Shown here piece after piece: positions 1 through 64,000 of a DNA stretch of 64,000 nucleotides. Each line of letters opens with the position of its first letter. The stretch's first letter is position 1. The notes beneath the pieces were generated by a model. It had not been told where the DNA came from, searched no databases, and saw only the letters and a list, made by a program, of their open reading frames with translations. The position numbers were made by a program, and so were the translations under genes. This stretch comes from Falsiroseomonas algicola (GTDB taxonomy: Bacteria > Pseudomonadota > Alphaproteobacteria > Acetobacterales > Acetobacteraceae), in assembly GCF_011040385.1 (NCBI RefSeq), contig NZ_JAAIKB010000002.1, positions 186,001 to 250,000 of the forward strand, written 5' to 3'.

Positions 1-2
1 AC

Positions 3-815
3 TTCCTGTCCTCCCGCGTGCTGGAGGAGGTTGCCGTCATCCGGGATGCCGGCGCCAAGCTCTCCAACACGCTCGAGGGCACGATGATGGAGGCCTGTTC
101 GCTCTCCGTCAGCGCCGCCGAGACCTCGGACTTCCTGCAACGCTCGCAGGAAGCCGGCCAGGCCCTGCTGGCCTCGACGCAGGAGATGACGAGCCTGACC
201 GATGCCGCCCGCGCGCAGGCAGCAGATGCCGAGAACCGCGCGGCGGAGGGCGCAACCTCGATCGAGGCGCTGGTCTCCACCTTCGGGACGATCGGCGAGT
301 TCCTGCGCGGCATCAACAAGATCTCCGCCCAGACCAACCTGCTGTCGCTGAATGCACGCATCGAGGCGACGCGCGCCGGCCAGCATGGCGCCGGCTTCGC
401 GGTGATCGCGCAGGAGGTGAAGGTGCTGGCCGGGGAGGCCGGGACGCTCAGCGCCAATATCGAATCCCGCCTGCGGGAACTGGTGGCCGCCACGCGCGGC
501 GTGCAGGCGAATTTTGGCGCCATCGTCCAGGCCGTTCACGGCGCCACCGCCACGCTGACGGACCTGCTCAACCGCCAGCGTTCACTCGCCGAGAAGATCG
601 GCGATGGCTGCCAGCAGACCGTGGACGCCGCCGGCATGATGGCCGGCGTGAATGACGTGATCACCCGCATGCAACTCGCGATCAGCGAGACGGGGGAGGC
701 CTATGTGCAACTCACCCGCTCGCTCGACACCCTCACCGTCTCCGCCGAGGGCGTGGTGCGCAACCGCGAGGGGCTGCTGACGGCCACGATCGAAACGCAG
801 AAGGCGCTGACATGA
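3..815 (+). CDS. Methyl-accepting chemotaxis-type signalling protein, C-terminal part (5' end outside window)
   Basis: The frame is open from the window edge, so the N-terminal sensor is missing. About 270 residues are visible, nearly all helical coiled coil. The conserved chemoreceptor tip is present (AQTNLLSLNARIEA, then GFAVIAQEVKVLA), which is the region that contacts CheW and CheA. No membrane segment lies in the visible part and no C-terminal CheR pentapeptide is seen. The stop codon overlaps the ATG of the heme oxygenase gene, so the two are probably translationally coupled. The linkage to two bilin-synthesis enzymes suggests that the missing sensor binds heme, gas or bilin (a globin or phytochrome-like domain), but that is inference. 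The signalling-domain assignment is firm; the input is unknown. Confidence 0.85.
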   Translation, partial: FLSSRVLEEVAVIRDAGAKLSNTLEGTMMEACSLSVSAAETSDFLQRSQEAGQALLASTQEMTSLTDAARAQAADAENRAAEGATSIEALVSTFGTIGEFLRGINKISAQTNLLSLNARIEATRAGQHGAGFAVIAQEVKVLAGEAGTLSANIESRLRELVAATRGVQANFGAIVQAVHGATATLTDLLNRQRSLAEKIGDGCQQTVDAAGMMAGVNDVITRMQLAISETGEAYVQLTRSLDTLTVSAEGVVRNREGLLTATIETQKALT

Positions 816-1444
816 TGTCCATCGCATTGGCCGAAGCCCCGCCGCTGACTGCCACACCGCCGCTGACGCTGCGGCTGCGCCAGGAAACCCGGGCGGAGCA
901 TGAGCGGATCGAGGCCAATTCGCGCTTCTCGCGCCTCATGGCGCCCGACCTGACGATGGCGGAGTATCGCCTCCTCGTCGCACGCCTGCACGGCCACCAC
1001 GCGCCGCTGGAGGCAGCGCTGGAAGCCATGGCGCATCGCCTGCCGGCCTGTCTGGCACTGCATCGCCGCCTCAACCGCCGTGTGGCGCTGGCCGACGACC
1101 TCGTCGCGCTCGGCTTCACGCCGGCCGATATCGCGGCGCTGCCGCGGTGCGAGGCGCTGGCCATCCGCAGCGTGGAACAGGCGCTGGGCGCGCTCTATGT
1201 GCTGGAAGGCTCGACGCTGGGTGGGCAGCTCATCGCGCGCCACCTGCGCGCCACGCTCGGCATCGGCGCCGCCGACGGCGCGGCCCATGTCGTGCCCTAT
1301 GGACCGGAAACCGGCACGCTGTGGCGCGATTTCCGCCTGGCGTTGGATGCCGGTGCCGATGCCGCACAGTTCGATCCCGACGCCGTCATCGCCGCCGCCC
1401 GCCGCGCCTTCGACAGGCTCGATCGTTGGATGGCAGCGGATTGA
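812..1444 (+). CDS. bphO: Biliverdin-producing heme oxygenase (BphO/HO family)
   Basis: The 210-residue protein matches the length of bacterial heme oxygenases, which use reduced ferredoxin or a similar donor to open heme into biliverdin, CO and iron. The likely proximal heme-ligand histidine is H30, in a helix reading RQETRAEHERIE. The distal-helix glycine-rich region appears as YVLEGSTLGGQLIARHL (about residues 130-146). The start overlaps the stop of the upstream signalling gene (ATGATG offers two adjacent starts). The bilin reductase begins 4 bp after the stop, so the biliverdin is probably passed on to that enzyme. Soluble and cytoplasmic. The family call is confident; physiological reductant is unknown. 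Confidence 0.88.
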   Translation: MMSIALAEAPPLTATPPLTLRLRQETRAEHERIEANSRFSRLMAPDLTMAEYRLLVARLHGHHAPLEAALEAMAHRLPACLALHRRLNRRVALADDLVALGFTPADIAALPRCEALAIRSVEQALGALYVLEGSTLGGQLIARHLRATLGIGAADGAAHVVPYGPETGTLWRDFRLALDAGADAAQFDPDAVIAAARRAFDRLDRWMAAD

Positions 1445-1448
1445 CGCC

Positions 1449-2165
1449 ATGACCCTGCTGCGGCGCCTGGAAGAGGCGGCGGATGCGCTCGCCGCCATGG
1501 CCCTCGCGATACCGGGCGCGACTCCCCGCCCGATGCCGGATTGGCTGGCCCGCGCGGAGCAGGCCGGCACGCTGCGGCGGCCCATCGCCTGGCGGAACAC
1601 GGTGGTGACGACGCCCGCGCTGCGCCGCCTCCATGTCGAATACTTCGCCATCGAGGGCGAGATCGCGGTGCTGCATGCCTGCGCCTTCCCGCATCTGCAT
1701 GAGGCTCTGCCGATCTACGGCTTCGACGTGATCGCCGGGCAGGACCGCGCCACGGGCTGCTTCCTCGACCTGTCGCCGACCGTGCCGGGGGCCGATCCGC
1801 TGATCGAGGCCTGGGCCGACGGCCTCGCGCCGATGCGTGGCGGCCTCGGCGCCGCACGGGTCCTGCCCGAATGGACCGCCATCTTCTCCCGCCACGTCCT
1901 CGCGGTGCGCCCCTCCGATGCACTGGCCTTCGACCGGGGCATCGAACTCGGCCGCGCGGCGCTGGAGCATCTGGTGGCGGCGCCCGCCGCCAGGCGCTGC
2001 GATCGCGGGGCCATGGCCGCGGCGCAAACCCGCTACATCGAAGGACAGTGCCGCAACGATCGCACCCGGCGGATGCTGGCCGGCTGCATCGGCGCCGACC
2101 TCGCCGATGCCTTCATCGCCGAATGCCTCTTCCCGCCGGTGCCGGTCCCGGCGGACGTCGCCTAA
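1449..2165 (+). CDS. Ferredoxin-dependent bilin reductase, PcyA-like (phycobilin synthesis)
   Basis: This 238-residue protein belongs to the HY2/PcyA family, whose members reduce biliverdin to phycobilins with electrons from ferredoxin. The core block FPHLHEALPIYGFDVIAG followed by LDLSPT is characteristic. Three residues fall at the spacing of the PcyA catalytic set as I remember it (Glu76, His88, Asp105, gaps of 12 and 17): E64, H76 and D93 here. That supports PcyA-like chemistry, although the exact product (phycocyanobilin or another bilin) cannot be read from sequence. The ATG at 1449 is 4 bp after the heme oxygenase stop. The gene ends against the convergent tcuB. Such enzymes are typical of cyanobacteria, algae and phage; related pre-PcyA forms are reported in some non-photosynthetic bacteria. 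Confidence 0.85.
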   Translation: MTLLRRLEEAADALAAMALAIPGATPRPMPDWLARAEQAGTLRRPIAWRNTVVTTPALRRLHVEYFAIEGEIAVLHACAFPHLHEALPIYGFDVIAGQDRATGCFLDLSPTVPGADPLIEAWADGLAPMRGGLGAARVLPEWTAIFSRHVLAVRPSDALAFDRGIELGRAALEHLVAAPAARRCDRGAMAAAQTRYIEGQCRNDRTRRMLAGCIGADLADAFIAECLFPPVPVPADVA

Positions 2166-3307
2166 CCCGCCCGACGCTCCCGCGCATTCCGCAGCAGCGC
2201 GATGCCGCGATACACGCCATGCACCATCTTGCTGTAGGGCAGCACGGCGAAGAAGGACAGCACCAGGCCGAAATGCAGCGCCAGCATGAAGCCCATGGCG
2301 CCGGTGTGGCGCACCGCCAGCAGCAGCAGCCCCGTCGATCCGATCAGGAACAGCAGGCCGAGCATCGCATACTCGCCACCCATCAGCTTGCGCGCCACCG
2401 GCACGGGATCGGTGATCACCTTCACGCGCATCAGCCCCGCCGTGCCGATGCAGAGCAGCACGCCACCCCAGGTGCCGAGCTGCACCGGCAGGCTGAAGAA
2501 GGCGTGCGGTGACTTCCAGCCGAAGACATGGTGGTAGATGGCGCCCGTCGTCGTCGCGGCGAAGCACAGCATGAAGCCGTAGAACATCGCCTGGTGCAGC
2601 CAGCGCCGCTGCTGCGCGAAGCTGTCATCCACGTCGTTGCAGCCATGCCCACCTCCGCCGAGGTTGCGCAGCGTCAGCACATCCACCGCCGCCTCCGCCG
2701 CCGGCGCCGGCGTCAGCGGGCCACCCAGGCCCCCCGTGCCCCGCCAGTAGCGGATCGCACCCATGGCCATGGCGAGGATCGCGAAGCCGAAGCTGGCGCC
2801 GGCCAGCGCGTTGATCAGCCAGAGCGGGATGATGCGGAAGAAGGCGCCCGTGCCCGTCTGCGCCGTCCAGAGCTTCGACGGATCCACCAGCGCCACCGCC
2901 AGCAGCAGCGCCAGCGTCACGAACAGCGTCGCGACACCCGCGACGATCGTCCCGTTCTTCTCGAAGGCGCGCCCCATCGCCGGCGGCCAGGCATATTGCG
3001 CGTAGCTCTCCTGCCGGATGGTCGCGAAGGTGGCGGGGATGTTGATGCCGAAGGCATGCGGCGGCGCGTACTGGCAGGCGTGGTAGCACCCCTTGCAGCC
3101 ATGGCAGAGATTGGCGAGGTGCGTGAGATCCGCCGTCTCGAACTCCCGCCGCATCGCCATGGCGGGGAAGACGGCGCAATAACCCTCGCAATACCGGCAG
3201 GCATTGCACACCGCCATCTGGCGCCGCGCTTCCTGGTAGGCGTCGCTTTCCGTCACGGTCGCCTCGCGCAGCAGCGCGTCCAGCTTGTTCATCTCAGTTG
3301 CGGACAT
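2162..3307 (-). CDS. tcuB: TcuB: membrane iron-sulfur partner of tricarballylate dehydrogenase
   Basis: TcuB re-oxidises the flavin of TcuA and passes electrons to the membrane quinone pool during tricarballylate breakdown. Two four-cysteine clusters are visible near the N-terminus (CNACRYCEGYC at about residues 34-44 and CHGCKGCYHAC about 30 residues later), followed by several hydrophobic membrane helices, as in the family. I chose the ATG at 3307 because an AGGGAG ribosome site precedes it; a GTG at 3325 and an ATG at 3292 are alternatives. The start overlaps the 3' end of tcuA, so the pair is coupled. 381 residues. The tail overlaps the convergent bilin reductase by 4 bp. Confidence 0.9.
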   Translation of the reverse strand: MSATEMNKLDALLREATVTESDAYQEARRQMAVCNACRYCEGYCAVFPAMAMRREFETADLTHLANLCHGCKGCYHACQYAPPHAFGINIPATFATIRQESYAQYAWPPAMGRAFEKNGTIVAGVATLFVTLALLLAVALVDPSKLWTAQTGTGAFFRIIPLWLINALAGASFGFAILAMAMGAIRYWRGTGGLGGPLTPAPAAEAAVDVLTLRNLGGGGHGCNDVDDSFAQQRRWLHQAMFYGFMLCFAATTTGAIYHHVFGWKSPHAFFSLPVQLGTWGGVLLCIGTAGLMRVKVITDPVPVARKLMGGEYAMLGLLFLIGSTGLLLLAVRHTGAMGFMLALHFGLVLSFFAVLPYSKMVHGVYRGIALLRNARERRAG

Positions 3308-4691
3308 GCTTCGCCGCTCCCTCACCGGCCAGGCGGCCGAAGACCGTGCCCAGCGTCATGCCGAAACCCGCCAGGTAGCCCTGGCCGAGGATGTTGCCGG
3401 ACATGATCTCGCCGCTGGCGAACATGTTCCCGGAAGGCTTGCCATCCGCCATCAGCACGCGGGCCTTGTCGTCCACCTTCACGCTGAGGAAGGTGAAGGT
3501 GATGCCGGGCCGCAGCGGATAGGCGTAGTAGGGCGGCTTGTCGATCCGCCGCGCCCAGTGGCTTTTCGGCGGGGTCAGCCCCTCCGTCCGGCAGTCGTCC
3601 GGCGTCATCGGCGTGAAGGTGCCTGGCACGACGGCGGCGTTGTAGTCCGCCACCACCTTCTCCAGCTTCGCCGCATCCATCCCCGCCTGCGCAGCGATCC
3701 CCGCGATGCTGTCCGCCTTGTAGGGCGGATAGACGGAGGGAAGGAAATTCATCACCGCCTGGCTGTCCGTCACCGCCAGCGCCACCTGGCCGGGCTGCTG
3801 CGCGATCAGGCGGCCCCAGATCGCATAGCGCTTCGGCCAGACATCCTCGCCCTCATCGTAGAAGCGCTCGACATTGCGGTTCACGACGATGGCGAAGGGC
3901 ACGCAGTCCAGCCGCATGGCCAGCCCGCCATCCTCCATCGGCGCCCGCGCGTCATTCGCCACCGCGTGGAACTGCGTGGGATCGCCCACTTCCTGCACGC
4001 CCTGCGCCAGCAAATCCTTCAGGATCGTGCCCTGCGCATAAGGCGTGCCGCGGATCTGGAAATTGTCCGCCGCGTCGCCCCAGTATTCCCGCAGCCAGTT
4101 GCGGTTCGCCTGGAAGCCGCCGGAGGACGCGACCAGCGCCTTGAAGCGGATGCGCTCGGGGAAGCCCGCATGGCTCACCACCGCCTCCGTCGCCCAGCCT
4201 TCCTCCACCTTGATGTGCTGAACTTCCGTGTCGTACAGCGTGACGATGCCGAGCCGCGCGCATTCCCGGTACAGCGCGTTCAGCAGCGCCTTGCCGCCGC
4301 CGAGGAAGAAGGCATTGGTCCGGGACAGGGACAGCGTGCCCGACAGGCTCGGCTGGAACACCACGCCGCAGCTCGCCAGGAAGTCCGGCGCATGCTGGCT
4401 CGCGCGGATGCACATGCGCGCCAGCGCCTCATCCGTCTTGCCCGCGGTGACGCGCCGCAGATCGTCCCAGTATTCCTCCTCCAGGTAGCTGTCCGTCATC
4501 ACCTGGGTCGGGCCCGGATGCATGGTCCGCAGGTTGCGCGTGTGCCGCGAATTGCCGCCGCGCAGCGGGGGAGGGGAGGCCTCGCACAGGATCACGCTCG
4601 CGCCCGCGCGCGCCGCGGTGATGGCGGCGCAGAGCGCGGCATTGCCGCCCCCCACCACCAGCACGTCATAGACTCGGGAGAAATCGGGCAT
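3294..4691 (-). CDS. tcuA: TcuA: FAD-dependent tricarballylate dehydrogenase
   Basis: The 465-residue flavoprotein oxidises tricarballylate to cis-aconitate, which feeds the TCA cycle. The N-terminal dinucleotide site reads DVLVVGGGNAALCAAITAA (residues 9-27), followed by the RGGNSRHTRNLR segment typical of TcuA and fumarate reductase-like flavoproteins. The C-terminal FAD region is also clear (GNMFASGEIMSGNILGQGYL). It is transcribed before tcuB, with an overlapping junction. A GntR-family regulator is divergently oriented 103 bp away, and the space between carries repeated TATCCA motifs. No dedicated permease (tcuC) lies beside it. Confidence 0.92.
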   Translation of the reverse strand: MPDFSRVYDVLVVGGGNAALCAAITAARAGASVILCEASPPPLRGGNSRHTRNLRTMHPGPTQVMTDSYLEEEYWDDLRRVTAGKTDEALARMCIRASQHAPDFLASCGVVFQPSLSGTLSLSRTNAFFLGGGKALLNALYRECARLGIVTLYDTEVQHIKVEEGWATEAVVSHAGFPERIRFKALVASSGGFQANRNWLREYWGDAADNFQIRGTPYAQGTILKDLLAQGVQEVGDPTQFHAVANDARAPMEDGGLAMRLDCVPFAIVVNRNVERFYDEGEDVWPKRYAIWGRLIAQQPGQVALAVTDSQAVMNFLPSVYPPYKADSIAGIAAQAGMDAAKLEKVVADYNAAVVPGTFTPMTPDDCRTEGLTPPKSHWARRIDKPPYYAYPLRPGITFTFLSVKVDDKARVLMADGKPSGNMFASGEIMSGNILGQGYLAGFGMTLGTVFGRLAGEGAAKHVRN

Positions 4692-4720
4692 GGCGGCCCC
4701 TCGACCAGCTTCTGGGCGTT

Positions 4721-4763
4721 CTTGTATCCAATGGTATCCAGAGATGTCCAGATGGTCGTTCCA
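4721..4763. promoter_or_regulatory. Candidate operator with TATCCA repeats every 10 bp between tcuA and its regulator
   Basis: Between the divergent starts lie TATCCA (4725-4730), TATCCA (4735-4740) and TGTCCA (4745-4750), spaced exactly 10 bp so that they face the same side of the helix. The first is part of TTGTATCCAA, close to the palindromic core bound by many FCD-type GntR regulators. This is the only AT-richer stretch in the gap and is the likely control point for both genes. Binding is inferred. Confidence 0.5.
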
Positions 4764-4794
4764 ATCAGGCCGCGGCCTGGGCTACAAGCGCGGC

Positions 4795-5475
4795 ATGGAC
4801 ATGCCCCAGCCCAGCCGGGACCTCGGCCAGGAAGCCTATGCGCGTATCCGCGCCGCGATTCGGGACGGCACCCTCGCGCCCGGGCTGCGCCTGACGGAAA
4901 CGGACCTCGCCGCCCGCTTCGGCGTCTCCCGCACGCCCGTCCGCCAGGCCATCGCGCGGCTGGAATCGGAGGGGCTGCTGACGCATGAGGCCCGCCGTGG
5001 CCTGACGGTCACGCGCCCCGACCACGCGCAGGTCGTGGAACTCTATGTGATGCGCGAAGTGCTGGAGGGTGCCGCCGCGCGCCTCGCCGCCCAGCACGCC
5101 AGCGCGACGGAAATCGGCGCCATGGCCGAACTCGTCGCCTCCGAGCCCCGGCATTTCGACGATGCCCAGGCGCTGGCCGCCACCAACCAGCGCCTGCATG
5201 GCCTGCTCTACCTCGCCGCCCATAACCGCTACCTGCTGCGCAGCCTGGAACAGCTCGGCGCCACCATGGCCCTGCTGCCCACCCTGCTGACGGTCGGCGG
5301 CCGCGCCCAGCAGGCCCATGCCGAGCACCAGGCCATCCTCGCCGCCCTCCAGGCGCGGGACGGCGATGGTGCGGAAGCCGCCGCCCGCGCCCATGCCCAG
5401 GCCGCGCAGCGCCACCGCCTGGCCTGGCTGGTCCGCACCGTCGGCGTGCCCTACGCGGCGCCGGGCGGCGTCTAG
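4795..5475 (+). CDS. GntR-family (FCD) transcriptional regulator, probable tcu regulator
   Basis: The protein has a winged helix-turn-helix at about residues 10-75 ([18 protein letters not shown], then [18 protein letters not shown]), followed by an all-helical FCD effector domain to the end at residue 226. FCD domains usually bind a carboxylic acid, often with a metal. I chose the ATG at 4795 because residues upstream do not match the family and the putative operator lies before it; an in-frame ATG at 4801 is equally possible. Divergent orientation from tcuAB suggests that it controls those genes in response to tricarballylate or a related acid. The regulator class is certain; the target is inferred. 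Confidence 0.85.
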
Positions 5476-5506
5476 CCCCCGCCCGACCGATAACGCTTCG
5501 TCAGCA

Positions 5507-5538
5507 ACTCTCCTGGAATGTCTACACAAACGGAGAGT
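5507..5538 (+). promoter_or_regulatory. Hairpin sequestering the ribosome-binding site of the chemoreceptor
   Basis: ACTCTCC (5507-5513) pairs perfectly with GGAGAGT (5532-5538). The right arm contains the GGAG ribosome-binding site located 6 bp before the chemoreceptor ATG at 5544. If the leader RNA folds this way, translation initiation would be masked until the stem opens. The 18-nt loop is long and the stem is only 7 bp, so the fold may be weak. Confidence 0.4.
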
Positions 5539-5543
5539 GTTCC

Positions 5544-7508
5544 ATGCCCGACCTGTCGCTGCGCATGCGCCTGCTGGCTGCCATCGGGGGGGCGGCGCTC
5601 GTCTCCGGCGCCGCCATGGGCGGCTTCGCCCTCTGGCTCCAGTCCCGCCAGGCCGCGATCGACGAACAGGTCATGGTTGACGCCGTCGCCGAACGCCTCG
5701 GCAGCGCGATCGAGGATGAAGGGCGCATCGCGCTCGGCATCGCGACCGCGCTCTCCGGCGACCCCGACCTCCGTCGCGCCGTCCTGGCCAATGACCGCGC
5801 CGCGACGCTCGCCATCCTCACCCCCGCCCATCGCGCGCTGACGGAGGCCTATGGCCCCGGCCTGGTCAACGTCGTGCTGCCCCCCGGCATCGCCTTCGCC
5901 CGCGCCCATACGCCGGAAGCGCATGGCGACCGCATGGTGCCGCGGCGGGAGACGATCCAGCGCGCCTTCGCGGAAGGCCGCCCCGCCGCGGGCATCGAGC
6001 CGGGGCGGGAGAACATCAGCGTGCTCGCCGTGGTGCCGATCCGGCATGAGGGCCGCGTGATCGCCGCCGTCGATGCGGGCTTCTCGCTCGGCCCCACCAT
6101 CGCGCAACGGCTGCACCGCCAGACCGGCGCGCAGGTGATCCTCCACCGTACCGCCGGCGACCGACTCGTCGTCTTCGGCGCCAGCCGCCAGGGCGGCGGC
6201 CTGCTGCCGCCAGAAGCCTTGCAGGCCGCCCTGGCCGGAGAGGTGGTGACGCGCGACGTCCCGCTCGACGGCCGCGATGGCGTCGCCCGTGCGCAACCGC
6301 TGCGGAGCCTCGCCGGCGAGATCGTCGGCGTGATCGAACTCTGGCAGGACACCACCGCCATGGCGGAAGCCGCGGCGGCGAAGCGCCTCACCCTGATCGG
6401 TGCCCTCGCATTGCTGCTGCTCGGCGCCGGCGCTGCCGCCATCTGGCTGGCGGAGGGCGTGCGCCGCCCCATGACGCAGATCGCCCGCCGCCTGCACGGC
6501 ATCGCGGAAGGCGAGACGACCTCCCCCGTTCCCTTCCGTGACCGCGGCGACGAACTCGGTGAGATCGCCCGTGCCGCGGAGACGCTCCGCGCCACCACGG
6601 AGGAAGCCGCCCGCCTGCGCGCCGAACAGGACCGGCTGCGCGATGCCGCCGAAGCCCAGCGGCGGCAGGCGGCACTTTCCATCGCCAGCCAGCTCGATTC
6701 GGAGATCGGCGCCGTCGCCACGGCACTGCGCGGCGCCTCCGACGCGCTCGCCGAGAGCGGCGTCGATTTCGGCCACCGCGCCAGCGCCGCCGGGGACCGC
6801 GCCGGCCGTGCCGCCGAAGGCGCCGGCCAGGCCGCCGCGGAAGTCTCCACCGTCGCCGCGGCGACCGAGGAACTCTCCGCCTCCGTCGCCGAGATCACGC
6901 GCCAGGTCGCGGAAGCCGCCCGCACGGCCCGCCAGGCGGTGGAGGAAGCCCGCCGCACGGACCAGACGGTGGGCGGCTTGGCGGAAGGCAGCCAGCGCAT
7001 CGGCCAGGTCGTGCAACTCATCGCCGACATCGCCGCGCGCACCAACCTCCTCGCGCTCAACGCCACCATCGAGGCCGCGCGCGCCGGCGACGCCGGCAAG
7101 GGCTTTGCCGTGGTGGCATCCGAAGTGAAGGCCCTCGCCACCCAGACCGCCAAGGCCACCGACGACATCAGCCGCCAGATCGGCGCCATGCAGCAATCGG
7201 CCCTGGCCTCCGCCAGCGCCATCCAGGGCATCGCCGGCATCATCGGCACGCTGGACAGCATCGCCGCCGCCATCGCCGCCGCGGTGGACCAGCAGGGCGC
7301 CGCCACCCAGGAAATCGCCCGCAGCGTCCAGCAGGCCGCGCAAGGCACCGCCCGCGTCACCACCGAAGTCGCCGCCGTCTCCGCCGGCACCACCAGCCTC
7401 GGCGAGGCCGCACGCCAGGTCATCACCCTCGGCGAAGCCGTCGGCGCCCAGGAACGCCGCCTGCAGGAGAACCTGGCGGGGCTGTCGGCGCGGCTGCGCG
7501 CGGGGTGA
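5544..7508 (+). CDS. Methyl-accepting chemotaxis protein with periplasmic sensor
   Basis: This is a complete 654-residue transmembrane chemoreceptor. An N-terminal membrane helix (about residues 9-32) is followed by a periplasmic sensor of about 250 residues that resembles a Cache-type domain. A second membrane helix (about 280-303), a HAMP linker (about 304-360) and a long signalling coiled coil follow. The signalling tip reads [20 protein letters not shown], then [13 protein letters not shown]. It would bind a small molecule outside the cytoplasmic membrane and modulate CheA. The ATG at 5544 has a GGAG site that is part of a hairpin. It stands alone between a regulator and a repeat-rich gap, with no chemotaxis operon nearby. 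Ligand unknown. Confidence 0.9.
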
Positions 7509-7526
7509 GGGCGGCGTGGGTGGTTC

Positions 7527-7551
7527 GCGGGGGAAACGCCGTTTCCCCCGC
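7527..7551. repeat. Palindrome 1 of the post-chemoreceptor cluster
   Basis: GCGGGGGAAAC (7527-7537) and GTTTCCCCCGC (7541-7551) form an 11-bp perfect stem with a 3-nt loop, 19 bp after the chemoreceptor stop. It may terminate that transcript or be a dispersed palindromic repeat unit. Confidence 0.7.
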
Positions 7552-7561
7552 ACCCCCTTTG

Positions 7562-7583
7562 CCAGGGGCCAGCGGGCCCCTGG
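7562..7583. repeat. Palindrome 2 (CCAGGGGC family)
   Basis: CCAGGGGCC (7562-7570) pairs with GGCCCCTGG (7575-7583) around AGCG. A close relative with the same flank (GCCCCTGGACC) occurs at 33870-33890, so this is a dispersed repeat type and not a unique site. Confidence 0.7.
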
Positions 7584-7598
7584 ACCCCAGGCTTTTGC

Positions 7599-7675
7599 AT
7601 CACTGGGTGATGGGAGGGGCAAGGCGGTCCCGCTGGCCGGGAACGCGCGCCGTGCCCCTCCCATCACCCAGTGAT
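7599..7675. repeat. 22-bp perfect inverted repeat with structured 33-nt loop
   Basis: The arms at 7599-7620 and 7654-7675 are exact reverse complements for 22 bp (left arm begins ATCACTGGGTGATGGG). The loop contains a small TCCCG/CGGGA inner stem. Arms of this length look like a mobile palindromic element or the ends of a tiny non-coding insertion; there is no room for a transposase. Confidence 0.75.
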
Positions 7676-7686
7676 TGAAGGGGGAT

Positions 7687-7737
7687 CAAAGGGGCCGCTG
7701 CCCCTTTGCAGGGGGTGAAGGGGGACGGCGTCCCCCT
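7687..7737. repeat. Two adjoining hairpins at the end of the palindrome cluster
   Basis: CAAAGGGG (7687-7694) pairs with CCCCTTTG (7701-7708), and AGGGGGAC (7719-7726) pairs with GTCCCCCT (7730-7737). They end 5 bp before the DUF934 stop on the minus strand, so they could also act as bidirectional terminators between the convergent chemoreceptor and cys transcripts. Confidence 0.6.
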
Positions 7738-7741
7738 GCAA

Positions 7742-8242
7742 TCACCCGCGCAACCCCACCCGTCGCCGCAGCAGGTCCGGCGGGCCGTCGCCGGATTGCG
7801 AGGGCTGGTAGGCGAGGGGGATGATGTCCCGCATCCGGGTCCATGTCCTCGCGTCGGTGTCGGCGGGCACCTCGATGGAGGAGACGCCGCAGCGCAGCAG
7901 GGCGGCGTATTGGTCCGGGATCACGTGCCCGGTGGCGCGGATTTCGCCGGTGTAGCCGTGGTATTCGCGAAGGGCGCGGGCCTGGGTGAAGGCGCGGCCG
8001 TCGCGGTGTTTCGGGAGGCTCAGCGCCACCAGCGCCAGGCGCGGCAGCCAGGGGCGGAGGGTGTCAGGATGGGCATCGGGCGGCAGCGCCACGCCGAGGG
8101 GCGCGTTGCGGCCTGCCAGCGCCTCGCCGTCGCGGGTCAGCCGCGCCAGACTCACCAGCGCCGCGCCTTCCGGCAGGGCGTCGTCGTCACCGATGGTGGC
8201 GAAGGGGTCGGGACGAAGCGCGCCGCCGTCAAGCAGGGGCAT
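7742..8242 (-). CDS. DUF934 protein of the sulfite reductase operon
   Basis: The 166-residue protein carries the conserved DUF934 core (DGRAFTQARALRE, then GEIRATGHVIPDQY and LLRCG). Members are nearly always encoded beside sulfite reductase in alphaproteobacteria and are thought to assist sulfite reduction, perhaps in electron supply or siroheme insertion; the biochemical role is not settled. I chose the ATG at 8242 because upstream residues are not conserved. The start lies inside the 3' end of cysI, so the genes are coupled. A phosphoadenylyl-sulfate reductase (cysH) often follows in related genomes, but here the operon stops at a palindrome cluster. Confidence 0.88.
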   Translation of the reverse strand: MPLLDGGALRPDPFATIGDDDALPEGAALVSLARLTRDGEALAGRNAPLGVALPPDAHPDTLRPWLPRLALVALSLPKHRDGRAFTQARALREYHGYTGEIRATGHVIPDQYAALLRCGVSSIEVPADTDARTWTRMRDIIPLAYQPSQSGDGPPDLLRRRVGLRG

Positions 8243-9920
8243 AGAGGGCTTCCTTGAAGGGCGCCGGCCCGATGCGGCGGTAGGTGTCCTTGAACAGCTC
8301 GCCGGGTTCGCGATGCGCGACATAGGTGCGCACCAGCGTTTCCACGGCGTCCACGACGCTGTCGTAGCTGAAGGCAGGGCCGATCAGCTCGCCGATCGTC
8401 GCATCGTTGGTTGCCGATCCGCCGAGCGTGATCTGGTAGACCTCCTCGCCGCGCTTATCGACGCCGAGCAGCCCGATATGGCCGACATGGTGGTGCCCGC
8501 AGGCGTTGATGCAGCCGGAGATGTTGACGTGCAGCGTCCCGATGTCGAGTTGCCGGTCGAGGCTCGCGAAGCGTTCGCTGATGCGCTGCGCCACAGGGAT
8601 GCTGCGTGCGGTGGCCAGCGCGCAGTAATCCATCCCGGGGCAGGCGATGATGTCGCTGATCAGCCCGACATTCGGCGTCGCCAGGCCATGCTGCCGCAAC
8701 CCCTTCCACAGCGCGTGCAGATCTTCCTGCCGGACATGCGGCAGCACCAGGTTCTGCACATGGCTGACGCGGATCTCGCCGAAGGAGAAGGTCTCGGCCA
8801 GTTCGGCGATCGCTTCCATCTGGTCGGCGGAGGCATCGCCCGGGATGCCACCGATCGGCTTGAGGGAGACGACGACGGAGACATAGCCCGGCGCGCTGTG
8901 CGGATGCGTGCTGTTCCGCGCCCAGGCCGCGAAGGCCGCGTCCGCTTCCAGCGCGCGGCGGTAGCGCGGCGGGTCGTCCTGCAGGTCCGCGAAAGGCGGC
9001 GGCGCGAAATGCGCTCGGATGGCGGCTACGATGCCGGGCTCCAGCCGATAGCGCCCGGCTGGCATCGCCGCGAGTTCCTCCTCCACCAGGCGCCGGAACT
9101 CGTCGCCGAGGTCACGGACCAGGATCTTGATGCGCGCCTTGTAGATGTTGTCGCGCTGGCCGAGCGCGTTGTAGACGCGCAGCACCGCTTCCATCGTCTT
9201 CAGGAAGTCGGCTTCCGGCACGAAGTCGAACAGTTTCGTGCCGATGATCGGCGTGCGGCCGAGCCCGCCGCCCACCCAGATCTCGAAGCCAATGGTGCCG
9301 GCCTCGTTGCGCTTCGCCGTCACGCCGATGTCGTGCACCTGGATCGCCGCGCGGTCATGCGGCGCCCCCGTGATGGCGATCTTGAACTTGCGGGGCAGGT
9401 AGGTGAATTCGGGGTGCAGCGTGGACCATTGCCGCAGGATCTCGGCATAGACGCGCGGGTCGACGATCTCGTCCTTGGCGGCGCCGGCGAATTCGTCGGT
9501 GGTGACGTTGCGCACGCAGTTGCCGCTGGTCTGGATCGCGTGCATGTCGACATCGGCCAGGGCCTGGAGCATGTCGATCACATCCTCCAGCTTCGTCCAG
9601 TTGAACTGGATGTTCTGCCGCGTGGTGAAGTGGCCGAAGCCGCGGTCCCAGCGCCGGGCGATGACGCCGAGCTGCCGCATCTGCCGCGCATCGATCACGC
9701 CATAGGGGATGGCGACCCGCAGCATGTAGGCGTGCAGCTGCAGATAGAGGCCGTTCATCAACCGCAGCGGCTTGAACTCGTCTTCCGTCAGCTCGCCGGA
9801 CAGGCGCCGCGCCACCTGGTCGCGGAACTCCGCGATGCGCGCGGCCAGGAAGTCCCGGTCCACCTCGTCGTAGCGATAGGTGCGGGCATGGGGCGGGATG
9901 GCGTGGGTGATCTGGTCCAT
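8229..9920 (-). CDS. cysI: Sulfite reductase hemoprotein (siroheme, 4Fe-4S)
   Basis: The 563-residue enzyme reduces sulfite to sulfide with six electrons in cysteine biosynthesis. The siroheme/4Fe-4S ligand set is intact: C427 and C433 in CPGMDYC, and C470 and C474 in SGCINACGHHH. The N-terminal half has the RWDRGFGHFTTRQNIQFNW motif of the nitrite/sulfite reductase family. Nitrite reductase is the alternative within this superfamily, but the flanking DUF2849, DUF934, siroheme synthase and cysK genes argue for sulfite. The start ATG at 9920 lies 5 bp after the DUF2849 stop. Expression probably comes from the AT-richer region at 10244-10474. Confidence 0.92.
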   Translation of the reverse strand: MDQITHAIPPHARTYRYDEVDRDFLAARIAEFRDQVARRLSGELTEDEFKPLRLMNGLYLQLHAYMLRVAIPYGVIDARQMRQLGVIARRWDRGFGHFTTRQNIQFNWTKLEDVIDMLQALADVDMHAIQTSGNCVRNVTTDEFAGAAKDEIVDPRVYAEILRQWSTLHPEFTYLPRKFKIAITGAPHDRAAIQVHDIGVTAKRNEAGTIGFEIWVGGGLGRTPIIGTKLFDFVPEADFLKTMEAVLRVYNALGQRDNIYKARIKILVRDLGDEFRRLVEEELAAMPAGRYRLEPGIVAAIRAHFAPPPFADLQDDPPRYRRALEADAAFAAWARNSTHPHSAPGYVSVVVSLKPIGGIPGDASADQMEAIAELAETFSFGEIRVSHVQNLVLPHVRQEDLHALWKGLRQHGLATPNVGLISDIIACPGMDYCALATARSIPVAQRISERFASLDRQLDIGTLHVNISGCINACGHHHVGHIGLLGVDKRGEEVYQITLGGSATNDATIGELIGPAFSYDSVVDAVETLVRTYVAHREPGELFKDTYRRIGPAPFKEALYAPA

Positions 9921-9925
9921 GGGGG

Positions 9926-10243
9926 TCAGGACGCCAGCTGGAGGGCCGGGCGCGGCTCTGCATCCACCGAGGGCCCGGCGGCGCGCAGCCTTTCGCGGAA
10001 CTTCACGGGCACCGGCCCGGGCGATACCTCCACCGCATAGGCGCCGACCACCATCCGCGCCTTCTCCGCGGCCTGGCCCAGCGCCAGCGCGGCGGCGACC
10101 TCCTCCGGCGGGAAGATCCGCGCCGCGGCGACCTCCGCCACCCATCCGCCGGCACCGAGCCAAACCACGCGGCCGGTTCGGAGATCATTCGCGGTGACCA
10201 CCAGCGGGGCGGTGGCGGGGCGGGTCTTCGCCGGTGCGGCCAT
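9926..10243 (-). CDS. DUF2849 protein, first gene of the cysI operon
   Basis: This is a 105-residue cytoplasmic protein with the DUF2849 pattern (VVTANDLRTGRVVWL near the N-terminus, then an acidic-helical middle and VGAYAVEV). The family is almost exclusively found between siroheme synthase and sulfite reductase genes in alphaproteobacteria, as here, so a role in sulfite reduction is likely although no activity is known. It precedes cysI by 5 bp. The gene faces away from cysG across a 231-bp promoter region. Confidence 0.85.
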   Translation of the reverse strand: MAAPAKTRPATAPLVVTANDLRTGRVVWLGAGGWVAEVAAARIFPPEEVAAALALGQAAEKARMVVGAYAVEVSPGPVPVKFRERLRAAGPSVDAEPRPALQLAS

Positions 10244-10291
10244 GGTGGCTTCCTTCTCTGGGGCGCGCGGAGCGCCGCGCTTGGCGTGGCC

Positions 10292-10329
10292 CGCGCTAAT
10301 TAACGCGCGCCAGAAGCGTAATCAACGCT
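10292..10329. promoter_or_regulatory. Two related dyads in the divergent cys promoter region
   Basis: CGCGCTAATTAACGCG (10292-10307) and AGCGTAATCAACGCT (10315-10329) are both near-palindromes. They share the core TAAT(T/C)AACGC, repeated 22 bp apart (two helical turns). They lie about 50-85 bp upstream of the DUF2849-cysI operon start in otherwise GC-rich DNA, as expected of a tandem operator for a cysteine or sulfur regulator. No protein has been shown to bind. Confidence 0.5.
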
Positions 10330-10420
10330 CGGCGGCGCGGTATCATCGCGAAATGCCAAAAAATTTCCCCGCTGGTGCGTATTGGCTGTCATACATCGCC
10401 CAAAGACCCTATTGGCGATC

Positions 10421-10440
10421 GTGTTGGAGTATGGTGTTCT
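10421..10440 (+). promoter_or_regulatory. Motif shared with the Rrf2/cysK promoter
   Basis: GTGTTGGAGTATGGTGTT upstream of cysG aligns with GCGTTGGAGATGGCGTT at 11728-11744 upstream of cysK, differing by two substitutions and one inserted base. Both lie in the same orientation relative to the downstream sulfur gene. The neighbouring Rrf2 regulator is the natural candidate to bind; this is inferred. Confidence 0.45.
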
Positions 10441-10474
10441 CCCGCCCCTGTCTGGTGAAAAGCGATGGTCAACC

Positions 10475-11299
10475 GTGGATAAGCGCTCCGCCCTCGGCCC
10501 GGCCCAGGGCCCGATGCCCGGCGAGGTCTGGCTGGTCGGCGCCGGCCCCGGCGATCCCGGCCTGCTGACCCTTCGCGCGGCGGAGGCGCTGAAGCGCGCC
10601 GACCTCGTGCTGCATGATGCGCTGCCCGGCCGCGCGGTGCTGCGCCTCGTGCGCCCAGGCGCGGAGATCGTCCCCGTCGGCAAGCGCAAGGGTGCCGCGC
10701 CCGTCACCCAGGCGAGGATCAATGCCCGCCTCATCGCCGGCGCCCGCGCCGGGCTGCGTGTGGTCCGCCTGAAGGGCGGCGACCCCTTCGTCTTCGGCCG
10801 GGGCGGGGAGGAAGCGCAGGCGCTGGACGCCGCCGGCATCCCCTGGAAGGTCGTCCCCGGCGTCACCGCCGGCATTGCCGCCCCCGCCGCGGCTGGCATC
10901 CCGCTGACCCATCGCGGCGTCGCCAGCGCCGTCACCTTCGTGACCGGACATGACGAGGCCGGCGACCTGCCGGGCGCCGTGAACTGGGACGCCCTCTCGC
11001 ATCTCGGCGGCACCATCGCCGCCTTCATGGCCCTGTCGCGGCTGGATGAGATCGCGCTCCGCCTGCTGGCCGGCGGCCGCCCCGCCGCGACGCCGGTCGC
11101 CATCATCGCCCAGGCGACGACGCCTGATCAGCGGGTCCTGCACAGCACGCTCGGCACCTGCACCCTCGATGCCCGCCGCGCCGGGCTGCCCACGCCGGCC
11201 CTGGTCGTGATCGGGGAGGTCGCGGCGCTCGGACTCGGCGCCGCCGTGCCGGCGGCCGTCAGATCGCGAAGTTCAGCGGCTCCGTCGTCGGCCGCTTGA
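10475..11299 (+). CDS. cysG: Uroporphyrinogen-III C-methyltransferase (SUMT; siroheme synthesis)
   Basis: The enzyme transfers two methyl groups from S-adenosylmethionine to uroporphyrinogen III to give precorrin-2, the precursor of the siroheme used by CysI. The SAM-binding loop VGAGPGDPGLLTLRAAEAL and the GGDPFVFGRGGEE motif are clear. Only the methyltransferase domain is present (about 274 residues); the dehydrogenase/ferrochelatase half of bifunctional CysG is absent. The start is uncertain: GTG 10475 is used here, with in-frame GTG 10436 and ATG 10514 possible. The C-terminus runs into the convergent Rrf2 gene by about 40 bp and its last 20 residues look unconserved. Confidence 0.88.
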   Translation: MDKRSALGPAQGPMPGEVWLVGAGPGDPGLLTLRAAEALKRADLVLHDALPGRAVLRLVRPGAEIVPVGKRKGAAPVTQARINARLIAGARAGLRVVRLKGGDPFVFGRGGEEAQALDAAGIPWKVVPGVTAGIAAPAAAGIPLTHRGVASAVTFVTGHDEAGDLPGAVNWDALSHLGGTIAAFMALSRLDEIALRLLAGGRPAATPVAIIAQATTPDQRVLHSTLGTCTLDARRAGLPTPALVVIGEVAALGLGAAVPAAVRSRSSAAPSSAA

Positions 11300-11711
11300 G
11301 CCCGGCGGCCTGGGCGCGCTTCAGCAGGTCGTCCAGCGTCTGCCCCGCCAGGCGTTCCCGCAGCCCATCCTCCAGCTCCCGCCACAGCGGCGCCACCACC
11401 GCCACCTGCAGCTTCCCGGTCAGGTCGCCCGGCATCGCCTCCGGTTCCTCCGTCACGGCGCTGACGATCTCGATCAGCCTGATGTCGCGCGGCCGGCGCC
11501 CGAGCCGATAGCCGCCCTTCGGGCCGCGCACGCTGTCCAGCAGCCCGGTGCGGGACAGCGCCTGGAAGACCGGCTCGATCCCCCGGCGCGCCGCGCCCAT
11601 CCGCTCCGCCACATCGGCGCCGCCCGTCACCTCGCCGCCCCGCCCGGCGTGGAAGCCGACATCCAGCATCACGGCGATCGCCGTCATGATCCGATCCTGG
11701 CGGAGCAGCAT
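11259..11711 (-). CDS. Rrf2-family transcriptional regulator, cysteine-free (CymR-like)
   Basis: The 150-residue protein has the Rrf2 winged helix (MLLRQDRIMTAIAVMLDVGF at the N-terminus, then GPKGGYRLGRRPRDI for the wing). Unlike IscR, NsrR or RirA it contains no cysteine, so it cannot ligate an iron-sulfur cluster in the usual way. Cluster-free members such as CymR control cysteine metabolism, often by complexing with CysK. Its position between cysG and the divergent cysK fits that role, but it is inferred. The ATG at 11711 is chosen by alignment to the family start; the frame is open further upstream. Confidence 0.82.
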   Translation of the reverse strand: MLLRQDRIMTAIAVMLDVGFHAGRGGEVTGGADVAERMGAARRGIEPVFQALSRTGLLDSVRGPKGGYRLGRRPRDIRLIEIVSAVTEEPEAMPGDLTGKLQVAVVAPLWRELEDGLRERLAGQTLDDLLKRAQAAGLKRPTTEPLNFAI

Positions 11712-11727
11712 TTTTCTCGATTCCCGC

Positions 11728-11749
11728 GCGTTGGAGATGGCGTTATCTA
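11728..11749. promoter_or_regulatory. Candidate Rrf2 operator between the regulator and cysK
   Basis: The sequence holds two GCGTT cores 12 bp apart (11728 and 11740). The first half matches the motif upstream of cysG. The second, read on the minus strand as TAGATAACGC, resembles the TAAT(T/C)AACGC core at 10297 and 10319. It lies 17 bp from the regulator start, suitable for autoregulation. Inferred only. Confidence 0.4.
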
Positions 11750-11849
11750 CATTGCCCTGGCGTGATTTTCCAGCCCTGCCATGGACAGGCGGCCGAGGGC
11801 GGGCCAGAACATCCCCCGAAACGCCGCGCACCGCCGAAGGCTTCCCCGC

Positions 11850-12848
11850 ATGCCCGACCGTTCCAGCCGGAAACCCGCCCCTGCCGCCGGCCCGTCAGCC
11901 TCCCTCCAAGGGGGCCGCATCCATGGCAGCGTGCTCGACATCGTCGGCAATACGCCGATCGTCCGGCTCCCCCGTCTCGAGGCGAAGGAAGGCCTGGCCG
12001 CCCGCCTCGCCCTCAAGCTCGAATTCTTCAACCCGCTCGGCTCCGTGAAGGACCGCATCGGCCTCGCCATGGTGGAGGCCGCGGAGCGGGAGGGCCTGAT
12101 CGCGCCCGGGCGTTCCACGCTGGTCGAACCCACCTCCGGCAATACCGGCATCGCGCTGGCCTTCGTCGCCGCCGCCAAGGGCTATCGCCTGATCGTCGTG
12201 ATGCCCGACGGCGCCAGCATCGAGCGCCGCAAGATGATGAAGCTGATGGGCGCGGAACTCGAACTCACCCCCGCGCGCCGCGGCATGGCCGGCGCCATCC
12301 AGCGCGCGGAGCAGATCATCGCCGCCACCCCCGGCGCCTGGATGCCCCGGCAGTTCGACAACCCCGCCAACCCCTCGGTGCATGAGGCGACGACGGCCGA
12401 GGAGATCTGGGCCGACACCGCGGGCGAGGTCGATGCCATCATCGGCGGCGTCGGCACCGGCGGCACCCTGACGGGCATCGCCCGCGCGCTCAAGCCGCGA
12501 CGCGAGGGACTGCGCATCATCGGCGTGGAGCCCGCCGAATCGGCCGTGCTGTCCGGGGAGGAACCCGGCCCGCACGACATCCAGGGCATCGGCGCCGGCT
12601 TCCGCCCCTCCGTTCTCGAACTCGAACGCCTCGATTCCGTCATGCGCGTGTCGGAGCGGGAGGCGCTGGCCGCCGCCCGCCTCTGCGCGCGGGAGGAAGG
12701 GCTGCCCATCGGCATCTCCTCCGGCGCCGTGCTGCATGCGGCGCTGGAGGTGGCGCGCGATCCCGCGATGCAGGGCCGCCTCGTCATCGGCATCGCCGCC
12801 AGCTTCGCCGAACGCTACCTCAGCACGCGCCTGTTCGAGGGAATCTGA
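11850..12848 (+). CDS. cysK: Cysteine synthase A (O-acetylserine sulfhydrylase)
   Basis: This is a PLP enzyme that makes cysteine from O-acetylserine and sulfide, the last step of the pathway served by CysI. With the ATG at 11850 it is 332 residues. The PLP lysine is K67 in NPLGSVKDR, the phosphate/substrate loop is TSGNTG (95-100), and the glycine-rich cofactor loop GGVGTGGTLTG is present. The frame extends upstream to 11781, but those residues are arginine-rich and unconserved. It is divergent from the Rrf2 regulator and ends 6 bp before the convergent ABC exporter gene. A cystathionine synthase-like activity is possible but less likely in this context. Confidence 0.92.
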   Translation: MPDRSSRKPAPAAGPSASLQGGRIHGSVLDIVGNTPIVRLPRLEAKEGLAARLALKLEFFNPLGSVKDRIGLAMVEAAEREGLIAPGRSTLVEPTSGNTGIALAFVAAAKGYRLIVVMPDGASIERRKMMKLMGAELELTPARRGMAGAIQRAEQIIAATPGAWMPRQFDNPANPSVHEATTAEEIWADTAGEVDAIIGGVGTGGTLTGIARALKPRREGLRIIGVEPAESAVLSGEEPGPHDIQGIGAGFRPSVLELERLDSVMRVSEREALAAARLCAREEGLPIGISSGAVLHAALEVARDPAMQGRLVIGIAASFAERYLSTRLFEGI

Positions 12849-12854
12849 CGCACG

Positions 12855-14615
12855 TCAATTCTCCCCGAACTGCAGCGCCGCGAGCCGGGCATAGAGCCCA
12901 CCTTCGCGCACCAGCGCCTCATGCGTGCCCATCGCGACGATCCGCCCGGCCTCCATCACCACGATCCGGTCGGCGTTGCGCACCGTCGCCAGGCGATGCG
13001 CCACCACCAGCGTGGTGCGGCCGCGCGACAGCGCCTCCAGCGCCTGCTGCACCGCCTGCTCGCTCTCCGCATCCAGCGCGCTCGTCGCCTCGTCCAGCAG
13101 CAGGATCGGCGCATCGCGGAGGATGGCGCGCGCGATCGCGATGCGCTGCCGCTGCCCGCCCGACAGCGTGACGCCCCGCGCGCCGAGATGCGTCTCGTAG
13201 CCCTGCGGCAGCCTCGCGATGAAGCGATCCGCCGCCGCCGCTTCCGCCGCCCGGCGCACCTCCTCATCGCTGGCATCCGGCCGCCCGTAGCGGATGTTCT
13301 CCGCGACCGAGGCCGAGAAGATCGCGGCATCCTGCGGCACGATGCCGATCCGCGCCCGCAGCGCCGCCGGATCGGCCCGCGCCACATCCACCCCATCGAC
13401 CAGCACGCGCCCGGATTGCGGATCGTAGAAGCGCAGCAGCAGCTGGAAGACGGTGGTCTTGCCGGCGCCGGAGGGCCCGACCAGCGCCACCGTCTCGCCG
13501 GGCTCGACGGCCAGGGAGAACCCGTCCAGCGCCGCCGCATCCGGCCGCGTCGGGTAGCGGAAGCTGACCTCCTCGAACGCCAACCGCCCCGCCGCCGGCA
13601 CGGGCAGCGCCACGGGCACTGGCGGCGCGGCGATGGCAGGCTCCGCGGCCAGGATCTCCAGCAACCGGTCCGCTGCCGCCGCCGCGCGCTGGATCTCCCC
13701 CCACAGCTCGCTCATCGTCGCGCTCGAGCTTGCCAGCAGCATGGCGTAGAAGACGAAGGCGGAAAGGTCGCCGCCCGTCATCCGCCCCTCCACCACATCC
13801 CGCCCGCCGACCCAGAGGCTGAAGGTGATGGCGCCGAAGCCGAACAGGATGACGGCCAGGATCAGCGCGGTGCGGGATGCGATGCGCCGCAGCGCCGCGG
13901 CGACCGAACGCTCCACCTCGGCCGCGAAGCGCCGGCGGTCCTGCGGTTCATGCGTGAAGGCCTGCACGATGCGCAGCCCGTTCAACGCTTCCTCCGCCGT
14001 CGCCGCCAGATCCGCCACGCGTTCCTGCGCGGTCTTGGAAAGCCGGCGTTCGCGCCGCCCGAACAGCACCAGCGGCACCACCACCATCGGCAGCACCACC
14101 AGCATGATGCCCGCGAGCTTGGCGCTGGTCGCGACCAGCATGACCAGCGCCCCCGCGCCGGTGATGGCGTTGCGCAGCCCCATGGAGATGGCGGAGCCGA
14201 TCAGCGACTGCAGCAGCGCCACGTCGGCCGTCATCCGCGACAGGATGTCGCCCGTCCGCGCCGTCTCGAAGAAGGAGGGCGAGAGCGACAGCACATGGTC
14301 GAAGACGCGCCGGCGCAGGTCCGCCGCTACCCGCTCCCCCAGCCATGACACCAGGTAGTACCGCGCGGAGGTCGCGACCGAGAGGACGGCGACGATGCCC
14401 CCCATGACCAGCGCCGCGCTGTCCAGCCCCTCCGCCCCGCCGCTGAAGCCGTTGTCGATCAGCCCCTTCAGCCCCTGGCCGATCGCCAGCGTCATGGCCG
14501 CCGCCAGCAGCAGCGCGACGACGGCGCCGATGGCGCGGGGCAGGTAGGGGCGAAGCTGCGGCAGCAGCAGGCGCAGCGAGGTGATCGGCGCGCGGGCGGG
14601 GGAGGAGGTGTTCAC
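12855..14615 (-). CDS. ABC exporter, fused membrane and ATPase domains (MsbA/multidrug type)
   Basis: The 586-residue half-transporter has six membrane helices in the first 320 residues and an ATP-binding domain after about residue 340. Walker A (GPSGAGKTT, about 377-385), the ABC signature ([14 protein letters not shown]) and Walker B (ILLLDEATSALD) are intact, as is the switch histidine (VVAHRL). It should work as a homodimer in the inner membrane, exporting a lipid or hydrophobic compound. It resembles the MsbA-like subfamily common in alphaproteobacteria. It is monocistronic: convergent with cysK and separated by repeats from the TRAP operon. Substrate unknown. Confidence 0.88.
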   Translation of the reverse strand: MNTSSPARAPITSLRLLLPQLRPYLPRAIGAVVALLLAAAMTLAIGQGLKGLIDNGFSGGAEGLDSAALVMGGIVAVLSVATSARYYLVSWLGERVAADLRRRVFDHVLSLSPSFFETARTGDILSRMTADVALLQSLIGSAISMGLRNAITGAGALVMLVATSAKLAGIMLVVLPMVVVPLVLFGRRERRLSKTAQERVADLAATAEEALNGLRIVQAFTHEPQDRRRFAAEVERSVAAALRRIASRTALILAVILFGFGAITFSLWVGGRDVVEGRMTGGDLSAFVFYAMLLASSSATMSELWGEIQRAAAAADRLLEILAAEPAIAAPPVPVALPVPAAGRLAFEEVSFRYPTRPDAAALDGFSLAVEPGETVALVGPSGAGKTTVFQLLLRFYDPQSGRVLVDGVDVARADPAALRARIGIVPQDAAIFSASVAENIRYGRPDASDEEVRRAAEAAAADRFIARLPQGYETHLGARGVTLSGGQRQRIAIARAILRDAPILLLDEATSALDAESEQAVQQALEALSRGRTTLVVAHRLATVRNADRIVVMEAGRIVAMGTHEALVREGGLYARLAALQFGEN

Positions 14616-14648
14616 CCGCCCAAGGTGGCGCTTCCCCCGCCGGTCGGA

Positions 14649-14692
14649 AAGCCCTCTCCCCCCACAGGGGGGGTTGGACGCATGCGTCCAAC
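14649..14692. repeat. Palindromic repeats between ABC exporter and TRAP operon
   Basis: CCCTCTCCCCCC pairs with the following GGGGGG run, and GTTGGACGCATGCGTCCAAC (14673-14692) is a perfect 20-bp palindrome. The flank ends in GGTGGGTGAGGG, a string resembling the tail of other gap repeats here (for example 27735-27749). The element is probably a dispersed palindromic repeat or terminator. No gene is visible in 14616-14727. Confidence 0.6.
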
Positions 14693-14727
14693 GGTGGGTG
14701 AGGGAGGCTCCCCCACCCCGAGCAAAC

Positions 14728-16047
14728 CTATTTCAGAAAATCAGGCTCGATCAGCCGCGGCAGCAGCAGCGCCATGTCCGGCCACAGGATCAGCAGCGCC
14801 AGGATCCCGAACATCGGCAGCAGCATGATCATCGTGTCCTTCAGCGCATCCGTGATCCGGATTCCCGCCACCGAACAGGCGATCATCAGGCACAGCCCAT
14901 AGGGCGGCGTCACCAGACCGAAGGCCAGCGACATGATGGAGATCATCGCGAAGTGGATGGGATGCAGCCCTGCATGCTCCGCCATGGGCTGCAGGATGGT
15001 GCCGACGATGATGATGGCCGGGATGGCATCCAGGAAGCAGCCGACGATCAGGAAGACGGCGGCGATGAAGAAGCCCGTCAGCACCGGCCCCATGTCCCAG
15101 GCGATGACGCCGGACAGCATGGCCTCCGGAATCTTGTAGTAGGCCAGCAGCCAGCCGAAGGCGGAAGCGGTGCCGACGCAGAACAGCGTGATGCCGGACA
15201 GCTTGCCCGTATCCATGAAGGCGGTCTTCAGCCCCTTCAGGTCCATCTCCCGATAGACGAAGATGGACAGCGCGCCGGCATAGAGCACGGCGATGCAGGC
15301 GGCTTCCGTCGCCGTGAACCAGCCGAAGATCTTGCCGCCGATGATGATGAAGGGCGTCATCAGCGCGGGCACGGAGACGATGAAGGAGGCGAGGAATTCC
15401 TTCAGCGTCGCCCGCGTGTAGGTGGGGTAGCCGCGCGCCTTGGCATAGACATGCACGGTCGCCATCTGCGCCACGCCGATCAGCAGCCCCGGCAGCACGC
15501 CCGCCAGGAAAAGCCCGCCGATCGAGACCGTCAGCACGCCGCCCCAGACGATCATCAGGATCGAGGGCGGGATGATGACCGCCAGCACGGCGGAGACGGC
15601 GGTGATGGCGACGGAGAAGCTGTCATCATACCCCTCCCGCCGCTGCGCATCGATGAAGATCTTGGATTGGCTCGCCGCATCGGCGGTGGAACTGCCGGAG
15701 ATGCCCGCGAAGAAGATCGACAGCACGACATTGATCTGCGCAAGGCTGCCCGGCATGTGGCCGACGATGGCGCGGGAGAAGCGCACCAGCCGGTCGGTGA
15801 TGCCACCGATATTCATCAGGTTCGCGGCCAGCAGGAAGAAGGGCACCGCGATCAGGATGAAGCTGTTGAAGCCGTTGAACGTCTCCTGCACCATGATCAT
15901 GGGCCAGAGGCGATCCTCCAGCAGCAGCGGCGGCAGGCAGGCGAGGCCAAGCGCCACGGCCACCGGCACGCGCAGGAACAGCAGCCCGAAGAAGCCGCCG
16001 AACAGGAAGGCCGCGGCCTGCCCGGCCGAAAGGGTGGAGGCCATCAT
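14728..16047 (-). CDS. dctM: TRAP transporter large permease (DctM)
   Basis: The 439-residue protein has about 12 hydrophobic helices and the DctM hallmark segments (FILIAVPFFLLAANLMN, then FAGISGSSTADAASQS). It forms the sodium-coupled translocation channel of a TRAP importer with the small permease encoded just upstream, whose stop overlaps its start. The receptor DctP is two genes upstream. The operon also encodes a CoA-transferase and a MaoC hydratase, so the cargo is probably an organic acid that is activated to a CoA ester after uptake. Last gene of the operon. Confidence 0.92.
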   Translation of the reverse strand: MMASTLSAGQAAAFLFGGFFGLLFLRVPVAVALGLACLPPLLLEDRLWPMIMVQETFNGFNSFILIAVPFFLLAANLMNIGGITDRLVRFSRAIVGHMPGSLAQINVVLSIFFAGISGSSTADAASQSKIFIDAQRREGYDDSFSVAITAVSAVLAVIIPPSILMIVWGGVLTVSIGGLFLAGVLPGLLIGVAQMATVHVYAKARGYPTYTRATLKEFLASFIVSVPALMTPFIIIGGKIFGWFTATEAACIAVLYAGALSIFVYREMDLKGLKTAFMDTGKLSGITLFCVGTASAFGWLLAYYKIPEAMLSGVIAWDMGPVLTGFFIAAVFLIVGCFLDAIPAIIIVGTILQPMAEHAGLHPIHFAMISIMSLAFGLVTPPYGLCLMIACSVAGIRITDALKDTMIMLLPMFGILALLILWPDMALLLPRLIEPDFLK

Positions 16048-16562
16048 GCGCGCGGTTCCTCGGCACCGGTCAGCACCGCCAGGTCATCCCAGATGCGCTC
16101 GGCCATGAAGATCAGGAAGGTGACGCCGGCGACAGGCCAGGCGATGTAGATGGTCCAGAGCGGCAGTTCCGCCAATTCGCTGATGCGGTACCAGGCGCTG
16201 TCGGTGAATTCCCAGCCCCACCAGACGAAGACCAGCGCGAAGACCACGACGAAGAAGCCCGCCAGCAGGTCCGCCGCCGCGCGCTGGCGACCCTTCAGGT
16301 TGGGGAAGAAGTCGACGGTGAAATGCGTCCCCTCCCGGATCGCGACCATGGCGCCGATCATCACGGTCCAGACCAGCAGGAAGCGGCTCGCCTCCTCCGT
16401 CCAGATGTAGCGCGGCAGCAATTCGGTGAAGCGCGCGAAGATCTGCAGCGCGACGGGCGGGATGATGCTGGCCACCGAGAAGACCAGCAGCCATTCGAGG
16501 AAGCGGGCGTAGAACTGGTTGAAGCGGCGCAGGGCGCCACGCACGCCGGAATGCGGCGCCAT
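16044..16562 (-). CDS. dctQ: TRAP transporter small permease (DctQ)
   Basis: This 172-residue protein has four membrane helices. Characteristic small-permease features are the IWTEEASRFLLVWTVMIGA segment (helix 2) and the charged motif REGTHFTVDFFPNL after it. It pairs with DctM and may help dock the loaded receptor. I chose the ATG at 16562; the open frame upstream reads through a GC hairpin and is not conserved. The stop overlaps the dctM start. A hairpin at 16595-16618 separates it from dctP. Confidence 0.9.
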   Translation of the reverse strand: MAPHSGVRGALRRFNQFYARFLEWLLVFSVASIIPPVALQIFARFTELLPRYIWTEEASRFLLVWTVMIGAMVAIREGTHFTVDFFPNLKGRQRAAADLLAGFFVVVFALVFVWWGWEFTDSAWYRISELAELPLWTIYIAWPVAGVTFLIFMAERIWDDLAVLTGAEEPRA

Positions 16563-16594
16563 GCGGTGTATTCCTTGAAGGGGCAGGGCAGGAA

Positions 16595-16618
16595 GCGGGG
16601 TGGCACGCGCCACCCCGC
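16595..16618 (-). terminator. Intercistronic hairpin between dctP and dctQ
   Basis: GCGGGGTGGC (16595-16604) and GCCACCCCGC (16609-16618) form a perfect 10-bp stem with an ACGC loop and no U-tract. In TRAP and ABC operons such stems after the receptor gene commonly protect its mRNA or attenuate the permease genes, giving more receptor than permease. A full terminator is less likely. Confidence 0.6.
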
Positions 16619-16626
16619 GGATCGCC

Positions 16627-17625
16627 TTACGACGTGATGGCGTTGATGCGGGTCTGGATGCCTTCGGCATCGATCTCCCGCGCATAGGCCGCCATCACCG
16701 GCAGCACGGCGGCGTTCATCTGCGCACGCTCCGTGAAGGGGATTCGCCGCAGCCGGCCCGCGGCTTCCAGCGCCGCCACCTTCTGCTCATCCTCCTGGCT
16801 CTCCGTCTGGCGGCCGAAGACGCCGGCCTCCCGCCCCGCGCGGCGGATCGCCTCCTGCAGCTCCCGCGGCAGCCGCGCCAGGGTCTGGGAGGAGAAGCAG
16901 AGCGGGCGGATGGTGATGGCGTGCTGCGTCATCAGCAGGTTCGGCCCCACCTCGAAGAACCGCATCTGCTCGACACCGGCGGCCTCGTTCTCGCCGGCCT
17001 CGATGACGTTGTTCTGGATGGCGTTGTAGACCTCGTTGTAGGCGATGACCTGCGGCGCCATGCCGATCGCCTGGAAGGTGCGCGACCAGATCGGCGCGCC
17101 CTGCACGCGCACGCGAAGCCCGCGCAGCTCCGCCATGTTGCGGGCGGGGCGGGAGGAGAAGATGTTGCGGATGCCGCCGCCGGCATAGCCGATCAGCTCG
17201 ACCCGGGCGCGCCGCGCCACCTCATCCGCCACCGGCTTGAACAGGTCCTGGTCCAGCACCGTGTTCCAATGCGCGAGGTCGCGGAACAGGAAGGGCGCGT
17301 CGATGAAGGGGGCGGCGCGGCTGAAGGTGGACATGTGGGCGGGGCTGACGATGGCGTAGTCCACCGCGCGGCCGGCCGACATGTATTCGAAGAACTGCTT
17401 CTCCAGCCCCAGCGAGCTGTTCTTGTGCATCACGAAGTTGATGGGCCGGCCGTAATACTGCTTCACCAGCTCCTCGAACCGCGTCATGCAGCGGTTGAAG
17501 ACGTGCTCGTCATTGAACTGGCTGGCGCCGTTCAGCGTGATCGGGGCCTGGGCGATGACGACATTCGGTGCGGCCAGCAGGCCGGAGGCAGCGGCGATGC
17601 CGCCGAGCAAGGCGCGACGTTCCAT
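16627..17625 (-). CDS. dctP: TRAP transporter periplasmic substrate-binding protein (DctP)
   Basis: The protein (332 residues from the ATG at 17625, which has a GGGGAG site) starts with a signal peptide (RRALLGGIAAASGLLAAP) and continues with the DctP fold. The conserved receptor region includes LRGLRVRVQGAPIWSRTF (residues about 150-170), with the arginine that pairs with a substrate carboxylate, and YNEVYNAIQNNVIEAGEN. It captures an organic acid in the periplasm and delivers it to DctQM. It follows the MaoC gene with an 89-bp gap containing a short GCCGGG/CCCGGC stem. Ligand not identifiable by sequence. Confidence 0.9.
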   Translation of the reverse strand: MERRALLGGIAAASGLLAAPNVVIAQAPITLNGASQFNDEHVFNRCMTRFEELVKQYYGRPINFVMHKNSSLGLEKQFFEYMSAGRAVDYAIVSPAHMSTFSRAAPFIDAPFLFRDLAHWNTVLDQDLFKPVADEVARRARVELIGYAGGGIRNIFSSRPARNMAELRGLRVRVQGAPIWSRTFQAIGMAPQVIAYNEVYNAIQNNVIEAGENEAAGVEQMRFFEVGPNLLMTQHAITIRPLCFSSQTLARLPRELQEAIRRAGREAGVFGRQTESQEDEQKVAALEAAGRLRRIPFTERAQMNAAVLPVMAAYAREIDAEGIQTRINAITS

Positions 17626-17646
17626 GGACAAGCTCCCCATTGTTCG

Positions 17647-17665
17647 GCCGGGTCATCCGCCCGGC
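17647..17665. repeat. Short hairpin between maoC and dctP
   Basis: GCCGGG (17647-17652) pairs with CCCGGC (17660-17665) around a 7-nt loop, 21 bp upstream of the dctP start. It could mark an RNA processing point within the operon. Evidence is the symmetry only. Confidence 0.35.
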
Positions 17666-17714
17666 TCGTGGCAGGGAGGCTAGCGCGGTCCCGGCCCGCT
17701 TGGGAACCGCCCAG

Positions 17715-18152
17715 TTACCGGGATTCCGTCACCCATTTGAGGATATGCCGCGCCACCAGGCAGCGCGTCCCATCGGCCTTCACCACCTCGCAGGCCGCCT
17801 CGCTGCGGCCGCGCGCCGGGTCGATGCTTTCCACGCTGTAATGCGCCGTCAGCACATCCCCCACGAAGACCGGCGCCAGGAAGCGGACGCGGTCATAGCC
17901 GAGCGAGACGGGCACGCCCTCCGCCCCGCCCGCGATGGCGCGGTGCGCGATCCGCGACGCGGTGGAGGACAACAGCCCCAGCACCAGCGCCCCATGCGCG
18001 ATCCGCTGGCCATAGGCGGTGCGGGCGGCATAGGCCTCATCCACATGCAGCGGGTCGTGGTCGCCGGTGATCTCGGCGGTCAGCAGCAGGTCGCGCTCCG
18101 TCACCGGTTTGGTGAAGCTCTCCGTGGCGCCCGCCTCGATGCCGAGGATCAC
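17715..18152 (-). CDS. MaoC-family (R)-hydratase/dehydratase
   Basis: A single hot-dog fold of 145 residues. The hydratase-2 catalytic motif is visible at the N-terminal half: ITGDHDPLHVDEAYA contains the Asp and His that hydrate an enoyl-CoA, followed by GQRIAHGALVLGL. The GTG start at 18152 overlaps the CoA-transferase stop (GTGA), so translation is coupled. It would hydrate an enoyl-CoA or dehydrate a hydroxyacyl-CoA made from the acid taken up by the downstream TRAP transporter. Substrate unknown. Confidence 0.85.
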   Translation of the reverse strand: MILGIEAGATESFTKPVTERDLLLTAEITGDHDPLHVDEAYAARTAYGQRIAHGALVLGLLSSTASRIAHRAIAGGAEGVPVSLGYDRVRFLAPVFVGDVLTAHYSVESIDPARGRSEAACEVVKADGTRCLVARHILKWVTESR

Positions 18153-19696
18153 AGCGCCGCCAGCCTTGGGTTCACTTGCTTGCCGGGCTTCGCCGCGATC
18201 TCCGCCTTCAGCCCCATGCGCCCTGCCGCGAAAAGCCGTGCATCCATCGCCCGCAGGTCGGTCGCGACGCTGGGCCGGAATCCCATCCGCCCCGCGATGT
18301 CCTCCACCGCCAGCCCCGGTGCGATCTCGACCAGCTCCGGCCCCGCATCCCCCAGCCGGAACACCGCGCATTCCGTCACGTACAGCACGGGCTGCCCGCG
18401 CGCGCGCGCATAGGCGCCGGAGAAGGTGATCTGCTCCACCTGCGCCACCGCCTTGGGCTTGCCGCCGGCGGTCAGCGTGCCGCCGAACACCACGCGCTTC
18501 GCATTCTGGCTGATGTTGATGAAGCCGCCAGGCCCGATCAGCTTGTCCCCGAAGCGGGAGACATTGACGTTTCCCGCCGCATCGAATTCCGCGAAGGAGA
18601 GGAACGCCAGGTCCAGCCCCCCGCCATCGTAGAAGTCGAACTGGTAGGGCTGGTCGAGCTGCGCGTCCGGGTTCATCGCCGCCCCCGCATCCCCGCCGCT
18701 CGCCGGCGCGCCGCCGACATTGCCCTGTTCGTTGGTCAGGCAGATGGCGTCCAGGCACCCTTCCTCCGCCGCCACATTCGCGATGCCGGTGAAGATGCCG
18801 GAGCCGAGGTTGCAGATGGCGCGCGGGAACAATTCCAGCGCCCCCCGTCGCGCCACCACCTTTCTCGAATCCTGCTTCAGGACCGGGATGTCATCCAGCG
18901 GGATGCGCAGCTCCCCCGAATAGGCGGTGGAATAGGGCACCAGGAAGGTCTGCTCCTGCGCCGGCTCCACCACCACCAGATCCACCAGGATGCCCGGGAT
19001 CTTCACCATCTTCGGATGCAGCGTGCCGCGCGCCGCCATGCGCTTCACCTGCACCACCACGATGCCGCCGCAGCGCTTCGTCGCCTGCGCCTCGCTCAGC
19101 ATCTCGAGCGTCACCGCCTCCTGCTCCATGGAGACGTTGCCATCCTCATCCGCCGTCGTGCCGCGCAGGAAGGCGATGTCGATGTGGTAGGGCTTGTAGA
19201 ACAGCATCTCCTCGCCCCGCACCACCTCCAGCGTCACCAGATCCTCCGTCGCGGAGGCGCTCTGCCGCCCGCCCTGCAGGCGCGGATCGACGAAGGTGTG
19301 CAGCCCGGTCTTGGTGAACAGCCCCATCCGCCCCGCCGCCATCTCCCGCATCAATTGCGACAGCGCCCCCTGCGGCAGGGACCAGGCCTCGATCTCATCG
19401 TTGAGCGCCATGCGCCCGACCGGCGGGCTGTTGACGAAGCTGCCCGCGATGTTGCGCCGCAGCAGCCCCTTCTGCGCCAGGTGCCCTAGGCCGCGACTGC
19501 CGCCATCGCCCACCCCCACCGGATGCAGCGCCGTGATGCCACGCGGCAGCCCCTCATCCCGGAAGCGCTGGCCGAGCGCCGCCAGCAGCGCATCCGGCAC
19601 CGCATGCCCGCCGCCCGACCCGCCGATCAGCAGCGTGTCGCCATCCCGCACCAGCGAAGCCGCCTGCGCCGCCGAGACCCTGCGCATCCCGCCCAT
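18149..19696 (-). CDS. Acyl-CoA:carboxylate CoA-transferase, fused alpha-beta (propionate CoA-transferase type)
   Basis: The 515-residue protein contains both CoA-transferase family I domains in one chain. The N-terminal domain has the GGSGGGHAVPDALLAAL segment; the C-terminal domain carries the predicted catalytic glutamate E323 in TNEQGNVGGAP, the residue that forms the glutamyl-CoA thioester. It moves CoA from acetyl-CoA or a similar donor to an organic acid in the cytoplasm. It leads an operon with a MaoC hydratase and a TRAP transporter, which suggests an activate-then-hydrate route for the imported acid. The start could be 19696 or the ATG at 19687. Confidence 0.88.
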   Translation of the reverse strand: MGGMRRVSAAQAASLVRDGDTLLIGGSGGGHAVPDALLAALGQRFRDEGLPRGITALHPVGVGDGGSRGLGHLAQKGLLRRNIAGSFVNSPPVGRMALNDEIEAWSLPQGALSQLMREMAAGRMGLFTKTGLHTFVDPRLQGGRQSASATEDLVTLEVVRGEEMLFYKPYHIDIAFLRGTTADEDGNVSMEQEAVTLEMLSEAQATKRCGGIVVVQVKRMAARGTLHPKMVKIPGILVDLVVVEPAQEQTFLVPYSTAYSGELRIPLDDIPVLKQDSRKVVARRGALELFPRAICNLGSGIFTGIANVAAEEGCLDAICLTNEQGNVGGAPASGGDAGAAMNPDAQLDQPYQFDFYDGGGLDLAFLSFAEFDAAGNVNVSRFGDKLIGPGGFINISQNAKRVVFGGTLTAGGKPKAVAQVEQITFSGAYARARGQPVLYVTECAVFRLGDAGPELVEIAPGLAVEDIAGRMGFRPSVATDLRAMDARLFAAGRMGLKAEIAAKPGKQVNPRLAAL

Positions 19697-19717
19697 TCCC
19701 TCCGAGTGATTTGCCGC

Positions 19718-19768
19718 TAAAGCACTATCGGTTCACACTGAATCAGTGTGAACCGATTTCGTGCTTTA
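19718..19768. repeat. Long interrupted palindrome A in the divergent promoter region
   Basis: TAAAGCAC (19718-19725) pairs with GTGCTTTA (19761-19768), and ATCGGTTCACACTGA (19727-19741) pairs with TCAGTGTGAACCGAT (19743-19757) around a single central base. The stem is about 23 bp with one small bulge. It lies 22 bp from the CoA-transferase start and is much less GC-rich than its surroundings. Confidence 0.75.
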
Positions 19769-19782
19769 GAAACAACAGCTTC

Positions 19783-19822
19783 TACAGCACGAGATCTGTC
19801 CATTCGGACAGATCGTGCTGTA
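19783..19822. repeat. Long interrupted palindrome B, related to A
   Basis: TACAGCAC, two unpaired bases, then GATCTGTCC (19783-19801) pairs with GGACAGATCGTGCTGTA (19806-19822) around ATTC. Its right arm resembles that of palindrome A (G.AC.GAT, then CGTGCT.TA). Both look like copies of one dispersed palindromic element family placed between divergent operons; an operator function is the alternative. Confidence 0.7.
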
Positions 19823-19853
19823 GGCTATCCCGCGACAACGGGGATGGAAACGG

Positions 19854-20582
19854 ATGGACGGGCAGGTCCTGCTGCATCGGGAAGGGGTGGTCGCGCGCCT
19901 GACGCTGGATCGCCCCGCCAAGCACAACGCCATCACCAATGCGATGGCGGAGCAGCTGGCCGACCACGCCCGCACGATCAACGCGGACGGCACGATCCGC
20001 GCCGTGCTGCTGGAAGGCGCCGGCCCGCGCGCCTTCTGCGCCGGCATGGACCTCAAGGCCATCGAGGCCTTTCGGACCGCCTGGGATTTCCGCCACCGCC
20101 CGGACTATCCCGGCGCCGTGCGGTCCATCCGCAAGCCCGTCGTCGCAGCGCTGAAGGGCTGGGCGCTGGGTGGCGGCTTCGAACTGGCCTTGGCCGCCGA
20201 TATCCGCCTGGCCGCCCCCTCCACCCGCATCGGCTTCCCCGAGGTCACGCGCGGCTGGGTCGGCGGCGGCGGCGCCTCCCAATTGCTGCCGCGCCTGATC
20301 GGGACCGGCCAGGCCATGCGCCTGCTGCTGACCGGCGACACGATCGAGGCCGAGGAGGCCCATCGTCTCCGCCTCGTCGAACAACTCGTCCCTGAGGACG
20401 CGCTGACCGACACCGCGCTCGCCCTCTGCCGGAAGCTGGCGGGCTTCTCCCCCGTCGCCGTGCAGGCGGTGAAGGCCGCGGTGCGCCAGTCGATGGAGGC
20501 GCCGCTTTCCGCCGGCCTTGCCTATGAGAACGAGATGAATGTGCTCTGCCTGGCGGCATTGCGCGAAGGGAGCACGCCATGA
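19854..20582 (+). CDS. Enoyl-CoA hydratase/isomerase (crotonase family)
   Basis: The 242-residue crotonase has the oxyanion-hole segments [10 protein letters not shown] and [16 protein letters not shown]. Both catalytic glutamates of true hydratases are present (E in GGFEL and E in GFPEVTRG). It should add water to an enoyl-CoA or catalyse a related reaction. It is the first gene of a long plus-strand cluster, and its stop overlaps the next start (ATGA at 20579). The promoter is expected in the palindrome-rich gap before it. Confidence 0.85.
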
Positions 20583-21586
20583 TCCGCGTCGGTTTGATCG
20601 GCCTCGGCATGGCCGCGCAGCCGCACATGCTGGCGCTGCGCGACCTGGAGGCCGAGGGCCGGCTTCGCCTCGCCGGCGGCTTCTCCCCCAGCGCCGAGCG
20701 CCGCGCGGCCTTCGCCACGCGCTGGTCCGTGCCGGTCTTCGACAGCCTGGATGCGGTGATCGCCGCCAGCGACCTGCTGCTGGTGCTGACACCCCCGGGC
20801 GCGCATCTCCCCATGGTCCAGGCCGCCGCCGCCGCCGGGCGCCATGTGCTGGTGGAGAAGCCGCTGGAGATCACCGCGGAGCGCGCCCAGCGCCTGCTCG
20901 ACGCCGCTGCCGGCATCACGCTGGCGGTGGTGTTCCAGCACCGCTTCCGCCCCGCCTCGCTCCGCCTGAAGCAGGCCATCGACTCCGGCGCGCTCGGAAA
21001 GCTCCTCTCCTGCTCCGCCTCCATCCGCTGGTGGCGCGATGCCGCCTATTTCGCCCAGCCCGGCCGCGGCATGAAGGCGCGCGACGGCGGCGGCGTGCTG
21101 CTGACGCAGTCCATCCACACCCTCGACCTGCTGCTGCACCTCGCCGGCCCCGTGGACCGCTTGGCGGCGCTGGCCGTCACCAGCCCGCTGCGGTCCATCG
21201 ATACGGAGGACATCGCCGCCGCGACCCTCCGCTTCGCCTCTGGCGCCATCGGCGTGCTGGATGCCACCACGGTCGCGGAGCCCGGCTTCCCCGAACGCAT
21301 CGAGATCGCCGGCACCGGCGGCAGTGCCGTCCTCGTCGCCGAACGCCTCGAACTCCACCTGAAGGGCCAGCCGGTCGAGATCCTGGACCGCGGCCTCGCC
21401 GGCGGCGGTGGCGCGGACCCGATGGCCTTCGACCACGGCCCCCACCGTTCTATGATCGCGGAGGTTCTGGACGCCATCGCGGCAAAACGTCCACCCAGCA
21501 ACAGCGGCGCCTCCGGTCTTTCCGTCCAGCGGACGATCGAGGCCATCCTGCGCAGCGCGCGAGAGGGAAGTTTCGTCACGCTCTAG
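20579..21586 (+). CDS. Gfo/Idh/MocA-family NAD(P)-dependent oxidoreductase
   Basis: The 335-residue protein begins with a Rossmann motif ([15 protein letters not shown]) and has the signature EKP motif (LVEKPLEIT, about residues 95-103) that orients the nicotinamide. The C-terminal beta-sheet domain has [12 protein letters not shown] and [12 protein letters not shown]. Family members oxidise sugars, inositols, or reduce imines, so the substrate is open. The start overlaps the upstream crotonase stop. Its place beside an amine- or opine-type dehydrogenase and a peptide-type importer suggests a role in the same catabolic route. Confidence 0.85.
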
Positions 21587-21630
21587 TCACCGTCTTGAAG
21601 CCTGCGCAGGGCTGGTTCAACGTGGCCGCG

Positions 21631-22609
<979 letters not shown>

Positions 22610-22617
<8 letters not shown>

Positions 22618-23305
22618 TCCTGTCGGGCGGGTCGTCCTCATCACCGGCGCCACCCGCGGTATCGGGCGGGAGATCCTGCGCCGCCTGCATGGCTCCGGCT
22701 GGCTCGTCTCCGCCGGCATCCGGGGCAGCGCCAGCAAGCTCGCCGCCGGGCCGGACCTCATGCTCCACCCCTGGGATGCGGAGCAGGAGGGCGCCTCGGA
22801 AGCCTGGGTCGCCGCCGCCATGGCCCGCTTCGGCCGCATCGACGCCGTGGTGAACGCCGCCGGCATCAACCCCATGGGCCGGCTGCTGGATGAGGACGAG
22901 GCGCCCATCGACCAGCAATGGCGGGTGAATGTGAAGGGGCCGATGCGCCTGATCCGCGCCGCCTGGCCGCATCTCGTCGCCGGCGGGCAGGGCAGGGTGG
23001 TCAACCTCGCCTCCCTCTCCGGCAAGCGCGTCGCCAATGAGAATCTGGGCTACGCCATGAGCAAATTCGCCGTGGTGGCCCTGACGCAGGAGGTGAGGCG
23101 CCTCGGCTGGGAACACGGCATCCGCGCCACCGCGGTCTGCCCCGGCTTCGTCGCCACCGACATGACCGCCCGCGCCAAGTGGCCCCGCGAAGCCATGAGC
23201 CGGCCGGAGGATGTGGCCGTGCTGGTGGAGACGGTGCTGCGCCTGCCCAATTCCGCGACGGTCGGAGAGATCAAGGTTAATTGCCGTTTCGAGGCGCTGG
23301 CATGA
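22610..23305 (+). CDS. Short-chain dehydrogenase/reductase
   Basis: This 231-residue SDR starts at a GTG overlapping the ATPase gene. The cofactor loop TGATRGIG, the NAAG motif and the catalytic Ser-Tyr-Lys set (LASLSGKR, then YAMSK) are all present. It would oxidise an alcohol or reduce a ketone with NAD(P). Its C-terminus overlaps the 2Fe-2S gene (ATGA). Substrate unknown; the cluster context points to an intermediate of amino-acid or opine breakdown. Confidence 0.86.
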
Positions 23306-23577
23306 CCGTCACGCGCCTGGTGGACCAGGACCGGCCGGCCATCGCCTTCACCGTGGACGGCGCCGAAATCGTGGCCAAACAAGGCGATACGCTGCTGACG
23401 GCGATGCTGGCAGGCGGCCTGACCCATGTCCGCACCAGCGAATTCGGGGATGGCGGCCGGGCCGGCTTCTGCTGGATGGGCGCCTGCCAGGATTGCTGGG
23501 TTCTCGTGGAGGGCTCTGGAATCCGGCGTTCCTGCACCACATTGGCGGAACCTGGAATGAGGGTGATCCGTCGATGA
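23302..23577 (+). CDS. 2Fe-2S subunit of a heterotrimeric opine/HCN-synthase-type dehydrogenase
   Basis: The 91-residue ferredoxin-like protein has the four-cysteine pattern FCWMGACQDC and a fourth cysteine in RRSCTT, matching the small subunit of hydrogen cyanide synthase (HcnA) and opine oxidases. It is followed, with overlapping codons, by the FAD/NAD(P)-type and D-amino-acid-oxidase-type subunits, completing the alpha-beta-gamma set. It would carry electrons between flavins. The ATG at 23302 overlaps the SDR stop. Confidence 0.85.
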   Translation: MTVTRLVDQDRPAIAFTVDGAEIVAKQGDTLLTAMLAGGLTHVRTSEFGDGGRAGFCWMGACQDCWVLVEGSGIRRSCTTLAEPGMRVIRR

Positions 23578-24926
23578 AGACTGTGGTGGTGGTTGGTGCC
23601 GGCCCCGCTGGCATCCGCGCGGTTGAACAACTGGTCCGGGCGGGGCTTCGCCCGATCTGGATCGAGGAAAGCCCCGATGGGGGCGGCCGCATCACCCAGC
23701 GCCCGCCCGCCGGGTTCAAGCGGGACGCCGCCAGCCTCTACGGCGCCGATTCCGGCCGCGCGAAGCGCCTGCACGCCACGCTCGATGCCATGAAGCCCCG
23801 CACGGATTGGCGGCCCGACACGCTGGTCTGGAACATCCGGCCGGAAGCCCGCACCCTGCAGACCCTGACGGGCGGCAGCCAGCAGGGCGAGATCGCCTAT
23901 GACGCCCTCATCCTCTGCACCGGTGCGGTGGACCGCGTAGTGCCCATGCCCGGCTGGACCATGCCCGGCGTCACCACCCTCGGCGGCGCGCAGGTCGCCC
24001 TCAAGGCGCAGGGGGTGGGCATCGGCATGTCCCCCGTGCTTGTCGGCAGCGGCCCGCTGCTGATCCTGACGGCCCTGCAATACATCAAGGCCGGCGCCAA
24101 GCCCGCCTTGGTGCTGGACACCACCCCCTTCCTGCAGAAGGCCTGGGAGACCTCCGGCCTGCTCTGGAACGCGCCCACCTTCCTGCGCGGCGTGCTGATG
24201 GACCTCCGCCTGCGCCTGTCCGGCGTGCCCTATGCCGAGGACGCGACGCCCATCGCGATCGAAGGCGACACCGCCGTCACCGCGCTGCGCTGGCGCGACA
24301 GCGGATGGCGCGAACACGTCACCCCCTGCGACGCCGTGGCCCTGGGCTGGGGCCTCAAGCCGGAAAGCCAGCTGGCCGACCTGGCCGGTGTGCCCTTCGA
24401 CTACGACACGAAGCAGCAGAACTGGGTGCCCCGCCGCGATGCCGCCGGCCGCACCCCCGTGCCGGGCGTCTTCCTGGCCGGCGACGGCGCCGGGATCGGC
24501 GGCGCGGAGGTCGCGGAACTCGCCGGCGCCCGCGCGGCGCTGGCCCTGCTGGCGGATGCCCACCTGCCGTCCGACGCCGCGCTCACCAACCACCTCGACG
24601 GGCGCCTGCGGACGGAAGCCCGCTTCCGCGCCGCGCTCGACCGCGCCTTCCCCTATCCCGCCAAGCTCGCGGCCAAGATGGCCGACGAGGTCTCGGTCTG
24701 CCGCTGCGAGGTGATCAGCGCCGGCGAACTCCGCGCCGCGGCGGCCGCCGAGGCGCCGGAGATGAACCGCGCCAAGGCCTTCTCCCGCGTCGGCATGGGC
24801 CGCTGCCAGGGCCGCCTCTGCGGCCCGCCGGCCGCCGCCGTCCTGGCCGATGCGCTGGGCGTGAAGGTCGATGAGGTCGGCCGCCTGCGCGGCCAGCCCC
24901 CCGTGAAACCCATACCCGTTCAGTAG
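23574..24926 (+). CDS. FAD-dependent subunit with BFD-like 2Fe-2S domain (OoxA/HcnB-like)
   Basis: The 450-residue flavoprotein has an N-terminal FAD site (VVVVGAGPAGIRAVEQL), a second NAD-type fold in the middle (PVLVGSGPLLILTALQY), and a C-terminal BFD-like cysteine set (VCRCEVI, then GRCQGRLCGP). This architecture is that of the medium subunit of opine oxidase, HCN synthase and related proline or amine dehydrogenases. It probably relays electrons from the DAO-like subunit to the respiratory chain. Start and stop fit tightly between the neighbours (4-bp overlap before, 5-bp gap after). Confidence 0.86.
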   Translation: MKTVVVVGAGPAGIRAVEQLVRAGLRPIWIEESPDGGGRITQRPPAGFKRDAASLYGADSGRAKRLHATLDAMKPRTDWRPDTLVWNIRPEARTLQTLTGGSQQGEIAYDALILCTGAVDRVVPMPGWTMPGVTTLGGAQVALKAQGVGIGMSPVLVGSGPLLILTALQYIKAGAKPALVLDTTPFLQKAWETSGLLWNAPTFLRGVLMDLRLRLSGVPYAEDATPIAIEGDTAVTALRWRDSGWREHVTPCDAVALGWGLKPESQLADLAGVPFDYDTKQQNWVPRRDAAGRTPVPGVFLAGDGAGIGGAEVAELAGARAALALLADAHLPSDAALTNHLDGRLRTEARFRAALDRAFPYPAKLAAKMADEVSVCRCEVISAGELRAAAAAEAPEMNRAKAFSRVGMGRCQGRLCGPPAAAVLADALGVKVDEVGRLRGQPPVKPIPVQ

Positions 24927-24931
24927 GCCGG

Positions 24932-26053
24932 ATGCAGCAGGACGCCGAGGTCATCATCATCGGGGGCGGCGGGGCAGGGACCTCGGCCGCCCTGCACCTG
25001 GCGCTCCGCGGCGTCCCGACCATCTTGCTGGAACGCGGCCTGGTCGGCAGCCAGGCCACGGGATCGAATTACGGCGGCGTCCGCCAGCAGGGCCGCCACC
25101 CCGCCGGCCTGCCGCTCGCCATCAAGTCCCGCGCCATCTGGGCGCGGCTGCCCGAACTGACCGGGACCGACGCCGAATTCGACCCCTGCGGCCACCTCAA
25201 GCTCGCCCGCAGCGAGGCCGAGGAACAATCCCTGCTGGACTGGAACGCCAAGGCCGCCGAATTCGGCCTGCGCCCTCGCATGATCGGCCGCAACGCCATC
25301 CGCGACCAGCACCCCTATTTCAGCGACACGGTCATCGCCGGCAGCCTGATGGAGGAGGATGGCAGCGCCAATCCCCGCCTGCTGGCCCCGGCCCTGGCCC
25401 GCGCCGCCAAGGCGGCCGGCGCCTCCATCCGCGAGCATCACGCCGTCACGGCCATGGCGCATGACGGCGCGCTGTTCCACGTGACGGCCAATGGCCAGCA
25501 ATTCCGCGCCCCCTGGCTGCTGAACTGCGCCGGCTTCTGGGGCGGCCAGGTCGCGGCGAGCTTCGGGGAGCCCGTGCCGGTGGAGGCGCTGCACCCCAAC
25601 ATGCTGGTGACGGAGCCGCTGCCCTACTTCCTCCGCAACAGCCTGGGCGTCGTCGGCGGCGACCTCTACCTCCGCCAGATTCCCCGCGGCAACGTCATCT
25701 TCGGCGGCGGCCATGGGGAGGGCGACGAGACGGCGCTGCGCGTCCGCCCCACGCCGCAGGCCGCCTTTGGCGCGATGCAGCGCGCCATCGCCGTGCTGCC
25801 CGCGCTGCGCGATGCCATGATCATCCGGTCCTGGTCCGGCACCGATGGGCAGATGCCCGACAGGTTTCCGGTCATCGGCGCGTCGCATACGACGCCGGGC
25901 CTGTTGCATGCCTTCGGCCTTTGCGGCGAAGGTTTCCAGACCGGGCCCGGCATCGGCGCCGTGCTGTCGGAACTGGTGATGGATGGCCGCACCGACGTGC
26001 CGCTGGACGCCTTCGACATCGGGCGCTTCCAGGTGCAGTCTGTAGCGGCCTGA
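24932..26053 (+). CDS. D-amino-acid oxidase-like FAD subunit (OoxB/HcnC-like)
   Basis: The 373-residue DAO-family protein has the dinucleotide motif EVIIIGGGGAGTSAALHLA and the conserved C-terminal region GLLHAFGLCGEGFQTGPGIG. It is expected to hold the catalytic flavin that oxidises a secondary amine (an opine, N-alkyl amino acid, glycine or proline-type substrate). The two preceding genes supply the electron-transfer subunits. With a peptide-type importer directly downstream, the best guess is uptake and oxidation of an amino-acid derivative. The exact substrate cannot be deduced. Confidence 0.85.
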   Translation: MQQDAEVIIIGGGGAGTSAALHLALRGVPTILLERGLVGSQATGSNYGGVRQQGRHPAGLPLAIKSRAIWARLPELTGTDAEFDPCGHLKLARSEAEEQSLLDWNAKAAEFGLRPRMIGRNAIRDQHPYFSDTVIAGSLMEEDGSANPRLLAPALARAAKAAGASIREHHAVTAMAHDGALFHVTANGQQFRAPWLLNCAGFWGGQVAASFGEPVPVEALHPNMLVTEPLPYFLRNSLGVVGGDLYLRQIPRGNVIFGGGHGEGDETALRVRPTPQAAFGAMQRAIAVLPALRDAMIIRSWSGTDGQMPDRFPVIGASHTTPGLLHAFGLCGEGFQTGPGIGAVLSELVMDGRTDVPLDAFDIGRFQVQSVAA

Positions 26054-26060
26054 ATAATCC

Positions 26061-26075
26061 GGCCCCGAAGGGGCC
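26061..26075 (+). terminator. Intercistronic hairpin before the ABC receptor gene
   Basis: GGCCCC (26061-26066) pairs with GGGGCC (26070-26075) around GAA, 28 bp before the receptor ATG, with no U-tract. It may separate expression of the dehydrogenase genes from the abundant receptor. Confidence 0.45.
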
Positions 26076-26103
26076 ATCGACTGGGACGGGGAAGGCGAAA
26101 GCA

Positions 26104-27666
26104 ATGCGAGGATTGAAGGCGGCGCTGCTCGGCAGCGTCATGGCGCTGGCGGCGGTCATCGGCACGGTGCCGAAGGAAGCCCAGGCGCAAGGCCAGACGC
26201 TGCGCGTCGGCATGGCGGCGCAGGATGTCGGGCGGCTCGACCCGCATTTCGCCGTCTCCACCATCGACCGCGTGGTCGTGGCCTGGATGTTCAACGGCCT
26301 GGTTCGCTTCAAGCCCGGCTCCATCGATCCCTCCGAGATCGAGCCCGACCTGGCGGAGCGCTGGGAGAGCAGCGCGGACGGCAAGACCTGGACCTTCCAT
26401 CTCCGCCGCGGCGTGCAGTTCCATGGCGGCTTCGGGGAGCTGACGGCCGAGGACGTGGTCTTCAGCCTGCGCAAATCCGGCACCGCCGCAAGCTCCGCCT
26501 TCGCCGCCGACTTCCGCGCCTTCGAGAACATCGAGGCGGTGGACAGCCACACCGTCCGCATCACGCTGCGGGAGAACGTCCCGAGCCTGCTCGGCATCCT
26601 GACGAACTATTCCGGCGGCTACATCGTCAGCCGCCGCGCGGTGCAGGAACGCGGCGACGCCTTCGCCCGCAACCCGATCGGCACCGGCCCCTTCGCGCTG
26701 GACCGCGTGACGCCGAACCAGTCCGCCGAGCTGGTGGCGCATGCGCAGTATTTCCGCGGGGCGCCGCAGCTTGCCCGCATCTCCTACCGCTTCATCCCCT
26801 CCGACGCCTCCCGCGACCTCGCCTACCAGAACCGCGAGCTGGACGTGAATTACGGCCGCGCGGACCAGACCTGGCTGAACCGCACGCGGCAGATTCCGAA
26901 CACCGTCGTCGATGTCTTCGAGCCCGGTGAGCTGGCGATCCTCAACCTCAACACCCGCCAGCCCCCCTTCAACGACATCCGCGTGCGCCGCGCCCTCGCC
27001 CATGCCGTCAACCGGCCGGAGCTGGTCCGCTTCCGCGGCCAGGACGTGACGCGGGAAGCGCAGAGCCTGGTGCCGCGCGGCTATCTCGGCTTCTCCAACG
27101 CCACGCCGCTGCTGCCCTTTGACAGCAACCGCGCCCGCGCGCTGCTGGCGGAGGCCGGGCATCCCAACGGCCTGACGATCCGTGTCATCCACACCCAGCT
27201 GCCCGAGATGCTGACCATGATGCAGGTGGTGCAGCAGCAGCTGCGCCGCTCCGGCATCACGCTCGATCTGCAGGTGGTGGAGCACGCGACCTGGCACCAG
27301 CAGATCCGCCAGGACCTCTCGCCGCTGGTCTACTACTCCGCCGCGCGCTTCCCGGTGGCGGACATCTACCTGACGCAGTTCTACCACGGCCGTTCGCGCG
27401 TGCAGACGCCGACGGCGGTGACGAACTTCTCCCATTGCGACCAGGCCGACAGCCAGATCGACGCGGCGCGGGTCTCCACGAACCTCGAGGAGCAGCGCCG
27501 CCTCTGGGCCGAGGCGCAGAAGATCCTGATCGAGAATGTCTGCGGCGTGCCGCTGCTGGAGACCCTGCTGGTCTTCGCCCGCCGCGACAACGTGGACTAT
27601 GGCTATGAGCTGAAGGGCAGCATGTCCCTCGGCCCGCTCATCACCGAAGCGACCCGCATCCGGTGA
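26104..27666 (+). CDS. Peptide/opine ABC transporter substrate-binding protein (DppA/OppA family)
   Basis: The 520-residue family 5 solute-binding protein has a signal peptide (about residues 1-29, ending PKEAQAQ) and the family hallmarks: LRVGMAAQDVGRLDPHF near the start, LAERWESSADGKTWTFHLR (about 80-98) and NPIGTGPFALDRV (about 190-202). It binds the imported compound in the periplasm and delivers it to the permeases encoded next. Family 5 ligands include di- and oligopeptides, opines and glutathione. Confidence 0.9.
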   Translation: MRGLKAALLGSVMALAAVIGTVPKEAQAQGQTLRVGMAAQDVGRLDPHFAVSTIDRVVVAWMFNGLVRFKPGSIDPSEIEPDLAERWESSADGKTWTFHLRRGVQFHGGFGELTAEDVVFSLRKSGTAASSAFAADFRAFENIEAVDSHTVRITLRENVPSLLGILTNYSGGYIVSRRAVQERGDAFARNPIGTGPFALDRVTPNQSAELVAHAQYFRGAPQLARISYRFIPSDASRDLAYQNRELDVNYGRADQTWLNRTRQIPNTVVDVFEPGELAILNLNTRQPPFNDIRVRRALAHAVNRPELVRFRGQDVTREAQSLVPRGYLGFSNATPLLPFDSNRARALLAEAGHPNGLTIRVIHTQLPEMLTMMQVVQQQLRRSGITLDLQVVEHATWHQQIRQDLSPLVYYSAARFPVADIYLTQFYHGRSRVQTPTAVTNFSHCDQADSQIDAARVSTNLEEQRRLWAEAQKILIENVCGVPLLETLLVFARRDNVDYGYELKGSMSLGPLITEATRIR

Positions 27667-27708
27667 TCATGGTGCACCGCGCGCCCCTGCGCCCGACGCG
27701 CCTCGACT

Positions 27709-27735
27709 CCCTCTCCCCCGGACGGGGGGAGAGGG
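27709..27735. repeat. CCCTCTCCCCC-type palindrome within the ABC operon
   Basis: CCCTCTCCCCCG (27709-27720) pairs with CGGGGGGAGAGGG (27723-27735) around GA. It is followed by GTGGGGTGAGGGG. It lies in the 112-bp gap between receptor and permease genes and belongs to the same G/C palindrome type as 14649, 30575 and 33734. No gene is visible in the gap. Confidence 0.65.
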
Positions 27736-27778
27736 GTGGGGTGAGGGGGGCTGCGCAGTCCGCGGTGCATCCCACCTC

Positions 27779-28720
27779 ATGATCGGCTTCATCCTCCGCC
27801 GTCTCCTCGCCGCCATCCCGACGCTGATCGCGGTGCTGACGCTCGTCTTCGTCATCGTCCGCATCGTCCCGGGCGACCCCGCCCTCGTCATCCTCGGCGA
27901 CCAGGCGACGCCGGAGGCGATCGCGGCACTCCGCACCCGCCTCGGCCTCGACGCACCGCTCTGGTCGCAATACCTGAGCTTCATCGGCAACGCGCTGATG
28001 GGCGATTTCGGCAACTCCATGGTGACCAACCGCCCGATCATGGCGGAGGTCGCGTCCGTTCTGCCCCACACCATCGACCTGACCGTGGCGGCGATGATCT
28101 TCGGCATCATCGTCGGCGTGCCCGTCGGCATCTGGGCCGCGCTGCACCGCAACGGCATCATCGATGTCGGCGCGCGCATCCTCTCCCTGATCGGACTCTC
28201 CTTCCCCGTCTTCGTCTCCGGCATTTTTCTGCTGCTGGCCTTCGCGCTGCACTGGCGGATCTTTCCCGTCATCGGGTCAGCCAATCTCGAAGACTACGGC
28301 GACCGGCTACACAAGCTGATCCTGCCGGCCATCACGCTCGGCCTCGTCATGGCCGCCTACATCACGCGGGTGACGCGCAGCGCCATGCTGCAATCACTCG
28401 GGGAAGACTACATCCGCACCGCCCGCGCCAAGGGCGTGCCCTGGCGCCGCGTCGTCTGGGTGCATGGGCTGCGCAACGCCTCCATCCCCATCGTCACCGT
28501 CGTCGGCCTCTATGTCGGCATCCTGCTCGGCAATTCCGTGCTGACGGAGATCGTCTTCAACCGTCCCGGCCTCGGCAAGATCATCGTCGGCGCGCTGAAC
28601 CAGCGGGACTACACGATGCTCCAGGGCCTGATGGTCATCTACTGCTTCCTCATCGTCGTGGTGAACCTCGTCACCGACCTGCTCTACGGAATCCTCGACC
28701 CGCGGGTGAAGCAGGCATGA
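27779..28720 (+). CDS. ABC importer permease, DppB type
   Basis: The 313-residue protein has six membrane helices. The N-terminus FILRRLLAAIPTLIAVLTLV and the motif RIVPGDPALVILG are typical of DppB. The EAA loop appears as LGEDYIRTARAKGVPWRRV (about residues 206-224), where the ATPase docks. It forms the channel with the DppC-type protein, whose start overlaps its stop by 4 bp. Confidence 0.92.
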   Translation: MIGFILRRLLAAIPTLIAVLTLVFVIVRIVPGDPALVILGDQATPEAIAALRTRLGLDAPLWSQYLSFIGNALMGDFGNSMVTNRPIMAEVASVLPHTIDLTVAAMIFGIIVGVPVGIWAALHRNGIIDVGARILSLIGLSFPVFVSGIFLLLAFALHWRIFPVIGSANLEDYGDRLHKLILPAITLGLVMAAYITRVTRSAMLQSLGEDYIRTARAKGVPWRRVVWVHGLRNASIPIVTVVGLYVGILLGNSVLTEIVFNRPGLGKIIVGALNQRDYTMLQGLMVIYCFLIVVVNLVTDLLYGILDPRVKQA

Positions 28721-29598
28721 GCGACACGGCAGCCGAACTCGTCGCCCCCGCCGCCATTCCCGCCTGGAAGCGGGCACTCGGCAAGGCGCGCAGCAACCCC
28801 ACCACCCTGGCCGGCGTGCTGATCTGCCTGGCCATCGTGCTGGCCGCCGTCTTCGCCCCCTGGCTCGCGCCGCATGACCCCGCCGAGCAGGACATCATCA
28901 GCCGCCTGCAGCCGCCTTCCGCCGACTACTGGCTCGGCACCGACCAGTTCGGGCGCGACATCCTCTCCCGCCTCATGTGGGGCGCGCAGATCTCGCTCAC
29001 CGTCTCGCTCGGCGCCATCGCCGCCGCCATGGTCATCGGCGGCGCCATCGGCCTGGTCTCCGGCTATATCGGCGGGAAGTTCGACCTCTTCGTCATGCAG
29101 GTGATGGACGTGCTGCTGTCCTTCCCCTCGCTGATCCTCGGCCTCATCGTCGTGGCGCTGCTGGGGCCGGACCTCGTCAACCTCGTCGTCGCCATCGCGC
29201 TGACGGCCATCGCCCCCTTCGCCCGCGTCGCCCGCGCGCCCGTGCTCGCGCTGAAGGAACGCGCCTTCGTGGAGGCCGGCCGCGCGCTCGGCTTCAGCCA
29301 CACCCGCATCCTGTTCCGCCACATCCTGCCGAACATCCTGTCGGAGGTGATGGTGATGGGCACGCTCTGGCTCGCCACCGCCGTGCGCGTCGAAGCGTCC
29401 CTCTCCTTCATCGGCCTCGGCGTGAAGCCGCCGACGCCGACCTGGGGCGGCATGACCCGCGACGGCTTCGAGAACATCCTCGACGCCCCCTGGCTCGCCA
29501 TCTTCCCTGGCATCGCCATCCTGCTGCTGGTGCTCGGCCTCAACATGGTCGGCGACGGCCTCCGGGACGCCACCGACCCCAAGCTGCGGAACGAGTGA
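28717..29598 (+). CDS. ABC importer permease, DppC type
   Basis: This 293-residue protein has an N-terminal cytoplasmic stretch, six membrane helices, and the DppC landmarks FGTD-like LGTDQFGRDILSRLMWG (residues about 70-86) and the EAA loop ALKERAFVEAGRALGFS. A C-terminal SFIGLGVKPPTPTWG region follows. It overlaps both neighbours by a few bases and completes the membrane part of the importer. Confidence 0.92.
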   Translation: MSDTAAELVAPAAIPAWKRALGKARSNPTTLAGVLICLAIVLAAVFAPWLAPHDPAEQDIISRLQPPSADYWLGTDQFGRDILSRLMWGAQISLTVSLGAIAAAMVIGGAIGLVSGYIGGKFDLFVMQVMDVLLSFPSLILGLIVVALLGPDLVNLVVAIALTAIAPFARVARAPVLALKERAFVEAGRALGFSHTRILFRHILPNILSEVMVMGTLWLATAVRVEASLSFIGLGVKPPTPTWGGMTRDGFENILDAPWLAIFPGIAILLLVLGLNMVGDGLRDATDPKLRNE

Positions 29599-30566
29599 TG
29601 GCGCCGGTCCTCGAGGTCACCAACCTCCGCAAGCACTTCGTCTCGAAGAAGGGCTTCCCGACGCCGAAGACCGTCACGGTCCGCGCGGTGGAGGACATCT
29701 CCTTCACCATCAACCCCGGCGAGGCCTTCGGCCTGGTCGGCGAATCCGGCTGCGGCAAATCCACCGCCGCCCGCGCCCTGCTCCGCCTGATCGAGCCCGA
29801 TGGCGGCAGCGTGCGCTGGAAGGGGGAGGATGTGCTGGCCGCCCGCGGCCCCGCGCTCAAGGCGCTGCGCCGCCGCATGCAGATCGTCTTCCAGGACCCC
29901 TATTCCTCGCTCGACCCGCGCCAATCCATCGGCTCCGCCCTGATGGAGCCCATGCAGGTGCACGGCATCGCAACCGGCGCGGAAGCCCGCCGCCGCGCCG
30001 GCGCGCTGCTGGAGGAGGTGGGCCTCCCCGCCGCCGCCCTCGACCGCTTCCCGCATGAATTCAGCGGCGGCCAGCGCCAGCGCATCGGCATCGCCCGCGC
30101 GCTGACGGTGGAGCCGGAACTCATCGTCGCTGACGAACCCGTCTCCGCCCTCGACGTCTCCGTCCAGGCGCAGGTGCTGCTGCTGCTGAAGGAATTGCGG
30201 GAGCGTCGCGGCCTGTCCTTCCTGTTCGTCAGCCACGACCTCAGCGTCATCCGCTGGTTCTGCGACCGCGTCGCCGTGATGTATCTCGGCCGCATCGTGG
30301 AGGAGGGGCCCGCCGCGCGCGTCCTCGCGAACCCGCTTCATCCCTACGCCCAGATGCTGCGCGACGCCTCGCCGATCCCGGACCCCTCCCGCCGCGGCGT
30401 GCTCCCCCGCATCATCGGGGAGATTCCCTCCGCGGCGAACCCGCCCCCCGGCTGCCCCTTCCACCCCCGCTGCATCCACGCCATGCCGCAATGTTCGCGC
30501 GACATGCCCGCCTGGACCAGCGCCGGCCCCGGCCAGGGCGGCGTCGCCTGCCACCTGCATGGCTGA
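29598..30566 (+). CDS. ABC importer ATPase, DppF/OppF type
   Basis: The 322-residue ATPase has Walker A (GESGCGKST), Q-loop (QDPYSSLDPRQ), signature ([15 protein letters not shown]), Walker B (LIVADEPVSALD) and the C-terminal peptide-transporter domain with cysteines (PPGCPFHPRC). It starts at TGATG overlapping the permease stop. It forms the heteromeric ATPase with the distant DppD-type gene at 21631. Confidence 0.92.
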   Translation: MAPVLEVTNLRKHFVSKKGFPTPKTVTVRAVEDISFTINPGEAFGLVGESGCGKSTAARALLRLIEPDGGSVRWKGEDVLAARGPALKALRRRMQIVFQDPYSSLDPRQSIGSALMEPMQVHGIATGAEARRRAGALLEEVGLPAAALDRFPHEFSGGQRQRIGIARALTVEPELIVADEPVSALDVSVQAQVLLLLKELRERRGLSFLFVSHDLSVIRWFCDRVAVMYLGRIVEEGPAARVLANPLHPYAQMLRDASPIPDPSRRGVLPRIIGEIPSAANPPPGCPFHPRCIHAMPQCSRDMPAWTSAGPGQGGVACHLHG

Positions 30567-30574
30567 TGACGCAA

Positions 30575-30600
30575 CCCTCCCCCGCGCTTGCGGGGGAGGG
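30575..30600. repeat. 26-bp palindrome, copy 1
   Basis: CCCTCCCCCG, CGCTTG, CGGGGGAGGG forms a 10-bp stem. An identical 26-bp sequence occurs at 33734-33759, each followed by a GGGTGGGGG-like string. It lies 9 bp after the DppF stop. The exact match marks a dispersed repeat. Confidence 0.8.
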
Positions 30601-30684
30601 CAGGGTGGGGGACGGCGCAACCCCCCCGCATTGCCACCCGCACCCCCACCCGGCATCGTCCTGCCCGTCCAGGACAGAAGAACG

Positions 30685-32634
30685 ATGCCGAGCACCCTCT
30701 TCACCCCGATCACCCTCGCCGGCCGCACGCTTCGCAACCGCATCGCCTATGCCGCCATGTCCACGCGCTTCCCCGCGGGCGGCCGCGTCACCGACACGCT
30801 GGTGAACCACCTCGCCGCCCGCGCCGCCGGCGGCGCCGCGATGGTCATCACGGAGGCGCTCTGCGCGGCCCCCTCCGCCGCCACCCCCGTCCGCATCGCC
30901 GCCTATGACGACGCCACCCGCCCGGGCCTGGAGAAGCTGGCGGCCGCCATCGCCCGCCATGCCGCGCTCCCCATCGGCCAGCTCTGGCATGGCGGCAGCG
31001 CCCATCACGGCGCCCGGGGCCTCGATTCCGTCGGCGCCTCCCCCGTCGCGGACGGCATGTCCTGGACCGTCCCCCGCACCCTCACATCCGGGGAGATCGA
31101 GGGCCTGGTCGAGGACTACGCCGAAACCGCGCACCGCCTGCTCCGCGCCGGCTTCGCTGGGGTGGAGGTCTCCGCCGCCCATGGCTTCCTCCCCCTCCAG
31201 TTCCTCTCCCCCGTCACCAACCGCCGCACCGATGCCTGGGGCGGCGACGTCGCCGGCCGCACGCGCTTCACCCGCGCCATCCTCCGCGCCATCAGGGATC
31301 GCTGCGGCGCCGGCTTCGTCGTCGCGCTGAAGATGCCCGCGCATGACTTCGTCCCCGGCTCCATCGACCAGGCGGAGGCCGCGCGCCTCGTCGCCGCCAT
31401 CGTCGCCGATGCGCCCCCGGACGTGCTGACCTTCAGCCAGGGCAGCCACGCCCATGGCTGGGCGCTGCATCGCCACGCGCCGGACATGCACGATCCCGTC
31501 GCGCCCTATCGCGACCTCGTCGCGGCGATGCGGGATGCCGCCGGTCCCGTGCCCATCGGTTTCATCGGCCGTGTGCCCACCCCCGCCATCGCGGAGGACC
31601 TGCTGGCGACCGGCACGGCCGACCTCATCATGCTGGCCCGCCCGCTGCTGGCCGACCCCTTCTGGCCCGCCAAGGCGGAGGCCAACCTGGCCGCCACTAT
31701 CACCCCCTGCATCCACTGCAACACCTGCTGGGGGGAGATCCATCGCGGCGCCGCCATCGCCTGTTCCGTGAACCCGCATATCGGCACGCCGCGCGATGCC
31801 GCCCCCGCCGTGCCCCGCGCGCCTGCTGCCAAGCGCGTCGTCGTCGTGGGCGCCGGCATGGCCGGCCTCCAGGCCGCGACGGCCGCCGCCGAGCGCGGCC
31901 ACGCCGTCACCCTCCTCGGCACGGGGCAGGGCGGTGCCGCCGCCCTGCATGCGCGCCTGCCCGGCTGCGGCGACATCGGCTTCGCCGTCGCGCAATCCAT
32001 GCGGCGCGCCCGTGCCGCCGGCGTCGATTGCCGCCTCGGCGCCCCCGCCACGGCCGATGACGTGCTGGCGCTGCGCCCCGATGCCGTGGTGCTGGCCACC
32101 GGCGCCACCATGGTCCCGCCGCCCGGCTTCACGGACCAGGACGGCGCCGCGCTCGACATCCGCGCCGCCAGCCAGGCGCTGCTCGCCGATCCCGCCCGCC
32201 GCGGCAGCCTCGCCGTGGTCTTCGACATGGATGCGACCTCCGGCGCCTATGACGCCACGCTGCTGATCGCGTCCCGCTACGACCGCGTCATGCTGGTGAC
32301 GCCGCGGGAGGTGATCGCGCGCGACAGCCCGGTGCTCACCATGCAGGCCATCCATCGCCGCCTGGCCGCCGCCAAGGTCTGGATCATGACCTGCCAGGAA
32401 CCCATCCGCCTCTCGCGCGGCGCCCTCACGCTCCGCCATCTGCTGACGGGGGCGGAAACCGAGATTCCCGGCGTCACCCTCTTCGCCCATGCCACGCCGC
32501 GCACGCCGCGCGACGACCTCATGGCGCCGCTTCAGGCCGCCGGCGTGAAGGTGCGGGCGGTGGGCGATGCCCTCGCCCCCCGCCTGATGATGTCCGCTGT
32601 CCGCGAAGGCCAGGCGGCCGGGGAGGCCGCCTGA
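30685..32634 (+). CDS. Old Yellow Enzyme-type FMN/4Fe-4S/FAD oxidoreductase (2,4-dienoyl-CoA reductase family)
   Basis: The 649-residue protein has an N-terminal FMN TIM barrel (residues about 1-335; AHGFLPLQFLSPVTNRRTD), a four-cysteine iron-sulfur motif (C342, C345, C348, C360) and a C-terminal FAD/NAD(P) domain (KRVVVVGAGMAGLQAATAA, about 375-393). Family members reduce dienoyl-CoA esters or oxidise N-methylated compounds such as trimethylamine and stachydrine. The neighbouring amine-type dehydrogenase makes an N-methyl or betaine substrate attractive, but that is inference. The ATG at 30685 starts the conserved region. Last gene of the cluster. Confidence 0.88.
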   Translation: MPSTLFTPITLAGRTLRNRIAYAAMSTRFPAGGRVTDTLVNHLAARAAGGAAMVITEALCAAPSAATPVRIAAYDDATRPGLEKLAAAIARHAALPIGQLWHGGSAHHGARGLDSVGASPVADGMSWTVPRTLTSGEIEGLVEDYAETAHRLLRAGFAGVEVSAAHGFLPLQFLSPVTNRRTDAWGGDVAGRTRFTRAILRAIRDRCGAGFVVALKMPAHDFVPGSIDQAEAARLVAAIVADAPPDVLTFSQGSHAHGWALHRHAPDMHDPVAPYRDLVAAMRDAAGPVPIGFIGRVPTPAIAEDLLATGTADLIMLARPLLADPFWPAKAEANLAATITPCIHCNTCWGEIHRGAAIACSVNPHIGTPRDAAPAVPRAPAAKRVVVVGAGMAGLQAATAAAERGHAVTLLGTGQGGAAALHARLPGCGDIGFAVAQSMRRARAAGVDCRLGAPATADDVLALRPDAVVLATGATMVPPPGFTDQDGAALDIRAASQALLADPARRGSLAVVFDMDATSGAYDATLLIASRYDRVMLVTPREVIARDSPVLTMQAIHRRLAAAKVWIMTCQEPIRLSRGALTLRHLLTGAETEIPGVTLFAHATPRTPRDDLMAPLQAAGVKVRAVGDALAPRLMMSAVREGQAAGEAA

Positions 32635-32709
32635 TTCCCCGACCGCGCGTTCACCCAATCCGGCGACGCGCCGCCGTTATTCCCTGACCGCGCGGTCGCT
32701 CAATCCGCC
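32634..32709. repeat. Imperfect 31-bp direct repeat, 45-bp period
   Basis: The sequences at 32634-32664 and 32679-32709 match at 26 of 31 positions and begin ATTCCC(C/T)GACCGCGCG. The second copy overlaps the 3' end of the Bug receptor gene (stop at 32700), so the gap appears to hold a degenerated duplication of that gene's tail. Confidence 0.6.
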
Positions 32710-33665
32710 CGCGCGCCCGACAGCTCCACCGCCCGCTTCCACTTCTCCAGCTCCCGCCGGTGGAAGGCCGTCGTGGTGGCGGGGTCGCTGCCCACCACCG
32801 TCGCCCCCAGATCCAGCAGCCGGTCCCGCACGCCGGGCCGGTTGAGGGAAGTCGCGATCTCCGCCGACAGGCGCTCGATGAAGGGCGCCGGCGTCCCCGT
32901 CGGCGCGAAGATGATCACCCACGCCGCGGCATCGAAGCCCAGCACCGTCTCCGCCACCGCCGGCACCTCGGGAATCTTGGGCGAGCGTTCGGCGGAGGTG
33001 ACGCCGATCGGCCGCAGCTGGCCGCCCGAGAGGAAGCCGGGGAGGGAGGGCAAGCCCTCCACCGCCACCTGCACCTCCCCCTGCATCACCGCCTGCACCG
33101 CCTGGCTGCCGCCGCGGAACGGCACATGCACCATGTCGATCCCCGTCGCCGCCCGCAGCAGCTCCACCGCGAGGTGGGAGGTCGAGCCGGCGCCGGAGGA
33201 GCCGTAGTTCAGCGTCCCCGGCCTGGCCCGCGCCGCCGCCACCAGATCCCCGATGCTGCGGATCGGCCCGCTCGGGTTCACCACCACGACCTGGGGGAAG
33301 GACACGGTATGCGACACCGCCACGAAATCCCGCGTGGCGTCATAGGGCAGGGTGCGGAACAGGAAGGGGTTGATCCCCATGGTCCCGGGCGATCCGACCA
33401 GCAGCGTCTGCCCATCCGGCCGCGCCCGCGCGACGAACTCCGTGCCGATGTTCCCGGAAGCGCCGGTCCGGTTGTCCACCAGGAATTGCTGCCCGAGCCG
33501 CTCCGACAGATCGGCCGTGATCAGCCTGGCCACGACATCCACCGCCGAGCCCGGCGTGAAGGGATTGACCAGCCGCACGGGCCGATCGGGCCAACTCCCC
33601 TGCGCGAAGGCCCCCTTCAGCGCGGGCACGGCAAGGCTGGCGGCAAGCAGGCTGCGTCGAAACAT
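32700..33665 (-). CDS. Tripartite tricarboxylate transporter receptor (Bug family)
   Basis: The 321-residue periplasmic receptor has an N-terminal signal (RRSLLAASLAVPALKGAFAQ) and the Bug-family markers: WPDRPVRLVNPFTPGSAVD, the VDNRTGASGNIGTEFVA segment (about residues 65-81) and the NYGSSGAGSTSHLAVELL loop that closes on a carboxylate. No TctA/TctB permease gene is nearby, as is common for the expanded Bug families. The ATG at 33665 begins the signal peptide; upstream in-frame residues are not conserved. It is divergent from a flavoprotein gene. Confidence 0.9.
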   Translation of the reverse strand: MFRRSLLAASLAVPALKGAFAQGSWPDRPVRLVNPFTPGSAVDVVARLITADLSERLGQQFLVDNRTGASGNIGTEFVARARPDGQTLLVGSPGTMGINPFLFRTLPYDATRDFVAVSHTVSFPQVVVVNPSGPIRSIGDLVAAARARPGTLNYGSSGAGSTSHLAVELLRAATGIDMVHVPFRGGSQAVQAVMQGEVQVAVEGLPSLPGFLSGGQLRPIGVTSAERSPKIPEVPAVAETVLGFDAAAWVIIFAPTGTPAPFIERLSAEIATSLNRPGVRDRLLDLGATVVGSDPATTTAFHRRELEKWKRAVELSGARAD

Positions 33666-33733
33666 CGTCAGGCACCCCCGGTTGGCGGCGGCAGTCCGCC
33701 GGCCCACGCGCCGCCTGTCAAGCGCCTGAAGCT

Positions 33734-33759
33734 CCCTCCCCCGCGCTTGCGGGGGAGGG
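33734..33759. repeat. 26-bp palindrome, copy 2
   Basis: Identical over 26 bp to 30575-30600. It lies in the 277-bp gap between the divergent Bug receptor and flavoprotein genes, upstream of both starts, so here it cannot be a terminator for either gene. Confidence 0.8.
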
Positions 33760-33805
33760 CCGGGGTGGGGGTCCGCGTCACCAGTGATAGCAGCGCTACC
33801 ACAAA

Positions 33806-33836
33806 CAGATCAGTCACTTACCGCCTTCAGATCAGT
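33806..33836. promoter_or_regulatory. CAGATCAGT direct repeats, possible operator
   Basis: CAGATCAGT occurs at 33806-33814 and 33828-33836, offset 22 bp, in the AT-richer part of the divergent promoter gap. Two helical turns of spacing suits a dimeric regulator. No regulator gene is adjacent; weak evidence. Confidence 0.3.
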
Positions 33837-33890
33837 GGGGAGGGCCTTGCCCTCCCCACACCCCACCCACCAGGGGCGAACCGCCCCTGG
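33836..33890. repeat. Two hairpins of the dispersed palindrome type
   Basis: TGGGGAGGGC (33836-33845) pairs with GCCCTCCCCA (33849-33858), and CCAGGGGCG (33870-33878) pairs with CGCCCCTGG (33882-33890). The second closely matches 7562-7583 including its GGACC flank. Otherwise nothing is seen between here and the next gene. Confidence 0.65.
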
Positions 33891-33942
33891 ACCGTCTCCA
33901 GCCGCCTTCACACCACCGCCAACCCGCGCGATGGTCGCGGCC

Positions 33943-35289
33943 ATGAACACGCATGACGTCCTTGTCGCCGGTGCCGGCGCCGCAGGCCTGGTCGCCGCCC
34001 TTGCCGCCGCCCACCACGGCGCCCGGACCCTCCTGCTCGATTCCGGCCAGCCCTCCACCTTCGCCACCTCCGGCGGCCTCTTCTCCGCCCCCGGCACGCG
34101 CTGGCAGCGCGAACTCGGGATCGAGGACAGCCCGGACCTCTTCATCGCCGATGTCCGCGCCAAGAACGGCGACACCGTGCCGGACCTGCTGCTGCGCACG
34201 GTCGCCGAACAGGCCGCCCCCGCCGCCGACTTCATCGATGGCCCCGCCGGCGTGCCCCTCCATCTCCACACCACCACCAACTGGCCCGGCCACGCGGTGA
34301 AGCGCCTGCACGCCACCGCCGGCGAAAGCGGCGCCGAATTCAACACCCTGCTCCGCGCCGCCCTCGCCCGCTTCCCCAACCTCACCTTCATCGAGGGCGC
34401 GGAAGTCACCGCCCTGCTGCCCGACATCACCGGCGCCGAATTCGTCCAGGACGGCACCACCCACCGCGTGGAGGCCGGCGCCACCATCCTCGCCACCGGC
34501 GGCTATGGCGGCGCGCCCGACCTCCTCGCCCGCTTCGCACCCCCCGCCCGCCACGCCGTCCATGCCGGCGGCGCCGGCTCCACCGGCTTCGGCGTGCGAA
34601 TCTGCGCGGACCTCGGCGCGGAGATGCAATGCATGGACGCCTATCAGGGCCAGCCCCACGTCTCCCCGCATTTGATCGGCACGGTGCGGCCCCGCTTCGG
34701 CGCCTCGCTCCCCGCGCTCGGCTCGGTCATGGTCAACCGGGAGGGGCGGCGCTTCTGCGCGGAAGACATGGGCCCCAGCGAGATGACGGGCGTGCTCCTC
34801 TCCCAGCCCGAGGGCCGCGCCGTGGAGATCTGGGACGAACACGCGCAGCAGGCCGCCCAGGCCGGCGGCCCCTTCCGCCGCGCCGTCGAACTCGGCGCCA
34901 TGACGCGCTGCGAGACCGTGGCCGAGATCGCCGCCCGCTTCGCCCTGCCGGAGTCCGTGCTGGCCGAGACCCTGTCCCACGCCGCCGCCTGCGCCCGCGG
35001 CGAGGCCACCGACCCCTTCGGCCGCCGCAACTGGAAGGCCCCGATCGCCGCCCCCTTCTACGCCGCCGAGATCACCGGCGCCCTCGCCCATACCCAGGGC
35101 GGCGCGCGCGTCGATGCGGTGGCGCGCGTGCTGCGCCCCGATGGCAGCCCGATCCCGCGCCTCTACGCCGCCGGTGGCGTCGCCTGCGGCATCAGCGGCA
35201 CGGGCACCGCCGGCTACATCCCCGGCAACGGCCTGGCGCAGAGCTTCGCCCTCGGCTTCCTCGCGGGCCGCGCGGCCGCGGGCGCGTGA
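33943..35289 (+). CDS. FAD-dependent oxidoreductase, fumarate reductase/tricarballylate dehydrogenase-like
   Basis: The 448-residue flavoprotein has an N-terminal FAD motif (HDVLVAGAGAAGLVAALAAA) and a C-terminal FAD region (LYAAGGVACGISGTGTAGY, then GNGLAQSFALGFLAGR). The overall layout is that of the fumarate reductase/succinate dehydrogenase flavoprotein family, with a divergent capping domain. It may oxidise or reduce a carboxylic acid delivered by the divergent Bug receptor, but the substrate is unknown. Start ATG 33943 is chosen; ATG 33931 is in frame. Its stop overlaps the DUF1289 gene. Confidence 0.82.
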   Translation: MNTHDVLVAGAGAAGLVAALAAAHHGARTLLLDSGQPSTFATSGGLFSAPGTRWQRELGIEDSPDLFIADVRAKNGDTVPDLLLRTVAEQAAPAADFIDGPAGVPLHLHTTTNWPGHAVKRLHATAGESGAEFNTLLRAALARFPNLTFIEGAEVTALLPDITGAEFVQDGTTHRVEAGATILATGGYGGAPDLLARFAPPARHAVHAGGAGSTGFGVRICADLGAEMQCMDAYQGQPHVSPHLIGTVRPRFGASLPALGSVMVNREGRRFCAEDMGPSEMTGVLLSQPEGRAVEIWDEHAQQAAQAGGPFRRAVELGAMTRCETVAEIAARFALPESVLAETLSHAAACARGEATDPFGRRNWKAPIAAPFYAAEITGALAHTQGGARVDAVARVLRPDGSPIPRLYAAGGVACGISGTGTAGYIPGNGLAQSFALGFLAGRAAAGA

Positions 35290-35501
35290 CGGCACCGTCC
35301 CCCTGCATCCAGGTCTGCGTGCTGGACCGCGCGACCGGCCACTGCATCGGCTGCGGTCGGACGGGGGAGGAGATCGGCGCCTGGCCCTGGATGCCGGACG
35401 CCACGCGGGCCCGCCTGCTGGCGCAACTGCCCGCCCGCATCGCGGCGCTGGAGGCACGCGGCCTCCGCGGCGACCTCACGCCCCGGCTGCCACCGGCCTG
35501 A
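35286..35501 (+). CDS. DUF1289 small cysteine protein
   Basis: This 71-residue protein starts at a GTG overlapping the flavoprotein stop. It shows the DUF1289 pattern: CIQVCVLDRATGHCIGCGRT, four cysteines in two pairs that probably bind a metal, followed by EEIGAWPWM. Function of the family is unknown; many members are encoded as short partners next to oxidoreductases. It may be a redox or metal accessory to the flavoprotein. Confidence 0.85.
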   Translation: MTAPSPCIQVCVLDRATGHCIGCGRTGEEIGAWPWMPDATRARLLAQLPARIAALEARGLRGDLTPRLPPA

Positions 35502-35678
35502 CGCGGGGCTTGCGCGGAGGCTTTTGTTCCCGGTATGTTCAAGGCCACCAAGCGGCCCAATTGCGCCCGGACCGCCCCTGGGGAGGCAGCCCGGCGGCCT
35601 CGAAAATCGGTGCTAAACGCGCATAAACGGCATAATCGGCTAAATCGGCTTAGTGGCAAAAAAGCCACAGCCCCCAAT
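35502..35678. other. AT-richer intergenic region between convergent genes
   Basis: No gene is supported. It contains the direct repeat AATCGGCT (A/T)A near 35634-35651 and a GTGGC (35653-35657)/GCCAC (35664-35668) dyad enclosing six A residues. On the minus strand this reads as a stem with a T6 loop, not a standard terminator. Base composition is less GC-rich than neighbouring genes. Confidence 0.5.
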
Positions 35679-36653
35679 TCACTCCGCGCGGATGTTGAAC
35701 CGCCGCACCACCTCGGCATAGCGCGTCGCATCCTCCCGGATCGCGGCGGCCAGCACCTCCGGCCCCTCATCGGTCGGCTCCACGCCGAGTCCGGCGAAGC
35801 GCTCCGCCAGGTCCGGCCGCTTCGCCGCGGCGCGGCTGGCGGCGTTGATCCGGGCGATGATGGCGGGGTCCGTGCCCGCCGGCGCGACCAGCCCGTGCCA
35901 GCCCACCGCGGTGATGGCGCCGAGGCCGAGCTCACCCAGCGTCGGCACCTCCGGCAGCGCCGTGGTGCGGGCATCGGCGCTGACCACCAGGCCGCGCAGC
36001 CGCCCGCCGCGGACATGGTCGGTGACCGCGCCGATATTGATCATGACGCCCTGGAGGTGGCCGGAGAGCAGGTCGTTCACCGCCAGCGCCCCGCCGCGAT
36101 AGGGCGCATGGGTCCAGGCACTGTCCGCGGCGCGGGAGAGCTGTTCCAGCAGCAGATGCGCGAGACTCCCATTGCCCGGCGTGCCCACCGCCGGCGGCTG
36201 GCGGCGGGAGGCCGCGAACCACTCGGCGAAATCCTTGGCCGGATGGTCCGCCCGCACCACCAGGATCTGCGGCACCCGCACCGTCCGGTGCACCGCCGCG
36301 AAGCCCAGCGGATCATAGCTCAGCCGCGGCGTCAGCGCGCCCGTGATGGACAGCGTGTCGGACCCCGCGAGCAGGGTGTAGCCGTCGGCCGGCGCCCGCG
36401 CCGCCGCGGCATAGCCGATATTGGACCCGCCGCCCGGCAGGTTCTCCACCGTCACAGACTGCCCCAGCGCCTCCCCGATCGCCCGCGCCGAGAGCCGCGC
36501 GACGATGTCCTGGCTGCCGCCCGGCGCCACGGGGACGATGAGGCGGATCGACCGCTCCGGCCAGCCCTGCGCGCGGGCGAGCCCCGGCGCGCAGAGCCCC
36601 GCGGCGGCAAGCCCGAGGAGGGAGCGGCGGCGAAGCGTGGCGGTGGCGGTCAT
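35679..36653 (-). CDS. Tripartite tricarboxylate transporter receptor (Bug family)
   Basis: A second Bug receptor of 324 residues. The signal peptide carries a twin-arginine-like start (LRRRSLLGLAAAGLCAPG) and ends ARAQ. Conserved parts are WPERSIRLIVPVAPGGSQD, VENLPGGGSNIGYAAAARA and the GTPGNGSLAHLLLEQL loop. It binds a carboxylic acid in the periplasm. It lies downstream of the MmgE/PrpD and SDR genes on the same strand, but a terminator-like hairpin separates them, so it probably has its own promoter. Confidence 0.9.
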   Translation of the reverse strand: MTATATLRRRSLLGLAAAGLCAPGLARAQGWPERSIRLIVPVAPGGSQDIVARLSARAIGEALGQSVTVENLPGGGSNIGYAAAARAPADGYTLLAGSDTLSITGALTPRLSYDPLGFAAVHRTVRVPQILVVRADHPAKDFAEWFAASRRQPPAVGTPGNGSLAHLLLEQLSRAADSAWTHAPYRGGALAVNDLLSGHLQGVMINIGAVTDHVRGGRLRGLVVSADARTTALPEVPTLGELGLGAITAVGWHGLVAPAGTDPAIIARINAASRAAAKRPDLAERFAGLGVEPTDEGPEVLAAAIREDATRYAEVVRRFNIRAE

Positions 36654-36713
36654 GATCGGGTCCTCTGCCGGCGCAAATCACGCCGGGGCCCCGCAGATAC
36701 AGTGACGCATGGT

Positions 36714-36745
36714 GAAAATCAAGAACGTCGCAAACAGCGACGTTC
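36714..36745 (-). terminator. Rho-independent terminator of the prpD-SDR transcript
   Basis: On the minus strand GAACGTCGC, TGTTT, GCGACGTTC forms a perfect 9-bp stem (36723-36745) directly followed by TTGATTTTC. It starts 8 bp after the SDR stop. The stem plus T-rich tail fits intrinsic termination. Confidence 0.7.
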
Positions 36746-36752
36746 AATCGTG

Positions 36753-37451
36753 CTATTCCGCGTAGATCATCTTCCGCGTCATGCCCCCATCCACCACGAA
36801 CTCCGCCCCGGTCACGAAGCCGGCCTCGGGCCCCACCAGCCAGGCAACCAGCCCCCCCACATCCTCCACCGTGCCGACGCGGCCCGCGGGGTGCTGGGTG
36901 TGGTCCTCCGGCCGCAATTCCGCGCCGGCGGTCGCGATCCAGCCCGGGCTGACGCAGTTCACCCGGATGGCCGGGCCGAGGCTGATGGCCAGCGCATGGG
37001 TCAGCGCCACCAGCCCGCCCTTGGACGCCGCATAGGCCTCCGTATCCGGCTCCGACTGCCGGGCCCGGGTGGAGGCGATGGTGACGATGGCACCCTCCTG
37101 CCGTCGCAGCAGGGGCGCCGAGGCGCGGGCCAGCAGGAAGGCCGCCGTCAGGTTGGTGCGGATCACCTGGTCCCAGACCGTTGGCGCCAGCTCCTCCGGC
37201 GGGCAGCGCCGCATGATGCCGGCATTGCTGATGACGGCATCGAGCCTTCCTTCGGTCGCCTCGATCCCGGCGACCAGGTCGGCGACGGCGGCGGGGTCGC
37301 CCACATCGGCGCGGACCATCCGCGCCGGGCCGGGCGGCCCGTCCTCGACATCGACGCCGACGACGCGGAAGCCATCCCGCGCCAGCCGTTCCACGATGCC
37401 TCGGCCGATGCCGCGCGCGGCACCCGTCACCAGCGCCACGCGATCCTTCAT
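36753..37451 (-). CDS. Short-chain dehydrogenase/reductase
   Basis: The 232-residue classical SDR has TGAARGIGRG (residues 9-18), SNAG, and the catalytic serine and YAASK (IASTRARQ, then AYAASKGG). An acidic residue at the end of the second strand (VVGVDVEDG) suggests NAD preference. It is the second gene after an MmgE/PrpD gene, with a 50-bp gap, and is followed by a terminator. Substrate unknown. Confidence 0.87.
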   Translation of the reverse strand: MKDRVALVTGAARGIGRGIVERLARDGFRVVGVDVEDGPPGPARMVRADVGDPAAVADLVAGIEATEGRLDAVISNAGIMRRCPPEELAPTVWDQVIRTNLTAAFLLARASAPLLRRQEGAIVTIASTRARQSEPDTEAYAASKGGLVALTHALAISLGPAIRVNCVSPGWIATAGAELRPEDHTQHPAGRVGTVEDVGGLVAWLVGPEAGFVTGAEFVVDGGMTRKMIYAE

Positions 37452-37501
37452 GCTCGTCGTCTCCGGTTGCCGCCCGGCAACGCGGCCGCCGGGCCGCTGG
37501 T

Positions 37502-38866
37502 TCAGGCGGCGCGGGCGCGGGCCAGCAGCGGCACCCGGCCGGGCAGGGACTGGCCCTTCGTCAGCGCCTCCAGCAGCGCCTCCGCCGGGGGCGCCCCCAC
37601 CACCGGCACGGCCAGCTCGCGGAACTTGGCGGCCAGATCGGCATCGGTCAGCGGCGCGTCGGGGTCGCCCTTCCTTGTCGGCTGGAAGTGGTCCAGCACG
37701 CGCCCATCGGTGAGCGTGACGCGAAGCCGCGCCGCCCGCCGCGCCGGATAGGCGCTGGCGAGTTCCGGGTCGAGCGAGACGCTGACCCGCGGCATCACGG
37801 CCCGGATGCGCGGATCCGCCAGCCGTTCCGGCGTGAAGGCCGCGACCCGCACGCCGCCCAGCACGAGCAGGGCGCCGGCGCAGTATTGCAGGCTGAACCG
37901 CGCCTGCTGCTCGGTCGAGACTTCCGGCCTGTCGCAGATGTCCTTGGTCGGGCCATAGCCACCGACATGGATGGCCGCGACGTCATCGGCGCCGAAGCCA
38001 TGCGCCGCCCGCAGCGCGTCCAGCCCATCGAGGGCCGCGAAGATGTGCCCGCAGCAGCCATGGTTCTTGAAGGTGATGCCGGTGATGAGCGGCACGGCCT
38101 CCCCCAGCCCGGCCAGGGCCTGGTCCCACTTGCCGGCATCCTCGCTGGTCGCGGCCGCGAAGCCGACCGGCCCGTGCAGCACGTCCAGCGCCCCGGTCAC
38201 GCCGCCGGACGCCGCCAGCGCCGCCAGCGCACCGGCTTCCGCCGCATGTCCGGGATGCAAAGGCTTCGACATGCCCTCCCCCCGGAAGGCCTGCTGCAGC
38301 CCGCCCGCCATGGTCGCCGCCGTCGCGATGGCATGCGCCATCCGCGTGGCATCGAGGCCCAGCACCACGCCGGTGGAGACGGCGGCGCAGATCGTGCCGA
38401 CCGTGCCGGTGATGTGCCAGTTGCGGTAATGGCTCGGCTGGATCGCGAGCCCGATGCGCCCGCCGACCTCATAGCCCGCCACCACGGCGCGAAGCAGCGT
38501 CTCCATCGACGCGCCCCGCGCCTGCGCCGCGGCCAGCGCGGCCGCGATGGTGGGCCCGCCCGGATGCAACCCGCTGTCGCGATGGATGTCGTCGAACTCC
38601 ACCACATGGCTCGCGGTGGCGTTCAGCAGCGCCGCGTGGCGGATGCCCCCGGCCTCCCCATCGACGTAGCAGAAGGCGCCGCCGCCGCCGCGCTCGCTGG
38701 CCAGGGCCGAGGCCAGCAGCGTCGCCGGCGGCTGCAGGCAGCCCGGCAGCATGGCGGCGAACCAATCCAGCAGCGCGCGGCGCGCGTGATGCTCGACCTC
38801 GGCCGGCATCGGCGCCGTGCGCCAGGAAGCCGCGTAGTCGGCAAGCCGGATCAGGGGGTTGTCCAT
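37502..38866 (-). CDS. MmgE/PrpD-family protein (2-methylcitrate dehydratase-like)
   Basis: The 454-residue protein has the MmgE/PrpD fold markers: ALLDWFAAMLPG near residue 35, the HVVEFDDIHRDSGLHPGG segment (about residues 87-105) and GITFKNHGCCGHIFAALD (about 268-285) with the conserved KxHxxCxxxH-like pattern. Relatives dehydrate 2-methylcitrate or isomerise/decarboxylate itaconate-type acids. With an SDR and Bug receptor nearby it likely handles a tricarboxylic or related acid. The ATG at 38866 is preceded by AAAGGAGAAC, a strong ribosome site. Confidence 0.85.
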   Translation of the reverse strand: MDNPLIRLADYAASWRTAPMPAEVEHHARRALLDWFAAMLPGCLQPPATLLASALASERGGGGAFCYVDGEAGGIRHAALLNATASHVVEFDDIHRDSGLHPGGPTIAAALAAAQARGASMETLLRAVVAGYEVGGRIGLAIQPSHYRNWHITGTVGTICAAVSTGVVLGLDATRMAHAIATAATMAGGLQQAFRGEGMSKPLHPGHAAEAGALAALAASGGVTGALDVLHGPVGFAAATSEDAGKWDQALAGLGEAVPLITGITFKNHGCCGHIFAALDGLDALRAAHGFGADDVAAIHVGGYGPTKDICDRPEVSTEQQARFSLQYCAGALLVLGGVRVAAFTPERLADPRIRAVMPRVSVSLDPELASAYPARRAARLRVTLTDGRVLDHFQPTRKGDPDAPLTDADLAAKFRELAVPVVGAPPAEALLEALTKGQSLPGRVPLLARARAA

Positions 38867-38897
38867 GGCCGTTCTCCTTTGCGCAGAGGCTAGCCCG

Positions 38898-39728
38898 TCA
38901 TGCCACGCGCTGGAACACCGCCGCCATGTCCCGCCTGGCCCCCGCGAGGTAGCGGGCATGCCGCACGCTGCCCGGCAGCGCCGCCCATTCCCGGGCCTGG
39001 CCGCGCAGGAAGAAGGGCAACCGAGCGATCATCGCCGCATGGGCCTCGGCATCCGCCTCGATCGCCGCCATGGCGCCGGCAGTGATCTCCTCGAAGCGGA
39101 CCAGCGCCAGCCCGGCCGCCATGCCCTCGCGCTCGAGCATCGCGGCATAGTGTTCCGCGCTCCATCCCGTGCCGGCCGAGAGCGAGAGGAAGGCCCCTGG
39201 TGCCATCACCCGCGCCGCCTCCCGCAGGAAGGCACCGGCGCCGACATTGGTCAGCGTGCCGATGCTGATGACGACGTCGAAGCGTCCATCCGGGAAGGGC
39301 AGCGCCTCGCCTCGCGCCCGCATCACCGTGACGCCCGCCGCCTCGCCCAGCCGCCGCCGTGCCGCGGCCACGGCGCTGCCGCTGGCATCGATCCCCGTCA
39401 GTGCGCTGCGCGGCCAGGCCGACCGCGCATAGAGCAGCCCGCCCCCCGCGCCGCAGCCGATCTCCAGCAGCCGCGCCGGTTCCCACACCAGCCCGGCCAG
39501 TTGGTCCAGCATCACGAAGTGGTAGAGGTTCGCCTGGGAAGGCGTGCCGCCGAGCCCTGGCAATTCCATCAGCTCCTGCGAGAGCGGCATCAGCCCCCCA
39601 TTGAAGAAACCGCTGCCGGCCACGGCGGGGATGCGATAGGCGATCTCGTAGAGCGCGCGGTTCAGCGCGGCCCGGGCGCCATCCGGAAGCCTCGTCCGCA
39701 GCCGGCCGAGAAGATCATTGGGCGCCAC
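38898..39728 (-). CDS. SAM-dependent class I methyltransferase
   Basis: The 276-residue protein contains the SAM-binding motif I (LLEIGCGAGGGLLYA), an acidic residue after strand 2 (LTGIDAS) and motif II/III (LPFPDGRFDVVISIG). It is of the methyltransferase type 11 group. A GTG start at 39728, 2 bp before the corA stop codon end, is the only plausible start near the conserved region. It follows corA on the same strand, so they may be cotranscribed. The methyl acceptor is unknown. Confidence 0.8.
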   Translation of the reverse strand: MAPNDLLGRLRTRLPDGARAALNRALYEIAYRIPAVAGSGFFNGGLMPLSQELMELPGLGGTPSQANLYHFVMLDQLAGLVWEPARLLEIGCGAGGGLLYARSAWPRSALTGIDASGSAVAAARRRLGEAAGVTVMRARGEALPFPDGRFDVVISIGTLTNVGAGAFLREAARVMAPGAFLSLSAGTGWSAEHYAAMLEREGMAAGLALVRFEEITAGAMAAIEADAEAHAAMIARLPFFLRGQAREWAALPGSVRHARYLAGARRDMAAVFQRVA

Positions 39729-39730
39729 GC

Positions 39731-40723
39731 CTAGAGCCAGCCGTTGCGGCGGAACAGCCAGTAGGGCAGCACGGCGGAGCCCACCATCAACCCGATCGCC
39801 ATCGGATAGCCGAAGGCCCATTTCAGTTCCGGCATCACCTCGAAATTCATGCCGTAGACCGTGCCGACCAGGGTTGGCGGCAGGAAGAGGACGGAGGCGA
39901 TGGTGAAGACGCGGATGATGCGGTTCTGTTCCGCATTGGTCAGGCCGAACAGCGCCTCCAGCACGAAGCTCAATTCGTTGGAGAGCTGCGCGTCGAACTC
40001 CGCCAGCGCACGGATGTCGCCCTCCATCGCGGCCAGGCGGCGCATCGCGGATTCCGGCAGCCCTTCCGCCGCATTCTGCCGGAAGAAGGCGAGCATGCGG
40101 CCGAGGCCAAGCAGGCTTTCCCGCAGCCTCGCCACCAGCGCATTGATGCGGCCCAGCCGCTTCACCAGGATACGGGAATCGATCGGCACCCGACGGGCCT
40201 TGCGGTCCGCATCCGCGAAGGCCTCCGCCGAGACGCGTTCCAGATCCGCCTGCGCGCCATCCAGCAACTGCGCCGCGCGATCGATGATCGTCTCGACCAG
40301 CGCGAGGAAGACAGTCTCCGGCCGTTCCCGCACCGCGGGCTCCCGCTTGCATTTCTGCACGAAGGCGCGGAAGGGCAGGGGATCGGAATCGCGCACCGTC
40401 ACCAGCAGCGAGGAAGTCAGCACGAAGGTGACATCGGCCGCGACCGGCCGCCGTCCCTCCGAGACGCCGGCGACCACCGCCGCCGTCATCACCAGCGCGC
40501 CCTCCTCGATGTAGAGCCTGGCACTCTCCCCGATCGCGGCGGCCTCCGCCCGGGTCGGGATATCGAGCCCGACCAGGCGCTCCACCGCCGCTTCCTCCTG
40601 CGGCGTCGGGCTCTGCAGGTCGAGCCACAGCGCGCCCAGGGGAAGCGCACCCGCGGGAGCGTCTTCCTCCACATGCAGGTGGCCATCAAGGGCGGAGAAG
40701 GTGCGCAGCATGGGCGCCAGCAT
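39731..40723 (-). CDS. corA: CorA-family divalent cation (Mg2+) transporter
   Basis: The 330-residue protein has a large cytoplasmic domain and two C-terminal membrane helices. The first ends in the signature YGMNFE (about residues 296-301), which forms the selectivity loop of the pentameric Mg2+/Co2+ channel. A ZntB-like zinc transporter is the main alternative; GMN is shared, so the ion is not certain. It is divergent from the IclR regulator and followed closely by a methyltransferase. Confidence 0.9.
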   Translation of the reverse strand: MLAPMLRTFSALDGHLHVEEDAPAGALPLGALWLDLQSPTPQEEAAVERLVGLDIPTRAEAAAIGESARLYIEEGALVMTAAVVAGVSEGRRPVAADVTFVLTSSLLVTVRDSDPLPFRAFVQKCKREPAVRERPETVFLALVETIIDRAAQLLDGAQADLERVSAEAFADADRKARRVPIDSRILVKRLGRINALVARLRESLLGLGRMLAFFRQNAAEGLPESAMRRLAAMEGDIRALAEFDAQLSNELSFVLEALFGLTNAEQNRIIRVFTIASVLFLPPTLVGTVYGMNFEVMPELKWAFGYPMAIGLMVGSAVLPYWLFRRNGWL

Positions 40724-40800
40724 AGAACGGCGGCCGGGCGGCGAAAGGTGGTTGACGCTGGGCCGCGGAGCGGCCTAGCGTTCCGTATTCCGCAACCTTG

Positions 40801-40817
40801 GTTCCATTAAATGGAAC
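40801..40817. promoter_or_regulatory. Perfect 17-bp palindromic operator upstream of the IclR regulator
   Basis: GTTCCATT A AATGGAAC is a perfect palindrome with a single central base, and resembles sites bound by IclR-family proteins (TTCCA and TGGAA half-sites). It lies 20 bp before the GTG start of the regulator. It may repress the whole downstream hydantoinase-transport operon as well as the regulator. Confidence 0.7.
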
Positions 40818-40836
40818 TTCTACCGAAGGCGGCCCG

Positions 40837-41607
40837 GTGACGATCCTCGATGGCGCGGCGCAGGTCCTGCGCTGCTACGGCGCCGATTGCACGGAACTGA
40901 CGGTCACCGACCTCGTCGGCCGGCTCGGCATGCCGAAGAGCAACGCATCCCGCCTGCTGCGCGCGATGCGGGACGCCGGGTTGTTGGAGAATGTCGGCGA
41001 GAGCAAGCGCTACCGCCCCGGCCTGCTGCTCGTGGATGTCGCGCGCGCCTATCGACGCTCCTCCTCCCTGATCGATCGCGCCGATGCGGTGGTGGCGGAG
41101 GTTTCCGCCAGCTGCGGCCATACGGGCTATGTCACGCTGCGCGCGGGGCTGGAGGTGACGGCGGTGACGGACCATCCCGGCAGCAACGCGCTTCGTGTCG
41201 CCTCCTCCATCGGCCGGCGCCTGCCGGCTTTCGCCAGCGCCACCGGCCGCAGCCTGCTGGCGCGGCTTGGCGATGCGGAGGTGCGGCGCCTCTACGCCGC
41301 GGGCTTCACGCCGCCGTCGCCGAATGCACCGCAGGATATCGAGGATCTGTTGCGGCGCCTCGCGGAAGTTCGGCGCCGCGGCTACGCGACCTCCCACGAC
41401 GAAGGCAACCCCGGCGTCGGCGCCATCGCGGTGGCGGTGGCGGAACCCGAGACGGCGGAGGTGGTCAGCCTCTGCATCTCCTACCCCGCCGCCACGACCG
41501 ATGCGGCGGAACGCCGCGACATCGCGCGCGCGCTGCTGGACGGCGCCGCGCGCATCGGCGCCATCACCGGCGATGCCGCACACCGCCTCGTGAAGCGCAG
41601 CGCCTGA
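40837..41607 (+). CDS. IclR-family transcriptional regulator
   Basis: The 256-residue protein has an N-terminal winged helix (LTVTDLVGRLGMPKSNASRL, about residues 24-43) and a GAF-like IclR effector domain from about residue 80 (RLPAFASATGRSLLARL and the GYATSHDEGNPGVGAIAVAV region). I chose GTG 40837, which lies after the palindromic operator and has a GAAGG site; a TTG at 40798 would place the operator inside the gene. It heads the operon for a HyuAB protein and a peptide-type importer and probably senses their substrate or product. Confidence 0.87.
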   Translation: MTILDGAAQVLRCYGADCTELTVTDLVGRLGMPKSNASRLLRAMRDAGLLENVGESKRYRPGLLLVDVARAYRRSSSLIDRADAVVAEVSASCGHTGYVTLRAGLEVTAVTDHPGSNALRVASSIGRRLPAFASATGRSLLARLGDAEVRRLYAAGFTPPSPNAPQDIEDLLRRLAEVRRRGYATSHDEGNPGVGAIAVAVAEPETAEVVSLCISYPAATTDAAERRDIARALLDGAARIGAITGDAAHRLVKRSA

Positions 41608-41614
41608 AGGAAGA

Positions 41615-44600
41615 ATGAGCATGGACACCGCACGCTGGCGCATCGGCTTCGATATCGGCGGCACCTTCACCGACTTCGTGCTGGTCGATGCGAAGGACGG
41701 CCAGGTGACGCTCCACAAGCGCCTGACCACGCCGCATGACCCCTCCGAGGCCGCGCTGAAGGGGCTGGAGGAGCTGGTCGCGCTGCGCGGCATCGCGCTG
41801 CCCGAGGTCAGCGAGATCGTGCACGGCACCACGCTGGTCACGAACGCGATCATCGAACGTCGCGGCGCGAAGCTCGGCCTGATCACGACGGAGGGTTTCC
41901 GCGACATCCTGGAGATGGGCACGGAACAGCGCTACGACATCTACGACCTGTTCCTTCAGTTCCCGCAGCCGCTGGTGCCGCGCGACCTCCGGCTCGAGGT
42001 CGCGGAGCGGATGGATGCGCAAGGCGCGGTCGTCACGGCGCTGGACGCCGCGGCGGTGGAGCGCGCGGCGGATGCGCTGGTCGCCGCGGGCTGCCAGGCC
42101 ATCGCGGTGGCCTTCCTGCATGCCTATGCCAATCCGGCGCATGAGCGGGAGGCGGCGGCGCTGATCCGCGCGCGGCATCCCGGCATCGCGGTATCGATGT
42201 CGTCCGGCGTGGTGGCGGAGATGGGCGAATACCAGCGCATCGTCACCACCTGCGCCAATGCCTATGTCCAGCCGCTGATGCAGGGCTACCTGGCGCGGCT
42301 GCATGGCGCGCTCTCGGCCCGCGGCTATGACGGCCCGCTGCGGCTGATGCATTCCGCGGGCGGCCTCGTCTCGCTGGAGACGGCGCGCGAGGTGCCGATC
42401 CGGCTGCTGGAAAGCGGGCCCGCCGGCGGGGGCCTGGCGACGGCGCTGTTCGGCGCGCTGGCGGGCAAGCCCGACGTCATCAGCTTCGACATGGGCGGGA
42501 CGACGGCCAAGGCCTGCATGATCGAGGATGGCCGCGCGGAAGTGGCGCCGCTGCTGGAAGCCGCGCGGCTGCAGCGCTTCACGCGCGGATCGGGCCTGCC
42601 GATCAAGGCGCCAGCGATCGAGATGATCGAGATCGGCGCCGGCGGCGGCTCCATCGCCGCGATCGACGAGGTGGGGCTGCTGAAGGTGGGCCCGCATTCC
42701 GCGGGATCGGACCCCGGCCCCGCCTGCTACGGCATGGGCGGCACGAAGCCGACCGTCACGGATGCCAATCTCGTGCTCGGCTACTACGATCCCGGCTTCT
42801 TCCTCGGCGGGCGGATGACGCTCGATCTGGAGGCGGCGCGCCGCGCCGTCGCCACCGTCGCCACGCCGCTCGGCCTCTCCATCGAGGAAGCGGCCTGGGG
42901 CATCCACAAGGTGGTGGTGGAGAGCATGGCCGCCGCGGCCCGCGTCCACCTGGTGGAGAAGGGCAAGGACCCGCGCCACTACGCCATGGTCGGCTTCGGT
43001 GGCGCCGGCCCCGCCCATGCCGCCGATGTTGCACGCGCCATGGGCGTGACGGAGGTGATCGTCCCGCCAGCCTCCGGCGCCGCCTCCGCCCTCGGCTTCC
43101 TTGCCGCGCCGCTCTCCTTCGACGGCGCGCGCAGCCTGCGCTGCGAGTTCCGCGACGGTTTCGACAGCGACGCCATCAATGCGTTGCTGGCCGCGCTGGA
43201 GGAGGAGGGCCGCGCGCGCCTCACGGAGGCTGGCATCGCCGCGGGTGACGTGGTGGTCGAGCGCAGCGCCGATATGCGCCTGGTCGGCCAGATGCACGAC
43301 ATCAGCGTGAAGCTGCCGGCCGGCCGCATCGACGCGGCTTCGCTGCCGGCGATCCGGGAGAGCTTCGCGCGCGCCTATTCGGCGCGCTACACCATGGTGC
43401 CCGATGGCGCGCGGATCGAAGCGGTGAATTTCCGTGTCCGCTCCGCCGGGCCCACGCCGGTGCTGCCGCTGGCCGGCGCCGCCGGCGGAGCCGCCACCAC
43501 GCATCTCAAGGGCCGTCGCCGCGCCTGGTTCGCCGATGGCGCGACGGAGGCGACGGTGCATGACCGCTACGCGCTGCGCCCCGGCGAGGTCGTGGAAGGC
43601 CCCGCCATCATCGAGGAGCGGGAGAGCACGACCATCATCGCGCCGGGCGACCGCGTGACGGTGGATGGCAGCCTCAACCTCCGCATCGCCGTTGCCCAGC
43701 CGCGCGCCGCCGCGACGCTGGTGGCCGCGACGATGGACCGGGCGGAAGCGGTGCGCCGCATCGCCGCCGATCCCATCGGGCTCGAGATCATGTGGTCCCG
43801 CCTGGTGAACGTGGTGGAGGAGATGTGGCTGACGGTCTGCCGCACGGCCTTCTCCCTCGTGATCTCCGAAAGCCAGGACTTCGCCTGCGAATTGCTGGAC
43901 CATCGCGGCGAACCGCTGGCCCACAGCCCGCGTGCCATGCCGGTCTTCAACCTGACGCTGCCGCGCGCGGTGAAGGCGCTGCTGGAACGCTACCCCGCGG
44001 AGACGCTGAAGCCCGGCGACGTGCTGGTCACCAACGATCCCTGGCTCTGCGCCGGGCACCTCTTCGACATCGCGGTGGTCACGCCGGTCTTCCGCCAGGG
44101 CGTGCTGGTGGGGCTGATGGGCACGGTCGGCCATGTCTCCGACATCGGCGGCACGAAGGATTCGATGCGGGCGCGGGAGATCTATGAGGAAGGCTTCCAG
44201 ATCCCGCCGATGAAGCTGGTGGAGGAAGGCCGCCCCAACGAGACTCTGTTCCGCCTGCTCGCCGAGAATGTGCGCAACGGCGACCAGGTCGTGGGCGACG
44301 TGAACTCCTTCATCACCGCCAACGCCATCGGCGCGGAGCGGCTGCTGTCCTTCATGGACGATTACGGCATGGAGGAACTGGGCGCGCTGGCGGAAGTGGT
44401 GCAGGGGTTGTCGGAGAAGGCGATGCGCGACGCCATCCGCGCGCTGCCCGACGGCACCTACCGCTCCACCATCTGCAACAACCCCTTCGGCAAGCTGGTC
44501 GAATACCCCGTCGCCATCACGGTGAAGGGCGACGAGATGGTGATCGACTTCGCCGGCGCGCCGCCGCAGATGGCGCAGGGCGGGCTGAACTGCACCATGA

Positions 44601-45436
44601 ACTACACGGCGGCGCATGCGACCTATCCGCTGAAATGCATGCTGACACCGGGTGTGCGCGGCAATGCCGGCTGCTACCGTCCCTTCACGGTGCTGGCGCC
44701 CGAGGGATCGATCCTCAACTGCACCAAGCCGGCCTCGGTGAACATCCGCACGCGCACGGGCTGGTACCTGGCGCCGGTGATCTTCCGGGCGCTTGAAGAT
44801 GCGGCGCCGCGCCAGGTGCAGGCCTTCACGGGCCTCGCGGTGGCGGCGACGATCTACGGCCAGGACGCGTCGGGGCGCTTCTATTCGGACATGCTGTTCT
44901 GCGGCGGCGGGCAGGGCGGATCGGATCGCGGCGACGGGCTTTCCACCATGCTCTGGCCGACCTCGGCCTCCAACACCTCGATCGAGTTGCTGGAAAGCCG
45001 CGTGCCGGTGCTGGTGATCAGCAAGCGCTTCGATGTGGATAGCGGCGGCGCCGGGCGGCACCGTGGCGGGCTCGGCCAGAGCGTGCGGCTGCGCAAGCGG
45101 CTCGATGACGGGCGGCCGACGCTGGTCTCCGTCTATCCCGAGGGCGTGCGCAACCCGATCCCGGGCCTGGCCGGCGGCCTGCCGGGCGGCGGCGCGCAGG
45201 GCCGCGTGCTGGATGCCGAGGGACGGGAACTGCGCGATTGCGGCACGGGGCAGCTCGTGGAACTGACGCGCACCGACGAAATCGTCGAACTCACCCTTGC
45301 AGGCGGCGCCGGCTATGGCGACCCTGCGCAGCGTGATCCGGCGCAGCTGGCACGGGACGTGGCGCTGGGCTTCGTCTCGCCGCAGGCGGCGCAACGGGAC
45401 TATGGGAAGGCGATGGCGGCGGAAGCGGCCGCGTGA
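41615..45436 (+). CDS. Fused hydantoinase/oxoprolinase HyuA-HyuB (ATP-dependent cyclic amide hydrolase)
   Basis: The 1273-residue protein joins HyuA (about 1-690; GFDIGGTFTDFVLVD at the start, then MGGTTAKA and GAGGGSI for the ATP-binding fold) to HyuB (about 707-1273; DPIGLEIMWSRLVNVVEEMW, then NDPWLCAGH and CGGGQGGS). The ATG codon at 43733 (M707) marks where a separate hyuB would begin, but no stop intervenes. The architecture matches 5-oxoprolinase and fused N-methylhydantoinases, which hydrolyse a five-membered cyclic amide using ATP. It is followed by a complete peptide-type importer. Substrate candidates are 5-oxoproline, hydantoins or related lactams. Confidence 0.9.
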   Translation: MSMDTARWRIGFDIGGTFTDFVLVDAKDGQVTLHKRLTTPHDPSEAALKGLEELVALRGIALPEVSEIVHGTTLVTNAIIERRGAKLGLITTEGFRDILEMGTEQRYDIYDLFLQFPQPLVPRDLRLEVAERMDAQGAVVTALDAAAVERAADALVAAGCQAIAVAFLHAYANPAHEREAAALIRARHPGIAVSMSSGVVAEMGEYQRIVTTCANAYVQPLMQGYLARLHGALSARGYDGPLRLMHSAGGLVSLETAREVPIRLLESGPAGGGLATALFGALAGKPDVISFDMGGTTAKACMIEDGRAEVAPLLEAARLQRFTRGSGLPIKAPAIEMIEIGAGGGSIAAIDEVGLLKVGPHSAGSDPGPACYGMGGTKPTVTDANLVLGYYDPGFFLGGRMTLDLEAARRAVATVATPLGLSIEEAAWGIHKVVVESMAAAARVHLVEKGKDPRHYAMVGFGGAGPAHAADVARAMGVTEVIVPPASGAASALGFLAAPLSFDGARSLRCEFRDGFDSDAINALLAALEEEGRARLTEAGIAAGDVVVERSADMRLVGQMHDISVKLPAGRIDAASLPAIRESFARAYSARYTMVPDGARIEAVNFRVRSAGPTPVLPLAGAAGGAATTHLKGRRRAWFADGATEATVHDRYALRPGEVVEGPAIIEERESTTIIAPGDRVTVDGSLNLRIAVAQPRAAATLVAATMDRAEAVRRIAADPIGLEIMWSRLVNVVEEMWLTVCRTAFSLVISESQDFACELLDHRGEPLAHSPRAMPVFNLTLPRAVKALLERYPAETLKPGDVLVTNDPWLCAGHLFDIAVVTPVFRQGVLVGLMGTVGHVSDIGGTKDSMRAREIYEEGFQIPPMKLVEEGRPNETLFRLLAENVRNGDQVVGDVNSFITANAIGAERLLSFMDDYGMEELGALAEVVQGLSEKAMRDAIRALPDGTYRSTICNNPFGKLVEYPVAITVKGDEMVIDFAGAPPQMAQGGLNCTMNYTAAHATYPLKCMLTPGVRGNAGCYRPFTVLAPEGSILNCTKPASVNIRTRTGWYLAPVIFRALEDAAPRQVQAFTGLAVAATIYGQDASGRFYSDMLFCGGGQGGSDRGDGLSTMLWPTSASNTSIELLESRVPVLVISKRFDVDSGGAGRHRGGLGQSVRLRKRLDDGRPTLVSVYPEGVRNPIPGLAGGLPGGGAQGRVLDAEGRELRDCGTGQLVELTRTDEIVELTLAGGAGYGDPAQRDPAQLARDVALGFVSPQAAQRDYGKAMAAEAAA

Positions 45437-45447
45437 AGGAGAGGGGC

Positions 45448-47028
45448 ATGATCGATCCGATTTCCGCCGCGCTGTCGCGGCGCGCATTGCTGGCGACGGC
45501 TGCGGGCGCACTCGGCGCGCTGGCGCTGCCGGCGGGTGCCTTCGCCCAGCAGGGCGGCCGGCGAATCCTGGTGATCGCGTCCAACCAGGACATCCCGAAT
45601 TTCGATCCGCATATCGCGACGGGCTATTCCGCCAGCATGCTGCTGCGGAACACCTATGACAGCCTGGTGCGGGTGGAGGGCAATCCGCCGCGCCCGGTGC
45701 CGCATCTCGCGGCCTCCTGGACCGTCTCCGCCGATGGCCTGACCTACGAATTCAAGCTGGACCCGGCGGCGAAGTTCCAGGATGGCAGCGCAGTGACGGC
45801 GGAGGATGTGGTCTATTCCTTCCACCGCCTCATTCGCCTCAACCGCGGCAATGCCTGGATGATCCAGGGCGTCGTGACGCCGGAGGGCGTCACGGCCGTG
45901 GATGCCGGCACCGTTCGCTTCACGCTGGCGAAGCCCTTCTCGGCCTTCCTGCAGGTTCTGCCCTGGGCCTGGATCGTCTCCAAGAAGCAGGTCGAGGCCA
46001 ATCTCGGCAGCGATGACGGCCAGACCTTCCTCCGCTCCAACCTCGCCTCCTCCGGCGCCTTCCGCGTCCGCCGCGCGGAGGCCGGCAACCTCTATGAGCT
46101 CGAGCGCGTGGCCAATGCCTGGAAGCCCGGCGGCGGCAATCTGACCGGCGCCATCTGGCGCATCGTGCGGGAGACGGCGACGCAGCGCCTGCAGCTCCAG
46201 CGCGGCGAGGCGCATATCGCCGTCGACCTGACCAGCGAGGACATGGACGCGCTGCGCGACCGTCCCGGCATCGTCCGCGTGATTGAGCCGGAGTATCGCA
46301 CCTTCTCCATCAAGCTCAACACGCGGCATGGCGCGCTGATGGATGTGGAGCTGCGCAAGGCGATCAGCTACGCCACCAACTACCAGGCCATCGCGGATGC
46401 GGCGGGCTATGCGGACCTCATGGTCGGCCCGCTCCCCAACGGCATCCTCGGCCATGATCCGAACCTTGCCGTCTATCGCACGGATCTGGCGAAAGCGCGG
46501 GAACACCTGGCGCGTTCGCGCAGCCCGAATGGCGGCATCAAGCTGACCATGGTGCATGTCGCGGGTCTGGACCAGCAGCGGCGCTGGGCGCTCATCATGC
46601 TCGACAGCCTGAAGCAGCTGAACATCGAGCTGGAAATCCGCCCGATGAACTGGCCGGACATGGTCGCGGCCTGCCGATCGCCCGAGACCTTCCCGGACCT
46701 CTTCCCGGTCTACCAGACCGCCAATTACGGCGACCCCGACAACATCGCCTTCGCCGCCTACCATTCGTCGCGCAACGGCAACTGGCAGAACGCCGTCTAT
46801 AACAGCCCGGAAGTGGATGCGCTGATCGAGGCCGGGCGGTCGGAGCCGGACGAGGCGAAGCGCATCGCCATCTATCGCCAGTTCCAGGAGAAGGTGGTGG
46901 CGGATGCGCCGGACATCTTCGGCGTGCTGGAACGCCGCAAGCTGGCGCTGCGCGACAATGTCCAGGGCTTCCGCTTCGTCCCCGTCGCGTCCAACGCGAT
47001 CGAGGTCGCGGGGCTGTCGCTGCGATGA
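45448..47028 (+). CDS. Peptide-type ABC transporter substrate-binding protein
   Basis: The 526-residue family 5 receptor has a twin-arginine-like signal peptide (LSRRALLATAAGALGALALP) and the domain markers IPNFDPHIATGYSASML and LAASWTVSADGLTYEFKL, plus the C-terminal DAPDIFGVLERRKLALRD. The ATG at 45448 is chosen for its GAAGGAGAGG site. It sits 11 bp after the HyuAB stop and leads the transport genes. It probably captures the cyclic amide or peptide that HyuAB hydrolyses. Confidence 0.9.
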   Translation: MIDPISAALSRRALLATAAGALGALALPAGAFAQQGGRRILVIASNQDIPNFDPHIATGYSASMLLRNTYDSLVRVEGNPPRPVPHLAASWTVSADGLTYEFKLDPAAKFQDGSAVTAEDVVYSFHRLIRLNRGNAWMIQGVVTPEGVTAVDAGTVRFTLAKPFSAFLQVLPWAWIVSKKQVEANLGSDDGQTFLRSNLASSGAFRVRRAEAGNLYELERVANAWKPGGGNLTGAIWRIVRETATQRLQLQRGEAHIAVDLTSEDMDALRDRPGIVRVIEPEYRTFSIKLNTRHGALMDVELRKAISYATNYQAIADAAGYADLMVGPLPNGILGHDPNLAVYRTDLAKAREHLARSRSPNGGIKLTMVHVAGLDQQRRWALIMLDSLKQLNIELEIRPMNWPDMVAACRSPETFPDLFPVYQTANYGDPDNIAFAAYHSSRNGNWQNAVYNSPEVDALIEAGRSEPDEAKRIAIYRQFQEKVVADAPDIFGVLERRKLALRDNVQGFRFVPVASNAIEVAGLSLR

Positions 47029-47050
47029 GGCAGGCGGCAGGGAGCACCGC

Positions 47051-48058
47051 ATGATCCGCTTCCTGCTGCGGCGCCTGCTGCTGACGGTGCCGGTGCTGCT
47101 CGGGCTCACGGTGCTGGTCTTCATCATCGGCCGGATGCTGCCGGGCGACCCGGTGGCGCTGGCCGCCGGGCCGAATGCGAGCGCGGCGGAGATCGCCGAT
47201 GTCGCGCGCGAATTCGGCCTGGATCGCCCGCTGCTGACGCAATACGGCAGCTACCTGTCGGGCCTGCTGCGTGGTGATTTCGGCGTCTCCATCTTCACGC
47301 GCCGGCCTGTGGCGGAGGACCTCGCGGCCTTCCTGCCGGCAACGCTGGAACTCGTCTTCGCTGCGATGTTCATCGCGGTCGCGGTCGGGCTGCCGATGGG
47401 GCTTGCCACCGCGGTGTGGCGCGACCGCTGGCCGGATGCGGTGTCGCGCGTCGCGGCTCTCGGCGCCATCTCCATGCCGCGCTTCTTCCTCGGGCTGCTG
47501 CTGCAGCTGGGCTTCGCCATGTGGCTCGGCTGGCTGCCGCTGTCCGGCCGCTTCCCGATCACGGAGGATCCGCCACCCTGGGTGACGGGCTTCCTGACGA
47601 TCGATTCGCTGATGGCCGGTGATCTGTATGCCTTCGGCGTGGCTTGCCAGCACCTGCTGCTGCCGGCGCTCGCCATGTCGCTCTCGCCGCTCGCCACCAT
47701 CATGCGCATGATGCGCGCCTCGACGCTGGAGGTGCTGCAGCAGGATTATGTGCTGACGGAACGCGCGCTCGGCCTCTCCCGCTCGCTGATCCTGTTCAAG
47801 TATGTCAGCCGCAACGCGGTGGCGGCGACGCTGACGGTGATCGGCCTCTATTTCGGCTGGCTGCTCGGCGGCACGGTGCTGGTGGAGACGGTGTTCGACT
47901 GGCCCGGCATCGGCCTCTACGCGACGAAATCCGTGGTGTCGCAGGACTTCATGCCGGTCATCGGCGTGACGCTGGTGATCGGCACCATCTTCGTCGTCTC
48001 CAACCTGCTCGTCGATGTCGCGCAGGGCCTGGTCAATCCGCGGGTGCGCGTGGAATGA
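47051..48058 (+). CDS. ABC importer permease, DppB type
   Basis: The 335-residue permease begins MIRFLLRRLLLTVPVLLGL and has RMLPGDPVALAAG, six membrane helices and the EAA loop LQQDYVLTERALGLSRSL. An extra stretch between helices 4 and 5 (LSGRFPITEDPPPWVTGFL) is typical of this subfamily. Its stop overlaps the start of the DppC-type gene by 4 bp. Confidence 0.92.
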   Translation: MIRFLLRRLLLTVPVLLGLTVLVFIIGRMLPGDPVALAAGPNASAAEIADVAREFGLDRPLLTQYGSYLSGLLRGDFGVSIFTRRPVAEDLAAFLPATLELVFAAMFIAVAVGLPMGLATAVWRDRWPDAVSRVAALGAISMPRFFLGLLLQLGFAMWLGWLPLSGRFPITEDPPPWVTGFLTIDSLMAGDLYAFGVACQHLLLPALAMSLSPLATIMRMMRASTLEVLQQDYVLTERALGLSRSLILFKYVSRNAVAATLTVIGLYFGWLLGGTVLVETVFDWPGIGLYATKSVVSQDFMPVIGVTLVIGTIFVVSNLLVDVAQGLVNPRVRVE

Positions 48059-48924
48059 GCGCGACGGTCGCCCCGCGTCAGGCCCTCCGGCGCGCTGCCT
48101 ATCGCTTCTCCCGCAGCTGGCTCTCCGTGCTCGGCCTGGTGATGGTCGTGGGGCTGCTGCTGCTGGCCGTGGCGGGACCTTGGCTCGCGCCCTTCCCGGA
48201 GCATGTCGCGGGCAGCGTCAACACCGCGGCGCGCTTCCGTCCGCCCTCGCTGGCGCATCCCTTCGGCACGAATGAGGTCGGGCAGGATGTGCTGTCCCTC
48301 GTCATGGCCGGTGCGCAAGTCTCCATCGTGGCGGGGCTCGCGGTGGTGCTGCTGGGCACCGCATTCGGCACCGTGATCGGCGCCATCGCCGGCTATGCGG
48401 GCGGCTGGGTGGATGAGGTGCTGATGCGCCTGGCCGACCTGAAGCTCACCATTCCCGGCCTGATGCTGGCCATGGCGGTGGCCGCGGCGCTGGGCGCCGG
48501 CATGGCCAACATGGTCTTCGCCATCGCGCTGTCCTGGTGGCCCGGCTATGCGCGGCTTGTGCGCGCGGAGGTCATGGCGCGGAAGGAGGAGATGTTCGTC
48601 ACCGCCGCCCGCGCCATCGGCGCTTCCGGCGCGCGCATCCTGTTCCGTCACATCCTGCCCAACGTGGCCACGCCGGTGATCGTGAAGATGTCGCTCGACA
48701 TGGGCTTCGCGATCCTGACCGTCGCCTCGCTCGGCTTCATCGGCATCGGCGTGCGGCCGCCGACCCCGGAATGGGGCGCCATGCTCTCCGTCGCGCGGGG
48801 CTACATGCCGGATTTCTGGTGGATGGCGCTGGCGCCCGGCATGGCGATCTTCGTCGCCGTCTTCGGCTTCAACCTGCTCGGCGATGGCTTGCGCGACCTC
48901 TTCGATCCGAGGGCGCGGCGATGA
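48055..48924 (+). CDS. ABC importer permease, DppC type
   Basis: This 289-residue permease has six membrane helices, HPFGTNEVGQDVLSLVMAG near residue 70 and the EAA loop MARKEEMFVTAARAIGASG. It ends with [16 protein letters not shown], the usual DppC tail. Both ends overlap neighbours by 4 bp. It forms the channel with the preceding DppB-type protein. Confidence 0.92.
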   Translation: MSATVAPRQALRRAAYRFSRSWLSVLGLVMVVGLLLLAVAGPWLAPFPEHVAGSVNTAARFRPPSLAHPFGTNEVGQDVLSLVMAGAQVSIVAGLAVVLLGTAFGTVIGAIAGYAGGWVDEVLMRLADLKLTIPGLMLAMAVAAALGAGMANMVFAIALSWWPGYARLVRAEVMARKEEMFVTAARAIGASGARILFRHILPNVATPVIVKMSLDMGFAILTVASLGFIGIGVRPPTPEWGAMLSVARGYMPDFWWMALAPGMAIFVAVFGFNLLGDGLRDLFDPRARR

Positions 48925-49898
48925 CGGCGCTGCTGGAGATACAGGGCCTGCACCTCGGCATGCAGTCCTTCGACGGAGAGGCGCATGTCCTCAACGGCAT
49001 CGACCTCACCATCAATCGCGGCGAGATCTGGGGCGTGGTGGGGGAGACGGGCTGCGGCAAGTCGCTGACCGGGCTTTCCGTCTCTCGCCTCGTGCCCACG
49101 CCGCCCGCGCGCTACCGCGCCGGCCGCATCCTGTTCGAGGGGCAGGATGTGCTTTCGATGCCGGAGAGCGAGTTGCGGAAGCTGCGCGGCCGCCGCATCG
49201 GGATGATCTTCCAGGACCCGACGACGAACCTCAACCCGAGCTTCCGCATCGGCGACCAGCTGGTCGATGTCGCGCTCGCCGCAGCGCGCCACAGCGAACG
49301 AACCACGCGCGTCGCGGCACGGGACCTGGCGGCGCGGATGCTGGACAAGGTCGGCATCCCCAACGCGGCCTCACGGCTCGACGACTATCCGCACCAGTTC
49401 TCCGGCGGCATGCGCCAGCGCGTGTTGATCGCCATGGCGCTCATCGGGCAACCATCGCTGCTGATCGCGGATGAACCCACCACCGCGCTCGATGTCTCCG
49501 TCCAGGCGCAGGTGCTGGCGTTGCTGAAGGGCATGGTGGCGGAGACCGGGATGGCGGTGATGCTCATCACCCACAATCTCGGCGTCGTGGCGCAAAGCTG
49601 TACCCATGTCGCCGTCATGTATGCCGGCAATATCGTGGAGAGCGGCCGCGTCGCGCAGGTGATCCGCCGGCCCGCGCATCCCTACACCCAGGCGCTGCTG
49701 GCCGCGATCCCCACGCGCCATGTCGCGCGTGGCGCGCTGCAGGGGCTGGCCGGCAGCGTGCCGGATCTGCTGGCGCCACCGCCCGGTTGCCGCTTCGCGC
49801 CGCGCTGTGCTCATGCAAGCGCGGCCTGCGCCACGCTGCCTGCGACGGTCGCGGTGGAGGGTGGCCATCGCGTCGCCTGCGTGCTTGCCCATGCTTGA
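48921..49898 (+). CDS. ABC importer ATPase, DppD type
   Basis: The 325-residue ATPase has Walker A (GETGCGKS), signature ([15 protein letters not shown]), Walker B ([12 protein letters not shown]) and the C-terminal peptide-importer domain with cysteines ([17 protein letters not shown]). The Walker A residue following GE is T instead of the common S. The gene overlaps the permease stop and the next ATPase start. It forms a heterodimer with the DppF-type protein. Confidence 0.91.
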
Positions 49899-50682
49899 GA
49901 TTGAGGGCCTGACCAAGACCTTCATGCGCGGCGGGCTGCTACGGAAATCCGCGCCGGTGACGGCGCTGCGCGATGTCTCGCTCACCGTCGCGAAGGGCGA
50001 GAGCTTCGGCCTGGTCGGTGAATCCGGCTCCGGCAAGTCCACGCTCGCGCGCTGCATCCTGCGGCTGGACCAGCCGACCAGCGGCCGCATCCTGTTCGAG
50101 GGCCAGGACATGGCGCGCCTCTCTCCCGCCGCCATGCGTCGGCTGCGCGCGCGCATCCAGGTGGTCTGGCAGGACCCCTACGCCTCGCTCAACCCGCGCA
50201 TGTCCGTGCATGACATCGTGACGGAGCCGCTGGTGGTGCACCGCGCCGCCATCGGCCTCGACTCGCGCGGCCGGACGGAGCGCGCGGCGCGCATCCTGGC
50301 GCAGGTGGGGCTCGGTCCGCAGCACCTGCACCGCTACCCCCATGAGTTCAGCGGCGGCCAGCGCCAGCGCATCGGCATCGCCCGCGCGCTGGTGACGGAG
50401 CCCGCGCTGCTGCTGCTGGACGAACCGACCAGCGCGCTCGATGTCTCCGTGCAGGCGCAGGTGCTGAACCTCCTGGTCGATCTCCAGGCCCGGCTCGGCC
50501 TGACCTACTTCTTCATCAGCCATGACCTTTCCGTCATCCGCTATATCTGCGACCGTGTCGCCCTGCTGCACCGGGGCGAGCTGGTGGAGCAGGGGCCGAC
50601 GGACACGATCTTCGATGCGCCGCGGCATGAGGTGACGCGCACGCTGCTGGCGGCCATGCCGGAAGTGGTGGTGCCCGACTGA
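49891..50682 (+). CDS. ABC importer ATPase, DppF type
   Basis: The 263-residue ATPase has Walker A (GESGSGKST), Q-loop ([11 protein letters not shown]), signature ([15 protein letters not shown]) and Walker B ([12 protein letters not shown]). It is shorter than the usual 320 residues: it ends at VVVPD just after the core domain and lacks the cysteine-containing C-terminal extension. The DppD partner retains it. It overlaps dppD by 8 bp. Confidence 0.9.
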
Positions 50683-50698
50683 GACAGAGGAGGGGACG

Positions 50699-51490
50699 AT
50701 GAAGCTTCTGCGGTTCTCGACCGGCGGCGCCGCGCGCTATGGGCTGCTGGAGGGCGCGGAAGTCGTCGCCCTGCCAGCCGAGACCATGGCGGAAGCCATG
50801 GCCTGCACCGACGCCAACGGCCCGCGCTACCGCCTTTCGGCCATCACCCTGCTGAACCCGCTGCCGGATGCCCGGCTTTTCTGCATCGGCCTCAACTACC
50901 CGAAGCCGCATCCCCTCGGCGGAGAGGTGAAGGGGCCGGCCAATGTCTCCTACTTCATCAAGCACCAGGCGGCGCTGGTCGGGCCGGGGCAGGCACTGCG
51001 GCTGCCGGGCGTCTCCGACCAGTTCGACTATGAATGCGAATTGGCCGTCGTCATCGGCCGCGGCGGCCATCGCATCGCGGAGGCCGATGCGATGGAGCAT
51101 GTCGGCGGCTACACCATCCTCAATGACGGCTCCGTCCGCGACTGGCAGGCCCACAGCGTCACCGCAGGAAAGAATTTTTTCGAGTCCGGCAGCATCGGCC
51201 CCTGGGTCGTGACCAGCGACGAGGTCAGCGACTGGCAGGACCTGACGCTCCGCACGCGGCTCAACGGCCGCGTCGTGCAGGACAGCAAGGCGGGTGCGAT
51301 GTTCTTCGGCATCCCCGCGCTGATCGCCTACCTCTCCACCATCACGCCGCTGGTGCCCGGCGACGTGATCGCGACGGGATCGCCGGAGGGCACCGGCGCC
51401 ACCCAGAAGCCGCCGCGCTTCCTCCGCAGCGGCGATGCGCTGGAATTCGAGGTCGATGCCGTCGGCGTGCTGCGCAACAGCGTCGGCTGA
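50699..51490 (+). CDS. Fumarylacetoacetate hydrolase-family enzyme
   Basis: The 263-residue enzyme has the FAH core with metal-binding carboxylates: FDYECELAVVIGRGG (Glu pair, about residues 102-116), then NDGSVRDWQ and TGSPEGTG (about 223-230). Family members hydrolyse C-C bonds of acylpyruvates (fumarylacetoacetate, fumarylpyruvate) or decarboxylate 2-oxo-acids. It is the last gene of the HyuAB-ABC operon with a GGAGGGG site. A zeta-GST isomerase converges on it with 3 bp between, a pairing seen in homogentisate and gentisate pathways. Substrate not determinable. Confidence 0.87.
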   Translation: MKLLRFSTGGAARYGLLEGAEVVALPAETMAEAMACTDANGPRYRLSAITLLNPLPDARLFCIGLNYPKPHPLGGEVKGPANVSYFIKHQAALVGPGQALRLPGVSDQFDYECELAVVIGRGGHRIAEADAMEHVGGYTILNDGSVRDWQAHSVTAGKNFFESGSIGPWVVTSDEVSDWQDLTLRTRLNGRVVQDSKAGAMFFGIPALIAYLSTITPLVPGDVIATGSPEGTGATQKPPRFLRSGDALEFEVDAVGVLRNSVG

Positions 51491-51493
51491 GGC

Positions 51494-52144
51494 TCACTCC
51501 GCGTCGGGCTGCCTGTCCGGCGTGGCGTCCTGGAAGGCCGGCAACGCCGCGCAAGCGGCCTCGATGCGCAGCACGGTAGGGTAGGGGGACAGCTCCACCC
51601 CGAAGCGCCTGGCATTGCCGAGCTGCGGCACCAGGCAGAGATCGGCCAGGCCCGGCGCATCGCCATGGCAGAAGCGGCCCGTCTCGGCCTCCCGCGCCAG
51701 GCGCGCCTCCAGCGCCGCAAGCCCGGCTTCGATCCAGTGGCGCGCGAAGGCGTCGATCGCCGGCTGTTCCTGCCCCAGCTCGTGCTTGAGATAGGCTAGC
51801 ACGCGCAGGTTCTGGATCGGGTGGATGTCGCAGGCGACGATCTGCGCCAGTGACCGCACGCGGGCGCGGCCCCAGGGGTCGGCCGGCAGCAGCGGGGGCA
51901 GGGGCTTCGTCTCCTCCAGCCACTCGATGATGGCCAGCGACTGCGTCAGCACGCCCTGGCCCGGCACCTCCAGCGCCGGCACCAGCCCTTGCGGGTTCTT
52001 CGCGACATAGTCCGGCGCCGCCTGTTCGCGCTTGCGCAGATGCCGCGCGACGGTCGCGAAGCCGAGCCCCTTCAGGTTCAGCGCGATCCGCACCCGCCAC
52101 GCGGCGGAGGAGCGGAAGTATCCCTGCAGCACCAGCCCATCCAT
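51494..52144 (-). CDS. maiA: Maleylacetoacetate/maleylpyruvate isomerase, zeta-class glutathione transferase
   Basis: The 216-residue GST has the zeta-class N-terminal motif SSAAWRVRIALNLKGL, with the serine/cysteine-type glutathione site (SSxxWRVR), QGLVPALEV and TQSLAIIEWLEE, then an all-helical C-terminal domain with DIHPIQNLRVL. It isomerises maleyl to fumaryl diketo acids using glutathione. Its partner hydrolase may be the convergent FAH-family gene. The ATG at 52144 is preceded by GGAG. Confidence 0.88.
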   Translation of the reverse strand: MDGLVLQGYFRSSAAWRVRIALNLKGLGFATVARHLRKREQAAPDYVAKNPQGLVPALEVPGQGVLTQSLAIIEWLEETKPLPPLLPADPWGRARVRSLAQIVACDIHPIQNLRVLAYLKHELGQEQPAIDAFARHWIEAGLAALEARLAREAETGRFCHGDAPGLADLCLVPQLGNARRFGVELSPYPTVLRIEAACAALPAFQDATPDRQPDAE

Positions 52145-52197
52145 CGCGCGGTCTCCTCCGTGTTGCGGGCAGCCTCCCACGGAACCCCGCGCTGGCG

Positions 52198-52926
52198 TCA
52201 AGGGGAGCGGGCCAGCATCAGGCGGATGTCGATCCCCTCCGTGGAGGGGCGGTCCAGGCGCAACCCGCGCTCGATATCCGCCAGGTGCTTCTGCATCAGC
52301 GTCACCGCCGCACGGTGCCGGCGCGCGCGGATCAGCGCCACCAGCTCCTCATGGTCGTCATGCCAGCAGGCCAGGCCCGCGCGGTCCTCATACAGCGCCA
52401 CCACCAGGCTGGTGCGCGCCACCAGCAGCCGCACCTGTTCCTCCAGGATCGGGTTGCCGGAGAGCCGCGCGACCAGGGTGTGGAAGCCGCCGGAGAGGCG
52501 GATCGCCTCCCGCACCCGTCCCGCGCGGCGCAGGCGGTGTTCCTCCGCCAGGTTCTCCAGCAGCAGGTTCGCGTCGGCGGCGCTGCCGCGGCGGGCCACG
52601 GCCTCCACGCAGCCGCCCTCGATGGCGCGGCGGGCGGCGAAGATGGCGCGGGCTTCCTCCGCATCCGGGGCGGCCACGAAGACGCCGCGATTGGGCGGCG
52701 CCACCGCCAGCCGCTCCCAGACCAGGCGCTTCAGCGCGTCGTTGATGGCGCGGCGGCCGAGGTCGAAGGTCTCGACCAGCGACTGCTCGGTCAGCTTGGC
52801 GCCGGGCGGCAGGCGCTGGTCCACGATCGCCTCGAAGAGATGGGCGTGGACCGCATCGGCATCCTCCGCCCTGGGGCGGTTGGCCGCGTTGATGACGCCC
52901 ACCAGGCGATGCGGGTCGCCCGCCAT
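52198..52926 (-). CDS. GntR-family (FCD) transcriptional regulator
   Basis: The 242-residue protein has an N-terminal winged helix (AHLFEAIVDQRLPPGAKL, then LVETFDLGRRAINDALKRL) and an FCD domain (FHTLVARLSGNPILEEQVRL and the ending HDDHEELVALIRARR with metal-binding histidines). It is divergent from an operon of an orphan receptor, dihydropyrimidinase and others, with a palindrome between, so it probably controls that operon and itself. Effector likely a carboxylate. Confidence 0.87.
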   Translation of the reverse strand: MAGDPHRLVGVINAANRPRAEDADAVHAHLFEAIVDQRLPPGAKLTEQSLVETFDLGRRAINDALKRLVWERLAVAPPNRGVFVAAPDAEEARAIFAARRAIEGGCVEAVARRGSAADANLLLENLAEEHRLRRAGRVREAIRLSGGFHTLVARLSGNPILEEQVRLLVARTSLVVALYEDRAGLACWHDDHEELVALIRARRHRAAVTLMQKHLADIERGLRLDRPSTEGIDIRLMLARSP

Positions 52927-52947
52927 CTGCCGCTCCTTCGCGCACGG

Positions 52948-52961
52948 GATTGCGCACAATC
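52948..52961. promoter_or_regulatory. Candidate GntR operator GATTG-N4-CAATC
   Basis: GATTGCGCACAATC has 5-bp perfect arms and lies 22 bp from the regulator start, facing the divergent operon. TTGCGCAC also occurs, shifted, at about 52938-52945. This spacing and symmetry match FCD-type GntR sites, which often carry TTG and CAA half-sites. Confidence 0.55.
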
Positions 52962-53044
52962 CTGCGCGGGATCGGGTTTCGCGGCAATCCGGGGCTGGCA
53001 CGGCGGTTGCAGCACCCCCCTCGCCATCCCGAGGAGCAACCCCC

Positions 53045-54061
53045 ATGCCGACCCGCCGTTCCCTGCTGCTCGCCACCCCTGCCATCCTGGCCGCCGGCGC
53101 CGTCCGCGCCCAGGCGCTGGAGGTGAAGGTCTCCCTCGCCGCACCCTTCGATGGGTCGAACGCCGCCTTCTTCCTGGCCGAGGAACGCGGCTGGTTCCGC
53201 GAGGCCGGGCTGCGCTGCACCTTCGACAGCAGCGGCGGATCGGGGGAGGCGGTGACGCGCGTCGGTTCCGGCACCTATGAGTTCGGCATCGGTGACATCA
53301 ACGTGCTGCTGGAGTTCAACGCCAAGAACCCGGGCAGCGCCGCGCGCTGCGTCTACATGGTCTATTACCGCAGCCCGCTTTCCGCCGCCTCCTTCCCCCG
53401 CGCCGGCATCGCGACAGCGCGGGATCTCGCCGGCAAGCGGATCGGCGCCGCGCTGACCGATGGCGCCTATCGCATCTTCCCGGCCTTTGCCGCGACGGCC
53501 GGCATCGATGCCGCCAGCGTCCGCTGGCAGTATGGCGACCTGCGCCTGCGGGAGGCCTTCCTGATGCGCAGCGACGTGGACGCCATCCTCGGCTTCGACA
53601 GCACCATGTATTTCGGCCTGGTCCGCGCCGGCGCGAAGCCGGAGGACATCCGCTTCCAGTATTTCGCCGATACCGGCCTGCCGCTCTACGGCAACGGCAT
53701 CCTGGCCTCCAAGCGCATGCTGGAGACCAATCCGGACGCCGTGCGCCGCTTCACCGCCGCCGCCGCGCGGGGCTGGCAGGCCGCCGCCGCCGATCCCGCC
53801 GCCGCCATCGCGGCCCTTCGCCGCAAGGAACCGCTGACCGATGTGGCGCTGGAGACGGAGAAGCTGCGCTGGCTGATCGCCAAGCAGATGACGACGGAGG
53901 AGAGCCGCGCCGATGGCATGGGCGGGGTGCGCGCCGACCGCTTCGCCACCTCCGTCGCCACCGTCTCCCGCGCCTTCGGGCTGACGACGCCGATCGCGCC
54001 GGCCGATGTCTTCGATCCCTCCTTCCTGCCGTCGATGGACATCCGCCGCCTGCCGGCCTAG
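53045..54061 (+). CDS. NitT/TauT-type ABC substrate-binding protein (orphan)
   Basis: The 338-residue periplasmic protein has a signal peptide (RRSLLLATPAILAAGAVRAQ) and the SsuA/NMT1-like fold: AAFFLAEERGWFREAGL (residues about 39-55), the GSGTYEFGIGDINVLLEF loop and GKRIGAALTDGAYRIFP. Relatives bind sulfonates, nitrate, pyrimidine precursors or phthalate-like compounds. No permease or ATPase gene is adjacent. It heads an operon with a dihydropyrimidinase, which suggests a cyclic ureide ligand, by inference. Confidence 0.87.
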   Translation: MPTRRSLLLATPAILAAGAVRAQALEVKVSLAAPFDGSNAAFFLAEERGWFREAGLRCTFDSSGGSGEAVTRVGSGTYEFGIGDINVLLEFNAKNPGSAARCVYMVYYRSPLSAASFPRAGIATARDLAGKRIGAALTDGAYRIFPAFAATAGIDAASVRWQYGDLRLREAFLMRSDVDAILGFDSTMYFGLVRAGAKPEDIRFQYFADTGLPLYGNGILASKRMLETNPDAVRRFTAAAARGWQAAAADPAAAIAALRRKEPLTDVALETEKLRWLIAKQMTTEESRADGMGGVRADRFATSVATVSRAFGLTTPIAPADVFDPSFLPSMDIRRLPA

Positions 54062-54069
54062 CGAAGCCC

Positions 54070-55500
54070 ATGACCCGCTTCGATACGGTGATCCGCGGCG
54101 GCACTGTCGCCACCGCGGCCGATGTGTTCCGCGCCGATATCGGCATCCGGGATGGCGTGATTGCCGCCATCGCGGATCGCCTGGGCGATGCGGAGCGTGT
54201 GATCGATGCCACCGGCCGGCTGGTGCTGCCGGGCGGCATCGATGCGCATGTGCATATCGACCAGGTGCAGGCGCCGGGACTGGCCTCGGCCGGTGCCCGC
54301 ATGGCCGATGGGTTCCTCTCCGGCACGCGCAGCGCCGCCTTCGGCGGCACCACCTGCACGCTGAGCTTCGCCGTGCAGCATCGCGGCGCTTCGCTCCGCG
54401 CGGCGGTGGAGGACTACCATCGCCGCGCCGAGGGCAACGCCTTCCTCGACTACAGCTTCCACCTGGTGCTGGCGGACCCGAGGCCGGAGGTGCTGGGCCA
54501 GGAGCTGCCGGCGCTGATCGCGCGGGGCCACCGCAGCCTCAAGGTCTACATGACCTATGAGGCGATGCGCCTGTCCGACACGCAGATCCTCGATGTGCTG
54601 GAAGTGGCGCGGGACCAACGCGCGGTGGTGCTGGTGCATGCCGAGAACCACGAGATCATCGGCTGGCTCGCGGATCGGTTGGAACGGCGCGGACAGACGG
54701 CGCCGCGCTTCCACGCGACATCGCGGCCGCTGCCGGTGGAGCGGGAGGCGACTCATCGCGCATTGACGCTGGGCGAAATCGCCGGCGTGCCGCTGGTGAT
54801 CGTGCATGTCTCCGGCGCCGAGCCGCTGGAGGAGATCCGGCGCGCCCGCGCCCGCGGCGTCACGGTGATCGCGGAGACCTGCCCGCAATACCTGACCCTG
54901 ACGGAACAGGACCTCGACCAGCCCGACATGCTCGGCGCCAAGGTCATGTGCAGCCCGCCGCCGCGCGACACGGCATCCCAGGCCGCCTGCTGGCGGGGGA
55001 TCGAGGACGGAACCTTCGACCTCTTCAACAGCGACCACGCGCCCTATCGCTTAGACGGGGAGGGCAAGCTGCGCGCCGGGCCGAACGCGCCCTTCCGCAA
55101 GGTCTCCAATGGCGTGCCGGGGCTGGCAACCCGCCTGCCGATCCTGTTCAGCGAAGGGGTGGTCGCGGGCCGCATCTCCCTGCCGCGCTTCGTGGCGCTG
55201 ACGGCGGCGAACAACGCCGCGATCTACGCGCTGGACCGCAAGGGCCGCATCGCGGTCGGCGCCGATGCCGACATCGCGATCTGGGACCCCGAACGCCGCG
55301 TGACCATCACCAACGACCTGCTGCATCATGAGGTGGACTACACACCGTGGGAGGGCATGGTCGTCACCGGCTGGCCCGAACGCGTGCTGTCACGCGGGGA
55401 GATGATCGTGGAACAGGGCGAGTTGCGCGCCAGGCCAGGCCGCGGGCGCTTCATCGAGCAATCCGTCTCCTCCGCCTTCGGGCCGCGGTCATGGAGCTAG
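54070..55500 (+). CDS. Dihydropyrimidinase/D-hydantoinase
   Basis: The 476-residue amidohydrolase opens dihydropyrimidine or hydantoin rings using two zinc ions. Metal ligands are visible: H60 and H62 in DAHVHID, the carboxylated lysine K158 in RSLKVYMTY, H190 in LVHAEN, H246 in IVHVSG, and the Asp of NSDHAPY (about 320). The C-terminal part has DADIAIWDP and the VDYTPWEGM segment. It follows the receptor by 8 bp and overlaps the next gene. The substrate could be a dihydropyrimidine, a hydantoin or another cyclic imide. Confidence 0.92.
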   Translation: MTRFDTVIRGGTVATAADVFRADIGIRDGVIAAIADRLGDAERVIDATGRLVLPGGIDAHVHIDQVQAPGLASAGARMADGFLSGTRSAAFGGTTCTLSFAVQHRGASLRAAVEDYHRRAEGNAFLDYSFHLVLADPRPEVLGQELPALIARGHRSLKVYMTYEAMRLSDTQILDVLEVARDQRAVVLVHAENHEIIGWLADRLERRGQTAPRFHATSRPLPVEREATHRALTLGEIAGVPLVIVHVSGAEPLEEIRRARARGVTVIAETCPQYLTLTEQDLDQPDMLGAKVMCSPPPRDTASQAACWRGIEDGTFDLFNSDHAPYRLDGEGKLRAGPNAPFRKVSNGVPGLATRLPILFSEGVVAGRISLPRFVALTAANNAAIYALDRKGRIAVGADADIAIWDPERRVTITNDLLHHEVDYTPWEGMVVTGWPERVLSRGEMIVEQGELRARPGRGRFIEQSVSSAFGPRSWS

Positions 55501-56267
55501 GCATTCGCGGCCGCCGGGCGCTGGTGCTTGGCGGCAATCGCGGCATGGGCCTGGCGATCGCGCAGGCGCTGGCGGCAGAGGGCGCGCGCGTGGCCATCGC
55601 GGCGCGGGACCAGGCCGCGATGGCGGAAGCTCTCCCGATGCTCGGCGAGGGCGCCATGGCCTTCCCGCTGGACCTGATGGACACTGCCGGCCTCGACGCC
55701 TTCGCGGCCCGCGTCACGGCGCAGTTCGGCGCGCCGGATATCCTCGTGAACAACACCGGCGGCCCGGCCTATGGCGGCGCGGCGGGGCGCGATCCGAAGG
55801 ACTGGACGGAGGCCTTCCAGTCCATGGCGCTCTCCGTCTATCGCCTGACGGACCTCTTCCTGCCCGCGATGCGCGACGCCGGCTGGGGCCGCATCCTGAC
55901 CGTCGTCTCCACCGGTGCGGTGCAGCCGCTGCCGGTGCTGGGCATTTCCAATGCCATCCGCGCCGGCATCATCGCCTGGTCGAAGACCCTGTCGGCGGAG
56001 GTCGCGAAGCAGGGCGTCACGGTGAACATCCTGATGCCCGGCCGCGTCGGCACCGAACGCGTCCACCTGACCGATGCCGCCGCCGCGGCGCGAGAGGGGA
56101 TCAGCCAGGCCGAAGTCCGCGCCCGGTCCTGGGCGCAGATACCGCTGGGCCGCTATGCGCGGCCGGAGGAGGTCGCCGCCATGGCGGCCTTTGCTTGTTC
56201 CGCCCCCGCATCCTATGTCACGGGCACGGTGTTGCGCGTGGATGGGGGCTTCATTCGTCATGTCTGA
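55491..56267 (+). CDS. SDR-family protein lacking the canonical Tyr/Lys catalytic pair
   Basis: The 258-residue Rossmann protein has GGNRGMG (residues 14-20) in place of TGxxxGIG, and NNTGG. The catalytic serine is S140 (VVSTG), but the positions of Tyr and Lys in YxxxK are S153 and R157 (SNAIR). A subgroup of 3-oxoacyl-ACP reductase-like SDRs shares this change, so its chemistry may differ or it may be a regulatory fold. The ATG at 55491 lies inside the end of the dihydropyrimidinase gene. The C-terminal VTGTVLRVDGG is normal. Confidence 0.83.
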   Translation: MELGIRGRRALVLGGNRGMGLAIAQALAAEGARVAIAARDQAAMAEALPMLGEGAMAFPLDLMDTAGLDAFAARVTAQFGAPDILVNNTGGPAYGGAAGRDPKDWTEAFQSMALSVYRLTDLFLPAMRDAGWGRILTVVSTGAVQPLPVLGISNAIRAGIIAWSKTLSAEVAKQGVTVNILMPGRVGTERVHLTDAAAAAREGISQAEVRARSWAQIPLGRYARPEEVAAMAAFACSAPASYVTGTVLRVDGGFIRHV

Positions 56268-57018
56268 AACCGGGCTGGCGTTTCGCCAGCTTGTGCGGGG
56301 GGGATATCGCGGGCTCAGCGTCGGCCGGGCCCGGGGGTATGTCCAGGCGAACCTGGTGGTGCTGCCGGCGGAAGCGGCGAAGGAATTCGTCCGCTTCTGC
56401 GAGGAGAATCCAGCCGCCTGCCCGTTGCTCGCCGTCAGCAGGAAGGGCGATCCGCGGCTGCCGGAACTGGGCCTGGACCTCGATATCAGGACCGACCTGC
56501 CGGGCTACATGCTCTACCGCGACGGCGTGGCGACCCCGGTCGAACACCTGATGGCCGCTTGGCGGAAGGACATGGTGGCGGTCGCCATCGGCTGCTGGTT
56601 CGGGGCGGAGGCGGCGCTGGCCCGCGCCGGCATCCGCATGCGGCATGTGGAACTCGGCATCCAGGGGCCGCTGTTCCGCACCTGGATCCCGGCGGTGCCG
56701 GCGGGGCGCTTCAGCGGCAACCTCGTCGTCTCCATGCGCCCCTTCGCGGCCGATGACGTGCGCCGCGTCTCCTTCATCACCGGTCGCCTGCCGCGCAGCC
56801 ATGGCGCGCCGATCCATCGCGGCCATCCCGCGCATCTCGGCATCCTCGACATCACCAGGCCGGATTGGGGGGAGGCGCTGCTGCCCGAACCCGGGGAGGA
56901 ATGCCTCTTCTGGGCCTGCGGCCTGACGGCGCTGACGGCGCTCGAAGCCTCCGGCCTGACCTACTACGCCACGCATGCGCCGGGCTGCATGCTGGTGACC
57001 GACCTTCCCGAAGGATAG
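56260..57018 (+). CDS. DUF1445/D-glutamate cyclase-like hydro-lyase
   Basis: The 252-residue protein matches the DUF1445 family (now linked to D-glutamate cyclase): QANLVVLPAEAAKEFVRFC, then DIRTDLPGYMLYRDG and the C-terminal HAPGCMLVTDL. The animal member converts D-glutamate to 5-oxo-D-proline; bacterial members often sit beside lactam or hydantoin hydrolases. The start overlaps the SDR stop by 8 bp. In this operon it could form or open a cyclic amide related to the dihydropyrimidinase substrate, but that is inferred. Confidence 0.85.
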   Translation: MSETGLAFRQLVRGGYRGLSVGRARGYVQANLVVLPAEAAKEFVRFCEENPAACPLLAVSRKGDPRLPELGLDLDIRTDLPGYMLYRDGVATPVEHLMAAWRKDMVAVAIGCWFGAEAALARAGIRMRHVELGIQGPLFRTWIPAVPAGRFSGNLVVSMRPFAADDVRRVSFITGRLPRSHGAPIHRGHPAHLGILDITRPDWGEALLPEPGEECLFWACGLTALTALEASGLTYYATHAPGCMLVTDLPEG

Positions 57019-57023
57019 ACCCC

Positions 57024-57434
57024 ATGGCGCTGACCCGCACCGCGACGAAGCTGACGCATGAGGCCGCGATCGCCCTGATCCGCGCCGCCGCCGACCACGC
57101 CACGGCCATGGGCCAGCCGCAATGCATCGCCGTGGTGGATGAGGGCTGCAACCTGCTGTCCTTCATCCGCATGGATGGCGCCCGCGTGCTGTCGATCGAA
57201 TCCGCGCGCCGCAAGGCGGAAACCGCCGCCTCCACCGGCCGCGCCACCGGCGGCATGGGTCCCGACCTCGAGATCAAGCTCGCCATCGCGACGGAAGGGC
57301 GCATGACCAACCTCAAGGGCGGCGTGCCGATCATCATCGATGGCGCGGTCGTCGGCGGCATCGGCGTGGGCTCGGGCACTGGCGACCAGGACAAGGAAGT
57401 GGCAGAGGCCGCCATCAAGGCCGTGTTCGGGTAG
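57024..57434 (+). CDS. GlcG/HbpS-family small protein
   Basis: This 136-residue protein has the GlcG/DUF336 pattern: LTHEAAIALIRAAADHA, CIAVVDEGCNLLSFIRMDG, then KGGVPIIIDGAVVGGIGVGS. Members are accessory proteins of glycolate oxidase operons or heme/cobalamin-adduct binding proteins; many occur in catabolic operons with no known activity. It lies 5 bp after the DUF1445 gene and before a Bug receptor. Role unclear. Confidence 0.85.
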   Translation: MALTRTATKLTHEAAIALIRAAADHATAMGQPQCIAVVDEGCNLLSFIRMDGARVLSIESARRKAETAASTGRATGGMGPDLEIKLAIATEGRMTNLKGGVPIIIDGAVVGGIGVGSGTGDQDKEVAEAAIKAVFG

Positions 57435-57497
57435 CCCTTGCGGGCGCGGCGCGGCTTCGCCAGGGTGCGGCCGCACGCCGAAACCCCGGGAGGAACC

Positions 57498-58475
57498 ATG
57501 CTGTCGCGCCGCCGCCTGATCGCCGGAACGGGCCTCGCCGCCCTTGCCACACCCGCGCTTGCGCAGGCGCCATGGGTGCCGCCCCGGCCCGTCACGCTGG
57601 TCGTGCCCTATCCCGCGGGCGGGCCGACCGACCTCATCGCCCGCATGATGGCGCAGGAATTCTCCGCCGATCTCGGCCAGCCCATGGTGGTGGAGAATGT
57701 CGGCGGCGGCGCCGGCGCCATCGGCACGCGCCGCGTGGCGCAGGGGGTGAAGGACGGCACGCAGCTCGTCTTCGGCACCAACCAGACGCATGCGACCAAC
57801 ATCTCCCTGATCCCGCAGGGCGGCGGCTACCACCCCATCAACGACTTCACGCCGATCGCGCTGCTGGTCGATCTGCAGCACATCCTGGTGGTTAAGAACG
57901 ACCTGCCGGCGCGGAGCATGCCGGAGTTCCTCGACCTGCTGCGCGCCCAGCCGGGCCGACTGAATTGCGGCTCCACGGGGCAGGGATCGGCGGCGCATCT
58001 GACGCTGGAGCTGTTCCGCGCCCGCACCGGCCTGCAGATGAACCACATCGCCTATCGCGGATCGGCGCCGCTGATGCAGGACCTGCTTGGCGGGCATATC
58101 GACGCCAGCTTTGCCACCACGCCGACCGTGCTGACCCAGGTGCAGGCCGGGCGGGTGCGGGCGCTGGCCGTGGCCTCCCCCAACCGATCCCCGCACCTGC
58201 CGGAACTGCCGACGCTCGCCCAGGCCGGTGTGCAGGGCGTGGAGGCCGATGCCTGGCTCGCCTTCTTCGCCCCCGCCGGCGTGCCGGAAGCCGCCGTCGC
58301 GCGCTACCGGGCGCTGGCCGCCCAGGCCATGCGGAAGGAGAGCGTGCGCGCGGAGTGCATCCGCCTCGGCATGTCGCCCAACCTGCGGGAGGGCGCGGCC
58401 TTCGCCTCCTTCCTGGCGGAGGATGTGCAGCGCTGGGCGGAGGTCGTGCGTAGCGCGAACGTCACGGCTGAATAG
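57498..58475 (+). CDS. Tripartite tricarboxylate transporter receptor (Bug family)
   Basis: The third Bug receptor in the window, 325 residues. It has a signal peptide (LSRRRLIAGTGLAALATPAL), VTLVVPYPAGGPTDLIARM, VVENVGGGAGAIGTRRVA and the loop NCGSTGQGSAAHLTLELF. The ATG at 57498 follows GGGAGGAACC. It shares the operon with a dihydropyrimidinase and DUF1445 protein and with the NitT-type receptor, so this operon encodes two different periplasmic receptors and no permease. Confidence 0.9.
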   Translation: MLSRRRLIAGTGLAALATPALAQAPWVPPRPVTLVVPYPAGGPTDLIARMMAQEFSADLGQPMVVENVGGGAGAIGTRRVAQGVKDGTQLVFGTNQTHATNISLIPQGGGYHPINDFTPIALLVDLQHILVVKNDLPARSMPEFLDLLRAQPGRLNCGSTGQGSAAHLTLELFRARTGLQMNHIAYRGSAPLMQDLLGGHIDASFATTPTVLTQVQAGRVRALAVASPNRSPHLPELPTLAQAGVQGVEADAWLAFFAPAGVPEAAVARYRALAAQAMRKESVRAECIRLGMSPNLREGAAFASFLAEDVQRWAEVVRSANVTAE

Positions 58476-59343
58476 CGTCCTCGTCACCGGCGCCGCCGGC
58501 TTCCTCGGCGGCTGCATCGCAACGGCGCTGGAGCGATCCGGCGCCCACGTGACGCGTTTCGACCGGGTGGCGGCACCCGGCGTCGTGGCAGGCGACATCG
58601 CCCGCATCGCGGAGGCCTTCCCGCCCGGCACGCGCTTCGGCGCCGTGATCCATGCCGCCGCCATCACCACCCAGGCGAGCGAGGCCGATCCCGACGAGGC
58701 CTGGGCGATCAATGTGGAGGGCACCCGTGCCGCGCTGCGTTTCGCGCAGGGCGCGCGCTTCGTGCTGCTCTCCTCCATCGGCGTCTTCGGCGGCGGCGAG
58801 GCCGAGCCCGATGAGGCCAGCCCGCCACGCCCCGCCTCCACCTACGGCATGACGAAACTGGTGGCGGAGGCGCTGCTGGCCGATGCGTCCCGGCGCGGGG
58901 ATGCCGATGGGGTCGTGCTGCGCCTGCCGATCTCCGTGCTGCGCACCACGCGCAGCGGCCCGCCCGGTGCGGGCTTCATCAGCGACCTGGTCGCCCATGC
59001 CCGCCGCGGCGCCCGCTTCACCGCGCCGCTCGGCCCGGACCACGCGCTTCCCATCGCCAGCGTCCGCGCCGGCGTGGCGATGGCCTGCCGGGCTGCGCTG
59101 GCGCGCGACCTGCCCGCGCGGCTGCTGCACGTGCCGTCGCTCGCCGTGAGCGGCGCCGTGGCGGTGGCGGCGCTGGATGCGGAGGGCGTGCCCGCGCGCG
59201 CCCTGGTCGATTTCGCGCCGGACCCGGCGGTGGAGGCGCTGGTCTCGGGCTGGCCAAGGCGGCTCGTGACGCGGTTTCCGGCCTTCTCCGCCGACCTCGC
59301 CGATCCAGATTTCCGCGCCATCCTTCGCCCGGCTGCCGCATGA
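58423..59343 (+). CDS. NAD-dependent epimerase/dehydratase (D-erythronate dehydrogenase-like)
   Basis: The extended SDR (about 290 conserved residues) has VLVTGAAGFLGGCIATAL, the active-site serine in LLSSIGVFGGG and YGMTK (Tyr-Lys pair). The PISVLRTTRSGPPGAGFISD segment is typical of the DenD group, which oxidises four-carbon sugar acids. The start is uncertain: no ATG/GTG/TTG lies near the conserved start, so either the ATG at 58423 inside the Bug gene is used or the CTG at 58468 just before it. The end overlaps the next gene (ATGA). Confidence 0.8.
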   Translation: MCSAGRRSCVARTSRLNSVLVTGAAGFLGGCIATALERSGAHVTRFDRVAAPGVVAGDIARIAEAFPPGTRFGAVIHAAAITTQASEADPDEAWAINVEGTRAALRFAQGARFVLLSSIGVFGGGEAEPDEASPPRPASTYGMTKLVAEALLADASRRGDADGVVLRLPISVLRTTRSGPPGAGFISDLVAHARRGARFTAPLGPDHALPIASVRAGVAMACRAALARDLPARLLHVPSLAVSGAVAVAALDAEGVPARALVDFAPDPAVEALVSGWPRRLVTRFPAFSADLADPDFRAILRPAAA

Positions 59344-59948
59344 TCGGGCCGCATCAGGCGCGTGTTGCCTATGAAGCCCACCTTGCCAGTGCCGTTGCCA
59401 GCTTCCTCGTCCTCGCACCGGGCAGCGAGGCCGAATGTCAGCGCTTCACCACCCTCGCGCTGGCGGCCCACGACTTCGCGATCACGGAGCGCCTGCCGTT
59501 CGGCTGGGTCGATCCGCATGACCCGGCCGCGTTCTACGATGTCATCAACGCGGCCAGCCGCGCGCCCCGTCGCGCTGCTGCAAGCCCTGTCGCCGCCTGG
59601 AAGGCGTGGGAGGCGATACGCCGGGATCTGGCGACGCGCCACCCGCGCCTCGCCCTGTTCGACCTTATCCATGAGATCAGCCACTCCGCGCTGGCGCTGC
59701 GTTGGCCCGCGGGCATCGAGGGGCAGTTCCAGGATTGGGCCGATCAGGAGAATTACTGGCCACCGGCCTACTGCCTGCGGATGCCGGGGCGCCACGAGGT
59801 CTGGCTCAGGACGCTGCAGGACTGGCACGGACGCCTGAGGCGGCTGCGGCAGCAGCTGGATGGCTGGTTCGAATCGACTGCCGGCGATGTCCGTTTCGTG
59901 CCGGAGGATGAGTGGCAGCGCCTGCGGACATCCGGCCTGCAGGGTTGA
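59340..59948 (+). CDS. Conserved-looking protein of unknown function with HEISH motif
   Basis: I do not recognise this 202-residue protein. It is soluble and rich in Trp and Arg, with several WxxP or WxxW stretches (QDWADQENYWPPAY). A HEISH sequence (H111, E112, H115) in a predicted helix (LFDLIHEISHSALAL) matches the HEXXH zinc-protease or metallohydrolase signature but could be coincidental; a third ligand is not obvious. It is translationally coupled to the epimerase gene and ends the operon. The only clue to its role is the operon of cyclic amide and acid catabolism. Confidence 0.65.
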   Translation: MIGPHQARVAYEAHLASAVASFLVLAPGSEAECQRFTTLALAAHDFAITERLPFGWVDPHDPAAFYDVINAASRAPRRAAASPVAAWKAWEAIRRDLATRHPRLALFDLIHEISHSALALRWPAGIEGQFQDWADQENYWPPAYCLRMPGRHEVWLRTLQDWHGRLRRLRQQLDGWFESTAGDVRFVPEDEWQRLRTSGLQG

Positions 59949-59957
59949 TGTCTCCCT

Positions 59958-60325
59958 TCATGCACAGGCCGAAAGCGCCCGCCGCGCCGGTGCCGGCACC
60001 GCCTCCGCCGACGGCACGCCGGGCGAGAAGGCCACCAGGATCCGCGCCGAGCCCACGACCTCCACCGCGGGGCGCTGGATCCCGGCATTCGGGTTCTCCG
60101 GTGGCGGTCGTGCGGCGCTGTCCAGGGTGAACATGGCGTCGGCGGGTTCCAGCACGCGCGCATGGAGCACCGCCGCACCCTGGCGCACCACGGCGGAGCC
60201 GCCGTCCAGCTCCACCGCTGCACGAGTGTGCATCTGCCACGGCAGGCGCCGGCCTATGCTTCCCGTTGCCTCATCCGCCACCGCCATCTCGGCATTGTCG
60301 GCCTCCTCCCCGTATCGGGCCCGCG
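59958..60325 (-). pseudogene. C-terminal fragment of a larger protein, possibly heparinase II/III-like
   Basis: A 109-codon frame (59958-60287) continues upstream without a stop to the end of the neighbouring crotonase gene. Its text looks like true protein: YGEEADNAEMAVADEATG, then LPWQMHT, VELDGGSAVVRQG and ADAMFTLDSA, followed by PPENPNAG. The pattern resembles the C-terminal beta-sandwich of heparinase II/III-like proteins, judged by memory. No N-terminal catalytic portion or ribosome site is present, since the crotonase gene occupies that space. I read it as a truncated remnant; a short real gene is the alternative. Confidence 0.45.
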
Positions 60326-61102
60326 TCAGCGGCCGGTGAAATGCGGTTTTCGTTTCTCCCGGAAGGCGCGCGCGGCTTCGAGCCGGTCTTCCGTGTTCAG
60401 GAGATGCGTGATCAGGTCAATCTCCAGCCGCATGCCATCCCGCAGCGGCAGGTCCTGCGCGGCGCGCACGGCTTCCTTCGCGAAGGCCATCGCCATGGGC
60501 GGGCGTGCGGCGAGACGCAGGGCCAGCGCCTCCGTCTCCGCAGCGAGGTCCGGACGCGGCACCACGCGCGTCACCAGCCCGATCTCCCGCGCGCGGACGC
60601 CATCGATGCGGTCGCCCGTCAGGATCATGTCCAGCGCCTGCGCCAGCCCCACCATACGCGGCAGGCGCTGCGATCCCCCGACGCCGGTCATGATGCCGAG
60701 CCCGGTTTCCGGCAGGCCGAACTGCGCATCCTCCGCCGCGATGCGGATGTCGCAGGCCAGCGCCACCTCCAGCCCACCGCCGAGGCAATAGCCATGGATG
60801 CTGGCGACGATCGGCTTGCGCGTCAGGTCGAAGGGCGTGATCCAGCTTTCCGGCACGCGCGCCTGGCGATAGGCCGGCGGCGAGGGGACTTCCACGAATT
60901 CCTTGATGTCCGCGCCGGCGCAGAAGGCGCGGTCGCCCGCGCCGCGCAGCACAACCACGCGCACCTCGGGATCGGCCTCCGCCGCGCGTAGCGCCGCCGC
61001 GAGTTCGGCGCGCAGTTGCACGGAGAGCGCGTTCATCGCCTCCGGCCGGTTGAGCGTGATCCAGGCGATCTGGTCGCGCGTCTCGGTGAGGACGGTGGTC
61101 AT
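60326..61102 (-). CDS. Enoyl-CoA hydratase (crotonase family)
   Basis: The 258-residue enzyme shows ITLNRPEAMNALS, the oxyanion-hole FCAGADIKEF and YCLGGGLEVALACDI. Both catalytic glutamates of true hydratases are present (GGLEV and GLPETG). It hydrates enoyl-CoA produced by the acyl-CoA dehydrogenase encoded just upstream; their ends overlap (ATGA). Last gene of the acyl-CoA catabolic operon. Confidence 0.9.
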   Translation of the reverse strand: MTTVLTETRDQIAWITLNRPEAMNALSVQLRAELAAALRAAEADPEVRVVVLRGAGDRAFCAGADIKEFVEVPSPPAYRQARVPESWITPFDLTRKPIVASIHGYCLGGGLEVALACDIRIAAEDAQFGLPETGLGIMTGVGGSQRLPRMVGLAQALDMILTGDRIDGVRAREIGLVTRVVPRPDLAAETEALALRLAARPPMAMAFAKEAVRAAQDLPLRDGMRLEIDLITHLLNTEDRLEAARAFREKRKPHFTGR

Positions 61103-62247
61103 TTCACCAGCTCCCGCGCGATCACCATGCGCAGCACTTCCGACGCCCCTTCGCCGACGCGGTAGTGGCGAACGTCGCGGTAGAAACGCTCCACCGGCAC
61201 GCCGCGCATCAGCCCGGCGCCGCCATGGATCTGCACCGCGCGATCGGCGACGCGGCCCACCATCTCGCTGCACTGGAGCTTGCAGATGGCGGCGAAATTG
61301 CCGAGCTCCTCCCCCGCCGCCGCCTTGCGCAAGGTCTCGTAGAGGAAGGCGCGTGAAACCTCGATCTCCGCCTTGCTGTCGGCCAGCATCCACTGGATGG
61401 CCTGCCGGTCCGCCAGGCGCTGGCCGAAGGTGCTGCGGTCCTTGGCGTGCGCGATCGACATCTCCAGCAGCCGGTCCGCCGCGCCGACGCAGGCGGCGGA
61501 AACGCCAAGCCTTCCATTGCTCAGCGACCCCATTGCGATGGCGAAGCCCTGGCCGGGATCGCCCAGCAGCGCCTCATCCGGCACCACGCAATCCGTGAAA
61601 GTCAGCTCGCCGAGCTTGATCGCCTCCGACCCGATCGTCGTGTCGATGCGCGTGACGTCGAAGCCCGGTGTCCCCCGCGGCACCAGGAAGGCGCCGATGC
61701 CGCCGCGCGCCCGCTTGGCGGGATCGGTGACGGCCATCACCATCACGACGTCGGCGGCATGGCCGCCGCTGATCCACTGCTTGCGGCCCTCGATCTTCCA
61801 GCCGCCCTCGACCTTCGTCGCGCGCGTCGTGATGGCCGCGGCATCGGATCCCGCGCCGGGTTCCGTCAGCCCGAAGGCGGCGCGGAGCCGCCCGGTCGCG
61901 AGGCCCCTCAGCCAATGCTCCTTCTGCGCAGCCGTGCCGTGGCGCGCGATGGCGATGGGCGTGAGGCCGCTGGTCGCGTCCAGCAGCAGGGTGAAGCAGC
62001 GATGGCTGCGCGCCACTTCCTCCATCACCAGGCAGTAGGTCGGCAGGTCGGCACCGCCGCCGCCATCCGCTTCCGCCAGCAGCATGCCGAGCCAACCCTG
62101 GCCGCGCATCAGGTCCCAGGCGGCGTCGGGGATCTCCCCTTCCGCATCGATGCGCGCCGCGATGGGTTCCAGCTGTTCCATGACGAAGCGGCGGATCGGG
62201 CCGCGCAGCTCCGCGAGTTCGGGGGAGAGTTCAGTGCGCATCGTCAT
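61099..62247 (-). CDS. Acyl-CoA dehydrogenase
   Basis: The 382-residue flavoenzyme introduces a trans-double bond into an acyl-CoA, passing electrons to ETF. Family motifs include FGLTEPGAGSDAAAI (flavin/substrate region) and KQWISGGHAADV. The probable catalytic base is E366 in VGEGASEVLR near the C-terminus, with HGGAGLMRG before it. Chain-length preference is not readable. It sits between two crotonase genes, overlapping both. The start may be 62247 or the ATG at 62241. Confidence 0.92.
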   Translation of the reverse strand: MTMRTELSPELAELRGPIRRFVMEQLEPIAARIDAEGEIPDAAWDLMRGQGWLGMLLAEADGGGGADLPTYCLVMEEVARSHRCFTLLLDATSGLTPIAIARHGTAAQKEHWLRGLATGRLRAAFGLTEPGAGSDAAAITTRATKVEGGWKIEGRKQWISGGHAADVVMVMAVTDPAKRARGGIGAFLVPRGTPGFDVTRIDTTIGSEAIKLGELTFTDCVVPDEALLGDPGQGFAIAMGSLSNGRLGVSAACVGAADRLLEMSIAHAKDRSTFGQRLADRQAIQWMLADSKAEIEVSRAFLYETLRKAAAGEELGNFAAICKLQCSEMVGRVADRAVQIHGGAGLMRGVPVERFYRDVRHYRVGEGASEVLRMVIARELVK

Positions 62248-62950
62248 GGACCTGCGAATGGGCGGCTTCGGCGGCGGCCGCGGCGGCGATGATTCGCGCG
62301 CGCAGCGGGCCGTTCAGCCAGGCCTTGTTGGTGGCATAGGCGGCGTGATCGAGCGTACCCAGCGCGGCCGCCCGCGCCGCCGCCGTAGCATCCAGCGCCA
62401 CATCGTCCTGCACGTCATCGGCGATGCTGCAGGCCAGCGCTGTTTCGGCATCCATCGGCCGGTTCGCCTGCATCAGCCGATGCGCCGCCTGCCGTCCGCC
62501 CCGCGCCTGGATGATGGTGATTCCGAGCGGGGAGGGCATGGCCAGCGCGATCTCCGGCATGCTCACCGATGCGCCTGTCTCGAGAATCACCTCATCCGCC
62601 ATCAGCGCCAGCATGGCGCCGCCGCCGACGCATTTGCCCCGCACCATCGCCACCACGGGCTTCGGGCAATCCAGCACGGCCAGGATGCTCCGCAGCAGCA
62701 GCGCGCGGCGCAGCTTCTTAGCCTCCAGCAGCGGAAGCCCGAGATCCTCCCGCAGATCGGCGCCCGCGCTGAACACGCGGCCGCCCGCGCCGGTGATCAG
62801 CACGCCGCGCACCGCATGGTCGCCCGCCGCATCCTGCAGCGCCGCCACCAGCGCGTCCTGCAGTGCGCGGGACAGCGCATTGGCGGCCTGGGGCCGGTTC
62901 AGGGTCAGGCGGCGCACGCCGCCATCGAGGTCGTCGATCAGAAGGGTCAT
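62231..62950 (-). CDS. Crotonase-family protein with one catalytic glutamate replaced
   Basis: The 239-residue crotonase has LTLNRPQAANALSRAL and a FSAGADLRED oxyanion loop, and keeps E133 (SMPEIA). At the other hydratase glutamate position, the usual GGGxEL reads GGGAML, giving M113. It is therefore probably not a standard hydratase; crotonases with single or no glutamates act as isomerases, hydrolases or dehalogenases. It overlaps the acyl-CoA dehydrogenase gene (start side) and the synthetase stop (ATGA). Likely specific for the acyl-CoA processed in this operon. Confidence 0.82.
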   Translation of the reverse strand: MTLLIDDLDGGVRRLTLNRPQAANALSRALQDALVAALQDAAGDHAVRGVLITGAGGRVFSAGADLREDLGLPLLEAKKLRRALLLRSILAVLDCPKPVVAMVRGKCVGGGAMLALMADEVILETGASVSMPEIALAMPSPLGITIIQARGGRQAAHRLMQANRPMDAETALACSIADDVQDDVALDATAAARAAALGTLDHAAYATNKAWLNGPLRARIIAAAAAAEAAHSQVHDDAH

Positions 62951-64000
62951 GCCGCAGCGTCCCGCGTCACGATCAGCGCGTCCAGCACCCGCACGCTCTG
63001 CGGCAGCACGGCGATGGGGTTCACGTCGATCTCCGCCACCAGGTCGCCGAGATCGGTCGCGAGCCAGGAGAAGCGCGCGATGGCATCCGCCAGCGCCGCA
63101 ATGTCGCAGGCGGGCGCGCCGCGATGGCCATGCAGCAGCGGCGCGAGGCGCAGCGATTCCAATGCCTCGGTCGCCTCCGCGACCGAGATCGGGGGCAGGC
63201 GGAAGGTCACGTCGCGCAGCACTTCCACCAGCGTGCCGCCGAAGCCGATGGTCAGCACGGGGCCGAAGCTCGGGTCGCGCGTCACGCCGAGCAGCATCTC
63301 CTGCCCGCCCGTCACCATCTCCTGCACCAGCACGCCCTCGATCCGCGCCGCCGGGGCGTAGGCGCGGGCGCTGGCCAGGATCGCTGCGACGCCGCTGCGC
63401 ACGGCGTCCTCACCCTGCACGCCGAGCAGCACGCCGCCGGCTTCCGTCTTGTGCGGGATGTCCGGGGACAGGATCTTCAGCGCGACCGGGCTGGCGATCC
63501 GCGCGGCCTGCGCCACGGCGTCCTCCGCCGTCCTCGCCACGTCTTCCCGCGGCCCATGCAGGCCGTAGCAGGCCAGCACGGCGCGCGATGCCGCTTCGCT
63601 CAGTGCGCCGGCGGGGGCGGCTGCCAGCAAGGCCCGCGCCCGCGCCGCATCCAGGCCTTCCGGCCGCGCGGCCGGCGCGGAGCGGCGGCGCAGGAAGGCG
63701 GCCCAATCCATGCTCCGCGCCAGCGCCTGGGCGCAGGGCAGGGGGTCGCGGAACACCGCATGGCCCTCCCGCACCAGCACCTCCGGCGTCAGGGTGGGAT
63801 CGGCGGCGGAGCGCCCGGTCCAGAGGATGGCGACCGGCTTGTCGGCTTCCTCCGACAGCGCCGTGATGGCGCGGATATCGTCATTCGGCGCGATGGTGAT
63901 CACCGGCACCAGCGCATCCACCGCCGGGTCCTCCAGCATGATGCGCGCCGCATTGGCGAAGGTGTCCTTGCTGCCGATGGCGCCAGCGCTCAGGTCGGTC
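62947..64000 (-). CDS. NDP-forming acyl-CoA synthetase/acetate-CoA ligase, C-terminal part (5' end outside window)
   Basis: The frame is open to the window edge; about 350 residues are visible. The C-terminal ATP-grasp part is clear: CYGLHGPREDVA, VALKILSPDIPHKTEAGGV and VQEMVTGGQEMLLGV, then FGPVLTIGFGGTLVEVL. The preceding segment (AGAIGSKDTFANAA at the edge) belongs to the CoA-binding/ligase-CoA domain with fused subunits. It makes acyl-CoA from a free acid with ATP to ADP plus phosphate, via a phosphohistidine that lies outside the window. It is the upstream gene of the acyl-CoA operon (ATGA overlap with the next gene). Confidence 0.87.
   Translation of the reverse strand, partial: TDLSAGAIGSKDTFANAARIMLEDPAVDALVPVITIAPNDDIRAITALSEEADKPVAILWTGRSAADPTLTPEVLVREGHAVFRDPLPCAQALARSMDWAAFLRRRSAPAARPEGLDAARARALLAAAPAGALSEAASRAVLACYGLHGPREDVARTAEDAVAQAARIASPVALKILSPDIPHKTEAGGVLLGVQGEDAVRSGVAAILASARAYAPAARIEGVLVQEMVTGGQEMLLGVTRDPSFGPVLTIGFGGTLVEVLRDVTFRLPPISVAEATEALESLRLAPLLHGHRGAPACDIAALADAIARFSWLATDLGDLVAEIDVNPIAVLPQSVRVLDALIVTRDAAA

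Follow-up and report, generated by a model that had tools for sequence, protein, structure and literature searches.

A phytochrome, STAS and bilin-synthesis operon beside gas-vesicle genes in Falsiroseomonas algicola is related to the BrBphP3 island of Bradyrhizobium sp. ORS278

Organisation of the operon

The stretch of DNA analysed here (the window) comprises 64,000 nucleotides of Falsiroseomonas algicola, C22 186001-250000, and its first position is position 10001 in L002 coordinates. Three forward-strand genes lie at its left end. The first encodes an MCP-signal protein of 305 amino acids (window 1..815; Pfam MCPsignal, 3.7e-19), the first 34 codons of which precede the window; translation starts at window coordinate -102 (L002 9898), 103 bases before window position 1. 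The second encodes a heme oxygenase of 210 amino acids predicted to synthesise biliverdin (window 812..1444; Pfam Heme_oxygenase, 1.8e-20), and its start overlaps the end of the MCP gene by 4 bp. The third begins 4 bp past the heme oxygenase stop codon and encodes a PcyA-type ferredoxin-dependent bilin reductase of 238 amino acids, predicted to make phycocyanobilin (window 1449..2165; Pfam Fe_bilin_red, 1e-23). All three Pfam matches are above their cut-offs. These coordinates and matches agree with an earlier note on this DNA, which described three such genes joined by overlapping or 4-bp junctions. Matches of the heme oxygenase to PDB entries are weak, the best being to HemO (1j77) at E 1e-4. 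The PcyA gene is convergent with an unrelated frame on the opposite strand that ends at 2162.

Upstream sequence confirms that the three genes are the 3' end of a tight operon that begins outside the window. Two further forward-strand genes precede them, encoding a PAS-GAF-PHY phytochrome of 612 amino acids (L002 7718-9556; Pfam PHY 3.2e-25, PAS_2 5e-15, GAF 2.7e-9) and a STAS protein of 103 amino acids (L002 9568-9879; Pfam STAS_2 1.4e-17). The phytochrome length assumes that the ATG at 7718, our choice, is the start codon of a frame that opens earlier. The operon thus reads phytochrome, 11 bp, STAS, 18 bp, MCP, 4-bp overlap, heme oxygenase, 4 bp, PcyA. The earlier note had guessed at an operon for light or gas sensing with a locally made bilin, and at a photosensor or a globin in the missing N-terminus of the MCP-type protein. 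The guess was largely right, since a phytochrome lies two genes upstream of the MCP gene in the same operon as the bilin-synthesis genes; the photosensor is a separate protein encoded by its own gene, and the search of the upstream sequence found neither a globin nor a sensor domain for the MCP-type protein. The missing N-terminus amounts to just 34 residues that hold neither domain, which rules out a photosensor or globin fused at this end, and no globin family matched any protein of the five-gene operon.

A block of sequence, GGAACCGATC, is present upstream of the phytochrome gene in four close relatives; exact copies were not found upstream of the phytochrome gene in the other loci compared. 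The block is at most a candidate for part of an EcfG-type promoter, since no -10 element fitting the EcfG-type consensus was found with it.

Distribution and layouts of related clusters

A phytochrome-based scan of genome contigs yielded nine loci, seven of them close (Acetobacteraceae) and two consisting of distant phytochromes alone. PF05996 matched in nine of 397 genomes of the family, eight times above the cut-off, and in three of 385 class-sample genomes (our own, one other above the cut-off, and one weak match). L004, L005, L007, L008 and L009 were found by both approaches and were merged. In seven of the nine scanned loci, phytochrome and STAS genes are again followed by MCP, heme oxygenase and PcyA genes in this order, indicating that the arrangement is not due to chance. 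This five-gene order, which we call type I, is thus present in eight genomes. In type II, found in three genomes, phytochrome, STAS and heme oxygenase genes are followed by a gene for a second kinase-less phytochrome, by unassigned genes and then by PcyA, with no MCP gene. Overall, 11 genomes of the Acetobacteraceae in the GTDB sense, our own included, carry related clusters in these two layouts.

Outside the family, PF05996 matched in one of 265 genomes of the genus Bradyrhizobium, which we took to be ORS278, the genus being named by 16S match and the gene content agreeing. The island in this genome is ordered phytochrome, STAS, heme oxygenase, PcyA, AlaS and gas-vesicle genes, and the first four products are 55% (over 565 amino acids), 63%, 44% and 44% identical, respectively, to those of our operon. 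There was no MCP match between the STAS and heme oxygenase genes of ORS278, and a tblastn search with its AlaS at E 1e-3 matched ORS278 loci only, not the window or the other loci compared. Given the shared gene order and these identities, with the MCP gene extra and alaS missing, we regard the F. algicola system as a relative of the ORS278 island. The phytochrome, heme oxygenase and STAS trees each place ORS278 with type I, apart from type II (at 100/100 for the phytochrome), as expected for a unit that is inherited together.

The earlier note found no photosynthesis genes in the flanking DNA. This fits the part of the window that was read; however, genes of the pufL/pufM type lie on another contig of the genome, ruling out a non-phototrophic host. 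Reaction-centre genes were detected in 14 of 18 genomes tested, made up of 6/9 PcyA-positive genomes and 8/9 PcyA-negative genomes of the same genus. Three of the nine PcyA-positive genomes, with completeness of 95, 89 and 69%, show no reaction-centre genes, so the link between the module and photosynthesis is not a strict one.

Association with gas-vesicle genes

A gas-vesicle cluster is divergent to the operon, on the reverse strand (C22 170162-183525, reaching L002 7525). It includes three genes of the GvpA family, genes for GvpN (above NCBI's cut-off), GvpO, GvpK, several GvpL/F proteins, an Hsp20 protein and a CDC48-type ATPase, and genes for unassigned proteins. Like the STAS gene, it lies outside the window, and the earlier note mentioned neither of them, nor the kinship with the ORS278 island. 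A gas-vesicle cluster also adjoins the operon in L003, L004 and L006; gas-vesicle genes adjoin the type II clusters L026 and L031 and are part of the ORS278 island. The contigs of L005, L007 and L008 end too soon for adjacency to be judged.

We surveyed GvpA-family genes in 80 of the 397 family genomes: the nine PcyA-positive ones, nine listed PcyA-negative ones of the same genus, and G001-G062. Such genes were found in 9/9 PcyA-positive versus 2/71 PcyA-negative genomes (Fisher 2e-10, kinship ignored) and, within our genus, in 4/4 versus 0/9 (Fisher 0.0014, kinship ignored). Together with L003 and L006, where adjacency is the evidence, gas-vesicle genes are present in all 11 genomes with a cluster. 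This co-occurrence is the strongest clue to the function of the system. Several observations weigh against the light-sensing module with gas-vesicle output that we propose in the Discussion: no gas-vesicle gene was found within 10 kb upstream in L009, five of the nine PcyA-positive genomes (which are drafts) carry their gas-vesicle genes and PcyA on separate contigs, two PcyA-negative genomes have GvpA-family genes, and the MCP gene is dispensable to the core of the operon, as described below.

The MCP-type protein

MCPsignal is the only Pfam match of the 305-residue protein, in which we found no sensor domain, HAMP domain or membrane segment (the largest 19-residue hydropathy mean is 1.12, and there is no hydrophobic stretch of the membrane type). 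The features of a transmembrane ligand-binding chemoreceptor are therefore absent. Those of a chemoreceptor signalling hairpin are present, namely the MCPsignal domain and a conserved tip, QTNLLSLNARIEA, which is invariant in 7/7 aligned orthologs and near that of known receptors. An AlphaFold model of the protein (first row, L006) has two long helices at low confidence (mean pLDDT 56.7). With the best five candidates per genome scored, orthologs at E up to 1e-20 were found in six of 397 family genomes, and all six are among the nine PcyA-positive ones. The protein hence looks dedicated to the operon.

These properties raise the possibility of phototaxis, with the phytochrome and STAS protein driving a cytosolic MCP in a chemosensory array that steers flagella, and the gas-vesicle genes being mere neighbours in the island. 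The conserved hairpin tip and the restriction of the MCP to PcyA-positive genomes favour this idea, as do the four CheA-type genes in the genome (our motility-gene search covered CheA). There is also a precedent in Ca. Symbiobacter mobilis, where a role in sensing light for phototaxis has been proposed for a kinase-less bacteriophytochrome whose gene adjoins a heme oxygenase gene (PMC4053972). However, the MCP gene is missing from ORS278 and from 3/3 type II clusters, showing that the core of phytochrome, STAS, heme oxygenase and PcyA does not need it, and mere neighbourhood does not sit well with gas-vesicle genes in 9/9 PcyA-positive genomes even where the two sets are on different contigs. 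We consider phototaxis on its own a possible but rather doubtful explanation.

The STAS protein

The STAS protein is the most conserved part of the operon, being 99-100% identical in the three closest relatives, where the phytochrome reaches 92-94% and PcyA 77-79%. It is also a constant one, with a STAS gene beside a phytochrome gene in 12/12 clusters compared. The protein resembles anti-sigma factor antagonists (TIGR00377 at 4.7e-13, under the cut-off of that family; TM1442 at 8e-5), and stressosome proteins of the YtvA/RsbR kind provide a precedent for partner switching by light. The STAS protein could, accordingly, be an antagonist that frees a sigma factor in the light, leaving the MCP-type protein a bystander; its resemblance and constancy speak for such a role. 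Against it, the position of the phospho-acceptor Ser58 of SpoIIAA is occupied by Ala in 8/8 type I clusters, in ORS278 and in two of three type II clusters, only the type II cluster L031 keeping Ser, and no anti-sigma kinase or phosphatase domain is present in the five operon proteins. The Ala makes a contact adaptor more plausible than a classical partner switch, and we regard partner switching as unlikely. Pfam matches of the operon and gas-vesicle proteins that were searched included no DNA-binding regulator, sigma factor, CheA or CheW.

The bilin reductase and the phytochrome

In our alignment, the reductase conserves Glu76, His88 and Asp105 of Synechocystis PcyA. All 11 bacterial rows spanning these positions have the complete triad, and a twelfth, truncated row retains Glu76 and His88; the PcyA variant 3i95 deviates at the Glu76 column, and a pelagiphage row has Asp there. 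According to Rockwell 2023 (PMC10151467), pre-PcyA proteins lack Glu76 and His88, and Glu76 is specific to PcyA and needed for reduction of the 18-vinyl group. Phycocyanobilin is therefore the expected product, and the catalytic residues rule out a pre-PcyA or PcyX identity, so that the link to pre-PcyA suggested in the earlier note is not supported. The sequence is divergent: its best NCBIfam family, NF002760, gives 95.7 bits against an equivalog cut-off of 206, and we accordingly predict the product from the residues only.

In the PcyA tree, our reductase may belong to the alphaproteobacterial and phage (AX) side: a split at 100/99 sets it apart from the cyanobacterial and cyanophage rows, but branches are long. 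Nine of the 12 inner forks of this tree are open, resolution within the alphaproteobacterial group is poor, the bootstrap has not settled, and no pre-PcyA row is included; the PcyA of the type II cluster L033, on a truncated contig, was excluded. Some rows in the residue table and the trees start at the first aligned residue rather than the true start. A plasmid or phage origin was considered and set aside, as a plasmid collection gave no tblastn match to PcyA at E 1e-5 and the five phage records that matched are only 25-28% identical.

The phytochrome has no kinase. Aligned to Cph1 (2vea), whose residue numbering is used here, it keeps Cys259 (bilin attachment), Asp207, Tyr176 and His290; His260 is replaced by Asp, and in the N-terminal part there is a Cys where bacteriophytochromes bind biliverdin. 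This Cys and Asp260 occur together in 9/9 rows (eight type I plus ORS278) and in 0/6 type II phytochromes, which retain Cys259. The genome encodes two further phytochromes. One of them, L021, has the biliverdin-type Cys and lacks the GAF Cys, and next to it lies a heme oxygenase-like gene. With a separate biliverdin-type phytochrome and heme oxygenase in the same genome, the operon looks like a second, dedicated pigment path. Two alternatives appear improbable. One is that the product of the reductase is a different bilin, phytochromobilin or phycoerythrobilin, like those of pre-PcyA and PcyX; the other is that biliverdin is attached to the N-terminal Cys of the phytochrome and PcyA has some other purpose. 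Against them, Glu76 of the reductase is in place, the GAF Cys is kept alongside the N-terminal Cys, and the ORS278 phytochrome, which has both Cys residues, reportedly carries phycocyanobilin rather than biliverdin (PMC3899966).

Discussion

Taken together, we think it probable that the operon encodes a light-sensing module of the BrBphP3 type, in which a phycocyanobilin phytochrome acts through a STAS protein on an MCP-type protein, with gas-vesicle buoyancy, with or without taxis, the most likely output. Based on conserved residues and the characterised relative, the heme oxygenase would open heme to biliverdin, PcyA would reduce biliverdin to phycocyanobilin, and the kinase-less phytochrome of the same operon would bind this pigment. 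The ORS278 relative suggests that the phytochrome is probably an orange/red light meter. Since it lacks a kinase, its state would be passed on by protein contact, perhaps to its constant neighbour, the STAS protein, which in the type I lineage might in turn act on the soluble MCP-type protein. The latter could plug into a CheA/CheW chemosensory complex. The tie to the gas-vesicle genes is seen in the genomes themselves, and a regulatory link to them is a putative one.

A more specific reading, which we offer tentatively, is that in anoxygenic phototrophs a single light meter governs buoyancy as well as chemosensory signalling, the phycocyanobilin phytochrome signalling without phosphotransfer, via a non-phosphorylatable STAS adaptor, to a dedicated cytosolic receptor-like protein. 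If true, this would be a new output route for phytochromes, and it makes the STAS protein a candidate partner for a phytochrome that lacks an output domain. With our analysis, what was an oddity of one strain, ORS278, becomes a system whose proposed function, light-set flotation, can be tested. The analysis also suggests that bacteria most of which (6/9 tested) have anoxygenic reaction-centre genes make a cyanobacterial-style pigment to sense light, not to harvest it.

Comparison with known systems

Among known systems, the BrBphP3 island of ORS278, reportedly described by Jaubert in 2007, comes closest. As in that island, a kinase-less phytochrome with Cys259 and Asp260 is followed by STAS, heme oxygenase and PcyA, and gas-vesicle genes adjoin. 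In contrast to it, a soluble MCP lies between STAS and heme oxygenase here, the gas-vesicle genes are divergent rather than downstream, and there is no alaS. Of the traits that mark the island, the phytochrome clade, the adjoining heme oxygenase and PcyA genes and the gas-vesicle genes are thus present, and alaS is not. The ORS278 island is described as horizontally acquired, with a phycocyanobilin-binding phytochrome and with phycocyanobilin and gas-vesicle genes (PMC3899966), and its phytochrome converts from a P-orange form near 600 nm to Pr near 670 nm (PMC3197147). A 2024 report names ORS278 as the only alphaproteobacterium with such an island to its authors' knowledge (PMC11480375). Rockwell 2023 refers to stereotyped loci for PcyA in alphaproteobacteria and includes ORS278 in a figure, so further members may be known to others. 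Our literature searches returned nothing for Roseomonas with PcyA, papers that are cyanobacterial by title for gas vesicle with PcyA, and no title on this system in Acetobacteraceae among the matches listed. A report on Microcystis aggregates names Roseomonas as an anoxygenic phototroph that is abundant in them, and its available text mentions gas vesicles for Microcystis only (PMC11089705).

Other systems share parts of the operon. Cenrod_2641 of Ca. Symbiobacter mobilis, the proposed phototaxis sensor, is likewise an output-less phytochrome in an apparent operon with a heme oxygenase, and it shows fast dark reversion; unlike our phytochrome it binds biliverdin, and the available text of that report mentions no PcyA, STAS, MCP or gas-vesicle neighbours (PMC4053972). 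The pre-PcyA/BBAG clusters also pair a heme oxygenase with a ferredoxin-dependent bilin reductase outside cyanobacteria (Rockwell 2023, PMC10151467), whereas our reductase has the catalytic residues of PcyA and none of the five operon proteins is a globin, a V4R protein, an Fe-S protein or a B12-binding protein. The MCP-type protein shares its hairpin tip sequence with chemoreceptor cytoplasmic hairpins such as that of T. maritima (2ch7), and differs from them in being tied to a phytochrome operon and in its want of a sensor domain, HAMP domain and membrane segment. Finally, the phytochrome resembles cyanobacterial phytochromes of the Cph1 type in having the GAF Cys at the phycocyanobilin-binding position, and departs from them in lacking a histidine kinase, in having Asp in place of His260 and in carrying the extra N-terminal Cys.

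Genes flanking the bilin operon

Between the phytochrome operon and gvpN, on the reverse strand of the home locus (L002 6683-7525), lies a gene for a 280-aa protein for which we found no match in Pfam or NCBIfam. The protein is conserved in the type I relatives, which share the five-gene order that includes the MCP-signal protein, and it also occurs in one type II cluster, L031 (44%). About 125 bp 5' of the phytochrome start, on the forward strand, we identified a conserved block, GGAACCGATC-TTAA (L002 7581-7595), that is limited to four close relatives.

On the 3' side, window positions 2162-4691 (reverse strand) hold two genes, named by eye as a membrane/iron-sulfur type protein and an FAD-binding protein, which together resemble a pair of the tricarballylate or fumarate-reductase type. 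They are followed by a gene for a GntR-like regulator, also named by eye (4690-5475, forward strand). A few genes downstream of the operon, which ends with PcyA, a further forward-strand gene (5544-7508) encodes a 654-aa membrane chemoreceptor-like protein with a single strong hydrophobic segment and an MCP-type tip. Frames resembling it also lie downstream in the type I loci L003 and L006.

Type II clusters and other loci

The MCP is absent from the type II clusters L026, L031 and L033. Each gene row has two kinase-less phytochromes, and both of these proteins have a GAF Cys as well as His260. Near the L031 cluster there is also a third phytochrome frame, this one with a kinase. In type II clusters, an unassigned protein of ~180 aa is encoded after the second phytochrome and before PcyA (in L026, 9279-9815, forward strand); in the F. 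algicola genome it lies next to GvpA (L062 12540-13079, reverse strand). It exists as several diverged copies (25-29% identity), and a Pfam search with the F. algicola copy gave no match.

Another alphaproteobacterial draft genome, G687, has two FDBR matches, one on each of two contigs (L023 and L025); the operon and gas-vesicle queries had no match in the stretches compared. In the Bradyrhizobium ORS278 locus that carries the BrBphP3 island, two genes lie upstream of the phytochrome, on the opposite strand (L046 11459-14262, reverse strand). By eye, one encodes a LuxR-type regulator and the other a soluble protein that combines PAS-like repeats with an MCP tip.
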